64,000 nt of DNA from Antarctobacter sediminis (GTDB taxonomy: Bacteria > Pseudomonadota > Alphaproteobacteria > Rhodobacterales > Rhodobacteraceae), in assembly GCF_019218285.1 (NCBI RefSeq), contig NZ_JAHUZG010000001.1:1488001-1552000 (forward strand), written 5' to 3'. A model generated the notes under the pieces. It was not told where the DNA came from. It did no database searches and saw nothing but the letters and a program-made list of their open reading frames with translations. Made by a program: the position numbers and the translations under genes. Of this stretch, positions 1 through 64,000 are shown one piece after another (position 1 is the stretch's first letter; each line of letters begins with the position of its first letter).

Positions 1-539
1 TCGGCGGCGCGATCCTTCTGTCTGACCGCCCGTTCCGCAAGGGCGACCTTGTCGAGGCGGCGGGCACGCTGGCGGTGATCGAAACGGTGGGCCTGCGGTC
101 GACGCGGCTGCGGACGCTGGATGACACCTTGATGATTGTGCCCAATGCGCAACTGTCGGATCAGGTGATTTCCAACTGGGGCAGCCGCCGGAAACGGCGG
201 GTGCTGATGCAGATCGGACTGACCTACCAGACCCCGCGCGACCGGTTGCAGGGGTTTGTCGAACGCCTGCGCGAAGTCTATGCCGCCCAGCCCGAGGCTG
301 ACACCGACAGCGTGACCATCGGCGTCAAGACCCTTGGACCCCATAGCATCGACATCGAGCTATGGGGCCATTTCCGCGTCTTCAGTTACGAGGCGCAGAT
401 CGCCGCGCAACAGGCGCTGATCCTCGACATCCTCGCCCTTGCCGAAGAGCTTGGCGTCGCGTTCGCCTATCCCACCCAGACCGTCCACCTTGGCAACAAC
501 GGGTCGGACGTTCCGGCCGCGCCGGTCGACGGGGTGTAG
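1..539 (+). CDS. Mechanosensitive ion channel, MscS family (3' part)
   Basis: The N-terminus lies outside the window; translation is open from the first base in the frame starting at position 3. The visible part holds the MscS pore-to-beta-domain junction (GGAILLSDRPFRKGDLVE), followed by TVGLRSTRLRTLDDTLMIVPN and a C-terminal alpha/beta region ending near residue 179. This is the family's typical inner-membrane channel that opens on osmotic downshock. It ends 26 bp from the convergent small gene at 566-868. The pore helices are not visible, so the subfamily (small MscS or larger MscK/YbdG-like) cannot be set. Confidence 0.9.
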   Translation, partial: GGAILLSDRPFRKGDLVEAAGTLAVIETVGLRSTRLRTLDDTLMIVPNAQLSDQVISNWGSRRKRRVLMQIGLTYQTPRDRLQGFVERLREVYAAQPEADTDSVTIGVKTLGPHSIDIELWGHFRVFSYEAQIAAQQALILDILALAEELGVAFAYPTQTVHLGNNGSDVPAAPVDGV

Positions 540-565
540 GCTGCGCATTCACTGCGCAACGTCCT

Positions 566-868
566 TCAGATCGACAGCCGCCGCTGCCGCGCGCCGCCGC
601 GCCGCTGCGGGCGCGGCAAAGGCAGGTCCAGCGGCTGGCCGGGGCGTTGCAGCGATTGCCGCAACAGCGCGCAAAAGGCCGCCACCGCCGGATCGGTTTG
701 GACGAAAGGCTGCGCCCGCAGCCATGCCCGCACGGCCTGCGACTCGTAACTGCTGTGGCCCGGCAGGCTGCCCAGCCATTGCATATAGGCCATGCTGGCC
801 AGTTCCCGCGCCCGTTCCGGGGTTTCGGTCTGTGCCTGCAATTGAGTCAGCACTTTTTCGATCGTCAT
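566..868 (-). CDS. Unknown 100-aa protein downstream of a cobalamin riboswitch
   Basis: Soluble, 100 residues, begins MTIEKVLTQLQAQ and ends in a basic proline/arginine-rich tail (PRPQRRGGARQRRLSI). I do not recognise the family; there is no signal peptide, membrane segment or metal motif. The ATG at 868 is preceded by GGAGGGCG, a good ribosome binding site. An in-frame ATG at 913 would add 15 residues but lacks such a site. The cobalamin riboswitch at 1001-1178 lies on the same strand about 130 nt upstream with no other gene between, so it should respond to vitamin B12. It could be an accessory factor of B12 uptake or use, but the sequence does not show which. Confidence 0.7.
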   Translation of the reverse strand: MTIEKVLTQLQAQTETPERARELASMAYMQWLGSLPGHSSYESQAVRAWLRAQPFVQTDPAVAAFCALLRQSLQRPGQPLDLPLPRPQRRGGARQRRLSI

Positions 869-1000
869 CGCGCCCTCCGCGCAAGATGGGGGACGGACAC
901 CGGGATCAGCCATCGGGAAGGTGCAGCGCACCCGAAAGATCGACGCCGACACCGGGGCACCCCGCCCGGGTTGAGTGACTTCGGCGCCAAGTGGCACCGG

Positions 1001-1178
1001 CGATGGCAGGTCTCCTGACTCGCGGGTCAAGGCACGCTCCCGAACCTTCCCGGGCCGATCGGCCCAGTGGTCTTTTCGGGATGGCTCGCCGCTTACAGTT
1101 GCGGGGGCAGTCGCGGGATTGGGGCCTTGCCCCGCACCGCGTTCCCTATTCGACCGCGGGCATCCGCGGTCACCATCG
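1001..1178 (-). promoter_or_regulatory. Cobalamin (AdoCbl) riboswitch
   Basis: Read on the minus strand it carries the hallmarks of the class in order: GAATAGGGAAC, GGTGCGGGGCAAGGCCCC, the B12 box region GACTGCCCCCGCAACTGTAAG, a CCACTGGGCC arm, GGGAAGGTTCGGGAGC and the 3' GAGTCAGGAGACCTGCC. Closing helix P1 is CGATGG (1173-1178) with CCATCG (1001-1006), and a hairpin GACCGCGG/CCGCGGTC follows the 5' strand. The sequence between it and the 100-aa gene has short GC hairpins but no U-run, which suggests translational rather than terminator control (inference). Confidence 0.93.
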
Positions 1179-1300
1179 ACGGGCAGAGTGGCGCAGCACC
1201 GCGATCCGGTCAAGCGGTCCCTGCGGTTCCCCGGCGGCATCGGCTTGCGCCGGGATGCCGCAGCAGGGACACTGGCGCATCTATCACCGGAGCCCGCCCC

Positions 1301-2212
1301 GTGACCCAGATCACGCTCAAGCAACTCGAAGCCTTTGTTCAGGTGGCCGACCTGTCCAGCTTTCGCCGTGCGGCAGAGCGGCTGAACACCACGCAACCCA
1401 ATATCTCGACCCGGATTTCAGCGCTGGAGTCGCTGCTGCGCCAGCGCCTGTTCGACCGCGATGCCGGGTCGGTGCGGCTGACACCGGCGGGGCGGACGCT
1501 GTTGCCGCGCGCCCGCGCAGTGCTGGGGGCGCTGGACGGTTTCCTGGCCGCCGCCGGCGAAGAACAGCTGTACGAAGGCGTGCTGCGGCTGGGCGTGACC
1601 GAAATGATCGTGCACAGCTGGCTTGGGCCGTTCCTGCGCGCGCTCAAGGCGCGGCTGCCCGCCATCGAGGTCGAACTGACCGTGGATCTGTCGGCCAACC
1701 TGTCCCCGGCGCTGTTCAGCCGCGGGTTGGACCTGACGTTGCAAAGCGGCCCTTTCGGGCGGCAGATTTCCGGCGGCGCGGACCTTGGGGCCTTTCCGTT
1801 GATCTGGGTCGCCGCCCCAGGTCTGAAAATGCATGGCCGCCCGCTGACGCTGGACCAGATTGCCCGGCACCCGGTTCTGGCTCATGCCAAGGGCACCCTG
1901 CCGCACGAACAACTGCGCGACCATTTCGCCTCGCACCCCGATGTGGACGTGCGGCTGGTGCCTTCGACCAACCTTGCCGCCTGTTTGCAGATGACGCTTG
2001 ATGGGCTGGGCGTGGCCTGCCTGCCCGAAGTCATGCTGCGCGGCGCGCTGGCCGAGGGCAAACTGATGTCGCTGCGCTATCTATGGGTGCCCGACCCGTT
2101 GCGCTTTCGCGCCCGCTATGACGCCGCGACCGCGCCGGGCTTTGTGGTGCTGGCCGCCGATATTGCGCGACAGGTGTCGCAGGACAGCCTGATGCCCGCA
2201 GAGGATCAATAA
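1301..2212 (+). CDS. LysR-family transcriptional regulator
   Basis: 303 residues, usual LysR length. N-terminal winged helix-turn-helix (about residues 3-62: LKQLEAFVQVADLSSFRRAAERL, TTQPNISTRISALE), then the periplasmic-binding-fold effector domain to about 295. The start is GTG at 1301, eight bases after GGAGC; longer in-frame extensions run into the antisense of the riboswitch and are not credible. It lies 90 bp upstream of the hyuA-hyuB operon on the same strand and is the obvious candidate activator of it. The effector is unknown; the substrate of the downstream hydrolase would be the first guess. Confidence 0.92.
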   Translation: MTQITLKQLEAFVQVADLSSFRRAAERLNTTQPNISTRISALESLLRQRLFDRDAGSVRLTPAGRTLLPRARAVLGALDGFLAAAGEEQLYEGVLRLGVTEMIVHSWLGPFLRALKARLPAIEVELTVDLSANLSPALFSRGLDLTLQSGPFGRQISGGADLGAFPLIWVAAPGLKMHGRPLTLDQIARHPVLAHAKGTLPHEQLRDHFASHPDVDVRLVPSTNLAACLQMTLDGLGVACLPEVMLRGALAEGKLMSLRYLWVPDPLRFRARYDAATAPGFVVLAADIARQVSQDSLMPAEDQ

Positions 2213-2217
2213 TTCTT

Positions 2218-2228
2218 ATCCTCTGGAT
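2218..2228 (+). promoter_or_regulatory. Possible LysR site before hyuA
   Basis: ATCC-TCT-GGAT is a small inverted repeat inside an AT-rich patch directly after the LysR stop and about 75 bp before hyuA. LysR boxes are short interrupted dyads, so this fits, but the match is too short to be convincing alone. Confidence 0.25.
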
Positions 2229-2302
2229 GTAATCAAATAATTGGATCGCATCGATCCCGCTCGCTAGGCTTCCCGGCATCACCGACAGGAGCACAGTGAC
2301 AG

Positions 2303-4417
2303 ATGACCGGGATGCCTTGCCGCCTTGGGGTCGATATCGGCGGAACCTTTACCGATGTCGTGCTGGAAACGCCCGCCGGGATGGTATCGACCAAGGTTCT
2401 GACCACCTATGCCGCGCCCGAGGATGCCATCGCCCTTGGCATGGCCCGCGTCTGCGCCCAGGCGGGTATCGGGCCGGATGAGATCGCGCAGGTGATCCAT
2501 GGCACGACGCTGGCCACCAATGCGCTGATTGAACGGCGCGGCGCGCGCACCGCTTTGGTGACCACCGAGGGTTTTCGCGACGTGATCGAAATGCGCACCG
2601 AAAGCCGGTTCGAACAATACGACCTGAACCTGACGCTGCCGGAACCGCTGTTGCCGCGCAACCGCCGCTATACGCTGCGCGAACGGCTGGACGCGGATGG
2701 CGGTGTGCTGATCCCGCTGGACCGGGCCGAGATCGAGTCGCTGGCGGACACGCTGCGCGCCGGTCGCTATGAAAGCGTCGCGGTGGGCCTGCTGCACGCC
2801 TATGCAAATGACGCGCATGAACGCCTTGTGGCCGAGGTGCTGGCCGAGAAACTGCCGGGCGTGGATGTCTCGCTGTCCTCCGAGGTCTCGCCCCAGATGC
2901 GGGAATACGAGCGTTTCAACACCACCATCGCCAATGCCTATATCCGCCCTCTGATGGCCTCGTACCTTGGACGGCTCAGGGACCGGCTGGCCGCCGAGGG
3001 CGCCGATTGCCCGGTTTTCCTGATGCATTCCGGCGGAGGCATCCTGTCGCTGGACATGGCCGCGCGCTTTCCGGTGCGGCTGGTCGAAAGCGGCCCGGCG
3101 GGCGGCGCGATCTTTGCCGCCGAAATCGCCGCACGGCACGGGCTGGACCGGGTGCTGAGTTTCGACATGGGCGGCACCACGGCCAAGATCTGCCTGATCA
3201 AGAACCGCGCCCCGCGCACGGCACGGGTGTTCGAGGTGGCGCGCAGCTACCGGTTCAAGAAAGGATCGGGCATGCCGATTTCGATCCCGGTCATCGACAT
3301 GGTGGAAATCGGCGCGGGCGGCGGATCGCTGGCGCATGTGGACGGCATGAACCAGATCCGCGTCGGCCCCGAAAGCGCCGGGTCCGAACCCGGTCCCGCC
3401 TGCTATGGGCGCGGCGGCGAAAGACCTGCCGTGACCGATGCGGACCTTGTGCTGGGCAAGCTGGACCCGGAAAATTTCGCCGGTGGGTCGATCCCCCTGT
3501 CGCCCGACCGCGCGCAGGCGGCATTGGCCGCGCATCTGGGCGCCCCCCTGGACATGGGGGCCGAAGAGGCCGCCTATGGACTGGCCGAGGTGGTCGATGA
3601 AAACATGGCAAACGCGGCACGGGTTCACGCGGTGGAAAACGGCGAGGACCTGTCGCACTACACCATGATCGCCTTTGGCGGGGCTGCCCCCCTGCATGCC
3701 GCGCGCCTGTGCGAAAAGCTGGGCGTGGCGCGGTGCCTTGTGCCGCAGGGGGCGGGTGTCGGCTCGGCCATCGGGTTCCTGCGCGCCCCCTTCAGCTTCG
3801 AGGCGACGCGGTCGGTCTTTACCCGGATGCGCGCCTTTGCCCCGGATGAGGTGCGGGCGCTGTTCCGCGACCTGCGCGCCGAGGCGGAAAGTTTTGTCCG
3901 CAGCTGTGATGCCAAAGCCCCGATCGCGGCAGAGGCCAAGGTTTTCATGCGCTATGCGGGTCAGGGTTGGGAAATCCCGGTGCCAGTCCCGCCCGAGGAT
4001 ATGGAAGCGCCCGATGCCGCCCGGCTGCAAGCGCGGTTCGAAGCGGAATACACCGCCCTGTTCGGGCGCACCGTCGAAGGGCTGGAGGCCGAGATCACCG
4101 TCTGGTCCGTCAATGCCTTCACCACCCGCCCCACCCCGGCCGAGCTGACGCCGCCCGAAACGCTGACCGAGGTCGAGACCAGCGCCACCCGACCGCTGTT
4201 CGACCCCGCGCAGGGCCAGCGCCTGACCGCGCGCGTGGTGGCCCGGGCGGAGATGGGCGTGGGCGCTCGGCTGACCGGTCCGGCATTGGTGACAGAGGAT
4301 GAAACCACGGTGATCGTCCCCGCCAGCCGCGAGGTTGCCGTTCTGGCAGATGGCACGCTGGACGTGCGGCTGCCGCAAACCGCCCCTGCCGAAACAAGGG
4401 AGAAGGCTCATGTCTGA
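2303..4417 (+). CDS. hyuA: Hydantoinase/oxoprolinase family protein, subunit A
   Basis: 704 residues, typical for HyuA. N-terminal nucleotide-binding fold begins RLGVDIGGTFTDVVLE; the central hydantoinase A domain has FDMGGTTAKICLI and the conserved SAGSEPGPACYGRGG. HyuA/HyuB pairs catalyse ATP-dependent opening or carboxylation of cyclic amides and ketones (N-methylhydantoinase, 5-oxoprolinase, acetone or acetophenone carboxylase, caprolactamase). The start ATG at 2303 follows AGGAG; its stop overlaps the hyuB start by 8 bp (ATGTCTGA), so the subunits are translationally coupled. Substrate cannot be read from sequence; the FAD oxidase downstream would fit an N-methylated amino acid being released (inference). 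Confidence 0.93.
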   Translation: MTGMPCRLGVDIGGTFTDVVLETPAGMVSTKVLTTYAAPEDAIALGMARVCAQAGIGPDEIAQVIHGTTLATNALIERRGARTALVTTEGFRDVIEMRTESRFEQYDLNLTLPEPLLPRNRRYTLRERLDADGGVLIPLDRAEIESLADTLRAGRYESVAVGLLHAYANDAHERLVAEVLAEKLPGVDVSLSSEVSPQMREYERFNTTIANAYIRPLMASYLGRLRDRLAAEGADCPVFLMHSGGGILSLDMAARFPVRLVESGPAGGAIFAAEIAARHGLDRVLSFDMGGTTAKICLIKNRAPRTARVFEVARSYRFKKGSGMPISIPVIDMVEIGAGGGSLAHVDGMNQIRVGPESAGSEPGPACYGRGGERPAVTDADLVLGKLDPENFAGGSIPLSPDRAQAALAAHLGAPLDMGAEEAAYGLAEVVDENMANAARVHAVENGEDLSHYTMIAFGGAAPLHAARLCEKLGVARCLVPQGAGVGSAIGFLRAPFSFEATRSVFTRMRAFAPDEVRALFRDLRAEAESFVRSCDAKAPIAAEAKVFMRYAGQGWEIPVPVPPEDMEAPDAARLQARFEAEYTALFGRTVEGLEAEITVWSVNAFTTRPTPAELTPPETLTEVETSATRPLFDPAQGQRLTARVVARAEMGVGARLTGPALVTEDETTVIVPASREVAVLADGTLDVRLPQTAPAETREKAHV

Positions 4418-6107
4418 ACCGTCGCAAGTGGCCTATCAGGTGATGTGGACGCGGCTGATCTCGGTCGTCGAGGAACAGGCGCAGGCGCTGGTGCGCACGG
4501 CCTTTTCGCCCTCGGTCCGCGAGGCGGGCGACCTGTCTGCCGGGGTCTATGACGATGCCGGGCAGATGCTGGCGCAGGCGGTGACCGGCACACCCGGCCA
4601 TGTCAACGCCATGGCCGACGCCGTGGGCCATTTCATCCGCCGCATCGGGCGGCAAAACATGTTTCCCGGCGATGTTTACCTGACCAACGACCCTTGGGAG
4701 GGCACCGGCCACAAGCATGACATCACCGTGGTCACGCCGGTCTTTCGCAACGAGACGCTGATCGGCTTTTTCGCCTGCACCGCCCATGTGACCGATATTG
4801 GCGGGCGCGGCTTTGGCGCGGATGCCAATGACGTCCACGAAGAGGGCCTGTACCTGCCGGTGATGAAATTTGCCGAACGGGGCGCGGTAGACCGCACGCT
4901 GCTGGCGATCATTCGGGGCAACGTGCGCGAACCGGACCAGTTGGTCGGCGACATCCACGCGCTGGCGGCCTGCAACGAGATCGGCATGCGGCGCCTGCTG
5001 GAGATGATGGCGGAATTCGCCCTGACCGACCTGTCGGGGATTTCGGACTTCATCCTGACCAACTCGCGCAGCGCAACGCTGGAACGGATCAATGCGCTGG
5101 CACCGGGCAAGGCCGAGGGCCACATGAGGATCGACGGCTATGCCACGCCGATCGACCTGCATGTGCATCTGAGCATCGAACGGGACCGCATCCTGTGTGA
5201 CTGGACCGGCACCAGCGGCGTCGACCCCAAGGGAATCAACGTGCCCATGGTCTATACCAAGGCCTATGCCTGCTACGCGCTGAAATGCGCCGTTGCGCCG
5301 GACATTCCGAACAATGCCGCCTCGCTGGCCCCGTTCGAGGTGACAGCCCCCGAGGGCACCATCGTCAACGCCCCCTTTCCCGCGCCGGTGGCGCTGCGCC
5401 ACGTGATCGGCCACATGGTGCCCGACACGGTTTACGACGCGCTGGACAAGCTGTTGCCCGGCACGGTGCCCGCCGAGGGCGCGGGCTGTCTGTGCAATTT
5501 TCAGCTGTCGGTCCGCCCGGCCCCCGGCGCAAAGGGCGCGCGGCGGGCCGAGGTCTTGACCTTCAATTCGGGCGGGTCGGGCGCGCGGCCCGCGCTGGAC
5601 GGGATGAGCGCCACGGCCTTCCCTTCGGGCGTGATGACCATGCCGGTGGAGGCCACCGAACAGGCCGGGCCTGTCATCATCTGGCGCAAGGAACTGCGCC
5701 CCGACAGTGGCGGCGCGGGTCAGCACCGCGGCGGGCTGGGTCAATACATGGAGGTCGGCGCGCGCGATGGCCATGCCTTTGACTTCTCTGCCATGCTGGA
5801 CCGCCTGGATCATCCGGCGCGCGGGCGGCGCGGCGGCACGTCCGGCGGTGCCACGGTGATCGAACGGTCGGACGGCACCGCCATGCGCGGCAAGGGCCGT
5901 CAGGCCGTGCCCGAAGGCCAGCGCGTGCGCATGGCCTTTCCCGGCGGCGGTGGCTATGGCAACCCGGCAGACCGCGACCGGGACCGGCTGATCCGCGACA
6001 TTGCGCTTGGCTATGTCACGCCGGACCATGCCGCGCGCCGCTATGGCTTTGACCGCGACGAGGCCGAGGCGATCCTCGCCCGTGCCCGGCTGGGAGAGAT
6101 CCTCTGA
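4410..6107 (+). CDS. hyuB: Hydantoinase/oxoprolinase family protein, subunit B
   Basis: 565 residues, the normal size of hydantoinase B. Starts MSEPSQVAYQVMWTRLISVV, then the family signature regions GDVYLTNDPWEGTGHKHDITVV and a glycine-rich C-terminal part with FPGGGGYGNP. The start at 4410 follows AGGGAGAAGG and lies inside the end of hyuA; the stop overlaps the next ATG (TGATG). With HyuA it forms a heteromeric cytosolic enzyme. Acetone carboxylase would also need a small gamma subunit, which is absent, so a hydrolase of a cyclic amide is more likely than a carboxylase. Confidence 0.93.
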   Translation: MSEPSQVAYQVMWTRLISVVEEQAQALVRTAFSPSVREAGDLSAGVYDDAGQMLAQAVTGTPGHVNAMADAVGHFIRRIGRQNMFPGDVYLTNDPWEGTGHKHDITVVTPVFRNETLIGFFACTAHVTDIGGRGFGADANDVHEEGLYLPVMKFAERGAVDRTLLAIIRGNVREPDQLVGDIHALAACNEIGMRRLLEMMAEFALTDLSGISDFILTNSRSATLERINALAPGKAEGHMRIDGYATPIDLHVHLSIERDRILCDWTGTSGVDPKGINVPMVYTKAYACYALKCAVAPDIPNNAASLAPFEVTAPEGTIVNAPFPAPVALRHVIGHMVPDTVYDALDKLLPGTVPAEGAGCLCNFQLSVRPAPGAKGARRAEVLTFNSGGSGARPALDGMSATAFPSGVMTMPVEATEQAGPVIIWRKELRPDSGGAGQHRGGLGQYMEVGARDGHAFDFSAMLDRLDHPARGRRGGTSGGATVIERSDGTAMRGKGRQAVPEGQRVRMAFPGGGGYGNPADRDRDRLIRDIALGYVTPDHAARRYGFDRDEAEAILARARLGEIL

Positions 6108-7321
6108 TGGCAACACCCGGTTTCCCGAAGAACCCCGCCAAATCCAGCTATGACGTGGTCATCGTCGGCGGCGCAATCATGGGGTCGGCCACCGCATGGT
6201 TCCTGTCGGACAACCCCGATTTCAACGGCACGGTGCTGGTGGTGGAACGCGACCCCAGCTACGAAAAGTGTTCGACCGCGCATACGAATTCATGCATGCG
6301 GCAGCAGTTTTCCGACCCGTTGAACGTGCGGATTTCGCAATACGCCGCCGCGTTCATCAAGGAGTTGCCAGAGCGGATCGGGGATGCCCGCGCGCCCCGT
6401 CTGTCCGTGCAGAATTTCGGCTATCTCTACCTTGCCGACGATCCGGGCTTTGCCGATCACCTGCGCAGCATCGTGGACATGCAGCGCGCGGAGGGCGCGG
6501 AAACAGAACTGCTGACACCGGCGGACATCGCGGCGCGTTATCCCTTTTACCAGTTGGACGACATCCTGCTGGGGTCGATCAACACCCGGGACGAAGGCTA
6601 TTGGGACGGCGGCATCCTGTTCGACTGGTTCCGCCGGGCCGCCCGTAACCGGGGCGTGGAATACGTGGCCAACGAGGTCACGGGCATGACGCGCGAAGGC
6701 GACCGGATCACCCATGTGACGCTGGCCTCGGGCGAGCAGATCGCCTGCGGCACCGTGGTCAATGCATCCGGCCCGCGCGCGGCCCGCACCGCCGCGATGG
6801 CGGGAATCGAAATCCCGGTGGAACCGCGCAAACGCTTTACCTGGGTCTTTTCGGCGGAAACCGCGCTGGACCGGGACCTGCCGCTGACCATCGACCCCTC
6901 AGGGGTCCATGTGCGGCAGGACGGGCCGGCCACCTATCTTGCGGGCGCCGCGCCAGAGCTGGACCTGCCGGTGGCGCCGGATGATTTCACCATGGATCAC
7001 AACCGTTGGCAGGATCACGTCTGGCCGATCCTTGCCACCCGTATCCCGGCCTTTGAATCGATCCGTATCGTCACGGAATGGGCCGGGCATTACGCCTATA
7101 ACACGCTGGATCAAAACGCGATCCTTGGCCCGCACCCGGCAATCGGCAACCTGCTGTTCCAGAACGGATTTTCCGGCCACGGGTTGCAACAGAGCCCGGC
7201 CATGGGCCGCGGCATGTCGGAATGGATCACCTATGGCGGCTACCGCAGTCTTGACCTGACCCCCTTCGGGTTCGAGCGCATCGCGCAGAACCGTCCGATG
7301 ATCGAACGCGCCGTGATCTGA
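6107..7321 (+). CDS. FAD-dependent oxidoreductase, DAO family
   Basis: 404 residues. N-terminal Rossmann FAD-binding segment VVIVGGAIMGSATAWFL (the second glycine of GxGxxG is Ala here), then ERD for ribose binding, and a C-terminal GHYAYNTLDQNAILGPHP...FSGHGLQQSPAMGRGMSE typical of sarcosine oxidase, dimethylglycine dehydrogenase and FOXRED1-like enzymes. It oxidises an amine, probably a secondary amino acid, with FAD. The ATG overlaps the hyuB stop by one base, so it acts in the same pathway. No cysteine-bound covalent flavin motif is evident at the N-terminus. Exact substrate unknown. Confidence 0.9.
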   Translation: MATPGFPKNPAKSSYDVVIVGGAIMGSATAWFLSDNPDFNGTVLVVERDPSYEKCSTAHTNSCMRQQFSDPLNVRISQYAAAFIKELPERIGDARAPRLSVQNFGYLYLADDPGFADHLRSIVDMQRAEGAETELLTPADIAARYPFYQLDDILLGSINTRDEGYWDGGILFDWFRRAARNRGVEYVANEVTGMTREGDRITHVTLASGEQIACGTVVNASGPRAARTAAMAGIEIPVEPRKRFTWVFSAETALDRDLPLTIDPSGVHVRQDGPATYLAGAAPELDLPVAPDDFTMDHNRWQDHVWPILATRIPAFESIRIVTEWAGHYAYNTLDQNAILGPHPAIGNLLFQNGFSGHGLQQSPAMGRGMSEWITYGGYRSLDLTPFGFERIAQNRPMIERAVI

Positions 7322-7345
7322 GGCGCAGACAGAAAGGCTTGTGAC

Positions 7346-8182
7346 ATGAAGAAACTGGTACTGACCGGGGCCGCCGGGCGGCTTGGCTCTTACCTGCGCG
7401 AACCGCTGTCGCGCATGGCCGGGGAACTGGTCTCGACCGATCTTGCCGAAGGGATCGGCACGCTTTACCCCGGCGAACGCTACATGCGCGCGGATCTTGC
7501 CGATCTGGACGCCATGATGGAGGTGCTGGAGGGGGCCGACATGGTGGTGCATTTCGGCGCCATCGGGGACGAGGCCCCGTTCGAGCAGATCCTTGGCCCC
7601 AATATCATCGGCGCCTACAACGTCTGGGAGGCCGCGCACCGGCTGGGTCTGCGCCGCGTGGTCTATGCCAGTTCGATCCACGCGGTCGGCATGTACCCCC
7701 GGCAGGAAAGGATCGGCACCGACGTGCCGCATCGGCCCGATACGTTCTACGGCCTCGCCAAATGTTTCGCCGAGGATCTGGGCCGGATGTACTGGGAAAA
7801 ACGCGGGTTGGAATCGGTCTGCCTGCGCATCCTGTCCTGCGCCCAGGTGACCAGCGCGCGCGCCCTTGGCACCTGGCTCAGCTATGATGACCTTGTGCAA
7901 CTGGTGACGCGCGCCATCGACACGCCGACCACGGGCTTTGCGGTAGTCTATGGCGTTTCGGACAATGACCGTGCGCCGGTAGACAATTCAGCGGCGCGTT
8001 TCCTGGGCTACCGCCCCAAGGACAACGCCGAGGTCTTTGCGACCGAGATCCTTGCCGCCGAGGGGCCGGGCGACCCGACCGACCCGGCACAGATGCGCCA
8101 TGGCGGCGCTTTTGCCGCCGTCGACCTTGGCCAGAGCGGTCAGGCACAAATGAACATTGTCGACGACCGCAAGGAAACCTGA
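7346..8182 (+). CDS. NAD(P)-dependent epimerase/dehydratase (extended SDR)
   Basis: 278 residues. Glycine motif LTGAAGRLGSYL at the N-terminus, active-site Ser in YASSIHAVG and the catalytic YxxxK in YGLAK. Size and motifs resemble uronate dehydrogenase and related small extended SDRs. It is the last gene of the LysR-hyuAB-oxidase operon, 24 bp after the oxidase with AAAGG before its ATG. It probably oxidises or reduces a side-chain carbonyl or hydroxyl of the same compound (inference). It ends 23 bp before the stop of the convergent MarR gene. Confidence 0.88.
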   Translation: MKKLVLTGAAGRLGSYLREPLSRMAGELVSTDLAEGIGTLYPGERYMRADLADLDAMMEVLEGADMVVHFGAIGDEAPFEQILGPNIIGAYNVWEAAHRLGLRRVVYASSIHAVGMYPRQERIGTDVPHRPDTFYGLAKCFAEDLGRMYWEKRGLESVCLRILSCAQVTSARALGTWLSYDDLVQLVTRAIDTPTTGFAVVYGVSDNDRAPVDNSAARFLGYRPKDNAEVFATEILAAEGPGDPTDPAQMRHGGAFAAVDLGQSGQAQMNIVDDRKET

Positions 8183-8205
8183 CCGTCGGGCGACCGGTGG
8201 CGCGG

Positions 8206-8730
8206 TCAATCCGCGCCGCTTTCCCCGATCGCCAGCATCTTGCGCAAAAGCCGTTTGAGCTCGGCGGTTTCCGCGTCAGTCAAGCCCGAGGCGGCACGCG
8301 ATTCATGATCCGAGAGGATCGGCCCCAGAACGGCCACCCGCGCCCGCCCGGCCTCTGTCAGGTTCAGTTCCATGGCACGCTTGTCGTCTTCGGGCACGCG
8401 GCGGTGGATCAGCCCGTCCTCTTCCATCTGGCGGACCATCTTGGTCATATGCGCGCGCTTGATCGACAGCGCCCGCGCCAGCATACCCTGCCGGATGCCG
8501 GGATTTTCGTGCAGCACCATAAGGACGGTCAGCTCTCCGGGGCGAATGTCCTGCCCCTCGAACGACCGGAAGAAATCGGCAAAGCTGCGCAATTGCGCCA
8601 GCCGCAGCAGAAAGCCCAGCGCCCCGGCCAACGGGCCATAGCGGACGGTTGTGTCCTCGCTTTCGGGTTTGAGATCATCCAAGGGGGCACCCCCCGCCGG
8701 TTTGCGCGGTGCGGACACCGGTCCCGTCAC
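8206..8730 (-). CDS. MarR-family transcriptional regulator
   Basis: 174 residues with a longer than usual N-terminal tail (about 30 residues). Winged helix at about 65-135: PGELTVLMVLHENPGIRQGMLARAL and IKRAHMTKMVRQMEEDGLIHRRVPEDDKRAMELNLTEAG, the wing with the DxR signature of MarR. Dimerisation helices flank it. It is divergent from the acyl-CoA dehydrogenase with a 20-bp dyad between them, so it probably represses itself and that gene. Ligand not predictable; acyl-CoA thioesters are a common effector for MarR proteins beside acyl-CoA genes. Confidence 0.92.
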   Translation of the reverse strand: MTGPVSAPRKPAGGAPLDDLKPESEDTTVRYGPLAGALGFLLRLAQLRSFADFFRSFEGQDIRPGELTVLMVLHENPGIRQGMLARALSIKRAHMTKMVRQMEEDGLIHRRVPEDDKRAMELNLTEAGRARVAVLGPILSDHESRAASGLTDAETAELKRLLRKMLAIGESGAD

Positions 8731-8782
8731 GGCCCATGACCATGCAAATCCTCCCTAGTCTGTCGCTGTTTGCGATATCGTT

Positions 8783-8802
8783 ATTGTTTCCCAGTAGACA
8801 AT
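8783..8802. promoter_or_regulatory. Putative MarR operator
   Basis: ATTGTTTCCCAGTAGACAAT: half-sites ATTGT and ACAAT in inverted orientation, 20 bp overall, in the AT-rich part of the divergent MarR/acyl-CoA dehydrogenase gap. Size and symmetry fit a MarR dimer site; the assignment is by position. Confidence 0.5.
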
Positions 8803-8881
8803 ATAATCGATTCGAGTCAACATCGCCACCGGAACTGCGGGGGTGTCCGGCGCCATGAGGGAGGAAACATGGCCGCCCCCA

Positions 8882-8908
8882 GCCCCCTCCGCCCCGGGCG
8901 GAGGGGGC
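8882..8908. repeat. Strong GC inverted repeat in leader of acyl-CoA dehydrogenase
   Basis: GCCCCCTCCGCC followed by CCGGGCGGAGGGGGC forms a near perfect hairpin with at least 11 pairs, 47 bp before the acyl-CoA dehydrogenase start. No T-run follows on the plus strand, so it is not a classic terminator. It may be an attenuating or stabilising leader hairpin. Confidence 0.6.
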
Positions 8909-8954
8909 GAACGGGCTGACCGGATGACCTGCCTCCCGTCAGGAAAGTGACCGA

Positions 8955-10541
8955 ATGACCCCAGAGCTTCTTGCCCAGATCCTTGCCCGCACGCCCGGTT
9001 GGGCCGAACAGGCCGCCGACAGCGGATTGGACGACACAGCCATAACCCAGATCCTTGGCGAGGCGGCAAAGCTGGCCGAGGACACGCTGTCCCCGTTGGC
9101 GGCCCGCGCTGATGAAACCGGTTGCCGGGTGGAAAACGGTCGCGTGCGCACGCCAGACGGATATGCCGCGGCCTATCGCGCCCTTGGCGAAGGCGGCTGG
9201 CTGGCTGCCGACCTGCCCGAGGATCTGGGCGGCATGGGCCTGCCTCTGGCGCTGCACGTGGCCGCCGCGCTGCCGATGGAGGGCGCCGCCCTGCCCTTCA
9301 TGATGCTTCCCGGTTCCAGCCGGGCCGCCGCCTTTTGCCTTGCCGCCAATGCGCCAAAGCTGGCCGCCGAATGGTGCCCGATGCTGGCCACAGGGCAATG
9401 GGCCGCAACGATTTGTATCTCGGAACCTGATGCTGGCTCTGACGTGGGACGCATTCGCACAAAGGCCGAAGCGGTCCACGGCACCTGGCGGATCAGCGGC
9501 ACGAAGTGCTGGATCAGCTTTGGCGATCACGACATGACGGACCGGATCGGCCACCTGCTGCTGGCGCGCACCGGCGCGCCACAGGAGGGCACGCGCGGTC
9601 TGTCGCTGTTTCTTGTCCCCGACATCACCGAAGACGGCGCACCAAACGGCATTCATGTCGAACGGATCGAGGAGAAACTGGGCCTGCACGGCTCGCCGAC
9701 CTGCGTTTTGCGTTTCGAAAATGCGCAGGGCGTGATGATCGGCACGCCGGGTCGCGGCTTGCCTGCCCTTTTCCACATGATCGAACGGATGCGGTTGCAG
9801 GTGGGCACACAGGGCGCGGGCGTGGCGGCCACCTGCGCCGAACTGGCGCACCGCTATGCCGAGGACCGGCGTCAGGGCGGCGCACCCGACGCCCCGCCGC
9901 TGCCGCTGACCGCGCATCCGGACGTGCAGCGCATGTTGCTGACCATGCGGGCGCGGGCGCTGTTGCTGGCTGCACTGGTGCTGGAAACCGCCTGCACGCT
10001 GGACATGGCCCGTGCTGGCGATGCGCAGGCCGAAGCGCTTGCGCCTTGCCTTTTGCCACTGGCCAAGACCTTTGGCGGCGAACTGGGACAGGCCAATGCC
10101 AGCGACGCAATCCAACTGCTGGGCGGCGCGGGATACACGCGCGAATGGCCCGCCGAGCGGCATTTCCGCGATGTTCGGATCACCACCATTTACGAAGGCA
10201 CCACCGGCATGCAGGCGCAGGACCTCGTGTTGCGCCGGTTGCTGAAAGACGAAACCGCGCTGGCCGCCTTTACGGCGCGCGCGGATGCCTGTCCCGAAGT
10301 CGCCGACAGGTTCACTGCCGTGGTCGACCGGGTGAAAGCCGCCCCACCGACTGCGCGGCTGATGGCGGCGGACGCCGTCATGCGCGCCGCATGGGTGGCA
10401 CAAGGCTGCATTCTGGCCCATCGGCTTGCCGGTATGGACGCGCACAGTGACCGCGCGCTGGACCTCTGGCTTGCGCTGGCCCCCGCCCGCATGGCCGAGG
10501 CCGAAGCCGCCATAGACTGGGCGCTGACACAACAGGACTGA
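8955..10541 (+). CDS. Acyl-CoA dehydrogenase
   Basis: 528 residues, longer than classical 380-residue enzymes because of a C-terminal extension of the AcylCoA_DH_C type, as seen in DmdC-like enzymes. Contains the FAD/substrate motif ICISEPDAGSDVGRIRTKA and the catalytic-glutamate motif TIYEGTTGMQAQDL. It introduces an alpha,beta double bond into an acyl-CoA using FAD and electron-transfer flavoprotein. The start at 8955 follows AGGAAAG. It stands alone behind the divergent MarR. The substrate is not clear; 3-methylmercaptopropionyl-CoA or a medium/branched acyl-CoA are possible. Confidence 0.9.
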   Translation: MTPELLAQILARTPGWAEQAADSGLDDTAITQILGEAAKLAEDTLSPLAARADETGCRVENGRVRTPDGYAAAYRALGEGGWLAADLPEDLGGMGLPLALHVAAALPMEGAALPFMMLPGSSRAAAFCLAANAPKLAAEWCPMLATGQWAATICISEPDAGSDVGRIRTKAEAVHGTWRISGTKCWISFGDHDMTDRIGHLLLARTGAPQEGTRGLSLFLVPDITEDGAPNGIHVERIEEKLGLHGSPTCVLRFENAQGVMIGTPGRGLPALFHMIERMRLQVGTQGAGVAATCAELAHRYAEDRRQGGAPDAPPLPLTAHPDVQRMLLTMRARALLLAALVLETACTLDMARAGDAQAEALAPCLLPLAKTFGGELGQANASDAIQLLGGAGYTREWPAERHFRDVRITTIYEGTTGMQAQDLVLRRLLKDETALAAFTARADACPEVADRFTAVVDRVKAAPPTARLMAADAVMRAAWVAQGCILAHRLAGMDAHSDRALDLWLALAPARMAEAEAAIDWALTQQD

Positions 10542-10850
10542 GCGATCCCGCCCGGCATTCCGATGGATTCGGCCTGCTTTTTCCCAGTGGGACGCGAAAT
10601 GGTCTGCCAGGCGATTCCGTGCCATTGGTCCCGGTCGCCGCAGGCGCTTTTGGCAACGAAGACCGAAAACGCGGGATGCGCCTTAGACCCGGCGTCGCGA
10701 TTGCTCTCACCGGCGCGCCAATGCGCAACGACACCGGATTTGCGCCCGCCACTCCGGTTTCAACGCCACCACACCCCGCGAATACAAGCATACAGTCGCA
10801 GCCCGCTGAGCGGCATATTTCCTGTCTTATCAGGTATTTATGAGAAGAAG
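10542..10850. other. Gap without recognisable gene
   Basis: About 310 bp between the acyl-CoA dehydrogenase stop and the 3' end of tRNA-Glu. No frame has a plausible start with a ribosome binding site, and I see no strong terminator or repeat here. Confidence 0.6.
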
Positions 10851-10925
10851 TGGCAGCCCGTAGGGGAATCGAACCCCTCTTTCCAGGTTGAAAACCTGGC
10901 GTCCTAACCGATAGACGAACGGGCC
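10851..10925 (-). tRNA. tRNA-Glu (TTC)
   Basis: Minus strand GGCCCGT ... ACGGGCT gives a 7-bp acceptor (G1.U72 at the end), D arm GTCTATCGGTTAGGAC, anticodon stem CAGGT/CTGG region with loop TTTCAAC (anticodon TTC), T arm AGGGG-TTCGATT-CCCCT and encoded GCCA 3' end. A possible promoter TTGCAA-N17-TAGAAC lies upstream on the minus strand. Confidence 0.96.
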
Positions 10926-11061
10926 ACTCTGTTCCGCCGTGGCGCTGTCTGTGTGACCATCGCTGCGGCGTGAGGCGGGTTCTATGGAAAGCGCGCGAAG
11001 CTTGCAAGCAGAAAATTCAGTTTTTTTGGCCTTCCGTAGCGGAGCCTTCAAAAACCGGTTT

Positions 11062-12816
11062 TCAGGCGCTCTCGGCCGCCGGGGCGGCATCGTCCAGACG
11101 CAGTTGAACCGTCGACCGGCCCTGCCAGAAGTTGATGTCCAGCTTGCCCGCAAGATGGAATCGCGCGCCCTGATGATCCTCAAGCGCGGGCCCAAGCGGC
11201 CCCTCGAAGGCGGAAAAGGCGATCACATCCAGCGTGGTGCCCAACCCGTCGGACACCGACAGCTTGAGGTGCCCCTGCCCGACCCGGCGGACAAAACGGA
11301 TCTGCATGTCAGGCAGCGCGAAACGCGGCCCGGGGACGGCAGCCCCAAAGGGGCCCGCCCGCTCCAGTTGCTCGACAAGATCCACCGTCGCTGCGGCAGG
11401 CATCAGAACGCCATCCACTCGCAGATCCGCAGCCCCCCCCTGCCCTGCGCCCTGACGCGCCAAAAGCTCGGACAGACGCGCCATGGCCGGTTCCAGCTGG
11501 TCTCGCATCACGGTCAGACCGGCAGCCATCTTGTGTCCGCCCCCCTTGACCAGCAACCCTTCCGAAGCCAGCCGCTGGATCGCCGCCCCAAGGTCCACGC
11601 CCTGCACCGACCGGCCCGAGCCTTTGCCCTCATCCCCATCGAACCCGATCACCACCGAAGGACGATTCGTCTGCTCCTTGAGGCGCGAGGCCACGATACC
11701 CACCACGCCGGGATGCCAGCCATCCTCCGCCGCCCAGACCAAGGGCGCATCCAGACCACGAGCCTCGGCCTGCGCCAGCGCCGCCGCCCGCACCGAGGCC
11801 TCGATCTCACGCCGTTCGGTGTTCAACTGGTCCAGTCGTTCCGCCATGGCCTGCGCCTCGGCCGGCTGGTCACAGGCCAGAAGGCGCGCGCCAAGATCGG
11901 CCTTGCCAATCCGCCCGCCGGCATTGATCCGCGGCCCCATGACATACCCCAGGTGATAGGCCGCCGGCGCCCGCTCCAGCCGCGCCACATCCGACAACGC
12001 CACCAGCCCCGGGCGGGCCCGGCCGGCCATGACCTTCAACCCCTGGTGTACAAAAGCCCGGTTCACACCTTTCAGCGGCGCCACATCCGCCACCGTGGCC
12101 AAGGCCACCAGATCCAGCGCCGCCATCAGGTCCGGCCCCCGGGCACCTGCCTCGCGCAACTGTCGCCCCGCCTCGACCAGCATCAGAAACACCACCGCCG
12201 CCGCACATAGATGCGCAAGCGCTCCATCCTCATCCTGCCGGTTGGGGTTCACAACGGCCACGCAATCAGGCAGCGTCTCGCCGCCCAGATGGTGGTCCAG
12301 CACCACCACCTCGGCCATGCCCCTGGTGGCGGCAATCGGTTCATGCGAAAGCGTGCCGCAATCGACACAGATGATCAGGTCATGATCAGCAGCCAGCGCC
12401 GTCATGGCGGGCACATTGGGGCCATAGCCCTCGTCGATTCGGTCCGGAACGTATAATGTCGCAGACCGCCCCATCTGGCGCAGCCAGTCGATCAACAGCG
12501 CCGCCGACGCGCCCCCATCAACGTCATAATCGGCAAAGACCGCAATCCGCTGTCGTTCCCGCACCGCCCGCAAGAAACGCGCCGCGGCGGTCTCCATATC
12601 CTTCAAAGACCGCGGATCCGGCAAAAGCGCCCGCATGGTTGGCGTGAGAAAGCTCTCGGCCTCCTCGGCGGAAACGCCCAGCCGTGCAAGGATGCTGCAC
12701 AACGGATGGCTCAGCGTCGTCCGCTGCACCAGATGTTCCGCCTGCCGCGTCACCTCCGGGTCGGGACCGACCCAGCGACGCCCGGTCAGGCTGTTCTCGA
12801 CCCCAAGATAGGACAA
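11062..12816 (-). CDS. recJ: Single-stranded-DNA-specific exonuclease RecJ
   Basis: 584 residues. DHH phosphoesterase motifs: AVFADYDVDGGASAALL (motif I), CVDCGT, VVLDHHLGG (DHH) and the DHHA1 motif GGGHKMAAGLT, then a C-terminal OB-like domain. It degrades single-stranded DNA 5' to 3' in recombination and mismatch repair. The start is TTG at 12816, supported by GGGAGAG upstream and by the family-typical beginning SYLGVENSLTGRRWVG. It follows glpX with an 87-bp gap containing GC hairpins. Four bases from the end the protein is rich in alanine, with nothing else odd. Confidence 0.96.
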   Translation of the reverse strand: MSYLGVENSLTGRRWVGPDPEVTRQAEHLVQRTTLSHPLCSILARLGVSAEEAESFLTPTMRALLPDPRSLKDMETAAARFLRAVRERQRIAVFADYDVDGGASAALLIDWLRQMGRSATLYVPDRIDEGYGPNVPAMTALAADHDLIICVDCGTLSHEPIAATRGMAEVVVLDHHLGGETLPDCVAVVNPNRQDEDGALAHLCAAAVVFLMLVEAGRQLREAGARGPDLMAALDLVALATVADVAPLKGVNRAFVHQGLKVMAGRARPGLVALSDVARLERAPAAYHLGYVMGPRINAGGRIGKADLGARLLACDQPAEAQAMAERLDQLNTERREIEASVRAAALAQAEARGLDAPLVWAAEDGWHPGVVGIVASRLKEQTNRPSVVIGFDGDEGKGSGRSVQGVDLGAAIQRLASEGLLVKGGGHKMAAGLTVMRDQLEPAMARLSELLARQGAGQGGAADLRVDGVLMPAAATVDLVEQLERAGPFGAAVPGPRFALPDMQIRFVRRVGQGHLKLSVSDGLGTTLDVIAFSAFEGPLGPALEDHQGARFHLAGKLDINFWQGRSTVQLRLDDAAPAAESA

Positions 12817-12834
12817 ACGCTCTCCCGGCTTCTT

Positions 12835-12900
12835 CTTGGCAAAAATACTCCGGGGGGAGTCGCCGTGGCGACGGGGGGCAGCGCCCCCCTCCCCGGGATC
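12835..12900 (-). repeat. Intergenic hairpin element between glpX and recJ (terminator-like)
   Basis: On the minus strand two hairpins follow each other: GGGGGGC-GCT-GCCCCCC (12873-12889) and GTCGCC-AC-GGCGAC (12859-12872), then TCCCCCCGGAGTATTTTTGCC. The T-rich stretch after the hairpins makes this a likely terminator of glpX. From memory, a GGAGTATTTTTGCC-like motif with an AAGAAGAAG tail is widespread between genes in Rhodobacteraceae, so this is probably one member of a repeat family. Confidence 0.65.
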
Positions 12901-12903
12901 CGG

Positions 12904-13878
12904 TCAGGCGGTGTGCTTGAACGGGTTGCGATAGGTCATGCGCCGGACCGAACCGGTCTTCGACCGCATCAGCAGCGTCTCGGTGGTGATCCAGCCCACC
13001 TCGCGCTTGATCCCCGGAAGCAGCGAACCGCCGGTCACGCCGGTGGCGGCAAAGATCACATCCGCGGTCACCATCTCGTCGCGAGAATAGATCTTGTCCA
13101 GATCGGTGATCCCCGCCTTGGCGGCACGGCCACGTTCATCGTCGTTGCGGAACAGCAGGCGACCAAAGATCTGCCCGCCCATGCATTTCAGCGCCGCGGC
13201 GGCCAGCACACCTTCGGGGGCGCCACCCGATCCCATGTACATGTCGATGCCGGTCACCTGCGGCTCGGCACAATGCATCACACCTGCAACGTCCCCGTCG
13301 GTGATCAACCGGATCGACGCGCCCGTCGCGCGAACCTCGGCAATCATCTCTTCGTGGCGCGGACGTTCGAGGATACAGACGGTGATATCGCTGGGGCCAC
13401 AGCCCTTCTCGGTGGCCAGAGCCGACACGCGGGTTGCGGGCGGCATGTCCAGCGTGACGATCCCTTCCGGATAGCCCGGACCGATGGCCAGCTTTTCCAT
13501 GTAGACGTCAGGCGCATGCAGCATCGAGCCACGCGGCCCCATTGCGATCACGGTCAGCGCGTTGGGCATGTCCTTGGCGGTCAGCGTGGTGCCTTCCAGC
13601 GGGTCCAGCGCGATGTCCACACCGGGGCCGTCGCCATTGCCGACCTCTTCACCGATGTACAGCATCGGCGCTTCGTCGCGTTCGCCTTCGCCGATGACGA
13701 CGACACCCTTGATGTCCAGCTTGTTCAGCTGTTCGCGCATGGCGTTGACGGCGGCCTGATCGGCGGCCTTTTCGTCGCCGCGTCCGATCCAGTCTGCGCT
13801 GGCGATGGCGGCCTGCTCGGCCACGCGGGCCAGGCCCAGGGACAACATACGGTCATTGAAATCAATGGGGGTGGACAT
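12904..13878 (-). CDS. glpX: Fructose-1,6-bisphosphatase, class II
   Basis: 324 residues, normal GlpX length. Metal and phosphate-binding motifs GEGERDEAPMLYIGEEVG, DPLEGTTL and ITDGDVAGVM are all present; fold is inositol-phosphatase-like. It removes the C1 phosphate from fructose-1,6-bisphosphate in gluconeogenesis in the cytosol, using Mg or Mn. ATG at 13878. In many Roseobacters glpX, hom and recJ lie together; here hom and recJ flank it with one RTX gene inserted between hom and glpX. Confidence 0.97.
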   Translation of the reverse strand: MSTPIDFNDRMLSLGLARVAEQAAIASADWIGRGDEKAADQAAVNAMREQLNKLDIKGVVVIGEGERDEAPMLYIGEEVGNGDGPGVDIALDPLEGTTLTAKDMPNALTVIAMGPRGSMLHAPDVYMEKLAIGPGYPEGIVTLDMPPATRVSALATEKGCGPSDITVCILERPRHEEMIAEVRATGASIRLITDGDVAGVMHCAEPQVTGIDMYMGSGGAPEGVLAAAALKCMGGQIFGRLLFRNDDERGRAAKAGITDLDKIYSRDEMVTADVIFAATGVTGGSLLPGIKREVGWITTETLLMRSKTGSVRRMTYRNPFKHTA

Positions 13879-13996
13879 CGCCGGTAATCCTTCGTGAGTG
13901 CCGCGTCGTCTCGTGACTACCCCGCCACCGGCAAGGGCCGCAAGGGGATAGCGGCCAAAGCTCCGGAAGCTGTGGCAATTCGCGATATCCGGCCGC

Positions 13997-15871
13997 TCAA
14001 CCGACGATCAACAGGTCATCCATGGCAAAGAACTGCCCCGCAGCCTCGAAACGCACCTCGTCCACGTTGTCAAAGATCGTGTCGTCGAATTCGACGAAAC
14101 TGGTGGCGCCCCGCGTCAGGGTCAGGGTTTGCGTGCCAATCAGAACATCGTCATCATAGCCTGACACCAGCAGCGTCATGGTCGGCGCGAAGGGCGAGGT
14201 GAAATAGGCGCTTTCGAGATCGAAATTCGTTTCGCGCGCGATCGCAACCTCGCCCGCGCTGTTGGTCGCCACGAACATTCCCGATTGCAGGGCTGGGTTA
14301 TAGGGGTTGGTGTCGCGCCCAAGGCTGAAGATCTCCATGCCGTTGACCGTGCGCCACGGTCCGACAAAGCTCAGTTGCCCGGGGCCACCGCTGACACCGT
14401 CCTCAAAGGTCTGCAACAGCGGGTTGATCACGTTCTCGCCGTCGTCGAGCCCGAAAATGCTGATGGTCACCGTCTGCGTTGCGCGCCCGCCTTCGCCGTC
14501 CTCCAGCGCAAACAGGAACTCGTCGAACAGGGTTTCACCAAGATCGAGGTTCTGAACGTCGGGATCAGTGTTGTTCAGTTGATAGGTCCAGCCGCCGAAC
14601 AAATCGACCGAGATATTGCCATGCTCGCCGATCCCGTCGTTTTCCACCGACCACGTCAGATTTTCCGTCTCGAAATCCACGTCCGACCCGAACAACCGGC
14701 CAAAGGCGGTCAGGATCGTATCCTCTGTCACCCGGCCCACGGTGTCGCCGGTGATCTCGGGGTCGTCGTTGACGCCGGCTATGGTGACAGTCACCGTTTC
14801 CGTTGCCGTGCTGCCATTTCCGTCCGACAAGGTAACGTCATAGGTAAATGTCAGCACATCCCCGAGGCCAAGGTACTGGAACTCATCGTTCTGCACTGCA
14901 AAGGTCCATGTCGCCGTGCCCAGCGCCACGCCCGACGTGTCCGAGACGACAACGCCCAGAAAGCCCAGCGCATCCTCTTCGGTGAACCCCTGCACCGGTC
15001 CGTCCAAGCCGGTCAGGACGACCGTGACATCATGGGTGTCGGAAAGATCGACATCGGAAAAGGCGATGTCGCCGGTGTCCTCAAGAAGCGGCGCACTGTC
15101 GTCCTCTGTGACTGCACCCACGAAATCCGACGCCCCGGCATCAATCACCACCGGGTCGTTCACCCCTTCGACGATGATGTTACGGCTGACCACCGTCACG
15201 CCGCCCTGACCGTCCGAAACCTGCACCGTGATCGACTGGACCGAACTCTCTTGCTGGGCCAGATACTGGAACGCGGTGCCCGGATCGAACGTGACCTGAT
15301 AGGTCGCGCCGATGTAGTTGCCCTGTGGCGCTGGCACGGGCGCTGCCACCGATACGCTGCCCCCCGTGACACTCAGGTCATCCAGCACCAGGGTCCCGCC
15401 GTCGAAATCGAAGACGTCAAAGCTGAAATCCAGCGGCGTGTCCTCGTCCGTCACCTGATCGGTCAACAGCACCAGAGGCGCGTTGTTCGCCCCAACGGAA
15501 TAGGTGAAATCCGCGAACTCCAGCGTGCCGACATGTTTCAGCGTATCGGTGCCTTCGTCGCCATCGCCGGCGTTCGTGTCCTCGACCACCGTGGCATTGC
15601 CCTGCCCGTCATAGATCAGGAAGTCGAAAATCGAGCCCAGATAAACCGCCGTATCGTCGCCGTCATTGCCACGGATCAGATCGTCGCCGCCCCCCCCCTG
15701 TACCGTGTCATTGCCATCACCGGCATTGATCTCGTCGCCCGCGTTCGACCCGGTGATACGGTCATTGCCGTCGCCACCGTTGAATTTCGTGGGTGCGGTC
15801 CGGTCCGGAGCCGCAAGGACATCGTCCCCGTCGGTTCCGTTCACCGGTTTTCCAAAGTTTTGTTGCGGCAT
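13997..15871 (-). CDS. Secreted RTX/VCBS (cadherin-like) repeat protein
   Basis: 624 residues, strongly acidic, almost no Lys or Cys. RTX calcium-binding nonapeptides occur near the N-terminus (about residues 32-75: GGDGND, AGDGNDTVQ, GGGGDDLIRG). Then several VCBS/cadherin-like beta domains joined by VNDPV or VNDDPEITGD linkers. The C-terminal 100 residues form another beta domain ending FFAMDDLLIVG, with hydrophobic and acidic residues like a type I secretion signal. No Sec signal peptide. Likely exported by an ABC (type I) system to the surface as an adhesin or matrix protein; no exporter gene is adjacent. Start at 15871 follows GGGGGGA. It interrupts the hom-glpX-recJ block. Confidence 0.85.
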   Translation of the reverse strand: MPQQNFGKPVNGTDGDDVLAAPDRTAPTKFNGGDGNDRITGSNAGDEINAGDGNDTVQGGGGDDLIRGNDGDDTAVYLGSIFDFLIYDGQGNATVVEDTNAGDGDEGTDTLKHVGTLEFADFTYSVGANNAPLVLLTDQVTDEDTPLDFSFDVFDFDGGTLVLDDLSVTGGSVSVAAPVPAPQGNYIGATYQVTFDPGTAFQYLAQQESSVQSITVQVSDGQGGVTVVSRNIIVEGVNDPVVIDAGASDFVGAVTEDDSAPLLEDTGDIAFSDVDLSDTHDVTVVLTGLDGPVQGFTEEDALGFLGVVVSDTSGVALGTATWTFAVQNDEFQYLGLGDVLTFTYDVTLSDGNGSTATETVTVTIAGVNDDPEITGDTVGRVTEDTILTAFGRLFGSDVDFETENLTWSVENDGIGEHGNISVDLFGGWTYQLNNTDPDVQNLDLGETLFDEFLFALEDGEGGRATQTVTISIFGLDDGENVINPLLQTFEDGVSGGPGQLSFVGPWRTVNGMEIFSLGRDTNPYNPALQSGMFVATNSAGEVAIARETNFDLESAYFTSPFAPTMTLLVSGYDDDVLIGTQTLTLTRGATSFVEFDDTIFDNVDEVRFEAAGQFFAMDDLLIVG

Positions 15872-16048
15872 GACAGTCCCCCCGACAGGGCGTCCGTCAT
15901 GCCTTTTCAGCCTTGGCTATGCCGCCGAAGCCACGCCCCGGTGGCACCCGACAGGCGCCCGTTTGATCGTCCCGAAAAAGGTTAACCGAAAACCGCGCCT
16001 GCGCAAAACAATTTGATTACGCAACGTCATCCGGGGCGATCCCGGCCG

Positions 16049-17335
16049 TCAGACCTCTTCGATGCGCAGCGCCACGGGCGTGCTCATGACCACGCCTGTC
16101 GCATCCATCCCGGACAAAGCCTGATCCAGCGCGGCGCGCGTGGTCTTGTGTGTCACGATCAGGACCGGTGCGCTGTCGTCGGTATGGTCATACTGGCGCA
16201 TGCGGTGGATCGAAACGCCGGCCTCGCCCAGCACGGTGGCCACCTTGGCCAATGCCCCCGGCTTGTCCGCCAGCATCACCCGCAGGTAATAGGGCGCCGG
16301 GGTCGAGGCCTTGGCCGGAACCGCCTTGACCAGTGCCCCCGCAGGACGGCCAAAAGTCGACACGCGCAGGCCGCGAGCCACATCCATCACATCACCCATG
16401 ACGGCGCTGGCGGTCGGACCTTCCCCGGCACCGGCACCGCGCATCACGATCTGGCCCACCTGATCGCCTTCGATCACGACCATGTTGGTGCCGCCCTGAA
16501 GCTGCCCCAGCGGCGAAGCCGCCGGCACCAGACAGGGCGCCATGCTCTGTTCCAGTCCCCGGCCGGTCATCCGTGCGACCCCCAGCAGTTTGATGCGGAA
16601 CCCCATGTCGGCAGCTTGACGGATGTCCTCGATGGTGACCGAGCCGATCCCCTCCAGTTCCACGCCGTCGAAATGCACCTGTGTGCCAAAGGCGATGGAC
16701 GACAGCAGCGACAGCTTGTGGCCTGCGTCGATCCCGCCAACGTCAAGCTGCGGATCGGCCTCGAGATAGCCCAGCCCGTCGGCCTCGGCAAAGGCTTCGT
16801 CGTAGGTCAGGCCGCCGTCTTCCATCCGCGTCAGGATGTAGTTGCAGGTGCCGTTCATGACCCCCATGACGCGCTCGATATCATTGCCGGCCAGCCCTTC
16901 GGTCAGCGCCTTGATGACCGGGATACCGCCGGCAACCGCCGCCTCGAACCGCAAGACCGCGCCGTGTTCCTCGGCCAGTGTCGCCAGCGCCTGCCCGTGG
17001 TGGGCCAGCATCGCCTTGTTGGCCGTGACCACATCCTTGCCCGCCTTCAGGGCCGCTTCGACGGCGGCCTTCGCCGGTCCGTCACTGCCGCCCATGAGTT
17101 CGACAAAGACATCCACATCGTCGCGGGTCGCCAGCACCACCGGATCGTCCTCCCACGCGTAGGACGACAGGTTCACGCCACGATCCTTGTCGCGGGTGCG
17201 GGCGGACACGGCGGTGATCTCGATGCTGCGGCCCGAACGGTCGGCCAACAGCGCCGCCTTCTGGCGGACGATCTTGACGACGCCGGTGCCCACGGTCCCC
17301 AGACCGGCAATACCAAGACGCAGTGGCTGGGACAT
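16049..17335 (-). CDS. hom: Homoserine dehydrogenase
   Basis: 428 residues. N-terminal NAD(P)-binding domain starts LRLGIAGLGTVGTGVV; the catalytic domain has GIPVIKALTEGLAGN and GVMNGTCNYIL; a C-terminal ACT domain (from about residue 350, YYLRVMLADKPGALAKVA) points to feedback by threonine. It reduces aspartate semialdehyde to homoserine for threonine, methionine and isoleucine. The ATG at 17335 follows AAGGAGCCC. There is no aspartokinase fusion. Confidence 0.97.
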   Translation of the reverse strand: MSQPLRLGIAGLGTVGTGVVKIVRQKAALLADRSGRSIEITAVSARTRDKDRGVNLSSYAWEDDPVVLATRDDVDVFVELMGGSDGPAKAAVEAALKAGKDVVTANKAMLAHHGQALATLAEEHGAVLRFEAAVAGGIPVIKALTEGLAGNDIERVMGVMNGTCNYILTRMEDGGLTYDEAFAEADGLGYLEADPQLDVGGIDAGHKLSLLSSIAFGTQVHFDGVELEGIGSVTIEDIRQAADMGFRIKLLGVARMTGRGLEQSMAPCLVPAASPLGQLQGGTNMVVIEGDQVGQIVMRGAGAGEGPTASAVMGDVMDVARGLRVSTFGRPAGALVKAVPAKASTPAPYYLRVMLADKPGALAKVATVLGEAGVSIHRMRQYDHTDDSAPVLIVTHKTTRAALDQALSGMDATGVVMSTPVALRIEEV

Positions 17336-17441
17336 GAAAGGGCTCCTTCTTCGCCGGAAAACTTCGCGCCCGGGTTAGCGCCAAGCCTCGCCGGGGACAA
17401 GGGCACGCGGTACCGCAAGTCAATGCAGCCGCCGCATCCCG

Positions 17442-17762
17442 TCAATACGACCGGAGATCCGCCGCTTTTCGACGCAAACGCGCCATCCGGCCATCAACGT
17501 CACCGGGGTCGCCCTGAACACGCTGCAACCGAGCGGCCCGGGCCCGCAATGCCGATACCCGCCCCTGAACAGAGGCAATCGCCGCCGCATCCGCCTGCGG
17601 CACCGGACCGTTCAACAGATCCTCGATCGGCAAAAGGTCGGGATAGGCCGCCGTGGCCACGCCCGGGGTCTGAACCGCATCCAGTTCCGGAAACTGGGTA
17701 CAGGCACCCAGCCCCCCAAGGAGGATTGCGCAGGTCAGACTGTGGCGCAGATGCATGAACAT
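17442..17762 (-). CDS. Small lipoprotein, unknown function
   Basis: 106 residues. Signal peptide with lipobox LGGLGAC (Cys about residue 21), then a mature part of about 85 residues that is Ala/Arg-rich and probably helical at the end (SVQGRVSALRARAARLQ). An inner ATG at 17756 is an alternative start. It is divergent from the TetR gene, whose perfect operator lies in the 71-bp gap, so TetR may control it. Function unknown; an outer- or inner-membrane-anchored periplasmic protein. Confidence 0.75.
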   Translation of the reverse strand: MFMHLRHSLTCAILLGGLGACTQFPELDAVQTPGVATAAYPDLLPIEDLLNGPVPQADAAAIASVQGRVSALRARAARLQRVQGDPGDVDGRMARLRRKAADLRSY

Positions 17763-17809
17763 GTGTCAGTCATGCCCCAGCCCGCGAAGACTGGCAAGCA
17801 CCCGGGTTG

Positions 17810-17829
17810 ATCTGAACGGTTGTTCAGAT
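17810..17829. promoter_or_regulatory. TetR operator (perfect 8-bp dyad)
   Basis: ATCTGAAC-GGTT-GTTCAGAT, a perfect inverted repeat with a 4-bp spacer, five bases before the TetR start and about 48 bp before the divergent lipoprotein start. Position and symmetry suggest autoregulation and possible control of both genes. Confidence 0.75.
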
Positions 17830-17833
17830 AATC

Positions 17834-18430
17834 ATGCCGCCCATGGCACGCACTCAGGGAAGTCACGCCGGGACAACACGCCCCCGCATCCGAGACGCCG
17901 CTTTGCGGCTTTTCGCGGAACATGGCTACGCGGCGGTCTCGATGCGCCAGATCGCCTCACAGGTCGGGCTTCAGGTGGGGGCACTCTATAATTACACGCC
18001 GGACAAACAGGCACTGCTGTTTTCCCTGATGCAGGATCACATGGACGAACTGCTGGCCGAGTGGCGCACCCGTCCGGAACCAGACAACCCACTGGCGCGG
18101 CTTGAGGATTTCGTTCGCTTCCACATCGAATTTCACCTTGAACGACCGCAACTGGTCTTCATCGCCTACATGGAACTGCGCAACCTCACGCCCGAGAATT
18201 TCGCGGTGATCGAAGGCCTGCGGCGCGACTATGAGGATGCGCTGGAATCGATCCTTGGCGCCGGCGTCGCCGCGGGCTGTTTCGACGTGACGGATACGAA
18301 ACTGGCCACTCTGGCGGTGATTGCCATGCTGACGGGGGTGACCACATGGTACCGCCCCGGAGGCCGCCTGAGCGTCCCCGAAGTGCAGGATCTCTACTGG
18401 GACATGGTCCGCAAATCGGTCAGCCGCTGA
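17834..18430 (+). CDS. TetR-family transcriptional regulator
   Basis: 198 residues. HTH domain at about 18-60 (RDAALRLFAEHGYAAVSMRQIASQVGLQVGALYNYTPDKQALL), with the usual tyrosine-rich recognition helix. The C-terminal ligand domain contains FIAYMELRNLTPENF and resembles the TetR_C families of fatty-acid or acyl-CoA regulators. ATG at 17834 or 17843. A perfect dyad lies immediately upstream. The gene downstream is a repeat element and then convergent cytochrome genes, so the only close potential target besides itself is the divergent lipoprotein. Confidence 0.92.
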   Translation: MPPMARTQGSHAGTTRPRIRDAALRLFAEHGYAAVSMRQIASQVGLQVGALYNYTPDKQALLFSLMQDHMDELLAEWRTRPEPDNPLARLEDFVRFHIEFHLERPQLVFIAYMELRNLTPENFAVIEGLRRDYEDALESILGAGVAAGCFDVTDTKLATLAVIAMLTGVTTWYRPGGRLSVPEVQDLYWDMVRKSVSR

Positions 18431-18523
18431 CGGCCACCCCCCCTTCGCACCTCTTGGGCTCCGCCCGTTCCCCGCTCAATCTGTCCCCCGGACAGATTGC
18501 CACCTTCGGTGGACCGGTGCTCA

Positions 18524-18686
18524 GCCATGTTCCCCGGAGCCATCTCTCGCTTGAGGCCGATCAGGGCCGGACCGGGGCGCGATGCAAGGAGGCGCAGCCC
18601 CACGCAAAGCGTGGCTTGTCCTTGCATCGGGGCACGGTCTGGCCCAGGCCCTCAGAAAAGCGAGGGATGCGTCCGGGGATCATGGC
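18524..18686. repeat. Long-hairpin repeat element, copy 1
   Basis: One imperfect hairpin of 163 nt: outer stem GCCATG.TCCCCGGA with TCCGGGGA.CATGGC, middle stems CTCGCTTGAGGCC/GGCCCTCA..AAAGCGAG and GGGCCGGACC/GGTCTGGCCC, inner stem TGCAAGGA/TCCTTGCA, apical stem CCACGC-AAA-GCGTGG. It matches the element at 25892-26053 in length, layout and unpaired motif GGCGCAGCC...CTTG, with compensating base changes. Both copies lie between the 3' ends of convergent genes. After it come shared sequence (CTGTTC..TGGTGA) and short GC hairpins up to about 18780. Confidence 0.85.
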
Positions 18687-18803
18687 GCGCCTGTTCCCTG
18701 GTGAATCCCGAAGCGGCAACCGGCGCCCAAGGCGCCGCGCAAAGGGCCGGCGGGCGGGCGCCTTTGCGGCAAAGCCGCAAACAGTCCCGTCCCGCCGGGC
18801 CGC

Positions 18804-19217
18804 TCAGCGGCTCGCCTGAATCGATTCGAGGTATTCCGCCAATGCCACCAGCTTGCGCGGGGTCGGGGTCGGCTTGCCGTCGCCGCTGTCGTAAGGCACC
18901 AGATCGCCCTCCAGCAACTCGCCGAACTCCGGCATCCACGAAGCTGACCGGTCCGACCGGGCATAGCCATCGATGATCGACATCACCTTTGCGCGGGGAA
19001 AGACATCGCCGTTCCGCACCTTGATCAATGTCAGGTTCTGCGGCGGCGGTGTCATGGCGCGCGCCATCTGGCCGTTGCCCTTGCCATCTGCCCCGTGGCA
19101 GATCGCGCAATTTTCCATGAAAAGCCCGCGCCCGTCGCTGGCACCCGGCATCGCCGTATCTTCGACGCAGCCCGCCAGTGTCAGCGCCGCTGCCATTCCG
19201 ATCATTCCCCTGAACAT
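18804..19217 (-). CDS. c-type cytochrome lipoprotein
   Basis: 137 residues. Starts MFRGMIGMAAALTLAGC: a lipoprotein signal with lipobox LAGC. One heme-binding motif CAICHGADGKGNG at about residue 37, with a likely distal Met in SWMPEFGE, and a C-terminal helix LVALAEYLESIQ. This is a monoheme class I cytochrome c anchored to the membrane facing the periplasm, an electron carrier of unknown partner. The start at 19217 follows AGGAACGAC. It is followed on the same strand by nothing, and preceded 73 bp upstream by a second cytochrome of the same build. Confidence 0.9.
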   Translation of the reverse strand: MFRGMIGMAAALTLAGCVEDTAMPGASDGRGLFMENCAICHGADGKGNGQMARAMTPPPQNLTLIKVRNGDVFPRAKVMSIIDGYARSDRSASWMPEFGELLEGDLVPYDSGDGKPTPTPRKLVALAEYLESIQASR

Positions 19218-19290
19218 GTCGTTCCTGCCCTCATTCTGTTGCCACGCTCCTGCCAAAGCAACGCGGCCTCGGCAAGCCCCCTCGCGGTGC

Positions 19291-19752
19291 TCAACCGTCA
19301 CCTGTCTCTTGCAGAGCTTCCACGTAGGTCAGGACGTCCAGCAACCCTTTGGGTGTCATGATGACCTCTCCCGAGGGGGCGCGCCATTCCACCACGGGGC
19401 TGCTCAACTCGTCCCGGAACTCGGGCATGGAGCCGCGGTGGAACTTGCCCGGATACCCGTGTATCGTTTCCAGCACCCGTTCGGCGGGAAAGATGCCACC
19501 GTTGGCGCTGGACAACCGCGTCAGATCCGGCGGGGGAACCGGAAGATCCGCCCCCAGCGCCCCGTCGCCCTGCCCGGACGCCCCGTGGCAGTAGGCGCAG
19601 TTGGCAGCGTAGATTCGCGCGCCCGGCTCCGGTTCGACAGCCTCGGCAGAGGGGCTGAACCAGCTGCGGCTGGCACCGGTTCGCGCGTCCCAGAAGGGCG
19701 TGCAGGCTGTGGCCGCGATCAGCGCCACACTGGCAAGGGCCTTGAAATACAT
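19291..19752 (-). CDS. c-type cytochrome, probable lipoprotein
   Basis: 153 residues. N-terminal signal ALASVALIAATAC may be a lipobox (ATAC, not ideal). Heme motif CAYCHGASGQGDG at about residue 53; axial Met candidate in RGSMPEFRDE; C-terminal helix LLDVLTYVEALQ. The layout and the PPPxLT segment after the heme match the neighbouring 137-aa cytochrome, so the two are likely paralogs in an operon. ATG at 19752 follows GGAGCGGGAC. No oxidase or dehydrogenase gene is near; the electron partner is unknown. Confidence 0.88.
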   Translation of the reverse strand: MYFKALASVALIAATACTPFWDARTGASRSWFSPSAEAVEPEPGARIYAANCAYCHGASGQGDGALGADLPVPPPDLTRLSSANGGIFPAERVLETIHGYPGKFHRGSMPEFRDELSSPVVEWRAPSGEVIMTPKGLLDVLTYVEALQETGDG

Positions 19753-19878
19753 GTCCCGCTCCGTTCCTGGTCTTTTGTCAGGGGCGGCCTGTCGCCCCGG
19801 GATCTGTGCCGCAGCCAGAGATGGGTGACACTGCCCGCGCCTCCGGTCATAGTTGCGCCGGAAAGACAGGAGATCCAC

Positions 19879-20289
19879 ATGCTCGATCCTGCCACCGCGC
19901 AGCAGTTGTTGGAAGAGAATTTCGCAGCATGGGTGCAGGCGCTGCATCCGCGCATCACCCGGATCGACCCAGAGGCGGCGGTGCTGGAAATCCCGATCCG
20001 GCCGGACATCGCGCGCGTTGGCGGCATCGTCTGCGGGCAAGCGCTGGCCACGCTGGCGGATACCGCGATGGTCTTTGCCTGTGCCGGACATCTGGGCGGG
20101 TTCAAACCCGTGGCGACCACCAATCTTGAAACCCGATTCCTCAGCGCCGCCAAGGGTGACTCCGTTCGCTGCACTGCGCGGGTGATCAAGGGCGGGCGGG
20201 CGATGATCTTTGCCGAGGCCCTGCTGGAGCGCCTGCCCGACGGTGTACCCGTCGCGGCGGCCAGCGCCACCTTCTACTTGCCGTCATGA
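19879..20289 (+). CDS. PaaI-family thioesterase (hotdog fold)
   Basis: 136 residues, normal for single hotdog thioesterases. Central helix region VGGIVCGQALATLADTAMVFAC followed by TTNLETRFLSAAKGDSVRCTA, characteristic of PaaI/DUF4442-like enzymes that hydrolyse aromatic or medium acyl-CoA. Start at 19879 follows AGGAGATCC. Its stop overlaps the start of the membrane protein gene (ATGA), so they are coupled. Divergent from the cytochrome pair. Confidence 0.85.
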   Translation: MLDPATAQQLLEENFAAWVQALHPRITRIDPEAAVLEIPIRPDIARVGGIVCGQALATLADTAMVFACAGHLGGFKPVATTNLETRFLSAAKGDSVRCTARVIKGGRAMIFAEALLERLPDGVPVAAASATFYLPS

Positions 20290-20735
20290 AAGACCCACGA
20301 ATGACTCATTATGCCATCATCATGCTGCTGGCCGGGATCGGCATTCCCACACTTGCGGCGCTGAACGCCGCGCTTGGCCAGCGCCTTGGCTCTCCGGCGG
20401 CGGCAGCCGTGGTGCTGTTCTGCGTCGCGATGCTGACCACGCTGGCGGTCTGGGCCGCGACCGGAGGGCGCGGTATGAGCGGTTTGCTGACCGCCCCGCG
20501 CCACCTGTTTCTGGGCGGTTGTCTCGTGGCCTTTTACGTCCTGTCGGTGACGTTCATCGCGCCGCATTTCGGCGTTGGCAACGCGATCTTCTTTGTGCTT
20601 GTGGGCCAGTTGATCAGCGCGGCGGCAATCGACCATTTCGGGCTGTTCGGAGCGCGGGTCTCACCTCTCAGCCTGACCCGCGCAACGGGGATCGGCGTGA
20701 TGATGCTGGGCGTCTGGATCACCCAGAGGGCCTGA
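20286..20735 (+). CDS. DMT-superfamily (DUF606/YdcZ-type) membrane protein
   Basis: 149 residues with five predicted membrane helices (about residues 8-28, 39-57, 71-93, 98-115 and 128-146). Short five-helix DMT proteins of the DUF606 family have this size and an N-terminal NAALGQRLGSP loop. Probably a small-molecule exporter, usually working as a dimer. ATG at 20286 overlaps the thioesterase stop; a second ATG at 20301 is possible. Substrate unknown. Confidence 0.85.
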   Translation: MKDPRMTHYAIIMLLAGIGIPTLAALNAALGQRLGSPAAAAVVLFCVAMLTTLAVWAATGGRGMSGLLTAPRHLFLGGCLVAFYVLSVTFIAPHFGVGNAIFFVLVGQLISAAAIDHFGLFGARVSPLSLTRATGIGVMMLGVWITQRA

Positions 20736-20793
20736 GCCTGCCCACCTGCGGACGGTTCTGCACGTCCTGCGCCGCCTGTGACCGGTCCCAGAG

Positions 20794-20814
20794 GTCCCGG
20801 GGCAAGCCCGGGAC
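20794..20814. terminator. Bidirectional terminator-like hairpin
   Basis: GTCCCGGG-GCAAG-CCCGGGAC, an 8-bp perfect stem between two convergent genes (stop at 20735 and stop at 20820). No long T-run, so termination strength is uncertain. Confidence 0.5.
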
Positions 20815-20819
20815 AGGTT

Positions 20820-21800
20820 TCACCCCGCGCCGGCCAAGTCCTGCAACTGCTGCCACAGCGGTTCGGGCAGATCGGCGCTGTCCGAGGGCACCCGGCCCGC
20901 CCCCGGCATCCGGGCGCCCTCGTCCTGTGTGACCACCTGCGCCAATGCCGCCAACCGATCAAAGAAATCGCCCTGCCCCGGGTCGATCAACAGGAAGTAC
21001 TGGCCAAGGTCATGCGGCGCCCCCTGCGGCGCCTTGAGCGGTTTCACATCCGCGCTGAGCACCCCGCCCCCAAGGCAGGCCGCGAGGATTTCGGCCATCA
21101 GGCCAAAGCCCCAGCCCTTGTAGCCTCCTGCCGAGGTCAGTGATCCGGCCAGCGCGGCTTCCGGGTCGGTCGTGGGGTGGCCTTCGGCGTCAACGGCCCA
21201 GCCTTCGGGGATCGCCTCGCCCGCCGCCTTGGCCATGGTGATCCGGCCCAGCGCCACGGTGGTCGTGCTTTGATCGAAGATCATCGCCACACCGCCCTGC
21301 CCGTCCGGCACCGCGAAGGAAATCGGGTTGGTGCCGATGACCCGCGTCTTGCCGCCGGGCGCGGCAACAATGGGCGAAGCATTTGTCAGCCCCAACCCAA
21401 GCGCGCCGCCCCGGGCAATCTGTTCACAGAAATAGCCCAGCGCGGTGCAGGTATGAGCGTGGTGCAGCGCCAGCGTGACCACCCCGGTTTCACGCGCGGC
21501 CCCGAGCGCGGCAGGCAGCGCCGCCGCAAACGCCGGTTGGGCAAAGCCATGCGCCGCGTCCACGCGGATTTCGGAGCTGCGGGGCCGCGTCACGACCGGC
21601 ACCGCCTGCCCGTCAACGCGGCCCGACTGTAATTGCTGGCAATAGCTTTCGAGGTAGTAAAGCCCGCAGATCCGATTGCCGCGCGCCTCGGCCCAACCGA
21701 TGGCGCGGGCCATTTCGGCGGCGATTTCGGCGCTGGCCCCGTGTCGCGCCAAGGCAGTTTCGGAAAGGCGAGTGATCTCGGCGATTTCGATCCGGGGCAT
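20820..21800 (-). CDS. Malate/L-lactate dehydrogenase family (Ldh_2) oxidoreductase
   Basis: 326 residues. Conserved Ldh_2 features: ARHGASAEIAAEMARAIGWAEARGN at the N-terminus, HHAHTCTALGYFCEQIARGGALGLGLTNASP and IGTNPISFAVP in the NAD(P)-binding part. The family includes ureidoglycolate, 2,3-diketogulonate, sulfolactate and delta-1-piperideine-2-carboxylate reductases, all working on 2-oxo/2-imino acids with NAD(P)H. Start at 21800 follows CAGGAGCC. It stands alone; the substrate cannot be assigned. Confidence 0.87.
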   Translation of the reverse strand: MPRIEIAEITRLSETALARHGASAEIAAEMARAIGWAEARGNRICGLYYLESYCQQLQSGRVDGQAVPVVTRPRSSEIRVDAAHGFAQPAFAAALPAALGAARETGVVTLALHHAHTCTALGYFCEQIARGGALGLGLTNASPIVAAPGGKTRVIGTNPISFAVPDGQGGVAMIFDQSTTTVALGRITMAKAAGEAIPEGWAVDAEGHPTTDPEAALAGSLTSAGGYKGWGFGLMAEILAACLGGGVLSADVKPLKAPQGAPHDLGQYFLLIDPGQGDFFDRLAALAQVVTQDEGARMPGAGRVPSDSADLPEPLWQQLQDLAGAG

Positions 21801-21866
21801 GAAGTGGCTCCTGCGTCGTCAGTCCTGCCAGCCTAATGCCCCCGGCCCAGGTGCGGCAAGCCGTGG

Positions 21867-22076
21867 TCAGACCTTGTCGAACCGCGCATCCCGACGGCGG
21901 CGCGTGGTTTCCAGCCGCGTGATCAGGTGGTTCAGCAGCAAGGCAAGCAACAGGACCGTCCCCAGCCCCCAGTAAGACCAGATCGCGATGAAAACCCATA
22001 ACAGGTTCACGAAAATCAGGATCATGTTGGCCGTCGTGTAATCCTCGACCGATTGCGGGTGACGGTTGTCCATCAC
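21867..22076 (-). CDS. Small two-helix membrane protein, unknown
   Basis: 69 residues. Hydrophobic segment at about residues 17-50 (ANMILIFVNLLWVFIAIWSYWG, VLLLALLLNHLI), enough for two helices, with a basic C-terminal tail (RLETTRRRRDARF). ATG preceded by AGGAGGCACAGTG, an excellent ribosome binding site, which argues for a real gene. No recognised family. It sits alone between two minus-strand genes. Confidence 0.75.
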   Translation of the reverse strand: MMDNRHPQSVEDYTTANMILIFVNLLWVFIAIWSYWGLGTVLLLALLLNHLITRLETTRRRRDARFDKV

Positions 22077-22187
22077 TGTGCCTCCTGCGCTTGGGTGCCT
22101 CCCTGCGACAGGATAGCGCAGCGACGTGCCAAGTCAGGTCAGGATTTCGCGATTTGGCCAAAAAATGCCGTGTAGCCGGTCGAATCC

Positions 22188-23306
22188 CTAGCTGCCGGTG
22201 CTTTCGCGGGCAGCTTGCAGCGCTTCGGGCAGAGCCTGTTCAAGAACGGCCAGATCCTCGGCCCGGCCCGCGCTGATGCGGATACAACGGTCCTGCGGCG
22301 CGACAAAGGGCATACGGACAAAGACACCGCGTTCGATCAGACCGGCCAGAACCGCCCGGGCGAAATCGCCATCCTGCCCGCAATCAACGGCCACGAAATT
22401 GGTGGCCGAGGGCAAGGGCATCAACCCGTTGGCCAGCGCGATGCGGCCAATCTCGTCGCGTGCCTCTGCGGTCAGGCGGATCACCTCGTCCAGCCATTCG
22501 CGGTCTTCCAGAGCGGCCAGCGCCCCGGCCAGCGCCATACGGTTCATGCCGAAATGGTTGCGGATCTTGTCAAAGGCACGGATCACCGGCGCCGCCGAGA
22601 TGGCATAGCCAATCCTTGCGCCCGCCATGCCGTAGGCCTTGGAAAAGGTGCGCAGACGCACAACGCGCGGATCGTCAAAGGCGATGGCGGGCGCGGTGCC
22701 TTCGGGGGCAAATTCGATATAAGCCTCGTCCAGCGCCAGAACGCAGCCCTTTGGCAGGTTGTCCAGCGCGGCCTCGATCGCGGCGGCACTGTGCCAGCTT
22801 CCCATCGGGTTGTCCGGATTGGCGAGGTAAACCAGCTTGGCATCCACCTCGGCGGCCTTGGAAATCAGCCCGCCCAGATCCTCGTGATCGCCGGCATAGG
22901 GGATCTTGTGCAGCACGCCGCCAAAGCCCGCGACATGGTAGTTGAACGTGGGATATGCCCCGTCAGAGGTGACAACCGCATCCCCCTCGGCCACCAGCAG
23001 GCGCACGAGATAGCCCAGCAGCCCGTCGATGCCCTCGCCGATCAGGATGTTGTCCGGGGCACAGCCCATATGGGCGGCAATCGCGCCTTTCAGGTCCAGA
23101 TGCGACGGATCGGCGTATTTCCATATCTCGGCTGCCTCGTCCTGAATCGCGGCGATGGCAAAGGGCGACGGGCCAAAGACGCTTTCATTCGCGCCAAGAC
23201 GGGCCTTGAAGGCGACGCCACGGGCGCGTTCCTGCACCTCGGGGCCGACAAAAGGCACGGTTTCAGGCAGGGCGGCGATAAGATCAGGGTAACGAGGTCC
23301 GGTCAT
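22188..23306 (-). CDS. Histidinol-phosphate/aromatic aminotransferase family (HisC-like)
   Basis: 372 residues, fold-type I PLP enzyme. Begins with family region ARLGANESVFGPSPFAIAAIQ; PLP-binding Lys in RTFSKAYGMAGARIGYA; Asn/Asp and Tyr in LANPDNPMGSW and LALDEAYIEFAPEG; C-terminal Arg in CIRISAGRAED. It transfers amino groups between an alpha-amino acid and a 2-oxo acid; histidinol phosphate or aromatic amino acids are typical. No his gene is near, so it is not certainly HisC. Its promoter side faces the 25-bp repeat array at the end of the DUF1992 gene. Confidence 0.88.
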   Translation of the reverse strand: MTGPRYPDLIAALPETVPFVGPEVQERARGVAFKARLGANESVFGPSPFAIAAIQDEAAEIWKYADPSHLDLKGAIAAHMGCAPDNILIGEGIDGLLGYLVRLLVAEGDAVVTSDGAYPTFNYHVAGFGGVLHKIPYAGDHEDLGGLISKAAEVDAKLVYLANPDNPMGSWHSAAAIEAALDNLPKGCVLALDEAYIEFAPEGTAPAIAFDDPRVVRLRTFSKAYGMAGARIGYAISAAPVIRAFDKIRNHFGMNRMALAGALAALEDREWLDEVIRLTAEARDEIGRIALANGLMPLPSATNFVAVDCGQDGDFARAVLAGLIERGVFVRMPFVAPQDRCIRISAGRAEDLAVLEQALPEALQAARESTGS

Positions 23307-23343
23307 GGGGCATTTATGAAACGCCCGGCCCCGGCGTCAACGC

Positions 23344-23468
23344 ATGAATTTGCGCCTCGCGTCACCTCATGAATTTGCGCCTTGCGTCACTTCATGAATT
23401 TGCGTCTTGCGTCACTTCATGAATTTGCGTCTTGCGTCACTTCATGAATTTGCGTCTTGCGTCGCGGG
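23344..23468. repeat. Tandem array of five 25-bp units
   Basis: Units start with ATGAATTTGCG at 23344, 23369, 23394, 23419 and 23444, each 25 bp (for example ATGAATTTGCGTCTTGCGTC + ACTTC). The first is the most diverged, the middle ones identical. On the minus strand the unit is the last codons and stop of the DUF1992 gene (..RRKFMK, TGA), so the array is a repeated copy of that gene's 3' end. Confidence 0.97.
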
Positions 23469-23766
23469 CAATCTCGTAGCGCATCTGAAGATCGGCAATC
23501 CGCGCCATCAACCGCTTCTTGTCCGCCGGATCGCTGGCGGCCTGCCAGTCGGCGCGGGCGGCCTCCAGTTGCGCCTTGAGCCCGACCTCTTCGGGCAGGG
23601 CCCCGGCCTCGGCCATGATGCGGAATCCGACGGCCTCGCCCGGGTCGATCAGCGCATCCCCCGGACGTTGGGGCAACGGCTTGCCCTCACCTTCGAGGTT
23701 GCTGAGCTTGCCCTCGGCCTCGGCCTTGCGGATCTGGGCCTCGGTCAGGCGGCTGAGGTCGGGCAT
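23437..23766 (-). CDS. DUF1992 (DnaJ-C28 like) protein
   Basis: 109 residues. Starts MPDLSRLTEAQIRKAEAEGKL and contains NLEGEGKPL, the conserved core of DUF1992, found also in eukaryotic DNAJC28. Helical, charged, cytosolic; function unknown. ATG at 23766 follows AGGGGAA. Its last nine codons and stop form the first unit of the 25-bp tandem repeat that extends for four more copies beyond the stop. Repeat-unit length is not a multiple of three, so repeat number cannot extend the protein in frame. Confidence 0.88.
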   Translation of the reverse strand: MPDLSRLTEAQIRKAEAEGKLSNLEGEGKPLPQRPGDALIDPGEAVGFRIMAEAGALPEEVGLKAQLEAARADWQAASDPADKKRLMARIADLQMRYEIARDARRKFMK

Positions 23767-23914
23767 GGCGTGTTCCCCTATGTTTGCGGGCAGGATAAGA
23801 TCGTGAGGGACAGGCCACAACCGGCGACTGCCCGCTGAGCCGCATCCGGCGCTGCTTGACCCCGACCGGGCAAAAGGCCAGTTTCCGCCGCGAGCAGGAC
23901 AAGAAAGATCACCG

Positions 23915-25201
23915 ATGACGCGCCAGCCGCCCCCTTTCGCCCCTTTCGAGTGGATGATCGCATGGCGCTATCTGCGCGCCAAACGCGCCGAAGGCGGCGT
24001 ATCGGTGATGACATGGATTTCGCTGATCGGGATCATGCTGGCGGTCTTTGCGCTGATCGCGACGCTGGCGGTGCGCTCGGGCTTTCGGGCCGAGTTCGTG
24101 GATACGATCGTCGGCGCAAATGCGCATGCGACCGTCTACCACATCCAGCGCACGGACGAGAACGGCGTGCCGACACGCACCCTGCCCGACTATGCCGCCA
24201 TGGCGGACAAGGTGCGCACGGTCGACGGCGTGACGCGGGTGGCCCCGCTGGTCAAGGGGCAGGTCATGGCCTCGGGTCAGGGGCGCAACGCGGGCGTCGA
24301 GGTCTTTGGCATCGCCAAGGACGACCTGATCGAGATCCCGCGCATCGCCGACATGGAAACCGGCATCGGCAATATCGTCGATTTCGACATGGGCATCGCA
24401 ATCGGGTCCGGCGTGGCACAGATGCTGGGGGTCGGACTGGGGGACAAGATCGACCTGATCTCGCCCAACGGGGTCAAGACCGCCTTCGGCGTCAGCCCGC
24501 GCGTCAAAAGCTATCAGATCACCTATATCTTTACGGCCGGGCGCTATGACATCGACCGCACGCGGGTCTACATGCCTTTCGAAGAGGCCCAGTTGTATTT
24601 CAACCGCGAAGGCGTGGCGGACGAGTTGGAAATCACCGTAACCGACCCGGAAAACGTCGAACGGTTCAGCCGCGCCATCGGACAGGCCGCCGGTCCCGGC
24701 GCGCTGGTCTGGACGTGGCAGGACGCCAGCAGCGGCTTCCTGCGGGCGCTGGACATCGAGGACAACGTGATGTTCGTGATCCTGTCGGTGCTGGTCCTGA
24801 TCGCGACGATGAACATCGTCTCGGGGCTGATCATGCTGGTCAAGAACAAGGGCCGCGACATCGGCATCCTGCGCACCATGGGCCTGACCGAAGGTTCGGT
24901 CATGCGGGTCTTTTTCATCTGTGGCTCCTTCACCGGTCTGCTCGGCACCGCCATGGGCGTTGTGCTGGGCTGCCTCTTTGCCATCTACATCGACCCGATC
25001 TTTGCCGCCGTGAATTATCTCTCCGGCGGCGGGGTCTGGGATCCCTCGATCCGGGGCATCTATGCCCTTCCCGCCGAACTGCACCTCAAGGACGTCCTGT
25101 CGGCTGTGGGCCTGTCGTTGGGGCTGAGTTTCATCGTCACGATCTTTCCGGCGCGCCGCGCCGCCCGGATGAACCCGGTAGAGGCGCTGCGCTATGAATG
25201 A
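23915..25201 (+). CDS. lolC: Lipoprotein-releasing ABC transporter permease LolC/LolE
   Basis: 428 residues. One N-terminal membrane helix (about 34-55, [21 protein letters not shown]), a large periplasmic MacB-like domain (56-275), then three helices at about 285-410. N-terminal [22 protein letters not shown] is typical LolC/E. With LolD it extracts outer-membrane lipoproteins from the inner membrane and passes them to LolA. Many alphaproteobacteria have a single LolC/E-type (LolF) permease, as here. Overlaps lolD by 8 bp. Confidence 0.93.
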
Positions 25202-25877
25202 CACCGTGTTGCGCCTCTCGGGCATCGAGAAAAGCTACAACAAGGGCCAGCCGAACGAGGTGCAGGTCCTGCGCGGCATCGACCTGAGCGTCGGCCGGGG
25301 CGAGGTCGTGGCGCTGGTGGCCCCCTCCGGGGCCGGCAAATCGACGCTTCTGCATATCGCCGGGCTGCTGGACACGCCCGACAGCGGCGCGGTCGAGATC
25401 GGCGGCGAGGCCATGCAGGGCCGCAGCGACCGGCGGCGCACGGCGGTACGGCGCGCGGATGTGGGCTTTGTCTACCAGTTCCACCACCTGCTGCCCGAGT
25501 TCACCGCGCTTGAAAACATCGTGCTGCCGCAACTGGCCAATGGCGCCGGACGCCAAGCCGCCAAAACCCGCGCGCTGGACCTGCTGGACAGCGTCGGCAT
25601 CAGGGACCGCGCCGCGCACCGCCCCGCCGCCCTGTCCGGCGGCGAACAACAGCGGGTCGCCTTCTGCCGCGCCATGGCCAACCAGCCGCGCCTGCTGCTG
25701 GCGGATGAACCCACCGGCAACCTCGACCCATCGACCTCGGACCGGGTGTTCGGCGCGCTGATGACGCTGGTGCGCGAAACCGGCCTCTCGGCGCTGATCG
25801 CCACGCATAACCTCGACCTTGCCGCCCAGATGGACCGCCGCCTGCGGCTCGACGGCGGCACCCTGCAAGAGATCTGA
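25194..25877 (+). CDS. lolD: Lipoprotein-releasing ABC transporter ATPase LolD
   Basis: 227 residues. Walker [14 protein letters not shown]-loop [16 protein letters not shown], signature [14 protein letters not shown], Walker [13 protein letters not shown] and H-loop ATHN. The [14 protein letters not shown] segment is LolD-specific within the MacB-type group. It powers the LolC-type permease encoded just upstream with an 8-bp overlap. The gene is followed by the second long-hairpin repeat. Confidence 0.96.
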
Positions 25878-25891
25878 CAAGGGGCCGCAAG

Positions 25892-26053
25892 GGCCTGTTC
25901 TCCGGAGCCATCCTGTCGCTGAGGCCGATCGGAACCAAAGCGTCTGGCTCTGCAAGGGGGCGCAGCCCCGAGCGCAGCTCGGCTTGCCCTTGCAGCGCCA
26001 GAGGGTCTGGTTCAGGCCTCAATCAGCGACAGGATGGATCCGGGGCACCGGCC
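25892..26053. repeat. Long-hairpin repeat element, copy 2
   Basis: Imperfect hairpin of 162 nt: GGCC......CCGGA.CCATCC with GGATGGATCCGG......GGCC, TGTCGCTGAGGCC/GGCCTCAATCAGCGACA, GAACCA..GTCTGGC/GCCAGA..TGGTTC, TGCAAGGG/CCCTTGCA and apical CCGAGC-GCA-GCTCGG flanked by GGCGCAGCC and CTTG. Same layout as 18524-18686 with compensating changes in the stems. Lies between convergent lolD and aminotransferase genes. Confidence 0.85.
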
Positions 26054-26089
26054 CGGGGCTTGTTCTTTGGTGAGTTCAAGAAGCAACAA

Positions 26090-26159
26090 GGCGTTTCCCC
26101 GGAAACGCCCTTTCGCGCGCCCGAAGGGCGCGCGCCGGTCGCCTCGCCGCAGGCGAGGC
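26090..26159. terminator. Three consecutive GC hairpins between convergent genes
   Basis: GGCGTTT-CCCCGG-AAACGCC (26090-26109), CGCGCGCCC-GAA-GGGCGCGCG (26114-26134) and GCCTCGCC-GCA-GGCGAGGC (26141-26159) follow the long repeat and directly precede the stop of the convergent aminotransferase gene. Copy 1 of the long repeat is followed by a similar series, so these hairpins may belong to the element. Probable transcription end for both strands. Confidence 0.55.
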
Positions 26160-26171
26160 GAAACCCGTCCC

Positions 26172-27365
26172 TCACGCCGTCAGACTGCGGACGGCGGCCT
26201 CTGGCGCCCCCACCCCGTGCGGGATCTCCAGCGCGGTCAAACCGGCCTCGACGACGCCGATCAGGCCAAGGATGCCATGCGCATTGACATGGCCCATGTG
26301 ACCAAACCGGAAATAGCCCGACCCGGTCGGATCCTCGGGGTCGCCCACGCGCAAGCCGACGCCCAGGGCAACCCCCGCCTCGTCGCGGCACCAGGCGCGC
26401 AACCGGTCGCCCAGCGGCGCCCCCAGTTCCGCCGCCGTCACCGCATGGGAACGATGCGCCGGATCGGCCACGTTCAACCGGAACGGCCCCTCCTGCGCCC
26501 AGACCTCGCCCGCCGCCCAGACAGCCCGTGCAAGCCGGGCATGGCGCGCCCAGATCGCCTCCATCCCCTCGTCGCGGACCATGTCCAGAGCCGCGCGCAG
26601 TCCATAAAGGTGGTGCGTGGGCGCGGTACCGCCGAAATACTGGTAGAACATCTCCGGTTCGGCGCGCGGCCCCCAATCCCAGTACCGCGAGACCCGCGGC
26701 ATGGCGCGGCGCACCTCGGCGGCGCGGGCGTTGAAAAAGACAAACCCCATGCCCGGCGGCACCATCAGTCCCTTCTGCGACCCGGTGACCATTACGTCGA
26801 CGCCCCAGGCGTCCATGCGGAATTCGTCACAACCAAGCGAGGCGATGCAATCCGCCATCAACAGCGCCGGGTGCCCGACCTCGTCCAACACCGCCCGCAA
26901 CGCGGCAATGTCGGACCTCACCGAAGACGAGGTATCCACATGAACGGCCAGCACCGCCTTGATCCGCTGATCCTTATCCGCCAGCAAGGCGGCACGCAGG
27001 CGTTCGGGATCAATCGGGGTGGTGCGGCCGTGATCGATGATCTGCACCTCGGCACCGATGCCCTGCGCCATTTCAGCCCAGCCATGGCCGAAGGCCCCGG
27101 TCGTGGGCACGAGCACCGCCTCACCCGGGGCGATGCAATTGGACAACGCCGCCTCCCACGTGCCGTGCCCATTGCAGATGTACATGGCCACGTTGCCCTC
27201 GGTCTGAGCCACGTAGCGCAGGTCCGGGACCAGCCCGGCCACCATCTGGTGCAATTCGGGCGCATAGATGTCAGGGGCCGGGCGATGCATCGCCTGAAGC
27301 ACCCGGTCGGGCATCATCGACGGGCCGGGCAAAGCCATATGGGGGCGACCGTGGGACAGTGACAT
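26172..27365 (-). CDS. Class V aminotransferase (alanine/serine-glyoxylate type)
   Basis: 397 residues. Substrate and PLP residues: ICNGHGTWEAALSN near the N-terminus, MADCIASLGCDEFRMD (PLP-ring Asp) and the Schiff-base Lys in VTGSQKGLMVPPGMGFV. The family transfers the amino group of Ala or Ser (or aspartate/phosphonates) to glyoxylate or pyruvate. ATG at 27365 follows AGGAGTCGCC; a longer upstream reading frame is not credible. No C1 or glyoxylate gene nearby, so the physiological pair is open (serine-glyoxylate is the likeliest in a Roseobacter). Confidence 0.88.
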   Translation of the reverse strand: MSLSHGRPHMALPGPSMMPDRVLQAMHRPAPDIYAPELHQMVAGLVPDLRYVAQTEGNVAMYICNGHGTWEAALSNCIAPGEAVLVPTTGAFGHGWAEMAQGIGAEVQIIDHGRTTPIDPERLRAALLADKDQRIKAVLAVHVDTSSSVRSDIAALRAVLDEVGHPALLMADCIASLGCDEFRMDAWGVDVMVTGSQKGLMVPPGMGFVFFNARAAEVRRAMPRVSRYWDWGPRAEPEMFYQYFGGTAPTHHLYGLRAALDMVRDEGMEAIWARHARLARAVWAAGEVWAQEGPFRLNVADPAHRSHAVTAAELGAPLGDRLRAWCRDEAGVALGVGLRVGDPEDPTGSGYFRFGHMGHVNAHGILGLIGVVEAGLTALEIPHGVGAPEAAVRSLTA

Positions 27366-27492
27366 TGGCGACTCCTGCAAAATTCCGCGCGACGTTAGCG
27401 GGCGCCGTCCTGCCGTCAATACGTGCCCTCGCTGGACAGGCCGGAGAATGCCGCGTAAACCGCGCGACTGAACGCTGGAGACCCTTTCGCGC

Positions 27493-28206
27493 ATGCTGGC
27501 AAAACTCTGGAACAGGCTGGACCACGCGGAGCGCAAGCTGCGCCGCTCTTTCGGCACGGATATCTCGACCCCTGCGGCGCGGCGTCGGGCCAAGCTGCAT
27601 TACCACCTGTTCGACCACGCCTTTCTGCGCGTGTTCTGGACCAATTTCTTTCAGATCGCCCCCGGCGTCTATCGGTCGAACCAGCCAACGCACCGCCGGT
27701 TCGAACGCTATGCGGCCATGGGCATCAAGACCGTGGTGAACCTGCGCGGCGAAGACCGTTTCGCGCACTACCTCTTTGAGAAAGAAAGCGTCGAGGCGCT
27801 TGGCATGACATTGGTCAATGCCAAGCTCTGGGCGCGCGAAGCGGCCCCGCGCAAACGGATCGTCGCGGTGATCGACGCCCTGCGCGCGGCGGAAAAGCCG
27901 ATGATGTTCCACTGCAAGTCCGGTGCGGACCGGGCCGGATTCGTCGCGGCCATGTACCTGCTGGTCTTCGAGGGCGCCTCGATCGAAGCGGCCAAGAAAC
28001 AGCTGAGCCTTCGCTATATCCACCTCGATTTCACCAAAACCGGCGTTCAGGACTACATCCTGCGGGTCTTTGAGGCGCGCCAGCAACTGGGTGAGATCGG
28101 CTTTGAACACTGGATCCGCACCGAATATCACGCCAAGACGATCCAGCCCGCATGGGAGGCCCGCCGTCCCGAGATCGACTGCGCGCGGGAGCTGATGGGT
28201 GGCTGA
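27493..28206 (+). CDS. Tyrosine/dual-specificity phosphatase family protein
   Basis: 237 residues. Phosphatase signature HCKSGADRAGFVAA (CX5R: Cys about 145, Arg 151) with upstream VVNLRGED, as in plant/fungal-type DSPs and bacterial inositol or lipid phosphatases. N-terminus is basic and may lie at the membrane (FLRVFWTNFFQIAPGVYRSNQP). It overlaps the following exporter by 8 bp, so the two are made together. A phosphatase acting on a phospholipid or lipid-linked intermediate handled by the exporter is a reasonable guess (inference). Confidence 0.85.
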   Translation: MLAKLWNRLDHAERKLRRSFGTDISTPAARRRAKLHYHLFDHAFLRVFWTNFFQIAPGVYRSNQPTHRRFERYAAMGIKTVVNLRGEDRFAHYLFEKESVEALGMTLVNAKLWAREAAPRKRIVAVIDALRAAEKPMMFHCKSGADRAGFVAAMYLLVFEGASIEAAKKQLSLRYIHLDFTKTGVQDYILRVFEARQQLGEIGFEHWIRTEYHAKTIQPAWEARRPEIDCARELMGG

Positions 28207-29956
28207 TCAACCGGCCCAGCCCCCGCAGACCAAACGCCTGTTCCTCTGGCTGTGGCAGCGTTACCTGAAACGCTACGCCGGGCTGATGGCTCTGGCGATG
28301 ATCTTCATGTCGGTCGAAGGCAGCATGTTCGGACTGCTCAGCTACATGATGAAACCGATGTTCGACGATGTCTTTGTCGGAGGAAACGCGGATGCCCTGG
28401 TCTGGGTCGGTCTGGCGGTGCTTGCGATCTTTGCCGTGAGGGCGGTGGCCAGCGTGGTGCAGAAAGTGCTGCTGACGCGGGTTTCGCAAATGTCGATGGG
28501 CGACATTCGGCAGGACATGCTGGAACACCTGATGCGGCTGGACCCCGGGTTTCACCATGACCATGGTCCCGGATACCTGATCCAGCGGATCGAGGGGGAC
28601 GTGGGTTCGATCGCCAAGGTCTGGAGCACGCTGATCACCGGCGCGGGGCGCGACGTGGTGGCGCTTTTCTCGCTGTTCGGGGTGGCCCTGCTGATCGACT
28701 GGCGCTGGACACTGGTCGCGCTTATCGGTGTGCCGCTGCTGATCTTCCCCTCGGTTCTGCTGCAACGCTTTGTGCGGGGCAATGCGCGCGAGGTCCGTGA
28801 CATCGCCGCGCGCCTGTCCTCACGCCTGAACGAGGTCTTTCACGGCATCACCCCGGTCAAGCTGAACCGGCTCGAACGCTGGATGGCCGGAAAATACCGC
28901 GCCCTGACCCGCAAACGTATTCGCGCAGAAACGCGCTCGGCAGCGGGGCAGGCCTCGCTGCCCGGTTTGATCGACATCATGTCCGGCATCGGCTTTGTCG
29001 GCGTTCTGTATTTCGGCGGCGGAGAGATCCTCGCCGGGGAAAAGACCGTTGGCGATTTCATGGCCTTCTTCACCGCCATCGGGCTGGCCTTTGAACCGCT
29101 GCGCCGTCTGGGCGCGGTATCGGGTGTCTGGCAGGTGGCCGCGGCCTCGATCGAGCGGATCATCGAACTGCTCAGCACCGAACCGGCCCTGCGCGACCCT
29201 GAAAACCCCCTGCCCGCCCCCAAGGGCGTGCCCGGCATCCGGCTGGACAAGGTCAACCTGCGCTTTGGCGATACGCAGGTTCTGCGTGGGCTGAGCTTTG
29301 AGGCCGCACCGGGGCAGACAACCGCCCTGGTGGGGGCCTCGGGGGCGGGGAAATCCACGGTCTTCAACCTCTTGACCCGCATGGCGGATGCGCAATCCGG
29401 GACGGTTGACATCGGTGGCACCGCCGTGACCGCGCTGCGGCTGACGGATCTGCGCGGCATGATTTCCGTCGTCAGCCAAGAGGCACTGCTGTTCGACGAA
29501 ACCCTGCGCGACAATATCGTTCTGGATCGCGAAGTGTCAGAGACCGACCTGACCGCCGCGTTGGAGGCAGCGCATGTCTCGGACTTTCTGCCGCGTCTCG
29601 ACGCCGGTCTGGACACGCAGGTAGGGCCGCGCGGGTCGCGCTTGTCGGGTGGCCAGAGACAGCGTGTGGCCATCGCACGCGCCCTGCTGCGCGACACGCC
29701 CGTCCTGCTGCTGGACGAGGCCACAAGCGCGCTGGACGCCCAGTCCGAGGCCGTCGTTCAGGCCGCGCTGGAAAAACTGTCCGAAGGGCGCACGACTCTG
29801 GTGATCGCGCACCGCCTGTCCACCGTACGCAACGCCGACAAGATCGTGGTGATGGATGCCGGGCGCGTGGTCGAGGAAGGCACTCATGACGCGCTGATCG
29901 CGCAGGACGGCGCCTATGCGGCGCTGTACCGGCTGCAATTCGACAGCGCGGGCTGA
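28199..29956 (+). CDS. ABC exporter, MsbA-like (fused permease and ATPase)
   Basis: 585 residues. Six-helix type IV permease (about 20-320) followed by the nucleotide-binding domain: Walker A VGASGAGKSTV, signature LSGGQRQRVAIARA, Walker B VLLLDEATSALD, H-loop IAHRLS. Closest in general build to MsbA/lipid-A flippase and multidrug half-transporters; works as a homodimer in the inner membrane. Start ATG-equivalent at 28199 (GTG in ATGGGTGGCTGA context) lies within the end of the phosphatase gene. Substrate unproven; the coupled phosphatase and nearby glycosyltransferase hint at an envelope lipid. Confidence 0.9.
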   Translation: MADQPAQPPQTKRLFLWLWQRYLKRYAGLMALAMIFMSVEGSMFGLLSYMMKPMFDDVFVGGNADALVWVGLAVLAIFAVRAVASVVQKVLLTRVSQMSMGDIRQDMLEHLMRLDPGFHHDHGPGYLIQRIEGDVGSIAKVWSTLITGAGRDVVALFSLFGVALLIDWRWTLVALIGVPLLIFPSVLLQRFVRGNAREVRDIAARLSSRLNEVFHGITPVKLNRLERWMAGKYRALTRKRIRAETRSAAGQASLPGLIDIMSGIGFVGVLYFGGGEILAGEKTVGDFMAFFTAIGLAFEPLRRLGAVSGVWQVAAASIERIIELLSTEPALRDPENPLPAPKGVPGIRLDKVNLRFGDTQVLRGLSFEAAPGQTTALVGASGAGKSTVFNLLTRMADAQSGTVDIGGTAVTALRLTDLRGMISVVSQEALLFDETLRDNIVLDREVSETDLTAALEAAHVSDFLPRLDAGLDTQVGPRGSRLSGGQRQRVAIARALLRDTPVLLLDEATSALDAQSEAVVQAALEKLSEGRTTLVIAHRLSTVRNADKIVVMDAGRVVEEGTHDALIAQDGAYAALYRLQFDSAG

Positions 29957-29969
29957 CACCCCTGCCCGG

Positions 29970-30647
29970 CTAGCGGCGATAGCTGCGTGCCAGCGCCTGC
30001 GGATCTGCCCCCGCAAGATAGCGGGCCAGCGTGGTCAGGTTACGTGCCCCGCGCCACAGCCAGCCCTGCCTCTGGTATTTCTCTGCCGATGTCACGGCCA
30101 GCGCGGGCAAGGCGCGCAGGTCGCGCCCCAGCGCACGCGCCAGCGCCACATCCTCCATCAAGGGCAGATCGGGAAAGCCGCCTGCCGCCTCCAGCGTTCC
30201 GCGGTCGATCAACAGGCCCTGATCGCCGTAAGGCAAGTGAAACAGGCGCGAGCGCAGATTAGCCCAGCCTGCTACCCATGCGGGCAACAGGCCCGAGGCA
30301 TCAAAAGCCAGACGGAAATGCCACGCCCCCGGGTCGATCAGCACCGGAAAGACCGCCTGCGTCCATCCTTCGGCCAGCCGGGTGTCGGCGTGCAGGATCA
30401 GAAACCAGTCGCCCTCGGCCGCTGCGATTCCACGCCGGATCTGCGCCCCGCGCGACGGTGTCCCGCTGACGATCCGCGCCCCTGCCTGTTCAGCGATGCG
30501 CAGGGTATCATCCGTAGAGCCGCCATCGCTGATCACAAGTTCGCGGATCAGCCCCTCTTGCAGCCCTTCGCCAAGGCTCCCCAGACAGGTGGGCAGACCC
30601 GAGGCCGCGTTGAACGTGGGTATGACAATGGAAATCGGTGCGCGCAT
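29970..30647 (-). CDS. Family 2 glycosyltransferase (TIGR04283 type)
   Basis: 225 residues. GT-A fold: ISIVIPTFNAASGLPTCL, ELVISDGGSTDDTL, DWFLILHADTRLAEGW (the DxD-like HADT) and GDQGLLIDRGTLEAAGGFPDLPLMEDVALARAL. This matches the short TIGR04283 family. It transfers a sugar from a nucleotide donor to an unknown acceptor at the membrane. It is convergent with the exporter, 13 bp apart, and divergent from ygfZ. Confidence 0.88.
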   Translation of the reverse strand: MRAPISIVIPTFNAASGLPTCLGSLGEGLQEGLIRELVISDGGSTDDTLRIAEQAGARIVSGTPSRGAQIRRGIAAAEGDWFLILHADTRLAEGWTQAVFPVLIDPGAWHFRLAFDASGLLPAWVAGWANLRSRLFHLPYGDQGLLIDRGTLEAAGGFPDLPLMEDVALARALGRDLRALPALAVTSAEKYQRQGWLWRGARNLTTLARYLAGADPQALARSYRR

Positions 30648-30707
30648 GGGCCTGTTCGCAAGTTGCCTAGACGCCTATATGCCCTCGTGAAGGAAAAGGA
30701 AAAGCAA

Positions 30708-31445
30708 ATGGCTGATGAAATGCGTAAGGTTCTGCGGGTGCGCGGCGCCGGGGCGCGCGACTTCCTGCAAGGGTTGGTGACCAATGACGTGGCCGGGCTG
30801 GACAAGGGATTGGTCTATGCCGCGCTGCTGACGCCGCAGGGCAAGTATCTTGCCGATTTCTTCCTCGTGCCTGACGGGCAGGACGTGTTGATTGACCTGC
30901 CAGCGGCGCTGGCACCGTCGATCAAGCAGCGTCTGACCATGTACAAGCTGCGATCGCCGATCGAGATCCAAGACACAGACCTGACGGTCAGCCGGGGCAC
31001 GGGCACGCCGCCCGAGGGCGCGCATGCCGATCCCCGCGATCCGTCGCTGGGCTGGCGCGGCTATGCCGGACAACCGGACCAACCCACGGACTGGGACGCA
31101 CTGCGCGTCGCCGCCTGTGTGCCCGAGGCTGGCGTGGAACTGACCCCGGACAGCTTTATCCTCGAGGCCGGGTTCGACCGGCTGAACGGCGTGGATTTCC
31201 GCAAGGGTTGCTATGTCGGGCAGGAAGTCACCGCGCGGATGAAACACAAGACGGAACTGCGTAAGGGACTGGCCTTGGTCGAGGTTGACGGGACTGCCCC
31301 CGTCGGGACCGAGATCATGGCCGGAGAGAAACCGGCCGGCACGCTATACACCCAATCTGGCGGGCGGGGCATTGCCTACCTCCGGTTCGACCGCGCCAAG
31401 GGCGAGATGACAGCCGGGGATGCCGTGGTGCGCTATAACGGCTGA
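30708..31445 (+). CDS. ygfZ: Folate-binding protein YgfZ (tRNA-modifying/Fe-S cluster factor)
   Basis: 245 residues. Signature KGCYVGQEVTARMKHK (the KGCY-GQE motif with the functional Cys) and N-terminal VLRVRGAGARDFLQGLVTNDV of the aminomethyltransferase fold. YgfZ binds folate and helps assembly or repair of Fe-S enzymes such as MiaB. ATG at 30708 follows AAGGAAAAGG; another ATG at 30720 is possible. Divergent from the glycosyltransferase by 60 bp. Confidence 0.93.
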   Translation: MADEMRKVLRVRGAGARDFLQGLVTNDVAGLDKGLVYAALLTPQGKYLADFFLVPDGQDVLIDLPAALAPSIKQRLTMYKLRSPIEIQDTDLTVSRGTGTPPEGAHADPRDPSLGWRGYAGQPDQPTDWDALRVAACVPEAGVELTPDSFILEAGFDRLNGVDFRKGCYVGQEVTARMKHKTELRKGLALVEVDGTAPVGTEIMAGEKPAGTLYTQSGGRGIAYLRFDRAKGEMTAGDAVVRYNG

Positions 31446-31455
31446 TCTGGCAGCG

Positions 31456-31480
31456 CGGCCGGGCACGCCGCCCCCGGCCG
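31456..31480. terminator. Bidirectional terminator-like hairpin
   Basis: CGGCCGGG (31456-31463) and CCCGGCCG (31473-31480) form an 8-bp stem with a 9-base loop between convergent ygfZ and the GNAT gene. No T-run, so strength is uncertain. Confidence 0.5.
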
Positions 31481-31495
31481 TCCCCCTGCCCCGTC

Positions 31496-31960
31496 CTAAA
31501 GCCGCTTTTCAAAGGTCTGCACGGACAGCTGCGCGCCTGCCCCCTGCATCATCGCCGCGCTGGCCGTATTGAAGGCATGAACGCGGGTGAGCCACCCCTC
31601 ACAGCCCTCTTCGCGGATGTCGTTTTCAAAACGCGCGATCAGCCGCCGTGCCAGCCCGCGATGCCGCCAGATCGGCGCCACGTAGATATGGTCCAGAAGT
31701 GCCATGCGCGCCGGGTGCTCCAGTGCCGAGGCCGGTCGTTCAAGGATCTGCCACAGCAGGTAGGCACGGGCCACGCCTTCGGTTCTGTAGATCAGAGCAC
31801 GGGCGCCGCCCGTCAACCTGTCGGACAAGAAGCTTTCCAGTTCGGGCAAGGCGCCGTCCTTGTGAAAGCGCCCGGGCAGGTCCGTCGCGTGATGCGCATT
31901 CAGCGCAAAAAGCAATTCGGCCAGCGCGGGAATATCGCTGTGACTTGCGGTGTCGATCAT
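31496..31960 (-). CDS. GNAT-family N-acetyltransferase
   Basis: 154 residues. Acetyl-CoA-binding motif A in LLDHIYVAPIWRHRGLARRLIARFENDI (R/Q-x-x-G-x-A variant), followed by HAFNTASAAMMQGAGAQ, characteristic of GNATs. Acceptor unknown. The ATG at 31960 immediately follows the T-run of the efp terminator; the only good ribosome binding site, AGGAGG, is part of that hairpin's 3' arm. Confidence 0.9.
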   Translation of the reverse strand: MIDTASHSDIPALAELLFALNAHHATDLPGRFHKDGALPELESFLSDRLTGGARALIYRTEGVARAYLLWQILERPASALEHPARMALLDHIYVAPIWRHRGLARRLIARFENDIREEGCEGWLTRVHAFNTASAAMMQGAGAQLSVQTFEKRL

Positions 31961-31994
31961 GAAAAAGGCCTCCTGGCGTTGCGCCGGAGGCCTT
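31961..31994 (-). terminator. Rho-independent terminator of efp overlapping the GNAT ribosome binding site
   Basis: On the minus strand AAGGCCTCC-GGCG..CGCC-GGAGGCCTT with TTTTTC next: 13 pairs, one bulge, then a U-run. It ends at the base before the GNAT start codon; AGGAGG in the 3' arm is at Shine-Dalgarno distance from that ATG. Confidence 0.85.
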
Positions 31995-32054
31995 CGATCT
32001 GTCTATAGTGTCACCCCCGGCAAGTTCCGGGGTATGTGCGCGCGGGCCCCGAGG

Positions 32055-32618
32055 TCAGGCGCGCTCCGAATACTCCATGGTTTCGGTGTTCACGACGATC
32101 ATCTCGTCCTGCGCGATGAAGGGCGGAACGGTGATGCGGACGCCGTTGTCGAGAACGGCGGGCTTGAAGCTGTTGGCAGCGGTCTGACCTTTGACAACCG
32201 GCTCGGTCTCGGCGACCTGGCAAGTGACCTTTTGCGGCAGCGTCGCGTTCAGCGCCTCGGCATCGTAGAATTCCACGACGATGGTCATACCGTCCTGAAG
32301 GAAGGGGCGGCGTTCGCCAAGGATGTCGGCAGGCAGTTCGACCTGATCGAAAGTCTCGGTGTCCATGAAGGTCAGCATGCCATCGGTTTCATAAAGAAAC
32401 TGCATGTCCTTCTGTTCCAGACGCACGCGTTCGACCTTGTCGGCGCTGCGGAAACGTTCGTTCAGCTTCGACCCGTTGCGCAGGTTCTTCATCTCGACCT
32501 GGGCAAAAGCGCCGCCCTTGCCGGGCTTCACGTGGTCGACCTTGACCGCGACCCAGAGACCGTCGTTATGCTCCAACACGTTGCCGGGGCGGATTTCGTT
32601 ACCGTTGATCTTGGGCAT
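32055..32618 (-). CDS. efp: Elongation factor P
   Basis: 187 residues, the usual EF-P length. KOW-like domain I with the tip motif [10 protein letters not shown] (Lys34, the residue that is modified in many bacteria), then two OB domains ending [16 protein letters not shown] binds between the P and E sites and relieves stalling at polyproline. The ATG at 32618 ([12 protein letters not shown]) is chosen over a TTG two codons upstream. No epmA/epmB gene is visible in the window. Followed by a strong terminator. Confidence 0.97.
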
Positions 32619-32733
32619 GGGCAAAACCTTGTCAAAAGGTTGATGATAAGTTGCCGGTTCCTATATCTGGCCTGTTAGCGACTGGCAAGACAACGTATTT
32701 CGTGCTGCACTTGCAGAAAGTTATGCGCATCTA

Positions 32734-32748
32734 GCATAGGAGCTATGC
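32734..32748. promoter_or_regulatory. Perfect 15-bp palindrome in efp/DUF6280 divergent gap
   Basis: GCATAG-GAG-CTATGC, with a second small palindrome ATGCGCAT a few bases away. The gap of about 215 bp is AT-rich and must contain promoters of both divergent genes. A regulator site is likely, protein unknown. Confidence 0.45.
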
Positions 32749-32833
32749 AAGATCGGGGTATCCGAATCGGAACTAATACGCCATAACCCGCGTTACGCCA
32801 AAAAACACAAGAGCAATAATCAAAGGTCGACAC

Positions 32834-33154
32834 ATGAAGGATTTCGTTGACAGCACCGCTTTCAACGCTGAGCAAGGCAATCGCGCTCGCAAGCTGTTCG
32901 CGGCCGTGGTGCTGGCTGCCCTCGACGATGCAATCGCCGACGACAAGAAATATGGCAATGGTCCGGAGCAGATCGCCCGTTGGGCCCGCTCGCGGGATGG
33001 CCGTGAAGTGCTGTCCTGCGCCGGGATTGACCCCAATGAGCGTGTCGTTTCCGGTCTGATGGAATTTGTTGCCAAGGGTGTTCGGACCTCCGTCGCGCTG
33101 TCGCGCGAGGAAAGCGAACGCCGCCATGCCGCACAGCAGGCCGAAGCGGCCTGA
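32834..33154 (+). CDS. Conserved Rhodobacterales protein (DUF6280 type)
   Basis: 106 residues, helical, no membrane segment: MKDFVDSTAFNAEQGNRARKLF...GPEQIARWARSRDGREVLSCAG. From memory this is a small family kept in most Rhodobacterales, named DUF6280; function unknown. Start at 32834 follows AAAGG. A strong Rho-independent terminator follows the stop, so it is a single-gene unit. The long AT-rich upstream region suggests substantial or regulated expression. Confidence 0.85.
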   Translation: MKDFVDSTAFNAEQGNRARKLFAAVVLAALDDAIADDKKYGNGPEQIARWARSRDGREVLSCAGIDPNERVVSGLMEFVAKGVRTSVALSREESERRHAAQQAEAA

Positions 33155-33177
33155 CCTGACAGAACGACAACTGTGAT

Positions 33178-33207
33178 TGAACGCGCCCCTTCGCGGGCGC
33201 GTTTTTT
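33178..33207 (+). terminator. Rho-independent terminator of the DUF6280 gene
   Basis: ACGCGCCC-CTTCGC-GGGCGCGT followed by TTTTT: an 8-10 bp GC stem with a U-run, 24 bp after the stop. Confidence 0.92.
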
Positions 33208-33263
33208 CATGGGCAAACGATGGGGTGCGGGGGACTGCTAAAACGCGCGCAGCGTCAGGGCCG

Positions 33264-34553
33264 TCAATCGAAATCCTGGCTCATCAGGACGCGATGAATC
33301 TCGCGCCGGACAAGTTTGCGGACATTACGGGTGATCCGTTCACCCAAGGCACCCTGCAACTCGCGCCGGACAATATCAGACACCATGGCCTGCAAGGCCT
33401 CTTCGCTGAGCTCGGCCACCGCCGTCGGCTGTTCGGCCTCTGCAACGGGCAAGCGATCGGCTTCTGCACTCTCGGGCGCTGGCGCGTGATCTTCCCAGTC
33501 AAGCGATTCAGCAGGGGCGACATGGCGCACAAATGCCGGCTTTGGCTCTGTTTCGGCGTCCGGGGCGGCGTCAGGCTCTGGCGCAACGTCGGGGTCTTGA
33601 GCTGTCTCGGAATCCGGACCGATTTGCGGTTCAGGCGCGTCCAGCGGTTCAGATGCGAACTCGGGCTCGGGCTCGGGCAGTTCTGCGTTGGGCAGCGCCT
33701 CGATCTCCTGCGCGACCATGTCCACTGCCGCAGCTTCCGCTGCTGCCGAAATCATCTCTTCCAGACCGCTGATCGGGTCGGCATCTTCGTCCGCTAGACC
33801 ATCGGCCAAAACGGGTTCGTCTGCCTCCGGTGACGGCGACCAGTCTTCGGACTGCCGCTGAAGCATCTGCTCCAGCGTGGCAATCTTTTGTTCCAGCGAG
33901 TCGTCCAAGGCCTCGGCCTCGGGCAAAAGATCCAAAGGCTCGCCGTCTTCGGCCCAATCGTCATAATCAGCGGCCAAACCGGGTTGAGGTGCTGTCGCCT
34001 CGGCCGGATCGAGGATGTCGTTCAGACTGTCCCGCAATGCGGCAATCTGTTCGGCCTCGGCCAAATCCTCTGGCGTTGGATCCTCTGGCAGGGCCTCCGA
34101 GACCTCAGAAGCGCGATCCGCAAGAAACGCCTCCGCGTCCGCGACCTCAGCGGATAGAGGAGCGGCGGGGTCTTCCATCGCGTCCAAAGCGGTTTCCGGG
34201 CCTTCGGCATGGTCCGGATCGTGGCCCTCGGCGATTTGCGTCTGTGGCCAATCATTAACCTCAGGCGCATAGACCGCGGGTGCCGTATCCGCGCCCAGCA
34301 CCAGCGCGTCTTCTACTGGCCCCGCTTCTTCCGGGATCTCTCTGCCGTGCAGGGGCAGAACCGTGGCCGGTTCGTCAGTATGGGGCGGAACAGCGCTTTC
34401 ATCGACCTCGGGAACGCGCAACGCGGGCGACAGGACAAGGCGGTCCGGCGCAGCCGCAGTCGATTCCGATCTTGGTCGCCCTTCCTCGGACACCAAGCGG
34501 CGGATCGAGGACAGCACATCCTCTATTTCGACGTTCGTTACGGGATCTGACAT
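33264..34553 (-). CDS. PopZ-like (DUF2497) pole-organising protein candidate
   Basis: 429 residues, extremely acidic. The N-terminus NVEIEDVLSSIRRLVSEEGR resembles the DUF2497/PopZ helix (EEILASIRRII), followed by about 300 residues rich in Glu, Asp, Pro and Ala with little order. The C-terminal 60 residues are helical and basic (VSDIVRRELQGALGERITRNVRKLVRREIHRVL), like the PopZ oligomerisation region. The order pcm-tolC-this gene matches the popZ neighbourhood of other alphaproteobacteria. PopZ forms a polar matrix anchoring ParB and chromosome origin. The acidic linker is much longer than in Caulobacter. ATG at 34553 after AGGAAC. Confidence 0.7.
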   Translation of the reverse strand: MSDPVTNVEIEDVLSSIRRLVSEEGRPRSESTAAAPDRLVLSPALRVPEVDESAVPPHTDEPATVLPLHGREIPEEAGPVEDALVLGADTAPAVYAPEVNDWPQTQIAEGHDPDHAEGPETALDAMEDPAAPLSAEVADAEAFLADRASEVSEALPEDPTPEDLAEAEQIAALRDSLNDILDPAEATAPQPGLAADYDDWAEDGEPLDLLPEAEALDDSLEQKIATLEQMLQRQSEDWSPSPEADEPVLADGLADEDADPISGLEEMISAAAEAAAVDMVAQEIEALPNAELPEPEPEFASEPLDAPEPQIGPDSETAQDPDVAPEPDAAPDAETEPKPAFVRHVAPAESLDWEDHAPAPESAEADRLPVAEAEQPTAVAELSEEALQAMVSDIVRRELQGALGERITRNVRKLVRREIHRVLMSQDFD

Positions 34554-34626
34554 TGTTCCTGCCACTCTTGCCTCGGGTCAGAGTGTACCCGCAAAGCGGG
34601 GCCCCGCACAACAGACGCAGAAAAAA

Positions 34627-36054
34627 CTACTCTTTTCCCAGCGCCTTCAGAACACGGTCCAACTCGGCCCCTTGCTTGGAGCGCTTCATCGGGGCGGTCT
34701 TGACCAGATTGTAATAGGCCGCCGGATCGAAGGACGGCACGTCAAGGTGCAGCGCCTCGGCCGTCAGCAAGCCCAGAGAGGACAGGACCTGATAGGCGGC
34801 GATTGCCTCATCCACCTGCGCCCCGACAAGGCTGGCCCGCGCGTCCAGCAGTTCCTGTTCCGCGTCCAACACTTCCAGCGTGGTACGCGCGCCCAGCTTG
34901 GCCTCTTCGCGCACGCCCTGGAAAGCCACTGTCGCGGCGCGGACCTGCTGTTCGAACGAGGTGCGGTTGGCGCGGGCGACGCGCAGGTTGGCGTAGGCCT
35001 GACCGACGTTCTGTTCGATCTGGGTCAGTACGACATGCAGTTGACCCCGGCTGGCGTCACGGTTCGCCATGGCCTGACGCAGGGACGAATCGAGCGCCCC
35101 GCCCGAATAGATCGGGCCGCTGGCGCCAAGGGTCACACTCCCCCCGCGAGAGAAGGTGCGGTCGTCAAAGCTCTCGGTGACGCCATAGCTGCCTTCAAGG
35201 CTGACCACGGGCTTCTTGGCCCCTTTGGCGATCAGGATCGCCAATTCGGTCGCGGTGACCACATGCTGCTGGGCAATCAGTTCCGGGTGCTGGCGCAGAG
35301 CCTGCTTCTTGGCCTCTGCGACGCTCGCCGGCAGTTTGGGCAGGGCACGGGGGTTCACAAGATTGCGGGGTTTGTCACCCACCGCTGCAAGGTATTCCTC
35401 ACCGGCCACCAGCAGATCCCCCTGCGCGGCGGCCAGCGCGGCGCGGGCCTGCGCTAGGCGCGCCTCGGCCAGAGCCACATCGGTGCGTGTCACCTCACCC
35501 ACTTCAAAGCGGTCACGTGCCGCGCGAAGCTCCTGCTGGATGACGCGCACGTTGTTCTGCCGCAGGTTCACGGTTTCGCCAAAGCGGCGGATGTTCATAA
35601 AGGCCGCAGCCGCCCGCAACAGAACCTGCTGCTCGACAGCCACCAGCTGCGCCCGCGTTGCCAGCACCTGTTCCTTGGCGGCATCAAGACCCAGCTTGTT
35701 GCGGCCACCGGCATAAAGCGTGATCGATGCGATCAGGTTGAAGCTGGCAGTGTTGGAAAAGCTGCCGCTTTCGACAAAAGCCCCCGTGGTGGCGCTAAAG
35801 CGACCGCTGTATCCATACTCACGCTTGATGTTGCCCGCCCAGCTCAGCACCGGGCGAAGTTCGGCCAGCGCTTGGGCCACGTCCTCATCCGCGGCGCGCA
35901 AGGTGGCCCGGTTCTGCTCCAGCAAACCGCTGTTCAGATAGGCCTTGGTCATCGCATCGGCCAGGGTTTCCGCCCAGGACGGTGCAGCCATTGCCACCAT
36001 CAGGGCGACGCCGGTCGCCCCCCGAATACATGTCTTGCGAATTCTGCCCAGCAC
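34627..36054 (-). CDS. tolC: TolC-family outer-membrane efflux protein
   Basis: 475 residues from GTG at 36054 (GGGGA five bases upstream); a TTG at 36066 gives four more. Signal peptide GVALMVAMAAPSWA-E, then two TolC repeats of helical hairpin and beta strands (ETLADAMTKAYLNSG; VSLEGSYGVTESFDD; QVLSSLGLLTAEAL). It forms the trimeric outer-membrane tunnel for type I secretion and RND/ABC efflux. It is the likely exit duct for proteins such as the RTX protein at 13997-15871, though no such link is shown. Between pcm and the popZ-like gene. Confidence 0.93.
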   Translation of the reverse strand: MLGRIRKTCIRGATGVALMVAMAAPSWAETLADAMTKAYLNSGLLEQNRATLRAADEDVAQALAELRPVLSWAGNIKREYGYSGRFSATTGAFVESGSFSNTASFNLIASITLYAGGRNKLGLDAAKEQVLATRAQLVAVEQQVLLRAAAAFMNIRRFGETVNLRQNNVRVIQQELRAARDRFEVGEVTRTDVALAEARLAQARAALAAAQGDLLVAGEEYLAAVGDKPRNLVNPRALPKLPASVAEAKKQALRQHPELIAQQHVVTATELAILIAKGAKKPVVSLEGSYGVTESFDDRTFSRGGSVTLGASGPIYSGGALDSSLRQAMANRDASRGQLHVVLTQIEQNVGQAYANLRVARANRTSFEQQVRAATVAFQGVREEAKLGARTTLEVLDAEQELLDARASLVGAQVDEAIAAYQVLSSLGLLTAEALHLDVPSFDPAAYYNLVKTAPMKRSKQGAELDRVLKALGKE

Positions 36055-36105
36055 CGCTGTCCCCAATGTCCTGTCCGCGCGCGGCCTGCCCTGCCCCTGT
36101 TATCC

Positions 36106-36759
36106 TCAGAGGGCGAATTCAGCCGCTTTCTCGAAACCCTGCATGATCGGCGCTGTTCCGTTAAAGGCAAAGCGCCAGTTGATCTGTCCGTCCAATTTAT
36201 GGCCGATGCGCACCGTTCCAAGGGCACCTTCCATGAAGATGACCGCGATACGGCCACCTTCTTTCAACTGCGCCACGATCCCCTGGGGCAGAACTTCGAC
36301 ACCGCCTTCGATCAGGATCGCATCATAGGGACCATGTTCCTCGGCACCCTGCGTCAGCGCACCGGTGTGCAGGACAACATTGTCCGCATGATGTTCCGTC
36401 AGCAGGGCCTGCGCCTCGTCGGCAAGGCTCTCTGCCTCTTCGACCGCGACCACCGCCTCGGCGATCCGCGCAACAACGGCTGAGGAATACCCATAGCCCG
36501 CGCCGATATCCAGCACGAGGTCGCTGTTGGTCAGGTTCAGCGCATCGAGGATCTTGGCAAACACCCGCGGGTCCAGCAGCACCCTGCCCTCTCCAAGGTC
36601 CACATGCTCGCTGGCATAGGCAGCCTCAATCCGGTCACGGGGCACAAATGCCTCGCGCGGGACGCTGAGCATGGCGTCGATGATCGGGAATTCCGTAACG
36701 TCGGACGGGCGAACCTGAGTGTCGACCATCATGCGGCGGCGGGTGGCGAAGTCTGTCAT
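36106..36759 (-). CDS. pcm: Protein-L-isoaspartate O-methyltransferase family
   Basis: 217 residues. Family N-terminus RRRMMVDTQVRPSDVTEFPIIDAMLSVPREAFVP and SAM-binding LVLDIGAGYGYSSAVVA. Repairs isoaspartyl residues using S-adenosylmethionine. The alphaproteobacterial tolC-linked members lack some active-site identity with Pcm and their true substrate is less certain. First gene of a minus-strand run pcm, tolC, popZ-like. Confidence 0.88.
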   Translation of the reverse strand: MTDFATRRRMMVDTQVRPSDVTEFPIIDAMLSVPREAFVPRDRIEAAYASEHVDLGEGRVLLDPRVFAKILDALNLTNSDLVLDIGAGYGYSSAVVARIAEAVVAVEEAESLADEAQALLTEHHADNVVLHTGALTQGAEEHGPYDAILIEGGVEVLPQGIVAQLKEGGRIAVIFMEGALGTVRIGHKLDGQINWRFAFNGTAPIMQGFEKAAEFAL

Positions 36760-36888
36760 GTACTAAACTCTTTCGTTCAGAACCTGTTGTAGCTTGTGCC
36801 ACAACTGCTGTGAAGCAGCAATGACCCAAGGGACCAAACTTTGAGAATGTGACCCAGTGACCCGTGGAATCTTTTGCAAGATACCCGC

Positions 36889-36917
36889 TTGACGCCCCCC
36901 GCCGTTCCGCCTAATCA
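36889..36917 (+). promoter_or_regulatory. Promoter of tRNA-Cys
   Basis: TTGACG (36889-36894), 17-bp spacer, TAATCA (36912-36917), 13 bases before the tRNA. The tRNA-Tyr gene at 57371 has the identical -35 and -10 boxes and spacing. Confidence 0.85.
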
Positions 36918-36929
36918 GGCCTCCACTCT

Positions 36930-37003
36930 GGCGAGTTGGCGGAGTGGTGACGCAGCGGATTGCAAATCCGTGTACACCGGTTCGATTCCGGTACTCGCCT
37001 CCA
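36930..37003 (+). tRNA. tRNA-Cys (GCA)
   Basis: GGCGAGT/ACTCGCC acceptor, anticodon arm GGATT-GCA-AATCC, T arm CCGG-TTCGATT-CCGG and encoded TCCA end. Confidence 0.97.
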
Positions 37004-37222
37004 ATATCCCACTTACTTTTGCGCGTCACCCCATGCCGTTGGACAACGGCCTGCGTTGGGCCTCTTTCGCGGCTCGGGGATACCCTTTCTTTCAGTGTGG
37101 GCAGCACTCTGGACCTCACCAGGTCCCAACTGAGCCCCAGTTCACATCCCCACGCGGAAAACCGCGCCGGAGGTCAGTCCTTGCGCAGGGCAAAACCCAA
37201 CTGACAATGTAAAGCTTGGAGA
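37004..37222. other. Gap between tRNA-Cys and tRNA-His
   Basis: About 220 bp. Contains a small dyad GACCTCACCAGGTC near 37111 but no credible coding frame, terminator with T-run or known RNA. Confidence 0.55.
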
Positions 37223-37299
37223 TGGTACCGCCTCCCCGGCTCGAACGGGGGACCTCTTGATCCACAATCAAGCGCTCTAACCTACTGAGCTAAGGCGGC
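37223..37299 (-). tRNA. tRNA-His (GTG), alphaproteobacterial type
   Basis: Minus strand GCCGCCT/AGGCGGT acceptor (G1.U72), D arm GCTCAGTAGGTTAGAGC, anticodon arm CTTGA-TTGTGGA-TCAAG (GTG), T arm CCCCG-TTCGAGC-CGGGG, discriminator A73 and encoded CCA. The base before G1 is T, so the usual G-1 is not encoded. Confidence 0.96.
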
Positions 37300-37341
37300 A
37301 CTCCGACGGCTGCGGGACGTCGCCGCCCCGAACCGTGCGGC

Positions 37342-37370
37342 TTCCTAGCAGCACGCCCCGGACAGCGCAA
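37342..37370 (-). promoter_or_regulatory. Promoter of tRNA-His
   Basis: On the minus strand TTGCGC (37370-37365), 17-bp spacer, TAGGAA (37347-37342), about 43 bases before the mature tRNA. A weaker match than the Cys and Tyr promoters. Confidence 0.6.
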
Positions 37371-37412
37371 GCCCTCTGTCGCGCAGAAAATGACAGTTCT
37401 GCGACTTCTCTT

Positions 37413-38612
37413 TCAGCCCAGCTTGAGGATCAGCGCCATGGCGGAATCGCCAGCCGCACAGCCGTGAAAAAGACCGTATCCACCGCCGCGCAACTCTAGC
37501 TCTTCGATCATTTCGATGATGGCACGCAGGCCTGTCGGCCCCTGTGGATGGCCCCAGATCAGCGAACTGCCAAAGTTGTTCATCCTGCGCCAATCGATTC
37601 CAAAGGCGCGGGCAAAAGCGATGTCATTGACAGCAAACGGGTTGTGCGACTTGATAACATCCATGTCCCCGATCGCCAGATCCGCGCGCTCCAGTGCCCG
37701 CCGAGCGGCGTCGATGGGGGCGGCCGGCATATGCGCCCTATCCTCGCGCGACTGGCCAAAGGCCAGAAGCTGCACCAATGGCGCATCTTTTCGTGTGGCC
37801 ATGTCGCGCGCCCTGTCCGGCTCCGCCACCATGACCAGCCCAGCATTGCCGTCCGCCGGATGGGTCTGGGCGGCAAAGGTTACGCTGCCGCCTTCGCGCA
37901 CCGGTCTCAGCGCGGCCATCTTGTTTGGTGAGGCCGGGTATACCCCGCAATCGCCGCTGATCGTCTTGACCGTCTTGCGAAACCGGGCGTCGGGAACAGC
38001 AAAAGCCGCCGCCATGTAACGTTTCTGAAATGCCCGGTCGTCTTTCAGCGCATCCTCGTACTGGGCCTGCCGATGCAGGGTCAGTTCATGCTGTTCCGCC
38101 GTGTCGATCCCCACACGGCACGCCACGTTGTCGGCGGTATCGACCATGGCACATCGGGCGAAGGGGTCCTTGTTGAAACTCTCCAGAACGATATCTTCGC
38201 TCTGGCCCGTGCCACCCGGAGCGCCGGGCGCAGGGTAATAGACATGCGGGCTGTTCGAAGTCCGATCCCCCGAGACCAACAGCGCAGAGCGGGCAGCGCC
38301 AATGGCGAACTCCCCCGCTGCGGTCGCCAAGAGCCTTGCCCCGGTCGCACAGGCCTGATTGACGGTCGGCCCGGTCAACCGTTCCGCACCGATCATCCCG
38401 GTAAACCACGGCAGACCGTAGAAACTGCGATACTGTGGCACCGTCAGCCCATAGGCCGCGAAATCAAACGCCTCGACGGGCAAGTCTCGCTCCGCCAGCG
38501 CCGCCCGCGTAACATGTGCGGCAAATTCCATCGCGTGCAGATCGGCGAACTCTCCCTGCCAACGGGCAAAGGGCGTGCTCCAATAGGCCCCGTAAGGGAT
38601 GTAGGCGTGCAT
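37413..38612 (-). CDS. Thiolase-family protein of the benzoate cluster
   Basis: 399 residues. Nucleophilic Cys88 in GPTVNQACATGARLLA, His in IKSHNPFAVNDIAFA, GHPQGPTGLRAIIEMI, and second-site Cys in FHGCAAGDSAMALIL. These fit a degradative thiolase of the SCP-x/acetyl-CoA acetyltransferase type. In box clusters such an enzyme is expected to cleave 3-oxoadipyl-CoA to acetyl-CoA and succinyl-CoA at the end of the route, or a related step. Start at 38612 follows GGAGACCGCC. Last gene of the box operon, 41 bp after boxR. Confidence 0.85.
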   Translation of the reverse strand: MHAYIPYGAYWSTPFARWQGEFADLHAMEFAAHVTRAALAERDLPVEAFDFAAYGLTVPQYRSFYGLPWFTGMIGAERLTGPTVNQACATGARLLATAAGEFAIGAARSALLVSGDRTSNSPHVYYPAPGAPGGTGQSEDIVLESFNKDPFARCAMVDTADNVACRVGIDTAEQHELTLHRQAQYEDALKDDRAFQKRYMAAAFAVPDARFRKTVKTISGDCGVYPASPNKMAALRPVREGGSVTFAAQTHPADGNAGLVMVAEPDRARDMATRKDAPLVQLLAFGQSREDRAHMPAAPIDAARRALERADLAIGDMDVIKSHNPFAVNDIAFARAFGIDWRRMNNFGSSLIWGHPQGPTGLRAIIEMIEELELRGGGYGLFHGCAAGDSAMALILKLG

Positions 38613-38652
38613 GGCGGTCTCCATTCAGGCGGTCAAAAAAGGGCCAAGGCAG

Positions 38653-39561
38653 TCAGGCACCCTGCCCCCGAAACGGTGCCAGCGCGGAAATCAGGCCGCA
38701 CAGGTCGGACAGCGATTGGTCCGGTGAACGGTGGCTGGTGTCGAGGTGATGCTCTGCGCGGCGATAGCTGTCTTCGCGTGTCCTCAGGATCTCGCGCAAT
38801 TGCAGCATGGCGCGCGGGTTCCCCGCCATCGGTCGGGTGTCGCCCTGAGAGCGCACGCGATCCATATGCTCCGCGGCGCTGGCCTTGATCCAGATCGTAT
38901 GGAAACCGGACAGGATGCGGTCAAAACTGCCCTGCTCCTCGACGATGCCGCCACTTGCGGCCAAAACGATCCGGTCTTGCGTCGACAGGAGGGACTCCAG
39001 CGCCTCGGCCTCGATCTGGCGATACCCCTCCTGCCCGTAAAGCGCGATGATCTCGGCCACGGGCATCCCGGCGCTTTTCTCGATTTCAGCGTTCATCTCG
39101 ACAAAAGGCAGGTCGAACGCCTTTGCGATCCCGGCGCCAAGGGTGGATTTCCCCGCTCCGCGCAGACCCACAAGACAGATGCGCCGTGCCTTTTGCACCC
39201 GCAGGCGATCCGGATCCAACACCTGCATGGTTCGGGCACGGGTCGCCCCGCAGGCGCTGCGGTACAGGGCGGCCACATGGGCCACCTCTTCGGCCAGCGG
39301 ATCATCATCGGCCAGCAGATCCGGCAAGGAACGGCCCAGCGCGCCGGACACCCGCTTTAGCAACCCGATGGAGATATTGCCGTCACCGCCTTCCAGTTTG
39401 GCAAGATAGCGGGAGGACACGCCCGACAGATCGGCCAGATCCTTGCGCGTCAACCCGGCGCTTTTCCGTGCTGCGCGCACGCGGTCCCCAACCCGCCGAT
39501 ACAGCGTCGACAGATCGTCCGGCCCGCCCTTGGCCCCGGCTTGCGTCGCCACCTGTGCCAT
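38653..39561 (-). CDS. boxR: Benzoyl-CoA responsive regulator BoxR (BzdR-type)
   Basis: 302 residues. N-terminal XRE-type HTH at about 25-80 (RVRAARKSAGLTRKDLADLSGVSSRYLAKLEGG) fused to a shikimate-kinase-like domain with P-loop GLRGAGKST (132-140). This architecture is diagnostic of BzdR/BoxR, which represses aromatic genes until benzoyl-CoA binds the kinase-like domain. Its known target is TGCA repeats six bases apart; such sites lie before bclA (47787-47801) and, with one mismatch, before boxC. Encoded within the box operon after the thioesterase. Confidence 0.93.
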   Translation of the reverse strand: MAQVATQAGAKGGPDDLSTLYRRVGDRVRAARKSAGLTRKDLADLSGVSSRYLAKLEGGDGNISIGLLKRVSGALGRSLPDLLADDDPLAEEVAHVAALYRSACGATRARTMQVLDPDRLRVQKARRICLVGLRGAGKSTLGAGIAKAFDLPFVEMNAEIEKSAGMPVAEIIALYGQEGYRQIEAEALESLLSTQDRIVLAASGGIVEEQGSFDRILSGFHTIWIKASAAEHMDRVRSQGDTRPMAGNPRAMLQLREILRTREDSYRRAEHHLDTSHRSPDQSLSDLCGLISALAPFRGQGA

Positions 39562-39576
39562 GGCCCCGGTTCCGGC

Positions 39577-40029
39577 CTAACCCGCCTGCGACGGACCGCC
39601 GTCCGGCAGGCAGCTTTCGACGACCACCCGGATGTCATCCGGCGGGGTCCGCTTTTTGAACGCCGTGGCATCGGTAAACACACTGACCGACCGCGACGAA
39701 AAACACAGCCGCCCGTCCTGCTCTCCATCCACCCGGAAGGTGATCGAGGTTTCCCCCAAACGCACCGGCCAAACGTAGCAAATCAGCTCGTGGCGCGGAG
39801 TGATCGGCGCGCGGAAATCCATCTCCAGCCGGACAAAGGGCGTGCCGACGTTGCGATCCAGTTCCATCTGGAACCAGCCGTCCCCGTCCAGATGAGCCTC
39901 CCACCAGCCGTTGATCGCATCCAGCGCGAACCACGGGATGCGCGCGGTATATACGATCTTTGCGGGGTCACAGTCCCCCCATGTCACGCGGATGCCGTGG
40001 CGGTGGGTCTTTTCGGGGCGCGGCTCCAT
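39577..40029 (-). CDS. Acyl-CoA thioesterase, 4-hydroxybenzoyl-CoA thioesterase type
   Basis: 150 residues, single hotdog domain. N-terminal VTWGDCDPAKIVYTARIPWFALDAIN has the Asp of the 4HBT family (active-site D in WGDCDPA). In box operons it may release trapped benzoyl-CoA or dead-end CoA esters and so return CoA. Start at 40029 is one base beyond the boxA stop region; translation is coupled. Homologs accompany box genes in other proteobacteria. Confidence 0.88.
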   Translation of the reverse strand: MEPRPEKTHRHGIRVTWGDCDPAKIVYTARIPWFALDAINGWWEAHLDGDGWFQMELDRNVGTPFVRLEMDFRAPITPRHELICYVWPVRLGETSITFRVDGEQDGRLCFSSRSVSVFTDATAFKKRTPPDDIRVVVESCLPDGGPSQAG

Positions 40030-40030
40030 C

Positions 40031-41224
40031 TCAGTAGGTCTCCACGTGATAGCGGCCTTCTTCGCGCAACATGTCGCGCAGGTTGGTCCACTGCTGGCCG
40101 ATGCTTTCCGCGATATTGGTAAAGGCCAGTTCCACGCCCTCCTCCATCTCTTTCAGCCCGCAGATGTAGATATGCGTGTTGGGGTCTTGCAGCATGTCGG
40201 CCACGATATCCTCTTCGGTCCGCATGCGGTCCTGCACGTATTCCTTGTCCTGCCCGGGCATCCGGCTGAACACCAGATGCTTTTGCAGAAGGCTGGAAGG
40301 CACCTTGTTCAACGGGCCAAAGTACGGCAGCGAATCCGGCGTGCGTGCGCCGAAAAACATCACCATGCCGCCAGATTTTTTTCCGACCGTGCGCTGCCGT
40401 GCCATGGTAAAGGCCCGCATCGGGGCCGAACCGGTCCCGGTACAGATCATCAAAAGCCGCGCATCGGGGTCGTTGGGCATCAGGAAGGTCGCGCCGAATG
40501 GCCCGGTCACCTGCACCTTGTCGCCGGTCTTGAGATCGCAGACATAGTTGGAACAGACCCCGTTTTCCTCGCGCTTCACCGTCAGCGAGACGTTGTGATA
40601 GCCGGGGCGCTCGCCGTCACGGGGGCTGGACACCGAATAAAGCCGCGGCAGATGCGCCTGACCCTCGGCATCCGTTCCGGGTGCGATGATGCCCAGCGAC
40701 TGCCCTTCCAGCACCGGAAACGGCTTACCCTGGAAATCAAGAATGATGTGGCGCACGTCCGTGTCGGAACCTTCGGCCGTCAGGCGATAGTTGCCCTGCA
40801 CCACCGCCTCGACCGGATTGCCGAGATTATAAAGGTTGACCGCAGGTTTGGCGGCACTGGTCGGGGCCGTGGCTTTGCCGCCGGCACCCTTGTGCGCTTC
40901 GGCCAACAGGGCGGCCACAGGATCCTCGCCGCCCTCGACGCCTGCATCTGCGCTTTCGGCCACCGGAACTTCGCCCTGCTCGGGCAGTTCGGTCCATTCG
41001 AATTGCTCTTCCATCGAATAGGGCGTTTCCACCACGCGCCATTCGTCGATCGACCCTGTCGGACAGACCGGGATGCAGTCCATGCAAAAGTTGCAGGTCT
41101 CGGCGTTCACCACGACGTTGTTGTCGTCATGTTCGATGGCACCCACCGGGCAGGTCATCTCGCACGTATAACAACGGATGCAGATTTCCGGGTCGATCAG
41201 GTGCTGTTTCAACGGCTTGTTCAT
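40031..41224 (-). CDS. boxA: Benzoyl-CoA 2,3-epoxidase, reductase subunit BoxA
   Basis: 397 residues. Two 4Fe-4S ferredoxin motifs at the N-terminus (CIRCYTCEMTCPVGAI, residues 15-30, and CNFCMDCIPVCPTGSI, 44-59), an acidic linker (about 75-125), then an FAD/NADPH reductase domain with RLYSVSS and GTGSAPMRAFTMARQ. It passes electrons from NADPH to the di-iron BoxB. ATG at 41224 overlaps the stop of the 55-residue Cys-rich gene. Confidence 0.95.
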   Translation of the reverse strand: MNKPLKQHLIDPEICIRCYTCEMTCPVGAIEHDDNNVVVNAETCNFCMDCIPVCPTGSIDEWRVVETPYSMEEQFEWTELPEQGEVPVAESADAGVEGGEDPVAALLAEAHKGAGGKATAPTSAAKPAVNLYNLGNPVEAVVQGNYRLTAEGSDTDVRHIILDFQGKPFPVLEGQSLGIIAPGTDAEGQAHLPRLYSVSSPRDGERPGYHNVSLTVKREENGVCSNYVCDLKTGDKVQVTGPFGATFLMPNDPDARLLMICTGTGSAPMRAFTMARQRTVGKKSGGMVMFFGARTPDSLPYFGPLNKVPSSLLQKHLVFSRMPGQDKEYVQDRMRTEEDIVADMLQDPNTHIYICGLKEMEEGVELAFTNIAESIGQQWTNLRDMLREEGRYHVETY

Positions 41225-41388
41225 CGTGTGTCCCGGTGCAGAACCGCCTCCGGCACAGCGATAGCGTCAATCAGCGCCCGGCACAGGCCGCGACAATCTT
41301 CGCAGCCGATGCAACAGCCGATCTCTCCCAGTTCCTTGGCAACCTCGGTGACGCGCGGAGCATGGCCAGCGTTCCGTTTGGTAATCAT
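41221..41388 (-). CDS. 55-residue cysteine-rich protein between boxB and boxA
   Basis: 55 residues, beginning MITKRNAGHAPRVTEVAKEL, with a tight cysteine cluster in EIGCCIGCEDCRGLC (six Cys at positions 25-36, spacing CC-x2-C-x2-C-x3-C). The ATG at 41388 follows AGGAGGAGG, one of the strongest ribosome binding sites in the window, and the stop overlaps the boxA ATG (ATGA). It is therefore a real translated gene of the box operon. The Cys pattern could hold an Fe-S cluster, zinc or copper. I do not know a family for it. Confidence 0.8.
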   Translation of the reverse strand: MITKRNAGHAPRVTEVAKELGEIGCCIGCEDCRGLCRALIDAIAVPEAVLHRDTR

Positions 41389-41496
41389 CGCGTTTCCTCC
41401 TCCTGCTGGTCGGCGTGGCGCGGATCTGACGCCCGCGCCCTCCCTTGTTTCGGGACACGGGCGACCCTGTCATCCGGGCCGCCCGAGCCGCATGGC

Positions 41497-42948
41497 TCAG
41501 GCCATGTGCAGTTTCACATATTCAAAGTCGCCGGGCTTGTTGTCGATGCCCACTTTCGGCGGCGCGATCCAGCTGGCGTATTTGCCCGGCTCGTAGACCG
41601 GCTTCATCAGCGACTGGATGAAATCGCCATCCGCATGGGTCGGCAGCCACTGGGTGATGCCCTTGTCGTACTCCGCACCCGACACGTGATTGCCTTCGGG
41701 GTCGAAGTTGTGGCCCGCGAAGATGCCGATCTTGCGGTTGAACGCCTGGTGCGGCAGCTTCAGCTCAAAATGGACACCCGCCTTTTCGATGATCTTGTTC
41801 CAGCGACCCACACCGCCAGCGGCATCGCGGATATAGTCATCGCGCAGGCGCATGTTAATCGCGGTCAGCGCCGGCACGTCCTTCTCGACGATCTTGCCGC
41901 CCTCGAGGTCCAGCACCCGGTAGGTGGCGTCCTTGAGCATGTGGTCGTCGTCGATCCGGTTCTCCATGTAGCGGCCCTTGATGCCCGCGTTAAAGGCATT
42001 GGCCGCGTTGGTCGAAACTTCCTGGCCAAACAGGTCGAGGCTCAGCGTGTAGTGCAGGTTGAGCTTTTTCTGGATGGTCGGCAGGTCGATCACGTTGAGG
42101 TCGCGGATCTTGCCCACGTCATAGGGATCGGTGATGCCCGCCTTGTTCATCGCCTCGACCGTGGCCTGAATGGTACGGCCCACGCCGGTTTCGCCCACAA
42201 ACATGTGGTGCGCTTCTTCGGTCAGCATGAAGCGGCAGGTGCGCGACAGCGGGTCGAACCCGGACTGCGCCAGCGATTCCAGCTGCATCTTGCCGTCACG
42301 GTCGGTGAAATAGGTGAACATGAAGAAGGACAGCCAGTCCGGCGTTTCCTCGTTGAAGGCGCCCAGCATACGCGGTGCCTCCTCGGACCCGGAGGAGCGG
42401 CGCAGCAGGTCGTCAGCCTCTTCGCGGCCATCCTTGCCAAAGTATTTCTGCAGCAGGTAGACCATCGCCCAGAGGTGGCGGCCCTCTTCGACGTTCACCT
42501 GGAACAGGTTGCGCATGTCATACAGCGACGGCGCGGTCAGGCCAAGAAAGCGCTGCTGTTCGACCGAGCCCGGCTCGGTGTCGCCCTGAATCACGATCAG
42601 GCGTTTCAGCAGGTTGCGGTATTCGCCCGGAACCTCTTGCCACGCGGGCTGTCCGGCATGTTCGCCACAGGGGATCACGCGGTTTTCGACCTGCGGTGCC
42701 AGCAGCACGCCCCAGCGATATTCCGGCATCTTCACGTAGTCGAACTTGGCCCAGCCCTTGGGATCCACGCTGACGGCGGTGCGCAGGTAGACCATGGACT
42801 CCTGAAAATTCTGCGGGATCAGCCGGTTCCACCAGTCCAGATAGCCCGGGTGCCATTTTTCCAGTGCTTTCAGCACCTTCTTGTCCGACGACAGACCCAC
42901 GTTGTTTGGGATCTGGGTGTCGTAGCTCACGTTGATCAGATCGAGCAT
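41497..42948 (-). CDS. boxB: Benzoyl-CoA 2,3-epoxidase, oxygenase subunit BoxB
   Basis: 483 residues. Di-iron helices: Glu/His in VNVEEGRHLWAMVYLLQ and MLTEEAHHMFVGETG, as in BoxB structures. It uses O2 and electrons from BoxA to make benzoyl-CoA 2,3-epoxide. The start MLDLINVSYDTQIPNN at 42948 follows AAGGGAGAGAGAC; a longer frame lacks a site. It follows boxC by 86 bp and precedes the Cys-rich gene. Confidence 0.96.
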   Translation of the reverse strand: MLDLINVSYDTQIPNNVGLSSDKKVLKALEKWHPGYLDWWNRLIPQNFQESMVYLRTAVSVDPKGWAKFDYVKMPEYRWGVLLAPQVENRVIPCGEHAGQPAWQEVPGEYRNLLKRLIVIQGDTEPGSVEQQRFLGLTAPSLYDMRNLFQVNVEEGRHLWAMVYLLQKYFGKDGREEADDLLRRSSGSEEAPRMLGAFNEETPDWLSFFMFTYFTDRDGKMQLESLAQSGFDPLSRTCRFMLTEEAHHMFVGETGVGRTIQATVEAMNKAGITDPYDVGKIRDLNVIDLPTIQKKLNLHYTLSLDLFGQEVSTNAANAFNAGIKGRYMENRIDDDHMLKDATYRVLDLEGGKIVEKDVPALTAINMRLRDDYIRDAAGGVGRWNKIIEKAGVHFELKLPHQAFNRKIGIFAGHNFDPEGNHVSGAEYDKGITQWLPTHADGDFIQSLMKPVYEPGKYASWIAPPKVGIDNKPGDFEYVKLHMA

Positions 42949-43034
42949 GTCTCTCTCCCTTTGGGTGTGGTGTGGCGGGACCGGCGCCTGTGCCGGGGCC
43001 CGCCAGGGTGGACCGGGGTCCACCGTTGCGCGCG

Positions 43035-44693
43035 TCAGACGCGCTCCATGTTGTATTCACCGCGGATGCCGGTGCCGTAGCGTTGCAGGGCCCCGTTCTC
43101 GCCCACCGCGTTGGGACGGTTAAAGATCCAGTTCTGCCATGCCGTCAGGCGGCCAAAGATCCGGGTCTCCATGGTTTCCGGCCCGGCAAAGCGCAGGTTT
43201 GCCTCCATGCCGGTCATCGCGTCCGGGCTAAAGCTCGCCCGCTCTTCCATAAAGATGCGGACCTCGTCCTCCCAGTCGATGTCGTCGAGGATCATGGTCA
43301 CAAGACCCTGTTCATTGGCCTCTTCGGCCTCCAGCGCCTCGCCGATCTTGCCTTTCAGGGCCTCGACATGCTCTGGCTCGGCCAGAAACCGGGTTTCCAG
43401 CCGGGTCAGCCCGTTGCCCATCGGATAGGGGCCAAAGTTGGCAGCGGTCAGGGTGATCGCCGCCATTGGCCGGTTGTCGCCCTCGAACTCGTCTTCCATC
43501 ATGTAGCTGCGGTCGACCGCGAACAGGATTTCGGCAAGCACGCCGACAAAGCACGACCCATGTTCGACAAAGGCCGCCAGCGAGCGCGAGGTCACGTCGA
43601 TCCGCTTGAGCGTGCGCTTCCAGTAGTGACGCACCTCGTTGGCCAGCCAGTGATCGGCATTGTCGGCCAACAGTGCCTCATGTGCGGCCAGCTTTTCGGG
43701 ATCGCCCTGAGTGCGGAAAATCCACAGCCCCAGTTCCATCTCGTTCAGGCGCAGATGCAGGATCGCATCCTCAAGCTCGCGGCAGAGCTTGAGCATATAG
43801 GCCTGATCGCCCTGCGCCACGAAGGCGTCCATATCGGCGGGTGCGTCCTCTTCGGGGCCTTTCAGCGTGATGACGGCTTTGCGCCCTGCCCGGTCCAACT
43901 CGACCTCGACCAGCGAATAGGTCACCGCATCCTCCGAGATGCTGCGCGACAGCGGCCCCAGCGTGATGCCCTCGGCCACGTCAGGTTTGGCCGAGGCCGC
44001 CGCGAATTCCTTGGCGCGTTCGACAACCGTGTCATCGAACTTGGAGTTGGCGATGACCTCGTCAACCAGCCGCCAATCCTTGGCGCGCTTGCCTTTCACG
44101 CCTTCCTCGATGGAACAGAAGATGTCCGCCAGGTCGCGGCGCACCTTACGCTTGTCGGTGACTCGGGTCAGCCCGCCGGTGCCCGGCAGAACCGCCAGCA
44201 ACGGCACCTCTGGCAGGCCCACGGACGAGGTGCTGTCATCGGTCAGCATGATGTGATTGCAGGCCAGCGCCAGCTCATAGCCGCCGCCCGCGCAGGCACC
44301 TTTGACCGCCGCGATATATTTTTGACCGCTCTCCTCCTCGGCGGCCTCGAACCCGTTGCGGGTTTCATTGGTGAACTTGCAGAAGTTCACCTTGTGGCTG
44401 TGCGCGGCGCCGCCCAGCATCCGAATGTTCGCGCCAGCGCAAAAGACCCCCGGCTTGCCCGACTTCATGACCACGGTCTTGACCTCGGGGTGTTCGAACC
44501 GCATCCGCTGGACGATGTCGTTCAGCTCGATGTCCACGCCCAGATCGTAGGAATTCAGCTTGAGCTTGTAGCCGTCGAACAGGCCCGCATCCTCATCCAC
44601 ATCCATGATCAGGTTGGCCACCGGACCATCATATTCGACACGCCAGTGGCGGTATTTTGACGGGTCGGTCTGAAAGTCGATCATCTTGGTCAT
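43035..44693 (-). CDS. boxC: 2,3-epoxybenzoyl-CoA dihydrolase BoxC
   Basis: 552 residues. Two crotonase-like halves; first half with KPGVFCAGANIRMLGG and KGACAGGGYELALACNHIM, second half with GSCFVGVLAEILFAVDRSYMM. It hydrolyses the epoxide ring to 3,4-dehydroadipyl-CoA semialdehyde and formate. Start at 44693 (MTKMIDFQTDPSKY) follows AGGGAGGACCC. First gene of the box operon. The AT-rich region upstream holds a BoxR-like site. Confidence 0.96.
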   Translation of the reverse strand: MTKMIDFQTDPSKYRHWRVEYDGPVANLIMDVDEDAGLFDGYKLKLNSYDLGVDIELNDIVQRMRFEHPEVKTVVMKSGKPGVFCAGANIRMLGGAAHSHKVNFCKFTNETRNGFEAAEEESGQKYIAAVKGACAGGGYELALACNHIMLTDDSTSSVGLPEVPLLAVLPGTGGLTRVTDKRKVRRDLADIFCSIEEGVKGKRAKDWRLVDEVIANSKFDDTVVERAKEFAAASAKPDVAEGITLGPLSRSISEDAVTYSLVEVELDRAGRKAVITLKGPEEDAPADMDAFVAQGDQAYMLKLCRELEDAILHLRLNEMELGLWIFRTQGDPEKLAAHEALLADNADHWLANEVRHYWKRTLKRIDVTSRSLAAFVEHGSCFVGVLAEILFAVDRSYMMEDEFEGDNRPMAAITLTAANFGPYPMGNGLTRLETRFLAEPEHVEALKGKIGEALEAEEANEQGLVTMILDDIDWEDEVRIFMEERASFSPDAMTGMEANLRFAGPETMETRIFGRLTAWQNWIFNRPNAVGENGALQRYGTGIRGEYNMERV

Positions 44694-44760
44694 CGGGTCC
44701 TCCCTGGTCGCGAAGCTGCACTGAAGGTACATCAATCTGGATTGTAAGTAAACTTATGTA

Positions 44761-44775
44761 TGCACAATAAAGCAC
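44761..44775 (-). promoter_or_regulatory. BoxR-like site before boxC
   Basis: Minus strand TGCT-TTATTG-TGCA: one mismatch to the TGCA-N6-TGCA pattern, in an AT-rich gap of about 145 bp between the DUF309 gene and boxC. ATGCACAATRAMA is shared with the bclA/marR gap. Confidence 0.45.
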
Positions 44776-44839
44776 ATAATAGATCACCAAAATTCAGCCA
44801 CTTACCCCACAATGCCCACCATCACCGCCAACATGTGCA

Positions 44840-45283
44840 TTATATTTCATATTCACTCTCCACCTCGAGGGAATCAAGGATGGCATGAATCGCCCCAGCC
44901 TCAACGCCCATGATCGTCACGTCCCGCGCAGCAGGCAGCAGGTCTCGCGCGATCATGCATATCCGTCGCACCGCCCGCGGACGGTTCATCCGGTCCTTCA
45001 GCAAGGCGTTGGCGGTCTGGATCAGCGCCTGAACGAAACGGCGTTCGGCACTCTCGTCCGGCAGGGCCATCCAGACCGGTTCCAGCGCCTCATGCGCCTC
45101 CCAGAAGAAACCGGTTTCAAGGTAGAAAAGCCCATGGCGGAACGCCGCGCTCTCGGCCAAGTCGTCCGGTGTCATGCCGCCGCGCACGGTTGCCCGTATC
45201 GCGTCAAGGAACCCCTCTGCGTGCCGGGCCGTCTGCCCCGGCACATAGGCATGTGTCGGCCTGTACAAGGCCCGCACGGTCAC
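44840..45283 (-). CDS. DUF309 protein
   Basis: 147 residues, all helical. DUF309 signature HGLFYLETGFFWEAHEALEPVWMALP and ALIQTANALLKDRMNRP. Function unknown in the family. The start is GTG at 45283, whose bases overlap the stop of the alpha/beta hydrolase, so it belongs to the bclA operon. Last gene before the box promoter. Its presence beside benzoate genes is not explained by known biochemistry. Confidence 0.85.
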   Translation of the reverse strand: MTVRALYRPTHAYVPGQTARHAEGFLDAIRATVRGGMTPDDLAESAAFRHGLFYLETGFFWEAHEALEPVWMALPDESAERRFVQALIQTANALLKDRMNRPRAVRRICMIARDLLPAARDVTIMGVEAGAIHAILDSLEVESEYEI

Positions 45284-46098
45284 GCGCCCTCGGGTTCAGC
45301 GGCTTCGATCCGCTCCAGTGTGGCGCAAAAGGCGGCAATGCCCGCCACCACCTGTTCCGGCTGATCCAGATGCGGTGAGTGGCGACACTCGTCCAGAATC
45401 AACAGATCAACCGGCGCATAGCTGCGGCTTTCGACCTCTTCGATCTGGGCAAGAGTGCCGTATTGATCCTCGCGCCCCTGCACCGCCAGCGTCGGGATGC
45501 GCAGGTAGTCGATCACGTCCGCCACGTTCCACGCCTTGAATCCGGGATCCAGCCAGGCGTCGTTCCAGCCCCGAAACGTATTGTCCGGGTCGCGATGATA
45601 CCGCGCCATCTTTTGGCGCAGGTCGGTCGTGGCATAGGCATCGCGCGCCTTGGCGATTTCGGCCAGCCCCATGTCTTCGGTGAAGAAATGCGGCGCCATC
45701 AGCACGATGCCTCGCACCCGCATGTCCGAAACGCCGCCCGCATAGATTGCCGCGATGGTCGCACCGTCGGAATGCCCGACCAGCACGCCGCGCCGGAACC
45801 CGATCGCATCCAGCACCTCGGGCAGCACATCCACCGCCTCGCGCGTCATGTAGTCCAGCGGGCGCGGCAGCGCGGCCAGATCCGACTGGCCATACCCCGC
45901 GCGCGAATAGGCAAAGACGCCAAAGCCTGTCGCCTCGGCCAGCGCCTTGGGGAAGTCGCGCCACAACGCCACGCACCCCAAGCCCTCGTGCAACAGTACC
46001 AGCGTCGGCGCCGCTTCGGGCGACGGGCCGTAACAGGCATATTCCAGCGACTTGCCACCGGCGGTCAGAAAGCCGTTTTCCACCCAAGGCGCGGTCAT
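45280..46098 (-). CDS. Alpha/beta hydrolase
   Basis: 272 residues. HG oxyanion region VLLHEGLGCVALWRDFP, nucleophile elbow LVGHSDGATIAA (Ser about 117), Asp in LAVQGREDQYGT and His in DECRHSPHLDQP complete the triad. It overlaps bclA by 4 bp (ATGA). Within a benzoate operon it may hydrolyse an ester or lactone of an aromatic, or a CoA thioester (inference). Similar hydrolases occur beside benzoate-CoA ligase in other Roseobacters. Confidence 0.87.
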   Translation of the reverse strand: MTAPWVENGFLTAGGKSLEYACYGPSPEAAPTLVLLHEGLGCVALWRDFPKALAEATGFGVFAYSRAGYGQSDLAALPRPLDYMTREAVDVLPEVLDAIGFRRGVLVGHSDGATIAAIYAGGVSDMRVRGIVLMAPHFFTEDMGLAEIAKARDAYATTDLRQKMARYHRDPDNTFRGWNDAWLDPGFKAWNVADVIDYLRIPTLAVQGREDQYGTLAQIEEVESRSYAPVDLLILDECRHSPHLDQPEQVVAGIAAFCATLERIEAAEPEGA

Positions 46099-47624
46099 GC
46101 CTGCACCCTCAGCTTGAAACGCTGAATCTTGCCGGTTGCGGTCTTGGGCAGATCCTCGACCACTTCGACCCAGCGGGGATATTTCCACATGCCGATCTTG
46201 TCCTTGACGAAGTCCTTCAACCCGTCGACGGCCGCCGCATCCTGGCCCTCCTTCAGCACGACAAAGGCCTTGGGTTTGTCCAGCCCTTTGTCATCGGCAC
46301 AGGCCACCACGGCGGCCTCCAGCACGGCGGGATGTTCGATCAGCGCCTGTTCGACCTCGAAGGGCGAAACCCAGATCCCGGACACCTTGAACATATCGTC
46401 GGTGCGCCCGCAGTAGACATAGCGCCCCTCGGCGGTGCATTCATATTTATCGCCCGTGCGGGTCCAGTGCCCCTCGAATGTCGATCGCGACTTGTGCCGC
46501 CGGTTCCAATAGCCATCCGCCGCCGACGGCCCGCGCACCAGCAGTTCGCCCACCTCACCCTCGGGCACATCCTCGTCATGTTCATCGACAAGCCGCACCT
46601 CGTAACCGGGGACGGGTGTACCGGAGGTGCCATAGACGATCTCGCCTGGCCGGTTGGACAGGAAGATATGCAGCATCTCGGTGGACCCGACACCATCGAC
46701 GATCTCGGCCCCGGTCAGCTTGAACCACCGTTCGCCGACCTCTTTGGGCAGCGCCTCTCCGGCCGAAGTGCACAGGCGCAGCACATGCGCCGGCACGCTT
46801 TGCCTGTCCATTGCCGCGTTCATCGCCGCGTAAAGCGTTGGCACGCCGCAAAACAGCGTCGGGCGTTCGGCTTCGAGAATGTCGAATACCACCTCCGGCG
46901 TCGGACGCCCGGACAGCAGCACAGTCGTTGCGCCGACGGACATGGGGAAGGACATGGCATTTCCCAGCCCGTAGGCGAAAAAGATCTTGGCCACGGAATA
47001 GACCACGTCGTCTTCGCGGATGCCGATAACCTGCGCGCCAAAGGTATCTGAAGTCGCCTTCAGGCTGGAATGTACGTGGCGCACCCCCTTGGGCTGACCG
47101 GTCGACCCAGAGGAATACAGCCAAAAGGCCATTTCGTCCTCATAGGCCTCGACCGCGTCGATGGGCTCAGCCCCTTCGACAAATGCACTGTAGCTTTCGG
47201 CCCCCTCTGGCGCGGTGCCGATCACCACCACCGCCCGCAGATAGTCATTGTCCTGAAGCGCGGGCTTGACCGTTTCCCACAGCTTTTCCGACACCACGAG
47301 GATCGACGCGCGGCTGTCTGCCAGCACGGTTTCATAGACCGGCGCGGACAGAAGCGTATTCAACGGCACCGGGATTGCGCCCGCTTTCAACGCGCCCCAG
47401 AAAACCACCGGAAACTCGATCTGATCCTGAACGATCATGGCGATACGCTCTTCGCGCCGAACGCCGTGACGGCACAGGGCCCCGGCAAAGCGCCTGGTCT
47501 CCTCGACCAGTTGTCCGTAGGTCAGGTTGCGCTTTTTTCCGTCAGCCTCTCGAAAGGCCACCTTGTCCCCGCGCCCCTCCGCCACATGGCGATCCACGAA
47601 ATACAGCGCTGCGTTTCCGTTCAT
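46095..47624 (-). CDS. bclA: Benzoate-CoA ligase
   Basis: 509 residues. ANL-family motifs: AMP-binding YSSGSTGQPKGVRHVHSSL, DGVGSTEMLHIFLS, TGDKYECTAEGRYVYCGRTDDMFKVSGIWVSPFEVE and the catalytic Lys in PKTATGKIQRFKLR. The HIFLSN and KIFFAYGLGN regions are typical of benzoate/4-hydroxybenzoate ligases. Activates benzoate with ATP and CoA, committing it to the Box route. The start at 47624 follows AGGAGGAGG. Divergent from the MarR gene over 307 bp that carry TGCA sites. Confidence 0.94.
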   Translation of the reverse strand: MNGNAALYFVDRHVAEGRGDKVAFREADGKKRNLTYGQLVEETRRFAGALCRHGVRREERIAMIVQDQIEFPVVFWGALKAGAIPVPLNTLLSAPVYETVLADSRASILVVSEKLWETVKPALQDNDYLRAVVVIGTAPEGAESYSAFVEGAEPIDAVEAYEDEMAFWLYSSGSTGQPKGVRHVHSSLKATSDTFGAQVIGIREDDVVYSVAKIFFAYGLGNAMSFPMSVGATTVLLSGRPTPEVVFDILEAERPTLFCGVPTLYAAMNAAMDRQSVPAHVLRLCTSAGEALPKEVGERWFKLTGAEIVDGVGSTEMLHIFLSNRPGEIVYGTSGTPVPGYEVRLVDEHDEDVPEGEVGELLVRGPSAADGYWNRRHKSRSTFEGHWTRTGDKYECTAEGRYVYCGRTDDMFKVSGIWVSPFEVEQALIEHPAVLEAAVVACADDKGLDKPKAFVVLKEGQDAAAVDGLKDFVKDKIGMWKYPRWVEVVEDLPKTATGKIQRFKLRVQA

Positions 47625-47786
47625 GACTTGGCCTCCTCCTGCCTGTCACCCTGTCCGTACCGACCCGGTGGATCGGCGCATCCGGCGCACGACTGTCCGC
47701 ACAAGCCTGTCTGAAACGTGCTTCAGACGCGGCCCCTCCTCCGCGCGGAATCGTGTTTTGATAAGCATACACCCCAATCCCGCGTT

Positions 47787-47801
47787 GTGCAATTTTTTGC
47801 A
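47787..47801 (-). promoter_or_regulatory. BoxR operator candidate before bclA
   Basis: Minus strand TGCA-AAAAAT-TGCAC: exact TGCA-N6-TGCAC as described for BzdR/BoxR. Further TGCA words occur at 47828, 47876 and 47891 in the same bclA/marR gap. Confidence 0.65.
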
Positions 47802-47931
47802 TCAACATGGCAGCAATTCACCTTTTATGCATTATACTTCACAACCGAAACCGCGCCGTCGCCGTCAATAAAGGATGCACAATGACAATATGCACACTTG
47901 TCACTTTGGCGGACCGGCGTAGGCTGATGCC

Positions 47932-48411
47932 ATGAAAGCCATCCATACCATGCCCGGCCATCTGATCCGGCGTCTGCAACAACTCTCATCCTCGGTCTTT
48001 GCCGAACAGATGCGCGCCGCCGGGGTCGACCTGACCTCGCCGCAATTTGCGGCACTTGCCATGTTGCAGGAACACCCCGGGATCGATCAGGCGACCCTCG
48101 CAGGCATGATCGCCCATGACCGCGCCACCATGGGCGGCGTGGTCGAACGGCTTTGTGCCAAGGGGCTGATCGAACGCAGAACCAACCCGAATGACCGCCG
48201 GGCCAAGGTTCTGGACCTCACCCCCGAAGGCAAGGCACGCATCACACATATCCGCCCCATCGTCGAAGACATGCAGCGCAACCTGCTGTCGGGTCTCGAC
48301 GAAGAAGAACAGCGCGAGTTCCTGCGGTTGGCGACCAAGCTGGCCGAGGCAGGCAACGACCGTACCCGCGCGCCGCTGCGCCTGCCGAAATCCGGCCGGG
48401 ACGCGGGCTGA
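47932..48411 (+). CDS. MarR-family regulator of the benzoate locus
   Basis: 159 residues. Winged helix at about 30-105: LTSPQFAALAMLQEHPGIDQATLAGMIAHDRATMGGVVERLCAKGLIERRTNPNDRRAKVLDLTPEG. It resembles the MarR proteins that sense benzoate, benzoyl-CoA or related esters (BadR-like). Divergent from bclA; repeated ATGCAC words 15 bp apart (47875-47895) lie just before its start and may be its own site. Followed by an enoyl-CoA hydratase gene in the same direction. Confidence 0.9.
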   Translation: MKAIHTMPGHLIRRLQQLSSSVFAEQMRAAGVDLTSPQFAALAMLQEHPGIDQATLAGMIAHDRATMGGVVERLCAKGLIERRTNPNDRRAKVLDLTPEGKARITHIRPIVEDMQRNLLSGLDEEEQREFLRLATKLAEAGNDRTRAPLRLPKSGRDAG

Positions 48412-48477
48412 ACGCCGCGTTGATCCGGGCCGCGTGCCGTGGCATCCGTGCGCTATCCGCATTATTGGAGGGGCAAC

Positions 48478-49266
48478 ATGTCGGACACCATCCTTGTCAA
48501 CGATCACGGCGACTGGCTTGAAATCACGCTGAACCGGCCAGAGCGGCTCAACAGCTTCACGCCCGAGATGCACCTTGCCCTGCGGTCCGCGCTGACCCGC
48601 GCCGCCGACGACGCCAAGCGCGCAGTCTTGCTGACCGGTGCCGGGCGCGGCTTTTGCGCCGGGCAGGATCTGGGCGACCGCGATCCGCGCAAGATGGACG
48701 GGCCGCCCGACCTTGGCGAAACCGTCCGCACCTATTGGGCGCCGCTGGTGCGCCAGATCCAGGCGCTGGACATGCCGGTGATCTGTGCGGTCAACGGCGT
48801 TGCCGCAGGGGCCGGATCCAGTGTGGCATTGGCTTGCGACATGGTGCTGGCCGCTGACAGCGCCAAGTTCATCCAGTCCTTTTCCAAGGTTGGCCTGATC
48901 CCCGACACCGGTGGCAGCTGGCACCTCACCCGGCTTGTCGGCCCGGCCCGCGCCATGGGTCTGGCCCTCACGGCCACCCCTCTGCCCGCCAAGCAGGCCG
49001 CCGAGTGGGGCCTTATCTGGCAAGCCCTGCCGGATGAAACCCTGATGGACGAGGCCCGCGCCCTGGCTGCGCGCTTTGCCGAAGGTCCGACCTTTGGCTA
49101 TGCGCGCACAAAGGAAGCGATCGCCGCCGCCGCAACCAATACATTGGACGCGCAACTTGACCTTGAGGCCGAGCTAATGAAGGCCTGCGGCGAACATCCC
49201 GACTATGCCGAAGGGGTTTCCGCCTTTCTGGACAAACGCAAGCCACAGTTTGGCGGCACGGGCTGA
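48478..49266 (+). CDS. Enoyl-CoA hydratase/isomerase, PaaG-like
   Basis: 262 residues. Crotonase motifs: GAGRGFCAGQDLGDRDP (oxyanion and PaaG-like DLGDR), VNGVAAGAGSSVALACDMV, SKVGLIPDTGGSWHL. The closest known type is 2-(1,2-epoxy-1,2-dihydrophenyl)acetyl-CoA isomerase PaaG. No other paa gene is near, so here it may serve the benzoyl-CoA route, e.g. isomerising 3,4-dehydroadipyl-CoA to the 2,3-isomer, a step lacking a gene in the cluster (inference). ATG at 48478 follows GGAGGGG. Confidence 0.88.
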   Translation: MSDTILVNDHGDWLEITLNRPERLNSFTPEMHLALRSALTRAADDAKRAVLLTGAGRGFCAGQDLGDRDPRKMDGPPDLGETVRTYWAPLVRQIQALDMPVICAVNGVAAGAGSSVALACDMVLAADSAKFIQSFSKVGLIPDTGGSWHLTRLVGPARAMGLALTATPLPAKQAAEWGLIWQALPDETLMDEARALAARFAEGPTFGYARTKEAIAAAATNTLDAQLDLEAELMKACGEHPDYAEGVSAFLDKRKPQFGGTG

Positions 49267-49272
49267 CCGAGC

Positions 49273-49755
49273 CTACAGCACAACCTCCCACGCCTGTTCT
49301 ACGACCTCCGTGCCAAAGCTGACCTTTGGCTCGGAGCGTAGCAACCGCCAACCCATCCGCGCGTACAGCGCGCAAGCGGCCCGATGACTTTCATGGGTCC
49401 ACAACTCCATCCGGCAATAGCCACTGTCCCGCGCAAACCCCATACAGGCGGACAGCAGGCGCTTGCCGACGCCCTTGCCGCGCGCCTCGGGCACGAGGAA
49501 GAACAGACGCAGCTTGGCCATCCCTTCGGCGCTGCCGCGCACGCAAAAGATGCTGCCCAAACGCCGATCCCCTTCCCACGCGACAAAGGCACGTTCCGAG
49601 GCCGGATCGTGATCCGTTGCGAAATCTTCGAGGATCTGGCGCACGAGCACCGGAAAGCTCTCATCAAAGCCTTCGTCGCGCGCATATAGCGCACCATGTT
49701 GCGCCACCAGCCAATCAATGTCGCCGGGGCCAAGATGCCGAAACTCGATCTCCAT
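49273..49755 (-). CDS. GNAT-family acetyltransferase
   Basis: 160 residues. Motif A RLFFLVPEARGKGVGKRLLSACMGFARDSGY with acetyl-CoA loop RGKGVG, then LWTHESHRAACALYARMGWRLL. It looks like the C-terminal GNAT domain of MarR-GNAT proteins (a family with HESH), but the MarR half is absent here. ATG at 49755. Ends 6 bp after the convergent enoyl-CoA hydratase stop. Substrate unknown. Confidence 0.88.
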   Translation of the reverse strand: MEIEFRHLGPGDIDWLVAQHGALYARDEGFDESFPVLVRQILEDFATDHDPASERAFVAWEGDRRLGSIFCVRGSAEGMAKLRLFFLVPEARGKGVGKRLLSACMGFARDSGYCRMELWTHESHRAACALYARMGWRLLRSEPKVSFGTEVVEQAWEVVL

Positions 49756-49848
49756 AAGGCAAAGATGCCCGCCGCATGCCTTGCAAATCAAGCCTGCCAC
49801 CGCTAGGTGACAACGATCTTTCGCAGGCTCCGGACAAGGCGGCGGCAC

Positions 49849-50046
49849 ATGGGCATCAACGACGAACGCGACATCGAGGCAAACCTCCAGATCGGACCCA
49901 CCGACAAAGGCATGGTCCGGCTGTTCATCCATGCCGACGGGCTGGAAATCCCGATGGATTTCGACCCGGTCGAGGCTGAGGAAATCGCCGAGGAACTGCG
50001 CGCCGCGGCCGCAACGGCCCGCAAGAGCAAACCCAAGCGCCGCTAA
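49849..50046 (+). CDS. Small conserved Rhodobacterales protein (DUF6324 type)
   Basis: 65 residues, acidic then basic at the end: MGINDERDIEANLQIGPTDKG, followed by DFDPVEAEEIAEELRAAA. From memory it matches a small Rhodobacteraceae family (DUF6324) of unknown function. ATG at 49849 follows AAGGCGGCGGC; a longer frame from 49807 has an atypical arginine-rich start and is not used. Convergent with the VOC gene, overlapping 4 bp. Confidence 0.7.
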   Translation: MGINDERDIEANLQIGPTDKGMVRLFIHADGLEIPMDFDPVEAEEIAEELRAAAATARKSKPKRR

Positions 50047-50423
50047 GGCTTGGGCACATGCTGGTCGATAAAGACCCGGTTGCCATCCGGATCGACCAGC
50101 GAAATGCAGCCCGGCCCCGCACTGTCAGGCTCCACCGGTTTTTCCGGCTCGATCCCCTGCGCCTGCAAGCGGGCCTGAATTTCCCGAATATCGGTAAAGG
50201 CCTCCTTTGGCTCCGCCTCTTGGGTCCAGCCGGGATTGAAGGTCAGCATATTGCCTTCGAACATCTGCTGAAACAGTCCGATCGTGCTGTCCCCGTTGCG
50301 CAGGATCAACCAGCCTTCCTCGGCAACGCCGCTGACCTGCGCAAACCCCAGGGCCTCGTAGAATTTCCGTGACGCCGCCAGGTCCTTGACCGACAGGCTG
50401 ACCGAAAACGCTCCCAATTCCAT
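50043..50423 (-). CDS. VOC (glyoxalase/bleomycin-resistance) family protein
   Basis: 126 residues. VOC beta-alpha-beta modules: VSLSVKDLAASRKFYEALGF, GWLILRNGDSTIGLFQ, and CISLVDPDGNRVFIDQH with the C-terminal DPDGNR. Possible metal ligands are not all obvious (no clear first His), so activity is uncertain. May be an antibiotic- or ring-handling VOC protein. ATG at 50423; a GTG one codon earlier is possible. Confidence 0.85.
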   Translation of the reverse strand: MELGAFSVSLSVKDLAASRKFYEALGFAQVSGVAEEGWLILRNGDSTIGLFQQMFEGNMLTFNPGWTQEAEPKEAFTDIREIQARLQAQGIEPEKPVEPDSAGPGCISLVDPDGNRVFIDQHVPKP

Positions 50424-50448
50424 CACATTGCGCCCCTTCCTGACCGCG

Positions 50449-50916
50449 TTAAAATCCCGTTGCGCGCTCTAGCCCGGCGCCCGGATCCCGCAACCCGTGC
50501 AAACGCCGGGCGGCGTGCACCGCGAACTTGCGGATCAGCTTGTTTCGCCGCGCCGCCGGCAGCTTGTCCTCCGGTGCCATGCGCAGGATTTCGGCGTCAT
50601 AGCCATCGGCAATAATCAACCCCGTTTCCTCTGGCAAAAGATCGGTCGGAAACGCCTGATCCACCGCCCAGAAATAGCGATCACACCAGTCCAGATAGCC
50701 CTGCCATTTGCTGTCCCCCATGAAATCCGCACGGCTGGATTTGCATTCGACCACCCAAAGCTCTCCTTTCGGGCCAAGCGCCATGACGTCCACGCGCAAC
50801 CCGCGATCGGGCACGAATTCCTCGACCACGGCAAAGCCATGCCCCGCAAGGTGGCGACATACGCCCCGCGCCAGCAACTGCCCTGGCATCAAATCAGGGG
50901 GAACAGGCAAATCCAT
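50449..50916 (-). CDS. mmcB: MmcB-family DNA repair protein
   Basis: 155 residues. PD-(D/E)xK-like core GLRVDVMALGPKGELWVVECKSSRADFMGDSKWQGYLDWCDRYFWAVDQ. MmcB proteins act in mutagenesis and DNA damage response in alphaproteobacteria, commonly under LexA control. No clear LexA box can be named upstream from inspection. The ATG at 50916 (MDLPVPPDLMPG) is chosen; the longer frame includes AT-rich intergenic sequence. Confidence 0.88.
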   Translation of the reverse strand: MDLPVPPDLMPGQLLARGVCRHLAGHGFAVVEEFVPDRGLRVDVMALGPKGELWVVECKSSRADFMGDSKWQGYLDWCDRYFWAVDQAFPTDLLPEETGLIIADGYDAEILRMAPEDKLPAARRNKLIRKFAVHAARRLHGLRDPGAGLERATGF

Positions 50917-51030
50917 GCTCAAACCTTCGAACAATTCGTGAACAAATGCAACCCCGGGTCGCGCCACCTTTCCTCTGCCCGCGAATAGATTAGGCTCGGC
51001 CCGATCCGCAGCGAACAGTCAAGGAACCGC

Positions 51031-52341
51031 ATGTCTCAGGACACTTCCGCCAACCGCCTGACCCGCGCCGAAGCCAGAGGCGTGCGCGCCGCACGCGAGC
51101 TTGAGGGCCACCTGACATGGCTCGACACGTTTTCCGGCACCGCCCTTGGGGTGCTTTCGGTTGCTTCCGGCATTTACACCTATCTTGGGGTGTCTTCGCT
51201 GCTGGATGAGAATGGTGCCATGTCGGTCTTTGCCGCCATAGCCTATTCCACGGCGGTTTCGGTCGGGATCTTTGTCTTTTGGTCCTACATGTTGCGGCTG
51301 TTTCCGGCGGTGCGAACCGCCCGCGCCCGGACCGGCCTGATGGCTGCCATGGGGCTGGGCAGCCTTGCGATCGTCGCGATGTCCTCGTGGCTGAATGCCG
51401 CCGCGCTGGCCGGATCGGCCGCCGTGGAACAGCATCTTGCCGAAACCGTTCAAGACTATCAGGCGGCGCTGGAACGCGCGCATGAAATCGCGCTGACCGG
51501 TCAGGCGCTGGAACGCGACGTCGCCCGCGTGCGCCAGTCCTTCGAAGACCTCTCGGATCTCGAGGCACAGGGCGCGCTGTCCGGCATGGCCGGGCGTGGC
51601 GCCGTTTTCCGCGTGTTGCGTCAGAAATCGGCGGAACTGGCGGCGTTGGAAACCCAGATTGCCGCCCAGACACCGCTGGTTGAAACCGCCTTTACCGAGG
51701 GCAATACGATCCTGTCCCGGATGCGCGCGCTGACTGTTGAACCCGGCAGCGTCGAAGCGCGGTCGGTCGAGTTTTCCGAGGCAGCCGTCCGCCTGCAAGG
51801 GCTGATCACGCAGTTGCGCCAACTCTCTGTAGCGCCACTGGTGGAACGCGCCGCACAGGATCTTGCCGCCTCCGTGGTGCTGCCCGAACTGGACAGCTCT
51901 ACCGCACAGGGCCGCGCGGACCAGTCAGCCACGATCACGTCGGTTCTGGAAGTGCTGGCCCAACGCGCCGCAACGCTGGAGAAGGCCGCGCAGAACGTAC
52001 AGGCACTGCAACCGCCAACCGATGTCACCTACACGCCGGTGTCGGCGGCAGATGCCGTCATCCTCTACGCGCGCAACTTTGTGCCGTCATGGGCCGGCGC
52101 CATCGCCATCGACCTGCTGCCCGCCGTGCTGGTTTTTATCCTCGCCATCACCCATGCCGCGATCCGGCAAGGCCGCGAAGGCGCAGGCGTCGAAGACACG
52201 CTGACGCTGGCCGAACTGCGCGCTGCCGTTACAGCCCTGCGTGAGGTGGAAGCCGTGGCCGCGACCCCGCCACAGACCCCGGATGCAAGCCCCGACAAGG
52301 ACAGCGACTCGGTCACGCCGATCAAAGGCAAATCCGCATGA
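51031..52341 (+). CDS. Membrane protein with coiled-coil, unknown
   Basis: 436 residues. Three membrane helices near the N-terminus (about 33-57, 64-88, 103-127), a long helical, probably coiled-coil periplasmic or cytosolic region (130-345, AVEQHLAETVQDYQAALERAHEIALTG), and one C-terminal helix (about 358-380), then a disordered tail with TPPQTPDASPDKDSDS. I do not recognise the family. It precedes the protease gene by 13 bp in the same operon, suggesting a partnership. Confidence 0.8.
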   Translation: MSQDTSANRLTRAEARGVRAARELEGHLTWLDTFSGTALGVLSVASGIYTYLGVSSLLDENGAMSVFAAIAYSTAVSVGIFVFWSYMLRLFPAVRTARARTGLMAAMGLGSLAIVAMSSWLNAAALAGSAAVEQHLAETVQDYQAALERAHEIALTGQALERDVARVRQSFEDLSDLEAQGALSGMAGRGAVFRVLRQKSAELAALETQIAAQTPLVETAFTEGNTILSRMRALTVEPGSVEARSVEFSEAAVRLQGLITQLRQLSVAPLVERAAQDLAASVVLPELDSSTAQGRADQSATITSVLEVLAQRAATLEKAAQNVQALQPPTDVTYTPVSAADAVILYARNFVPSWAGAIAIDLLPAVLVFILAITHAAIRQGREGAGVEDTLTLAELRAAVTALREVEAVAATPPQTPDASPDKDSDSVTPIKGKSA

Positions 52342-52354
52342 GAGGGCGCAGCTG

Positions 52355-53101
52355 ATGAACCGCAGCGTTGCCCGGACCATGTCCGCCGTGCTGATTTTCC
52401 AGGTCGGGATCGGCGTCCTGCTGGTCCTTGGCGACATGCGGAATGGCACACTTGCGCTGCCCGGTTTCAAACCCGACGTTCCGCGCCTGTCCGAACCGGT
52501 GCGACCCGGCGACCAGAGACGTGTCTTTTCACCACGCCAGATACGCCCCGCTGTCTCGCCCGAACGCGATCCGGGCGAATTGCCGGACCGGCTGACCCTG
52601 ACCTTCGACAGCGGCACATGGAGACTGGAAGGCGGAATCGCCGAAGGCGACGCAGAGCGGCTGATCCCCCAGATCGACCGTGCCGACCCGCCCATCGCTT
52701 CGCTGCTGCTGCAATCGCCCGGCGGTTCGGTTCGTGACGCGCTGGATCTTGGCCGTCACCTGCGCGCCTCCGGCATCGCAACCGAGGTGCTGGCGGGCGA
52801 GTTCTGCTATTCCGCCTGCCCCTACCTCTTTGCCGGGGGCAAGACGCGACAGGCGGCAGCCTCTGCCTCTATCGGAGTTCACCAGCATTACTTTGGGGAA
52901 AATACCCTGCTGCCCGCCTTCACCGCCGTCGAGGACATTCAGCGCGGACAGGCCGAGGTGATGGGCTATCTCGACGACATGGGCATTAGCCCGCTGGTCA
53001 TGCGCCACGCGCTGGCCACGCCGCCGGACGAAATCTATGTCCTTCTGCCGGAAGAGTTGGAACGCTACGGGTTCATCACCAACGCCGCCCCGGACAGCTG
53101 A
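52355..53101 (+). CDS. ClpP/SDH-fold periplasmic protease-like protein
   Basis: 248 residues. N-terminal membrane anchor (about 8-26, VARTMSAVLIFQVGIGVLLVLGDM), then a ClpP/crotonase fold: oxyanion segment LLQSPGGSVRDALDLG (121-135), nucleophile Ser153 in GEFCYSACPYLFAGG and His176 or His178 in IGVHQHYF. The pattern matches COG3904, predicted periplasmic serine proteases. Likely tethered and facing the periplasm. It follows the multi-helix protein by 13 bp. Its substrate is not known. Confidence 0.83.
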   Translation: MNRSVARTMSAVLIFQVGIGVLLVLGDMRNGTLALPGFKPDVPRLSEPVRPGDQRRVFSPRQIRPAVSPERDPGELPDRLTLTFDSGTWRLEGGIAEGDAERLIPQIDRADPPIASLLLQSPGGSVRDALDLGRHLRASGIATEVLAGEFCYSACPYLFAGGKTRQAAASASIGVHQHYFGENTLLPAFTAVEDIQRGQAEVMGYLDDMGISPLVMRHALATPPDEIYVLLPEELERYGFITNAAPDS

Positions 53102-53141
53102 CCGCTTTTCGGGCAATCCACAAGAATTCTGCGCCCTGCCC

Positions 53142-53170
53142 TTGTCATGCCCGCCGGGCCGACTTAACTC
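53142..53170 (+). promoter_or_regulatory. Promoter of 6S RNA
   Basis: TTGTCA (53142-53147) and TTAACT (53164-53169), 16-bp spacer (or TAACTC with 17). Start would fall near 53176, right before the GGCGGG closing stem. Confidence 0.65.
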
Positions 53171-53175
53171 AGGCG

Positions 53176-53345
53176 CTGGCGGGTTCTGCCCTTCTCGTGA
53201 GACGGGTACATTCCGGTGGCCTTAAGCAAATCCGAGGGAGCTGGCTCTGGTCAGGCCGTGGTCTGATTACCTGGCGCCCACCTGTATTAACAGGTCCTCG
53301 GGAATGCGTTTACCCACACGGTTGGCGTGGTTCCCGCCGCATCGC
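53176..53345 (+). ncRNA. ssrS: 6S RNA
   Basis: About 165-170 nt of non-coding sequence starting just downstream of a good promoter. Closing stem GGCGGG (53178-53183) with CCCGCC (53333-53338), then an internal bulged rod with GGGAATG and a CCTCGGG segment; apical hairpin ACCTGT-ATTA-ACAGGT at 53280. Established context: in Rhodobacter sphaeroides the ssrS gene is followed on the opposite strand by a small salt-stress membrane protein gene (sspA); here 53436-53771 is exactly such a gene. 6S RNA mimics an open promoter and sequesters RNA polymerase. Boundaries approximate. Confidence 0.75.
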
Positions 53346-53389
53346 TCAGGCACACCATCCGTCCGGGAAGTGGACTGGAGGGTGGGCCG

Positions 53390-53434
53390 CTGAGCCGGCA
53401 CGGCTCAGTCGGGGCGCCCGGAAGCCGCTTCCGG
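53390..53434. terminator. Two hairpins between 6S RNA and the convergent membrane gene
   Basis: CTGAGCCG-GCA-CGGCTCAG (53390-53408) and CCGGAAG-CCG-CTTCCGG (53418-53434). The second lies directly after the stop of the minus-strand gene. Likely ends transcription from both sides; no long T-run on either. Confidence 0.6.
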
Positions 53435-53435
53435 T

Positions 53436-53771
53436 TCAGCGACGCATCAATGCCTTCATAACACGGGATTTCGGGGCTTCTGCCGCCACTTTTACCTGTG
53501 CAGGTTCTTGGAAGTTTGCCCGCTGCCTCTTGCCGCCGCGGGGTTCGTCGTCCTCGCCCAATCTCATGATGGAAATGGCGAACTGTACCCCGGCAAAGAC
53601 GATCCCGTTGAACATGAACAGCATCAGAACAGCGACAAGCCCAACGTCGCTGCCGGAAATCAGGTGCCAGAGGTTGGCCACGTTGAACCACAACAGCAGC
53701 CCGACAAAGAGCGCCGAAAGACCAAAGCCGGTCAGTACCTGAACAATGTAGAGACGGATCAGCCGGGGCAT
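53436..53771 (-). CDS. Small membrane protein, SspA-like (salt-stress type)
   Basis: 111 residues. Two hydrophobic segments (about 7-30, YIVQVLTGFGLSALFVGLLLWF, and 42-68, VGLVAVLMLFMFNGIVFAGVQFAIS), then a basic cytosolic tail with EDDEPRGGKRQRANF. It lies immediately downstream of 6S RNA on the opposite strand, the arrangement reported for sspA in R. sphaeroides, where loss of 6S RNA raises sspA under salt. The assignment rests on position and build, not on sequence recall. Confidence 0.72.
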   Translation of the reverse strand: MPRLIRLYIVQVLTGFGLSALFVGLLLWFNVANLWHLISGSDVGLVAVLMLFMFNGIVFAGVQFAISIMRLGEDDEPRGGKRQRANFQEPAQVKVAAEAPKSRVMKALMRR

Positions 53772-53862
53772 GGGCGACTCCTTCGTATTCCACGGTCAGA
53801 ATACTATTTGGGTCGCAGGAGGCAACAGGCAAGCCCGCGCCAGTCCCTTTCACCTTGTTGCG

Positions 53863-54336
53863 TCAGAACGCCTCGGGCTTGGCCTCGCGCGCCATGTGGT
53901 CCAGCACCGCATTGACGAACCGCGCCTCTTTCCCATCCGGGAAAAAGGCCGAGGCCACATCCATGAACTCGACGATCACCACCTTCGGCGGGGTGTCGAA
54001 CTGCAACAACTCGGCCCCCGCCGCGCGGAACAGCGCCCGCAGGGTCGGATCGATCCGCGCGATGGGCCATTTCGCCACCAGCGCACGGTCTGTCATCTGG
54101 TCGATCTTGGCTTGCCAGCTGACCGCCTGTTCCAGCAAGCGGGCAAAGAAATCGACATCGCCGTCGATCATCTCGGTGCCCTCGTCGATTTCGGCCCCGA
54201 AACGGTGCTCGAGGAACTCGCGCCGCACCCTGTCCAGGCCGCTATCCGATTGTTCCATCTGAAAAAGCGCCTGCACGGCATATAGCCGCGACGCGCTTTT
54301 CATTTTCCGTTTCTGATTGCCCGAAACTGCGGTCAT
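53863..54336 (-). CDS. nusB: Transcription antitermination factor NusB
   Basis: 157 residues, helical. ASRLYAVQALFQMEQS at the start and PPKVVIVEFMDVASAFFPDGKEARFVNAVLDHMARE at the end are NusB hallmarks. Binds boxA RNA with NusE in rRNA antitermination. Overlaps ribH by 4 bp; the ribBX-ribH-nusB order is standard in proteobacteria. Confidence 0.96.
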   Translation of the reverse strand: MTAVSGNQKRKMKSASRLYAVQALFQMEQSDSGLDRVRREFLEHRFGAEIDEGTEMIDGDVDFFARLLEQAVSWQAKIDQMTDRALVAKWPIARIDPTLRALFRAAGAELLQFDTPPKVVIVEFMDVASAFFPDGKEARFVNAVLDHMAREAKPEAF

Positions 54337-54884
54337 GCGATGTCAGGGTCCTTCGTGGTGCCGGCGATCTGGGTATCCTCGCCAAAGGGGACGAATCCCA
54401 CCCCCTTGCGCGAGCCGCCCCACTTACGGGTGAGCGCCAGCAGATGCAAGGCCGCAGCGGCTGCGCCGCCGCCCTTGTTCTGTCCTGCCGCCTCGGCCCG
54501 CACCCGGGCCTGTTCGTAATTCTCGACCGTCAGGATACCGTTGCCGATGCACAGCCCCTGAAGACCCAGCAGCTGCAAGGCGCGCGAACTGTCGTTGCAG
54601 ACGGTTTCGTAATGCGTCGTCTCGCCCCGGATCACGCAGCCCAGCGCCACGTAGGCGTCGAAATTCGACAGCCGTTCCGCGATGCCGATGGCCGTCGGAA
54701 CCTCCAGCGCGCCGGGGACCTGCACGACCTCGTGCCAGCCGCCCACGGCCTCGACCTCGGCCACCGCGCCAGCCACCAGCTGATCGGCGATGTCCTTGTA
54801 ATACGGGGCCACGACGATCAGGACCTTGACGGGCTTGTCGAATTCCGGCCGGTCCAGCGTGTGATGCGTTTCGTTGGATGCCAT
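54333..54884 (-). CDS. ribH: 6,7-dimethyl-8-ribityllumazine synthase
   Basis: 183 residues. Phosphate and substrate sites: VLIVVAPYYKDIADQLVAGA, VPGALEVPTAIG, ALGCVIRGETTHYETVC (active-site His in the TTHY segment) and GNGILTVENYEQA. Makes lumazine from 5-amino-6-ribitylamino-uracil and dihydroxybutanone phosphate. Its N-terminus is about 20 residues longer than usual. Overlaps ribBX by one base and nusB by four. Confidence 0.97.
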   Translation of the reverse strand: MASNETHHTLDRPEFDKPVKVLIVVAPYYKDIADQLVAGAVAEVEAVGGWHEVVQVPGALEVPTAIGIAERLSNFDAYVALGCVIRGETTHYETVCNDSSRALQLLGLQGLCIGNGILTVENYEQARVRAEAAGQNKGGGAAAAALHLLALTRKWGGSRKGVGFVPFGEDTQIAGTTKDPDIA

Positions 54885-56011
54885 CAGCCCAGCTCCGAGA
54901 TCTTGCGCGTTCCGGTGATTTCAAGGCCATAGGCCTCCAGCCCCACCACCTTGGGCGTGGGCGAATTGGTCAGCAGCACCAGCTTGGACAGTCCCAGCGA
55001 GGACAGGATCTGTGCCCCAAGTCCGTATTGCCGCAGCGTCTTGGGCGAAACACCGTCGCTGACATCCAGCTTCATCGCCGTATCACGCAACAGAACGACG
55101 ACACCGCGCCCCTCGCGGGCCACTTCTTCCATGGCGTGCTGGAATTCATGCGCGCGGCCTTTCGGCCCGGTTCCCACCACGTCCAGCATCGGATCCATCG
55201 CGTGCATCCGCACCAGCACCGGTTCCGAGGTCGAAATGTCGCCTTTGGTCAGAACGATATGTTCGTCACCGTGGGTTTCGTCGGTGTAGACGCGCATCAT
55301 CCACTCACCGCCGAATTCCGAGGTGATCTTTTCCTCGTTCCGAACCTTCACAAGGTTGTCGTTGCGGCGGCGATAGGCGATCAGGTCGCTGATGGTGCCG
55401 ATCTTAAGCCCGTGTTTCTGGGCGAAGGCGATCAATTCGGGCAGACGGGCCATGGTGCCGTCTTCGTTCATGATCTCACAGATCACGCCCGCCGGGTTCA
55501 GACCGGCCAGACGGGACACATCAACGGCGGCCTCGGTGTGGCCCGCGCGGACCAGAACACCGCCCTTGCGGGCACGCAGCGGAAAAACATGGCCCGGCGT
55601 GGCAATATCGGCTGCGCCCTTCGATGCGTCGATCGCCACGGCAATCGTCCGCGCCCGGTCGGCGGCGGAAATCCCGGTGGTCACGCCCTCGCGCGCCTCG
55701 ATCGAGGTGGTAAAGGCGGTTTCGTGCCGCGACGAGTTATTCGTCGACATCAGCGACAGGCCAAGCTCCTCGATCCGGTCCGAGGTCATCGCAAGGCAGA
55801 TCAGCCCGCGGCCATACAGCGCCATGAAGTTGACCGCATCCGGTGTCGCCCATTGGGCGGGAATCACCAGGTCGCCTTCATTCTCGCGGTCCTCGTGATC
55901 GACAAGGATGAACATGCGCCCGTTGCGGGCGTCGTCGATAATCTCTTCGACCGAAGAAATCGCGTCAGACCAGTCCTGTTCGACCGGGCCGGGTTTTTCA
56001 AAGTCGGGCAT
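54884..56011 (-). CDS. ribB: 3,4-dihydroxy-2-butanone-4-phosphate synthase with degenerate GCHII domain (RibBX)
   Basis: 375 residues. DHBP-synthase half is intact: [56 protein letters not shown]. The C-terminal half has the GTP cyclohydrolase II fold but lacks the zinc-ligand cysteines: canonical VHSEC..RCDCG is replaced by [13 protein letters not shown] and no Cys follows, so GCHII activity is unlikely. Such RibBX proteins are known in alphaproteobacteria. A true GTP cyclohydrolase must be encoded elsewhere. Leads the ribBX-ribH-nusB operon. Confidence 0.93.
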
Positions 56012-56131
56012 CGGGCCTCTCTCCTGCCTGTCTCAGGCGGGATACTTGACAGACAGGCCAAAGGCCAGAGGCAAGGACGCCTCGGGCCTGTGCATCATGC
56101 GAAAGCCCCTGTGCGGCAGGTTTCGCCCCGA

Positions 56132-56449
56132 TCAGTCAAAGATATCTTCCAACAGGTCAAAAGCCTCATCGAAAAAGCGATAAGCCAGCCCCTTCTTGGG
56201 CTTTTTCTTTTTGTGCGTGGATTTTCGCGCCTTTTTGGGCGGCAGCGCACCGGCGACGGCCGCCGGAACCTTGCGCGCTTTTTTGCGATCCGCGTAAGGG
56301 TCCGGGGCCTCTTCGACCTTGAGCTTTTTCATGTTGTGCAGCGGCGCGCCACAGGCCGCACAGCTCAATTCATGCCGAATCTGCCCCTTGAGGACCAGCG
56401 CGGCCCGCGTTCCGCAATAACAGCAGGTCGTGATTTTCGTCTTTGCCAT
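56132..56449 (-). CDS. Zinc-ribbon protein with basic tail, unknown
   Basis: 105 residues. N-terminal zinc ribbon with two CxxC pairs (TTCCYCGTRAALV and LSCAACGAPL), then a Lys/Arg-rich linker (residues 50-90, KKARKSTHKKKKPKKG) and an acidic C-terminal helix (FFDEAFDLLEDIFD). Probably binds nucleic acid. Located 9 bp after rlmB on the same strand, so co-transcribed. Family not recalled by name. Confidence 0.8.
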   Translation of the reverse strand: MAKTKITTCCYCGTRAALVLKGQIRHELSCAACGAPLHNMKKLKVEEAPDPYADRKKARKVPAAVAGALPPKKARKSTHKKKKPKKGLAYRFFDEAFDLLEDIFD

Positions 56450-56458
56450 GCAGGCGAT

Positions 56459-57238
56459 CTAGGCACGCGCCGCATAGAGCGCAACGGCCGCCGCGTTCGA
56501 GACATTGAGCGAACCGAAATCACGCGCGAAATCAATCCGGACCAAGGCATCGACCGTTTCCTTGGTCTTGGGGCGCAGGCCCGGCCCTTCGGCCCCCAAC
56601 ACCAACGCCACCGGCGCATCGCGCCGCCCTTCCAGCGCTTCTTCGATGGTCTGCTCGGCTTCGCCATCCAACCCAAGCACAAGATAGCCCATCCCCTGAA
56701 GCGCGATGATCGTATCGGCAAGGTTGCGTTCGCGCAGATAGGGTTGGCGTTCCAGCGCACCGCTGGCCGTCTTGGCCAGCGCCCCGGTTTCCGGGGCCGC
56801 GTGGTGGCGCGTGCCAATCACTGCCTGTGCGCCGAATACTTCGGCGGACCGCAGGATGGCGCCCACGTTATGCGGATCGGTCACGCGGTCCAGCAAAACC
56901 AACCGCAAGGCGGCCCCCTCCGCGGAAATCGCGACGTCTTCCAACCGCCCCCAATCCAGCGGCTTGACCTCCAGAGCGGCCCCCTGATGAACCGAGCCGG
57001 GATCCAGCGGCGCGCCGAAGCGACGCGGATCGTTGATTTCCGGCTCAATCCCCGAGGCGCTGACCGCGTCTGCCAGTTTCTCTGCCGCGTTCGGCGTGAG
57101 AATCAGCCGAAGCTTTTCTCGCCGCGGGTTCATCAATGCATCGCGCACCGCGTGCAGCCCGAACAGCCAGACAGTTTCCGCCGCAGATGCCTTGCGCGCC
57201 TGCTCTTTCTCGATCACCCACTTCGGTTTCTTTGCCAT
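56459..57238 (-). CDS. rlmB: 23S rRNA (guanosine-2'-O-)-methyltransferase RlmB / TrmH family
   Basis: 259 residues from ATG 57238 (MAKKPKWVIEKEQ). N-terminal L30e-like substrate-binding part (LFGLHAVRDALMNPRREKLRLILT), then the SPOUT knot: LLDRVTDPHNVGAILRSAEVFGA, LVLGAEGPGLRP, SLNVSNAAAVALYAA. Methylates ribose of a 23S guanosine (G2251 in E. coli). An ATG at 57277 would add 13 residues. Divergent from tRNA-Tyr. Confidence 0.92.
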   Translation of the reverse strand: MAKKPKWVIEKEQARKASAAETVWLFGLHAVRDALMNPRREKLRLILTPNAAEKLADAVSASGIEPEINDPRRFGAPLDPGSVHQGAALEVKPLDWGRLEDVAISAEGAALRLVLLDRVTDPHNVGAILRSAEVFGAQAVIGTRHHAAPETGALAKTASGALERQPYLRERNLADTIIALQGMGYLVLGLDGEAEQTIEEALEGRRDAPVALVLGAEGPGLRPKTKETVDALVRIDFARDFGSLNVSNAAAVALYAARA

Positions 57239-57309
57239 GGCCGATGCCCCCGTTTCCTGAGGTGACAGGCTTTGCATCGGACAAGGTGCTTTGCCAAGGG
57301 AATTTCCTG

Positions 57310-57338
57310 TTGACGCCGTTTTTGGGCGGTTGTAATCA
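57310..57338 (+). promoter_or_regulatory. Promoter of tRNA-Tyr
   Basis: TTGACG (57310-57315), 17-bp spacer, TAATCA (57333-57338), 32 bases before the tRNA. Same boxes as the tRNA-Cys promoter. Confidence 0.85.
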
Positions 57339-57370
57339 GCCCCCCACGCCGGCAGCGACCGGCGCTCGGT

Positions 57371-57454
57371 GGGCGACAGGCCGCAAGGTGTGGCAGGGGA
57401 CTGTAACTCCCTCGCGGAGACGCACGCTTGGTTCGATTCCAAGGTCGCCCACCA
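57371..57454 (+). tRNA. tRNA-Tyr (GTA)
   Basis: Acceptor GGGCGAC/GTCGCCC, D arm GGCCGCAAGGTGTGGC, anticodon loop CTGTAAC (GTA), long type II variable arm CGCGGAGACGCACGC, T arm TTGG-TTCGATT-CCAA, encoded ACCA. Confidence 0.96.
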
Positions 57455-58076
57455 TTTTCCAAATGATAGCAGACAATCGCAGGGCGTCCGCGCATCCATG
57501 ACATGGCGTCCATATATCCGCCCAGTTCCTCAGCGCAGATGCCCGGGTTAACAACGACTTCGCCCATGTCTGACATGCCGTTATGGCGTTAAGCACCGCG
57601 CTGGCTGCGACACCGAATCCGGGTTCATGGCAGATTATAGCCCACGCGGGCCGTCGGAATGGATTGTTCGAATCAAAAACCCGCGCCATTGGACCAGGGA
57701 AAGCGCATGAGGGGACGCCGTTCATGCCGATTCACAAACCGAACAACCAGATTTCTTCGGCCAACTGACAACGCTCATGACGGGCGTTGATCCTGATTTG
57801 CCAACCTGCTCGGATTCAACCTGAGCGTTGCGGCATCGCAAAGGCCGCTGAAGAGCACTTTTTTCTTGCTGCTTGACGGTCCTTTTCGCAGATCCCCATA
57901 GGGTTCACGGCAAGGGCACAGAGATCGCCGGATACCTCGCCAACAATCTCGCATGTCCGCCAAAAGACGCTGCGCGTGAACCTAATGTTTCGCGCACTCG
58001 CGCATCGACAGCGCCGGGATCAAGATCCAAGCGCACGGGACAAGGCCGGCCCGCGACTTCGACAAAACCTCCCGTC
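57455..58076. other. 620 bp without recognisable genes after tRNA-Tyr
   Basis: Visibly less GC-rich than its surroundings. Contains a perfect 13-bp palindrome CATGTC-T-GACATG (57565-57577) and a dyad AACGC...GCGTT near 57770. Short open frames exist but none has a proper ribosome binding site or recognisable protein. No duplication of the tRNA 3' end was found, so there is no attachment-site evidence. Confidence 0.55.
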
Positions 58077-58445
58077 CTATTGCGAAGACGATTGCGGCAA
58101 GGCTTCGCTCCATTTCCGCAGTTCGTCTAGAAACCCCAGAGCGGTGCGGCCAAACTCCGTGATCTCATATTGAACTGAAACCGGGGCGGTATCCATGACC
58201 TGACGGGTCACAAGGCCCTGCGCCTCAAGTTGGCGCAGGCGTTCGGTGATCATCTTCTTGGACGCGCCGCCGATCATGCGCGACAGATCGTTGAAACGCA
58301 CAGGCGCGTCCTTGAGGTGCCAGAGGATCGAACCGGTCCATTTGCCGCCAATGATCCGCATGCCGCGTTCAATGGCGCAGGGCGCGATACAGGCATCGTG
58401 GACAATCCGGCGCCCCTGCCCATCCCCTTGCACTCTGGCTTGCAT
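58077..58445 (-). CDS. HxlR-family transcriptional regulator
   Basis: 122 residues. HxlR signature CIAPCAIERGMRIIGGKWTGSILWHLKDAPVRFNDLSRMIGGASKKMITERLRQLEAQGLVTRQV, with wing and C-terminal dimer helix. Two Cys at about 18 and 22; the family includes YodB-like proteins whose N-terminal Cys reacts with quinones and electrophiles. ATG at 58445 follows GGGAG. Divergent from mdaB across 170 bp holding a GTTAC/GTATAC motif: probable repressor of the operon 58617-64000. Confidence 0.9.
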   Translation of the reverse strand: MQARVQGDGQGRRIVHDACIAPCAIERGMRIIGGKWTGSILWHLKDAPVRFNDLSRMIGGASKKMITERLRQLEAQGLVTRQVMDTAPVSVQYEITEFGRTALGFLDELRKWSEALPQSSSQ

Positions 58446-58502
58446 ATCACATCTCCCGGCCGGGCCCGGCACAGGGCGCGCGGCCTTTCTGTCAATCCCA
58501 AA

Positions 58503-58522
58503 GGTTACCAAAAGTATACTGG
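58503..58522. promoter_or_regulatory. HxlR operator candidate
   Basis: GGTTACCAAAAGTATACTGG: GTTAC...GTATAC is a near dyad (one inserted base) and AGTATACT is itself palindromic. HxlR proteins bind short GTTAC-GTAAC type dyads. It sits in the divergent HxlR/mdaB gap. Confidence 0.5.
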
Positions 58523-58616
58523 TTGATTTCCAATCCTTGAGAACGCAACTTCCTCGCAAGCCGGCTCCAAGTCAAGAGCGGCACCCAGACGAAACTGACA
58601 TCCAAGGTTCGAAATC

Positions 58617-59225
58617 ATGAGCAAGATCCTGATCCTGAACGGCTCCCAGCCCTATGAATTTGCCCCCGGCAAGCTGAACGCCAGCTTTGCCGAACGCGCC
58701 CGCGCATGGCTGCAAGAGCAAGGCCACGAGGTGCGCCTGACCACCGTGGCCGAGGGCTATGACGTCGAGGCCGAAGTGGACAACCACATCTGGGCCGATA
58801 CCGTCATCCTGCAATTCCCGGTCAACTGGATGGGCGCGCCGTGGTCGTTCAAGAAATACATGGACGAAGTCTATACCGCGGGCATGGACGGACGGCTGTG
58901 TGCAGGTGACGGTCGCGTGGTCGAAGCGCCAAAGGCGAACTATGGCATGGGCGGCAGCCTGAGAGGCACCACCTACATGCTGTCGGCCACGTTTAATGCG
59001 CCGCGCGAATCCTTCGACAACGCTGCAGAGCCCTTCTTCGAAGGTATGTCGATGGATGACCTGCTGCGCCCGGTGCATCTGAACGCCAAGTTCTTTGGCA
59101 TGGCGCCGCTGCCGTCCTTCGGGTCCTTCGACGTCATGAAGAACCCAGAAATCGAGGCTGATTTCGCCCGGTTCGACGCCCATCTGGCACGCGTTTTCGG
59201 CGCAACGGCCGAAGCCGCCGCCTGA
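58617..59225 (+). CDS. mdaB: NAD(P)H quinone reductase, MdaB type
   Basis: 202 residues. Flavodoxin-like fold: ILILNGSQPYEFAPGKLN at the start, TVILQFPVNWMGAPWSFKKYMDEVY and GLRGTTYMLSATFNAP (RGTTY). Matches MdaB, a FAD enzyme reducing quinones by two electrons and so avoiding semiquinone radicals. First gene after the HxlR promoter; the operon contains eight more genes to the right edge. Confidence 0.9.
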   Translation: MSKILILNGSQPYEFAPGKLNASFAERARAWLQEQGHEVRLTTVAEGYDVEAEVDNHIWADTVILQFPVNWMGAPWSFKKYMDEVYTAGMDGRLCAGDGRVVEAPKANYGMGGSLRGTTYMLSATFNAPRESFDNAAEPFFEGMSMDDLLRPVHLNAKFFGMAPLPSFGSFDVMKNPEIEADFARFDAHLARVFGATAEAAA

Positions 59226-59287
59226 GATCTTGCCCCGGTGCGCCGCTGGCCTCCGGGGCAAACCGCTTTGATCAAGGAATTTGCGCC

Positions 59288-60004
59288 ATGTCCCAGCCCG
59301 ACATCCATCTTTATACCGCCGCCACGATGAACGGCTACAAGCCGGTGATCTTCCTCGAAGAGGCAGGCGTGCCCTATGACCTGACCTTCATCGACTTTTC
59401 CAAATCCGAGCAGAAGGCCCCCGACTACCTGAAGCTGAACCCGAACGGCAAGATCCCCACCATCGAGGACCGCGCCGAGGGCCGTGCGATCTTTGAATCC
59501 GGCGCCATCCTTTGGCATCTGGCCGAGAAATACGGGCAATTCCTGCCCGAAGGCGCGGCCGAACGGTCCGAGGTCATGCAATGGCTGTTCTTTCAGGTCG
59601 GGCACGTTGGCCCGATGATGGGTCAGGCCATGTACTTCCAGCGCATCGCCGCGCCAAACGGGCACGAAGAGCCTTTCTCGATCAAGCGCTACCGCGACGA
59701 AACCCGCCGCCTGCTAGAGGTTCTGGACACCCGGCTTGAGGGGCGGGACTGGCTGGCCGCCGATCAATACACCATCGCCGACATGGCCGTTTATCCCTGG
59801 GCGCGGGCCTTTCCCTGGGCACGGGTCGACATCGACGGGTTGCCCAATCTCAAGGCCTGGTTCGACCGGATCGACGCCCGCCCCGCCGTGCAGAAGGCGC
59901 TGACCATCCCCAAGGCGCAACCGCAATTCTGGGATGCGCAGGCCGATGACGGCGCTTTTGCCGCTGAAAACGCCGCGCGCTTTGCCAGCGACGCGAAAGG
60001 CTGA
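59288..60004 (+). CDS. Glutathione S-transferase (first)
   Basis: 238 residues. N-terminal thioredoxin fold with TAATMNGYKPVIFLEEAG (Thr/Asn active-site motif of nu-like YfcG/Ure2p-type GSTs), cis-Pro in NPNGKIPTIED, FESGAILWHLAEKYG, then the helical C-terminal domain (YFQRIAAPNGHEEPFSIKRYRDETRRLLEVLD). Uses glutathione to attack electrophiles or reduce disulfides. Closely related to the third GST at 60692-61396 (long shared stretches), indicating duplication. Confidence 0.92.
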   Translation: MSQPDIHLYTAATMNGYKPVIFLEEAGVPYDLTFIDFSKSEQKAPDYLKLNPNGKIPTIEDRAEGRAIFESGAILWHLAEKYGQFLPEGAAERSEVMQWLFFQVGHVGPMMGQAMYFQRIAAPNGHEEPFSIKRYRDETRRLLEVLDTRLEGRDWLAADQYTIADMAVYPWARAFPWARVDIDGLPNLKAWFDRIDARPAVQKALTIPKAQPQFWDAQADDGAFAAENAARFASDAKG

Positions 60005-60008
60005 ACCC

Positions 60009-60695
60009 GTGGCGCTGACGCTGGTCGGATACCCCGTCTCTCCCTTCGTGCGGAAGGTCCGCGTGGTGCTGGAAATCAAGGGCATCGCCTATGACCTCGA
60101 CCCCGTTGTGCCTTACACTGAACGGGAAAAGGTACTGCCCTTGAACCCCGCGGGAACCGTGCCTGTTCTGGTCCCCGAGGGCGGCACGCCGATCCCCGAA
60201 AGCGCCGACATCGTGACCTGGGCAGAGGCACGGGTGCCCCTGCCCGCCGTCATTCCCGCAGACCCAAAGCTGCGGGAACGGGCTCTTGCGGTGCAAAACT
60301 ATGCAGACACGCAGTTGGCCGGCGTTTTTGGCGGCATGATGTTCGGGCAGCGGGTGATCGTGCCCTATTACTTTGGCAAGCCGCAGGGGAAAGAGGATCT
60401 GGTGACCCGGGCCATGACGCAAATGGCACCGCCGCTTCTGGACCAGATCGCCGGCTTGCTTGAGGGTCAGGATTATGTCGCTGGTGGCTTTGGCATCGGC
60501 GACATCGCCCTGTCCAGTTGGCTGCGTGCCGCCGAAATCGTGGGTTTTGGCCTTGATGCGGCGCGTTGGCCGGAAATCGCGTCCTGGCTGGAACGCTGTC
60601 ATGCGCAGCCGGGTTATGCCAAGGTCATCGCCGAAGAAGAGACACTGGCCCCGGTGAAATGGGCCCGCGCCCGTTACCGCAAGGACCTGACATGA
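60009..60695 (+). CDS. Glutathione S-transferase (second, divergent)
   Basis: 228 residues from GTG at 60009. Thioredoxin fold begins [25 protein letters not shown] (Ser-like SPFVRK active site), [26 protein letters not shown], then the helical domain with [18 protein letters not shown] different GST class from its two neighbours. Starts four bases after the first GST stop and overlaps the third by 4 bp (ATGA). Electrophile substrate unknown. Confidence 0.88.
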
Positions 60696-61396
60696 CCCGG
60701 CCCGAAATCACCCTGTATACCGCGCCCACCATGAACGGCTGGAAACCGCTGATCTTTCTGCATGAGGCCGATGTGCCCTATGAGCTGGTGGCGGTAGATT
60801 TCTCGAAAAAGGAACAGAAGGCCGCGGACTATCTGCGGATCAACCCGAATGGCCGCATCCCAACCATCGTGGACCGGTCCAACGGCGATTTTGCGGTTTT
60901 TGAATCCGGTGCGATCCTGCTGTACCTCGCCGAGAAATACGGCAAGTTCCTCAGTGCGGACCCCAAGGAACGGTCGGAAACGGTGCAATGGCTGATGTTC
61001 CAGATGGGGGGCATCGGCCCGATGATGGGACAGGCGATGTATTTTCAGCGTATCGCCCGGCCCAACGGCCATGACGATCCTTTTGCCATCAAACGCTACA
61101 TCGACGAAAGCCGCCGCTTGCTGGAAGTGCTGAACACCCGGCTTGCGGGACGCGACTGGCTGGCCGGTTCCGACTATTCCATCGCAGATATGGCGACCTA
61201 CCCTTGGGCGCGGTCGTTTTATTGGGCCAATGTTCCTGTCGACGGGCTGGACCATCTGAACGCCTGGTTCGACCGGATCGACGCCCGGCCCGCCACGCAG
61301 GCGGCGCTGCAACTGCCGCAACCGCGACCGGCTGTCTTTGGCCATGGCGACACCGAAGCCGCCGCCGCGAAAAACGCGGCCAACTACAAGGATTGA
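60692..61396 (+). CDS. Glutathione S-transferase (third)
   Basis: 234 residues. Same architecture as the first: [78 protein letters not shown] at 60692 overlaps the second GST stop. Duplicate of the first GST with changes at the substrate-facing loop, possibly to a different electrophile. Confidence 0.92.
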
Positions 61397-61400
61397 GAGC

Positions 61401-62051
61401 ATGACTGACAAGGCCCCCCTGCGCGTGGACATCGTTTCAGACGTGGTCTGCCCATGGTGCACAATCGGCTATCACCAGCTGAAAAAAGCATCCGAGGAAA
61501 CCGGTATCGCCATCGAAGTGCACTGGCACCCGTTCGAGCTGAACCCTGGAATGGCACCCGAAGGCGAAAACCTGCGTGAACACCTTGCGGCGAAATACGG
61601 CACCACGCCCAAAGCCTCGCGCGAGGCGCGCAACCGGTTGACCGAAATGGGCGCCGCGTTGGGATTCACCTTCGACTATACCGACGACATGCGCATGGTG
61701 AACACCTTCAAGGCGCACCAGTTGATCGACTGGGCCGAGGATCAGGGCAAGGGCCACGAGACCAATATCGCGCTCATGGGCGCATTTTTCACGCGCCGCG
61801 AGGATCTGAACGACCCGCAGATCCTTGGCAACGTGGCAGCCAGTGTCGGGCTGGACCGCGATGCCGCTCTGGCCATGCTGGACAGCGGCGAAAAGGCCGA
61901 TCTGGTCCGGCAAAAGGAACAGTTCTGGACCTCGCGCGGGATCAGCGGCGTGCCCGCAATGATCTTTGACCGTCAGCACCTTGTGACAGGCGCACAGGGC
62001 GAAGACAATTACGCCCGTATCCTTGACCAGCTCTCGAAGGAAGCCGCATGA
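61401..62051 (+). CDS. DsbA-family oxidoreductase (FrnE type)
   Basis: 216 residues, cytosolic (no signal peptide). Catalytic CPWC in DIVSDVVCPWCTIGYHQL, then a helical insert, and cis-Pro in ISGVPAMIFDRQHLVTGAQ. FrnE/DsbA-like or 2-hydroxychromene-2-carboxylate isomerase branch of the family: thioredoxin fold proteins that use glutathione or catalyse thiol exchange. ATG at 61401 follows GAGAGC. Next to GSTs it suggests glutathione-linked detoxification. Confidence 0.9.
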   Translation: MTDKAPLRVDIVSDVVCPWCTIGYHQLKKASEETGIAIEVHWHPFELNPGMAPEGENLREHLAAKYGTTPKASREARNRLTEMGAALGFTFDYTDDMRMVNTFKAHQLIDWAEDQGKGHETNIALMGAFFTRREDLNDPQILGNVAASVGLDRDAALAMLDSGEKADLVRQKEQFWTSRGISGVPAMIFDRQHLVTGAQGEDNYARILDQLSKEAA

Positions 62052-62326
62052 CCGAGATCCACCGCGAAGAAAACGACAGCAAAGGCCGCTACTGGACCGT
62101 CGTCGATGGCCACGAGGCCGAAATGACCTTTTCCCGCCTAGGCAGCACGCAGATCATCATCGACCACACCGGCGTGCCCGATGCCCTGCGCGGCAAGGGT
62201 GTCGGTGTAAAGCTGGTGGAACGCGCCGTGCTGGATGCCCGCTCCGAAGGCCGTAAGATTGTCCCGCTTTGTCCTTTTGCCAAGGCGCAGATCGCGCGCC
62301 ACCCCGAATGGCAGGACGTTCTCTGA
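62048..62326 (+). CDS. Small GNAT-like acetyltransferase (YjdJ type)
   Basis: 92 residues. Short GNAT domain: IIIDHTGVPDALRGKGVGVKLVERAVLDARSEGRKIVPLCPFAKAQIARHPEW. The RGKGVG pyrophosphate loop and CPF..xHPEW end define the COG2388 family. Overlaps the DsbA gene by 4 bp. Acceptor unknown; often found with stress genes. Confidence 0.9.
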   Translation: MTEIHREENDSKGRYWTVVDGHEAEMTFSRLGSTQIIIDHTGVPDALRGKGVGVKLVERAVLDARSEGRKIVPLCPFAKAQIARHPEWQDVL

Positions 62327-62352
62327 GCGCCTGTTCCCGAAAGGACCGGAGC

Positions 62353-63150
62353 ATGACAACCGCCCCGATCAAGGCGCTCACGTTCGACACCGGCGGCACG
62401 GTCCTTGACTGGCATTCAGGCTTTCGCGCCGCCTTCGAGACCGCCGGGGCGCGTCATGGGCTGACGGTGGACGGGGCGGCGCTGGCCAATGACCTGCGTC
62501 GCCGCAGCATGGCCATGATGCTGAACCTTGGCGCCGAAGGCCCGCCAGACCGTAATTTCGACGATGCCCACAGGCTTTGCCTTGATGCCCTGCTGGCGGA
62601 CCACGGGCTATCGGTCTTTGATGACTCCGACCGCAAGGCCATCGCATGGGACGCACCGCATGGCTTGATGGCATGGCCCGACGTGGCCGAGGGACTGGCC
62701 GCGCTGCGCCAAGAATACATCACGGTTTCATTCAGCCTGCTGTCCTACCGTCTGGTGATCGACACGGCGCGCCGAAATGCCCTGACATGGGACGCGGTGC
62801 TGTCATGTGAAGGGCTGGGCCTGTACAAACTGCTGCCCGACGCATACCGGCGCGCCGCAAAGCGGCTGCAATTGCCCCCTGAATGCTGTCTCATGGTCGC
62901 CTGCCACCCCTATGATCTCGACGCCGCGCGCGCGGTCGGCTTTCAGACGGCGCTGATACGGCGGCCGACCGAATGGGGAAACCTCGCCGATGCGGCCCCC
63001 AGTCTGCCCCCGCGCGGCACCTATGACTTCGACGTCGACAGTGTCACGGAACTTGCACACCTGCTGGCTATGCGGGGGTCCGGCCCGCGGACCGACGTTG
63101 TCCGCCTACACCACGACAAGACGCCTCTCGAACAAGGAACCCACAGCTAG
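62353..63150 (+). CDS. Haloacid dehalogenase-type hydrolase
   Basis: 265 residues. HAD motif I LTFDTGGTVLDWHSGF (Asp nucleophile in FD; type II enzymes usually read FDVFGT..DW), motif II SFSLLSYRLV, motif III Lys in GLGLYKLLPDAYRRA, motif IV VACHPYDLDAARAVG. Could dehalogenate 2-haloacids or act as a phosphatase; the DW after motif I favours the haloacid type. In a GST operon a dechlorinating role is plausible (inference). ATG at 62353. Confidence 0.85.
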   Translation: MTTAPIKALTFDTGGTVLDWHSGFRAAFETAGARHGLTVDGAALANDLRRRSMAMMLNLGAEGPPDRNFDDAHRLCLDALLADHGLSVFDDSDRKAIAWDAPHGLMAWPDVAEGLAALRQEYITVSFSLLSYRLVIDTARRNALTWDAVLSCEGLGLYKLLPDAYRRAAKRLQLPPECCLMVACHPYDLDAARAVGFQTALIRRPTEWGNLADAAPSLPPRGTYDFDVDSVTELAHLLAMRGSGPRTDVVRLHHDKTPLEQGTHS

Positions 63151-63747
63151 ATGGCCAAAGTCCTTCACATCTTCGCCCACCCCGGGCGCGGTTCATCCCG
63201 CATCAACATGGCGCAATGGAGCGCCGCGCAAGCCGTTGACGGGATCACCAGCCTCGACCTTTACGCCATCTACCCGCGCTACGACATCGACATCGAAGTC
63301 GAACAGCAGCGCCTGCTGGATCACGACCTGGTCCTGCTGCAATTCCCGCTGTTCTGGTATTCCGCGCCCGCTCTGGTCAAGGAATGGATCGACCTGACCT
63401 TCGAGCACGGCTTTGCCTATGGGCACGACGGCGACCGGCTCAAAGGCAAATCGCTGATGCTGGCGCTGTCGGCCGGCGGCCCGCAGGATGCCTATAACCC
63501 CGAAGGCTATCAGCATTTTCCGCTGCGCACCTTCCTGACGCCTTTTGAACAGACCGCCCGTCTGTGCCAGATGCATTTCCTGCCCCCCTATGTCCAGTAC
63601 GGTGCCCTGCGTGCCGATCCCGCGCCCCATGCCAAAGGATTTGCCACATTGCTGAAGGCACTGCGCGACGACCGACTGGACCTGCCGCGCGCGCCCGAGG
63701 TGCTGACGCATGACACTCTCCCGCTGATCGAAGGCGACCCGACATGA
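63151..63747 (+). CDS. KefF/KefG-type NAD(P)H oxidoreductase
   Basis: 198 residues, flavodoxin-like: [115 protein letters not shown]. This is the KefF/KefG/NQO2-like family: FMN quinone reductase that also binds and activates the KefC or KefB potassium channel. The next gene, overlapped by 4 bp, is that channel. Confidence 0.92.
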
Positions 63748-64000
63748 CCGATTTCCTGATCCTCGCCTTTCTCTTTCTCATCGCCGGGGTGATCTCTGTT
63801 CCCATCGCGTCGCGGTTGGGGCTGGGCTCCGTTCTGGGCTACCTGATCGCGGGCATCGTTCTCAGCCCGATCCTTGGCCTGCTGCATGTGGACGTGATCT
63901 CGATCCAGCATTTCGCCGAATTTGGCGTGGTCATGATGCTGTTCCTCGTCGGGCTGGAACTGGAACCGCGCCTGCTCTGGGCCATGCGCGCCCGTCTGCT
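63744..64000 (+). CDS. KefB/KefC-type potassium/proton antiporter (5' part)
   Basis: Only the first 85 residues are in the window: [60 protein letters not shown]2-family N-terminus with the GLELEP motif typical of Kef. Glutathione-gated efflux acidifies the cytoplasm on electrophile stress. Whether the regulatory RCK (TrkA-N) domain is present cannot be seen. Overlaps the KefF-like gene. Confidence 0.93.

Follow-up and report, generated by a model that had tools for sequence, protein, structure and literature searches.

The ERIC sequence is a long imperfect palindrome, YPAL has the shape of a long hairpin, and REP/BIME elements lie at gene ends, in mosaics with other short palindromes. ERIC (also termed IRU or RU-1) is described as a 127-bp enterobacterial repeat, dispersed in intergenic regions, co-transcribed with its neighbors, and with an argued effect on the stability of mRNA that depends on its orientation (PMC2229807). 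RU-2, which is given as the Yersinia palindromic sequence, YPAL (PMC2229807), has a stated length of 168 bp (PMC2759123), and that of REPs is 20-40 bp (PMC3733652). The Caulobacter CIR, an alphaproteobacterial intergenic repeat of about 110 bp, is described as having a conserved predicted RNA structure made of two arms and a linker, with GANTC motifs (PMC2229807). MITEs are reported as typically AT-rich (PMC10969869).

The element considered here occurs twice in the 64,000-nucleotide window that was analysed (G000:C1:1488001-1552000, from Antarctobacter sediminis). Its parts and neighbors, in window positions, are:

17834..18430, + strand: TetR-family regulator upstream of copy 1, its stop 94 nt before the element
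18525..18714, + strand: copy 1, class 1, X1 to tail (covariance-model score 194.2 bits)
18525..18534, + strand: X1 of copy 1 (CCATGTTCCC), the 5' direct repeat and IR partner
18583..18626, + strand: apical three-way domain of copy 1: TGCAAGGA, GGC-GCA-GCC mini-hairpin, CCACGC-GCGTGG hairpin, unpaired CTTG, TCCTTGCA
18676..18685, + strand: IR of copy 1 (GGGATCATGG), the complement of X1 at 9 of 10 positions
18689..18698, + strand: X3 of copy 1 (GCCTGTTCCC), the 3' direct repeat, equal to X1 at 8 of 10 positions
18699..18714, + strand: conserved tail of copy 1, TGGTGAATCCCGAAGC
18744..18788, no strand given: separate GC-rich intergenic repeat adjoining copy 1 (GGGCCGGCGGGCGGGCG...AACAGTCCC)
18804..19301, - strand: cytochrome c-type protein (Pfam), the convergent gene of copy 1
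25194..25877, + strand: ABC transporter ATPase upstream of copy 2, its stop 15 nt before the element
25893..26084, + strand: copy 2, class 1, X1 to tail (covariance-model score 167.6 bits)
25893..25902, + strand: X1 of copy 2 (GCCTGTTCTC)
25951..25994, + strand: apical three-way domain of copy 2: TGCAAGGG, GGC-GCA-GCC, CCGAGC-GCTCGG, CTTG, CCCTTGCA
26043..26052, + strand: IR of copy 2 (GGGCACCGGC), a partial complement of X1 (7 of 10 positions)
26058..26067, + strand: X3 of copy 2 (GCTTGTTCTT), equal to X1 at 8 of 10 positions
26068..26084, + strand: conserved tail of copy 2, TGGTGAGTTCAAGAAGC
26172..27593, - strand: class-V aminotransferase (Pfam), the convergent gene of copy 2

A first-pass annotation had proposed two hairpin copies, each at a meeting point of convergent genes. 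Both are present in the sequence, copy 1 between TetR (+) and cytochrome c (-) genes and copy 2 between ABC ATPase (+) and class-V aminotransferase (-) genes. The 162 nt then given for the unit takes in the hairpin but falls short of the conserved unit, which is about 190 nt long (18525-18714 and 25893-26084), the hairpin being followed by a conserved 3' tail. The downstream stretch that had been included, to about 18790, proved to be a separate GC-rich repeat that occurs without the hairpin too.

That GC-rich repeat (GGGYCGGCGGGCGGGCG, a hairpin, then AACAGTCCC) is found downstream of many element copies. It also stands by itself at numerous sites across the genus, among them sites in the hairpin-free genome G004; read on the minus strand, it would be part of the convergent gene's 3' UTR. 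Upstream of copy 1 (18478-18523, and at L002 1381-1500) are the small palindromes AATCTGTCC-CCC-GGACAGATT and CCACC-TTC-GGTGG, shared with the copy at C1:1192824; a short part recurs at a solo tail, C1:1216392 (L149). Gene ends in this genome look like mosaics of several palindromic repeats. Elsewhere in the window, Rfam models match a cobalamin riboswitch (988-1192, - strand) and tRNA genes at 10854-10925 (-), 36930-37000 (+), and 37226-37299 (-).

The architecture of the element is as follows: X1; CGGAGCC; a hairpin of about 70 bp with a three-way tip; rcX (IR); X3; and (T/G)GGTGAGYCCnGAAGC. Predicted fold energies are -116.6 kcal/mol for copy 1 and -114.4 kcal/mol for copy 2 (z -8.74 and -8.66), and none of 200 shuffles of either copy was equally stable. 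The class-1 tip is a three-way junction composed of a stem, a mini-hairpin (GGCGCAGCC), a GC hairpin, and an unpaired CTTG. The earlier annotation took both GGCGCAGCC and CTTG as unpaired; this is so for CTTG, but the former folds as the mini-hairpin GGC-GCA-GCC, which becomes CC-GCA-GG or TCGC-GAA-GCGA in other copies. (The mini-hairpin is paired in just 79% of cells because Albimonas copies are misaligned at those columns.) A second class has both ends in common with class 1 and differs in its tip, AAATYGCCGAGGGGCCCC...GGGGAGACGGCYATTTTGCTTG.

The initial clue to selection on structure was that stems differ between the two copies in compensating ways, and these differences are real: CCACGC/GCGTGG (18600-18614) versus CCGAGC/GCTCGG (25968-25982), and TGCAAGGA/TCCTTGCA versus TGCAAGGG/CCCTTGCA. 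Larger alignments bear the interpretation out. For class 1, 46 of 70 copies were retained after thinning at 90% identity and aligned by sequence only (A3). The long hairpin is paired in 93.5% of 2815 cells, and double changes occur at 35 of 62 pairs: 415 double-changed cells, against 133.9 ± 8.2 in shuffles (reached by 0 of 500). Sliding the register by one to three columns lowers pairing to 40-45%. For class 2, 61 of 68 copies were aligned (A5), seven divergent or differently built ones having been removed by hand. The inner stems are paired in 86.2% of 2303 cells (36-49% in slid registers), with double changes at 34 of 38 pairs and 435 double-changed cells against 141.7 ± 10.4 in shuffles (again 0 of 500). 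Two core pairs of class 2, 71:118 and 78:109, are identical in all 61 copies. This is strong evidence, at the level of sequence comparison, that selection acts on the structure of the element. A chance palindrome is ruled out by the z of about -8.7 together with covariation in both classes.

By eye, the inner arm of the Albimonas copies L193 and L235 looks reverse-complemented with respect to L185 and L201, with pairing intact. Template switching or arm inversion would leave such a pattern.

On which nucleic acid does selection act? A G·U pair on one strand is an A·C mismatch on the opposite strand, so the two can be counted against each other. Class-1 stems contain 99 G·U and 18 A·C cells (7 of the 18 from the misaligned Albimonas mini-hairpin columns), or 59 versus 11 pair-by-genome events (p 4e-9 against a 1:1 null); in slid registers the ratio is about 1:1. 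Class-2 stems contain 109 versus 33 cells, or 90 versus 25 events; under a 2:1 null the p value is 0.004. The stricter null was applied to class 2, and the class-1 value is against 1:1; unpaired columns carry a roughly 2:1 bias toward C>T and A>G on the same strand, so part of the G·U excess may be mutational. The excess of G·U over A·C in both classes nonetheless provides good evidence that the + strand RNA is the target of selection, which sharpens the original case for structural constraint.

These counts bear directly on the idea that the element is a DNA palindrome with no RNA role (a cruciform, a site involved in supercoiling or replication, or a passive MITE remnant), whose pairing is maintained through palindrome correction by template switching. 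The arms are long and often perfect, and whole-arm replacement between copies, noted by eye, could be achieved by template switching. Double-stranded DNA, however, would not be expected to produce the G·U excess seen in two classes, nor does the idea sit well with an asymmetric, sequence-conserved tip or with the invariant class-2 core pairs. A purely DNA-level palindrome is less likely given the G·U/A·C asymmetry, and overall appears very improbable.

The first-pass annotation had suggested a Roseobacter-type repeat family and a covariance-model search beyond the window. Such a search found many more copies with pairing kept, and neither an absence of further copies nor a scatter of unpaired ones inside genes; a family of this kind is indeed what emerges. 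Six class-1 copies were identified in the window's genome by DNA search and covariance model R1. Of 41 genomes searched, R1 matched seven. Five of these are among the six genus members, the window's own genome included; the other two, G007 and G023, belong to the window's family and gave weaker matches. The 39 strong class-1 copies in the genus are divided among G000 (6), Antarctobacter heliothermus G001 (6), G002 (1), Mameliella sp. CS4 G003 (19), and M. alba G005 (7), with none in G004. Not counted are echoes of the palindrome on the minus strand and seven matches that were weak or partial (G003 C253, C296:71933, and C296:27845; G001 C112; G005 C21 and C28; G000 C1:1234313).

The exact pattern of the two conserved ends occurs in 10 of 394 Rhodobacteraceae genomes, with 21 matches in Albimonas pacifica (G339); the reversed-pattern control gave zero among the matches listed. 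In a collection of 84,980 species, the end pattern retrieved 60 stretches under 15 record titles, of which three belong to the genus, ten lie outside it, and two do not show the architecture. Those two (one stretch each, Clostridia MAG L197 and Streptomyces L213) were for that reason discounted as chance matches. The ten titles outside the genus are Rhodobacterales or alphaproteobacterial, Enemella excepted. (The public assembly Enemella evansiae TN21-6, L187, has a contig equal in length to G007:C13, filed in the window's family; it appears to be a Rhodobacteraceae genome and is probably mislabelled.) No exact match of the class-1/2 end pattern was present in viral_contigs, and copy 1 had no blastn match in the plasmid collection.

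Class-2 model R3 matched 27 of 295 Rhodobacteraceae genomes at E ≤1e-4, two of them only over about 55-60 positions; not all of these are certainly class 2, because class-1 copies and a third form score with R3 as well, and copy counts are lower bounds, because at most eight candidates were scored per genome. Two class-2 copies lie in the genome of the window itself, at C1:182607-182806 (-) and C2:724044-724231 (+). The third form, in G052 and G186 (L259, L260), has the shared ends with the tip GGGCGCG...GAGCCACGCGCAG...GAGCACCCACCCCTTGA, which the tip of G003:C253:7387-7580 (L060) resembles; it is possibly a third subclass.

Where do the copies lie relative to genes? Neighbors were called with a simple composition-based gene finder, which missed the Pfam-supported minus-strand neighbor of copy 1. 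A same-strand gene precedes 92 of 137 copies, and 68 of the 137 sit between convergent genes (23/39 genus class-1, 35/68 class-2, 10/30 Albimonas). The left gene is on the strand of the element for 29/39 genus class-1, 46/68 class-2, and 17/30 Albimonas copies, and is called on the opposite strand for 10/39, 22/68, and 13/30, respectively; the bias is weak in Albimonas, and the L053/L073/L080 locus, with a minus-strand thiolase at its left, is a real strand exception. Median distances from the upstream stop are 21 nt (genus class-1), 10 nt (class-2), and 69 nt (Albimonas). Ten neighboring proteins scanned against Pfam have no common function (for example Sua5, tRNA synthetase, Fur, TrpE, GST, and thiolase). 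The position just past stop codons in many copies favors a 3'-UTR element.

Intrinsic terminators with a U tract within 220 nt downstream on the + strand are rare (3/39 genus, 11/68 class-2), so there is little to suggest that the element serves simply to terminate the upstream gene; minus-strand terminator-like sites in the same interval are commoner (18/39 and 29/68). X3 itself is pyrimidine-rich and directly follows the hairpin, and in copy 2 a terminator-like flag was raised at 26039-26057, with GCTTGTTCTT as its tail.

The most likely reading, which we put at roughly 45% on the basis of position and structure, is that the Rhodobacteraceae carry a dispersed RNA element in 3' UTRs, which acts in cis at mRNA 3' ends. 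The element would be transcribed within the 3' UTR of the upstream gene, and its hairpin could block 3' exonucleases, serve in processing or termination, or do both. ERIC and REP RNAs, which are thought to behave similarly, offer a likeness for such a role. Copies would be inherited at fixed loci and homogenised within species by exchange among copies; new gene ends would occasionally gain a copy, and copies would disappear through deletion from one direct repeat (X1) to the other (X3). We infer from these sequences that the element itself is transcribed.

The same placement right after stop codons might instead indicate small RNAs that derive from 3' UTRs, are released by RNase E or RNase III, and act in trans. 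The conserved CTTG and tail and the RNA-level selection would suit such molecules. Up to 19-21 copies per genome beside unrelated genes would in our judgement be unusual for one small RNA, and few copies have a + strand intrinsic terminator; we consider this origin unlikely.

The most peculiar features of the element are its repeated words. In 65 of the 68 class-2 copies, X1 (the 8 nt before CGGAGCC) equals X3 (the 8 nt before (T/G)GGTGAG) at 7.31 of 8 positions, with 40 distinct words; permutation with the site re-chosen gives 4.67 ± 0.15, kinship ignored. Outside the local stem, agreement is 3.66 of 4 positions against 2.15 permuted, in 38 short-stem copies. (One more copy, with X1 unlike X3, was dropped to leave 64 for this comparison, and the local-stem finder underestimates some stems.) Class-1 and Albimonas copies follow the same trend, with X3 there picked as the best match to X1, no re-chosen control, and one mis-parsed copy (X_G003_C253) remaining in the set. 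Within G003 alone the signal is weak (8.42 versus 8.06 of 10 positions; 38 of 10000 permutations). IR is complementary to X1 at a mean 8.7 of 10 positions in 83 copies, and at fewer in several with other X words. At the interspecies loci L062/L289 and L053/L073, X1, IR, and X3 seem, by eye, to shift together. The 3'-UTR reading leaves the identity of X1 and X3 unexplained, and the question that these co-varying 8-nt direct repeats pose is whether they represent alternative pairing, ongoing exchange, or the footprint of insertion or movement.

Alternative pairing would make the element a switch: IR pairs with X1 to form the long hairpin or with X3 to form a local one, and the exchange controls termination or processing. 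The IR:X3 helix is paired in 90.8% of cells, similar to 94.2% for X1:IR, and the three words co-vary. The IR:X3 figure may, however, stem from the likeness of X1 to X3 rather than from pairing. Moreover, the long form is the more stable of the two (median advantage 11.8 kcal/mol for class 1, 2.7 kcal/mol for class 2), and X1 still equals X3 where the local stem is short. A switch seems quite unlikely. Folding also predicts a further hairpin, between X3 and the tail, for 31 of 38 class-1 and 56 of 63 class-2 copies; with X3 words swapped among copies it was equally stable in 28 of 200 (class 1) and 142 of 200 (class 2) swaps, so that covariation gives it no clear support.

Flank similarity places 28 of the 39 genus copies in 11 orthologous groups and leaves 11 single. 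Some orthologues show vertical descent (L056/L083, 92.6%; L054/L081, 88.9%); other copies are closer to copies in the same genome than to their own orthologue. For example, W1 shares 97% identity with the copy at C1:1192824; in G003, each of these two loci is occupied by a G003-type copy. Several loci are filled in two or more genera; at one of them, Mameliella has a class-1 copy and G041 and G074 have class-2 copies. (At the cross-genus site L275 versus L231, no useful alignment could be made by eye.) The copy 1 locus contains the element in G003 and G001, X and the tail only in G005 and G002, and neither in G004; at the L048 locus, G004 and G005 hold the tail alone. The copy 2 element is missing from all five genus mates, and the empty-site comparison revealed no junction, these sequences being too diverged. 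Internally deleted and 5'-truncated copies also were found.

Such alleles invite a reading as a non-autonomous mobile element, one that depends on its own folded RNA, or folded single-stranded DNA, in order to move. On this view X1 and X3 would be footprints of insertion or excision, IR would recognise the target word X, and any cellular role would be secondary. Direct repeats that vary among copies and agree within a copy, also outside the local stem, are consistent with movement, as are filled, tail-only, and empty alleles of one locus, truncated and deleted copies, and almost identical copies that a single genome carries at unrelated loci. Against it, the conserved tail lies outside X3, so X1 and X3 are not target duplications flanking the conserved unit; some X words recur across genera; and the apparent joint change of X1, IR, and X3 at shared loci, judged by eye, is not what a one-time duplication predicts. 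The search for an autonomous partner covered the Y1 transposase and reverse transcriptase families. Y1 transposase (PF01797) was present in 0 of 12 genomes and in 5 of 14 control genomes. Reverse transcriptase (PF00078) was present in 10 of 20 genomes, 6 of 12 with elements and 4 of 8 without, so that no link with the element is apparent: it is absent from G000, G003, and G005 (6, 19, and 7 copies) and from element-bearing G271, G007, and G074, and present in G339 (21 copies), G001, G002, G041, G194, and G239. Mobility as the primary explanation is somewhat unlikely.

A more speculative hypothesis, something of a long shot, is a mobile structured RNA that carries within itself an 8-nt address open to change. 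The words X1, IR, and X3 would be re-set together, and IR would read X by pairing, with homing into and out of X-tail sites beside stop codons, using no Y1 transposase and, in several genomes, no resident reverse transcriptase. For function and mobility alike, it is from sequence comparison that we infer.

How does the element preferred here, a cis-acting 3'-UTR RNA, compare with known families? In Rfam 15 scans of the window, of 18420-18840, and of 13 relative loci from both classes, no family reached its gathering threshold on the element. At E up to 10, the best match to 18420-18840 had E 0.39, far below gathering, and the 13 loci gave one tRNA elsewhere. A known Rfam RNA is thereby ruled out, and the literature searched contained nothing on this Rhodobacteraceae hairpin repeat family. 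It is, as far as these searches go, an undescribed family of structured RNA repeats, without an Rfam 15 match in a bacterial family with many sequenced genomes, and by their published descriptions ERIC, YPAL, and CIR would differ from it.

Like REP/BIME sequences, it lies at gene ends in mosaics; unlike them, it far exceeds 20-40 bp and is not accompanied by a RAYT (Y1) transposase, whose absence from the 12 genomes rules out a REP/RAYT element. CIR, likewise an alphaproteobacterial intergenic repeat with a conserved predicted structure, is described as two-armed, whereas this element is a single long hairpin with a three-way tip. Terminal inverted repeats (X1-CGGAGCC pairs with the 3' arm) are a MITE-like feature, and the 8-nt X1/X3 recall MITE target-site repeats, yet the conserved tail lies outside X3, and the stems are GC-rich (of 5667 letters other than gaps, 2245 are G and 2045 are C).

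In function, the element would be most like ERIC or YPAL, by analogy. It shares with ERIC a dispersed intergenic distribution and, by description, differs in host order, length, and GC-richness; its arms are conserved by structure rather than sequence; its structured tip is class-specific; and it has co-varying X1/IR/X3 words and a conserved 3' tail. YPAL is similar in size and differs in host group and in the features that separate the element from ERIC. What distinguishes this ERIC-like repeat is that its sequence alone argues for selection at the RNA level, on a stated strand.
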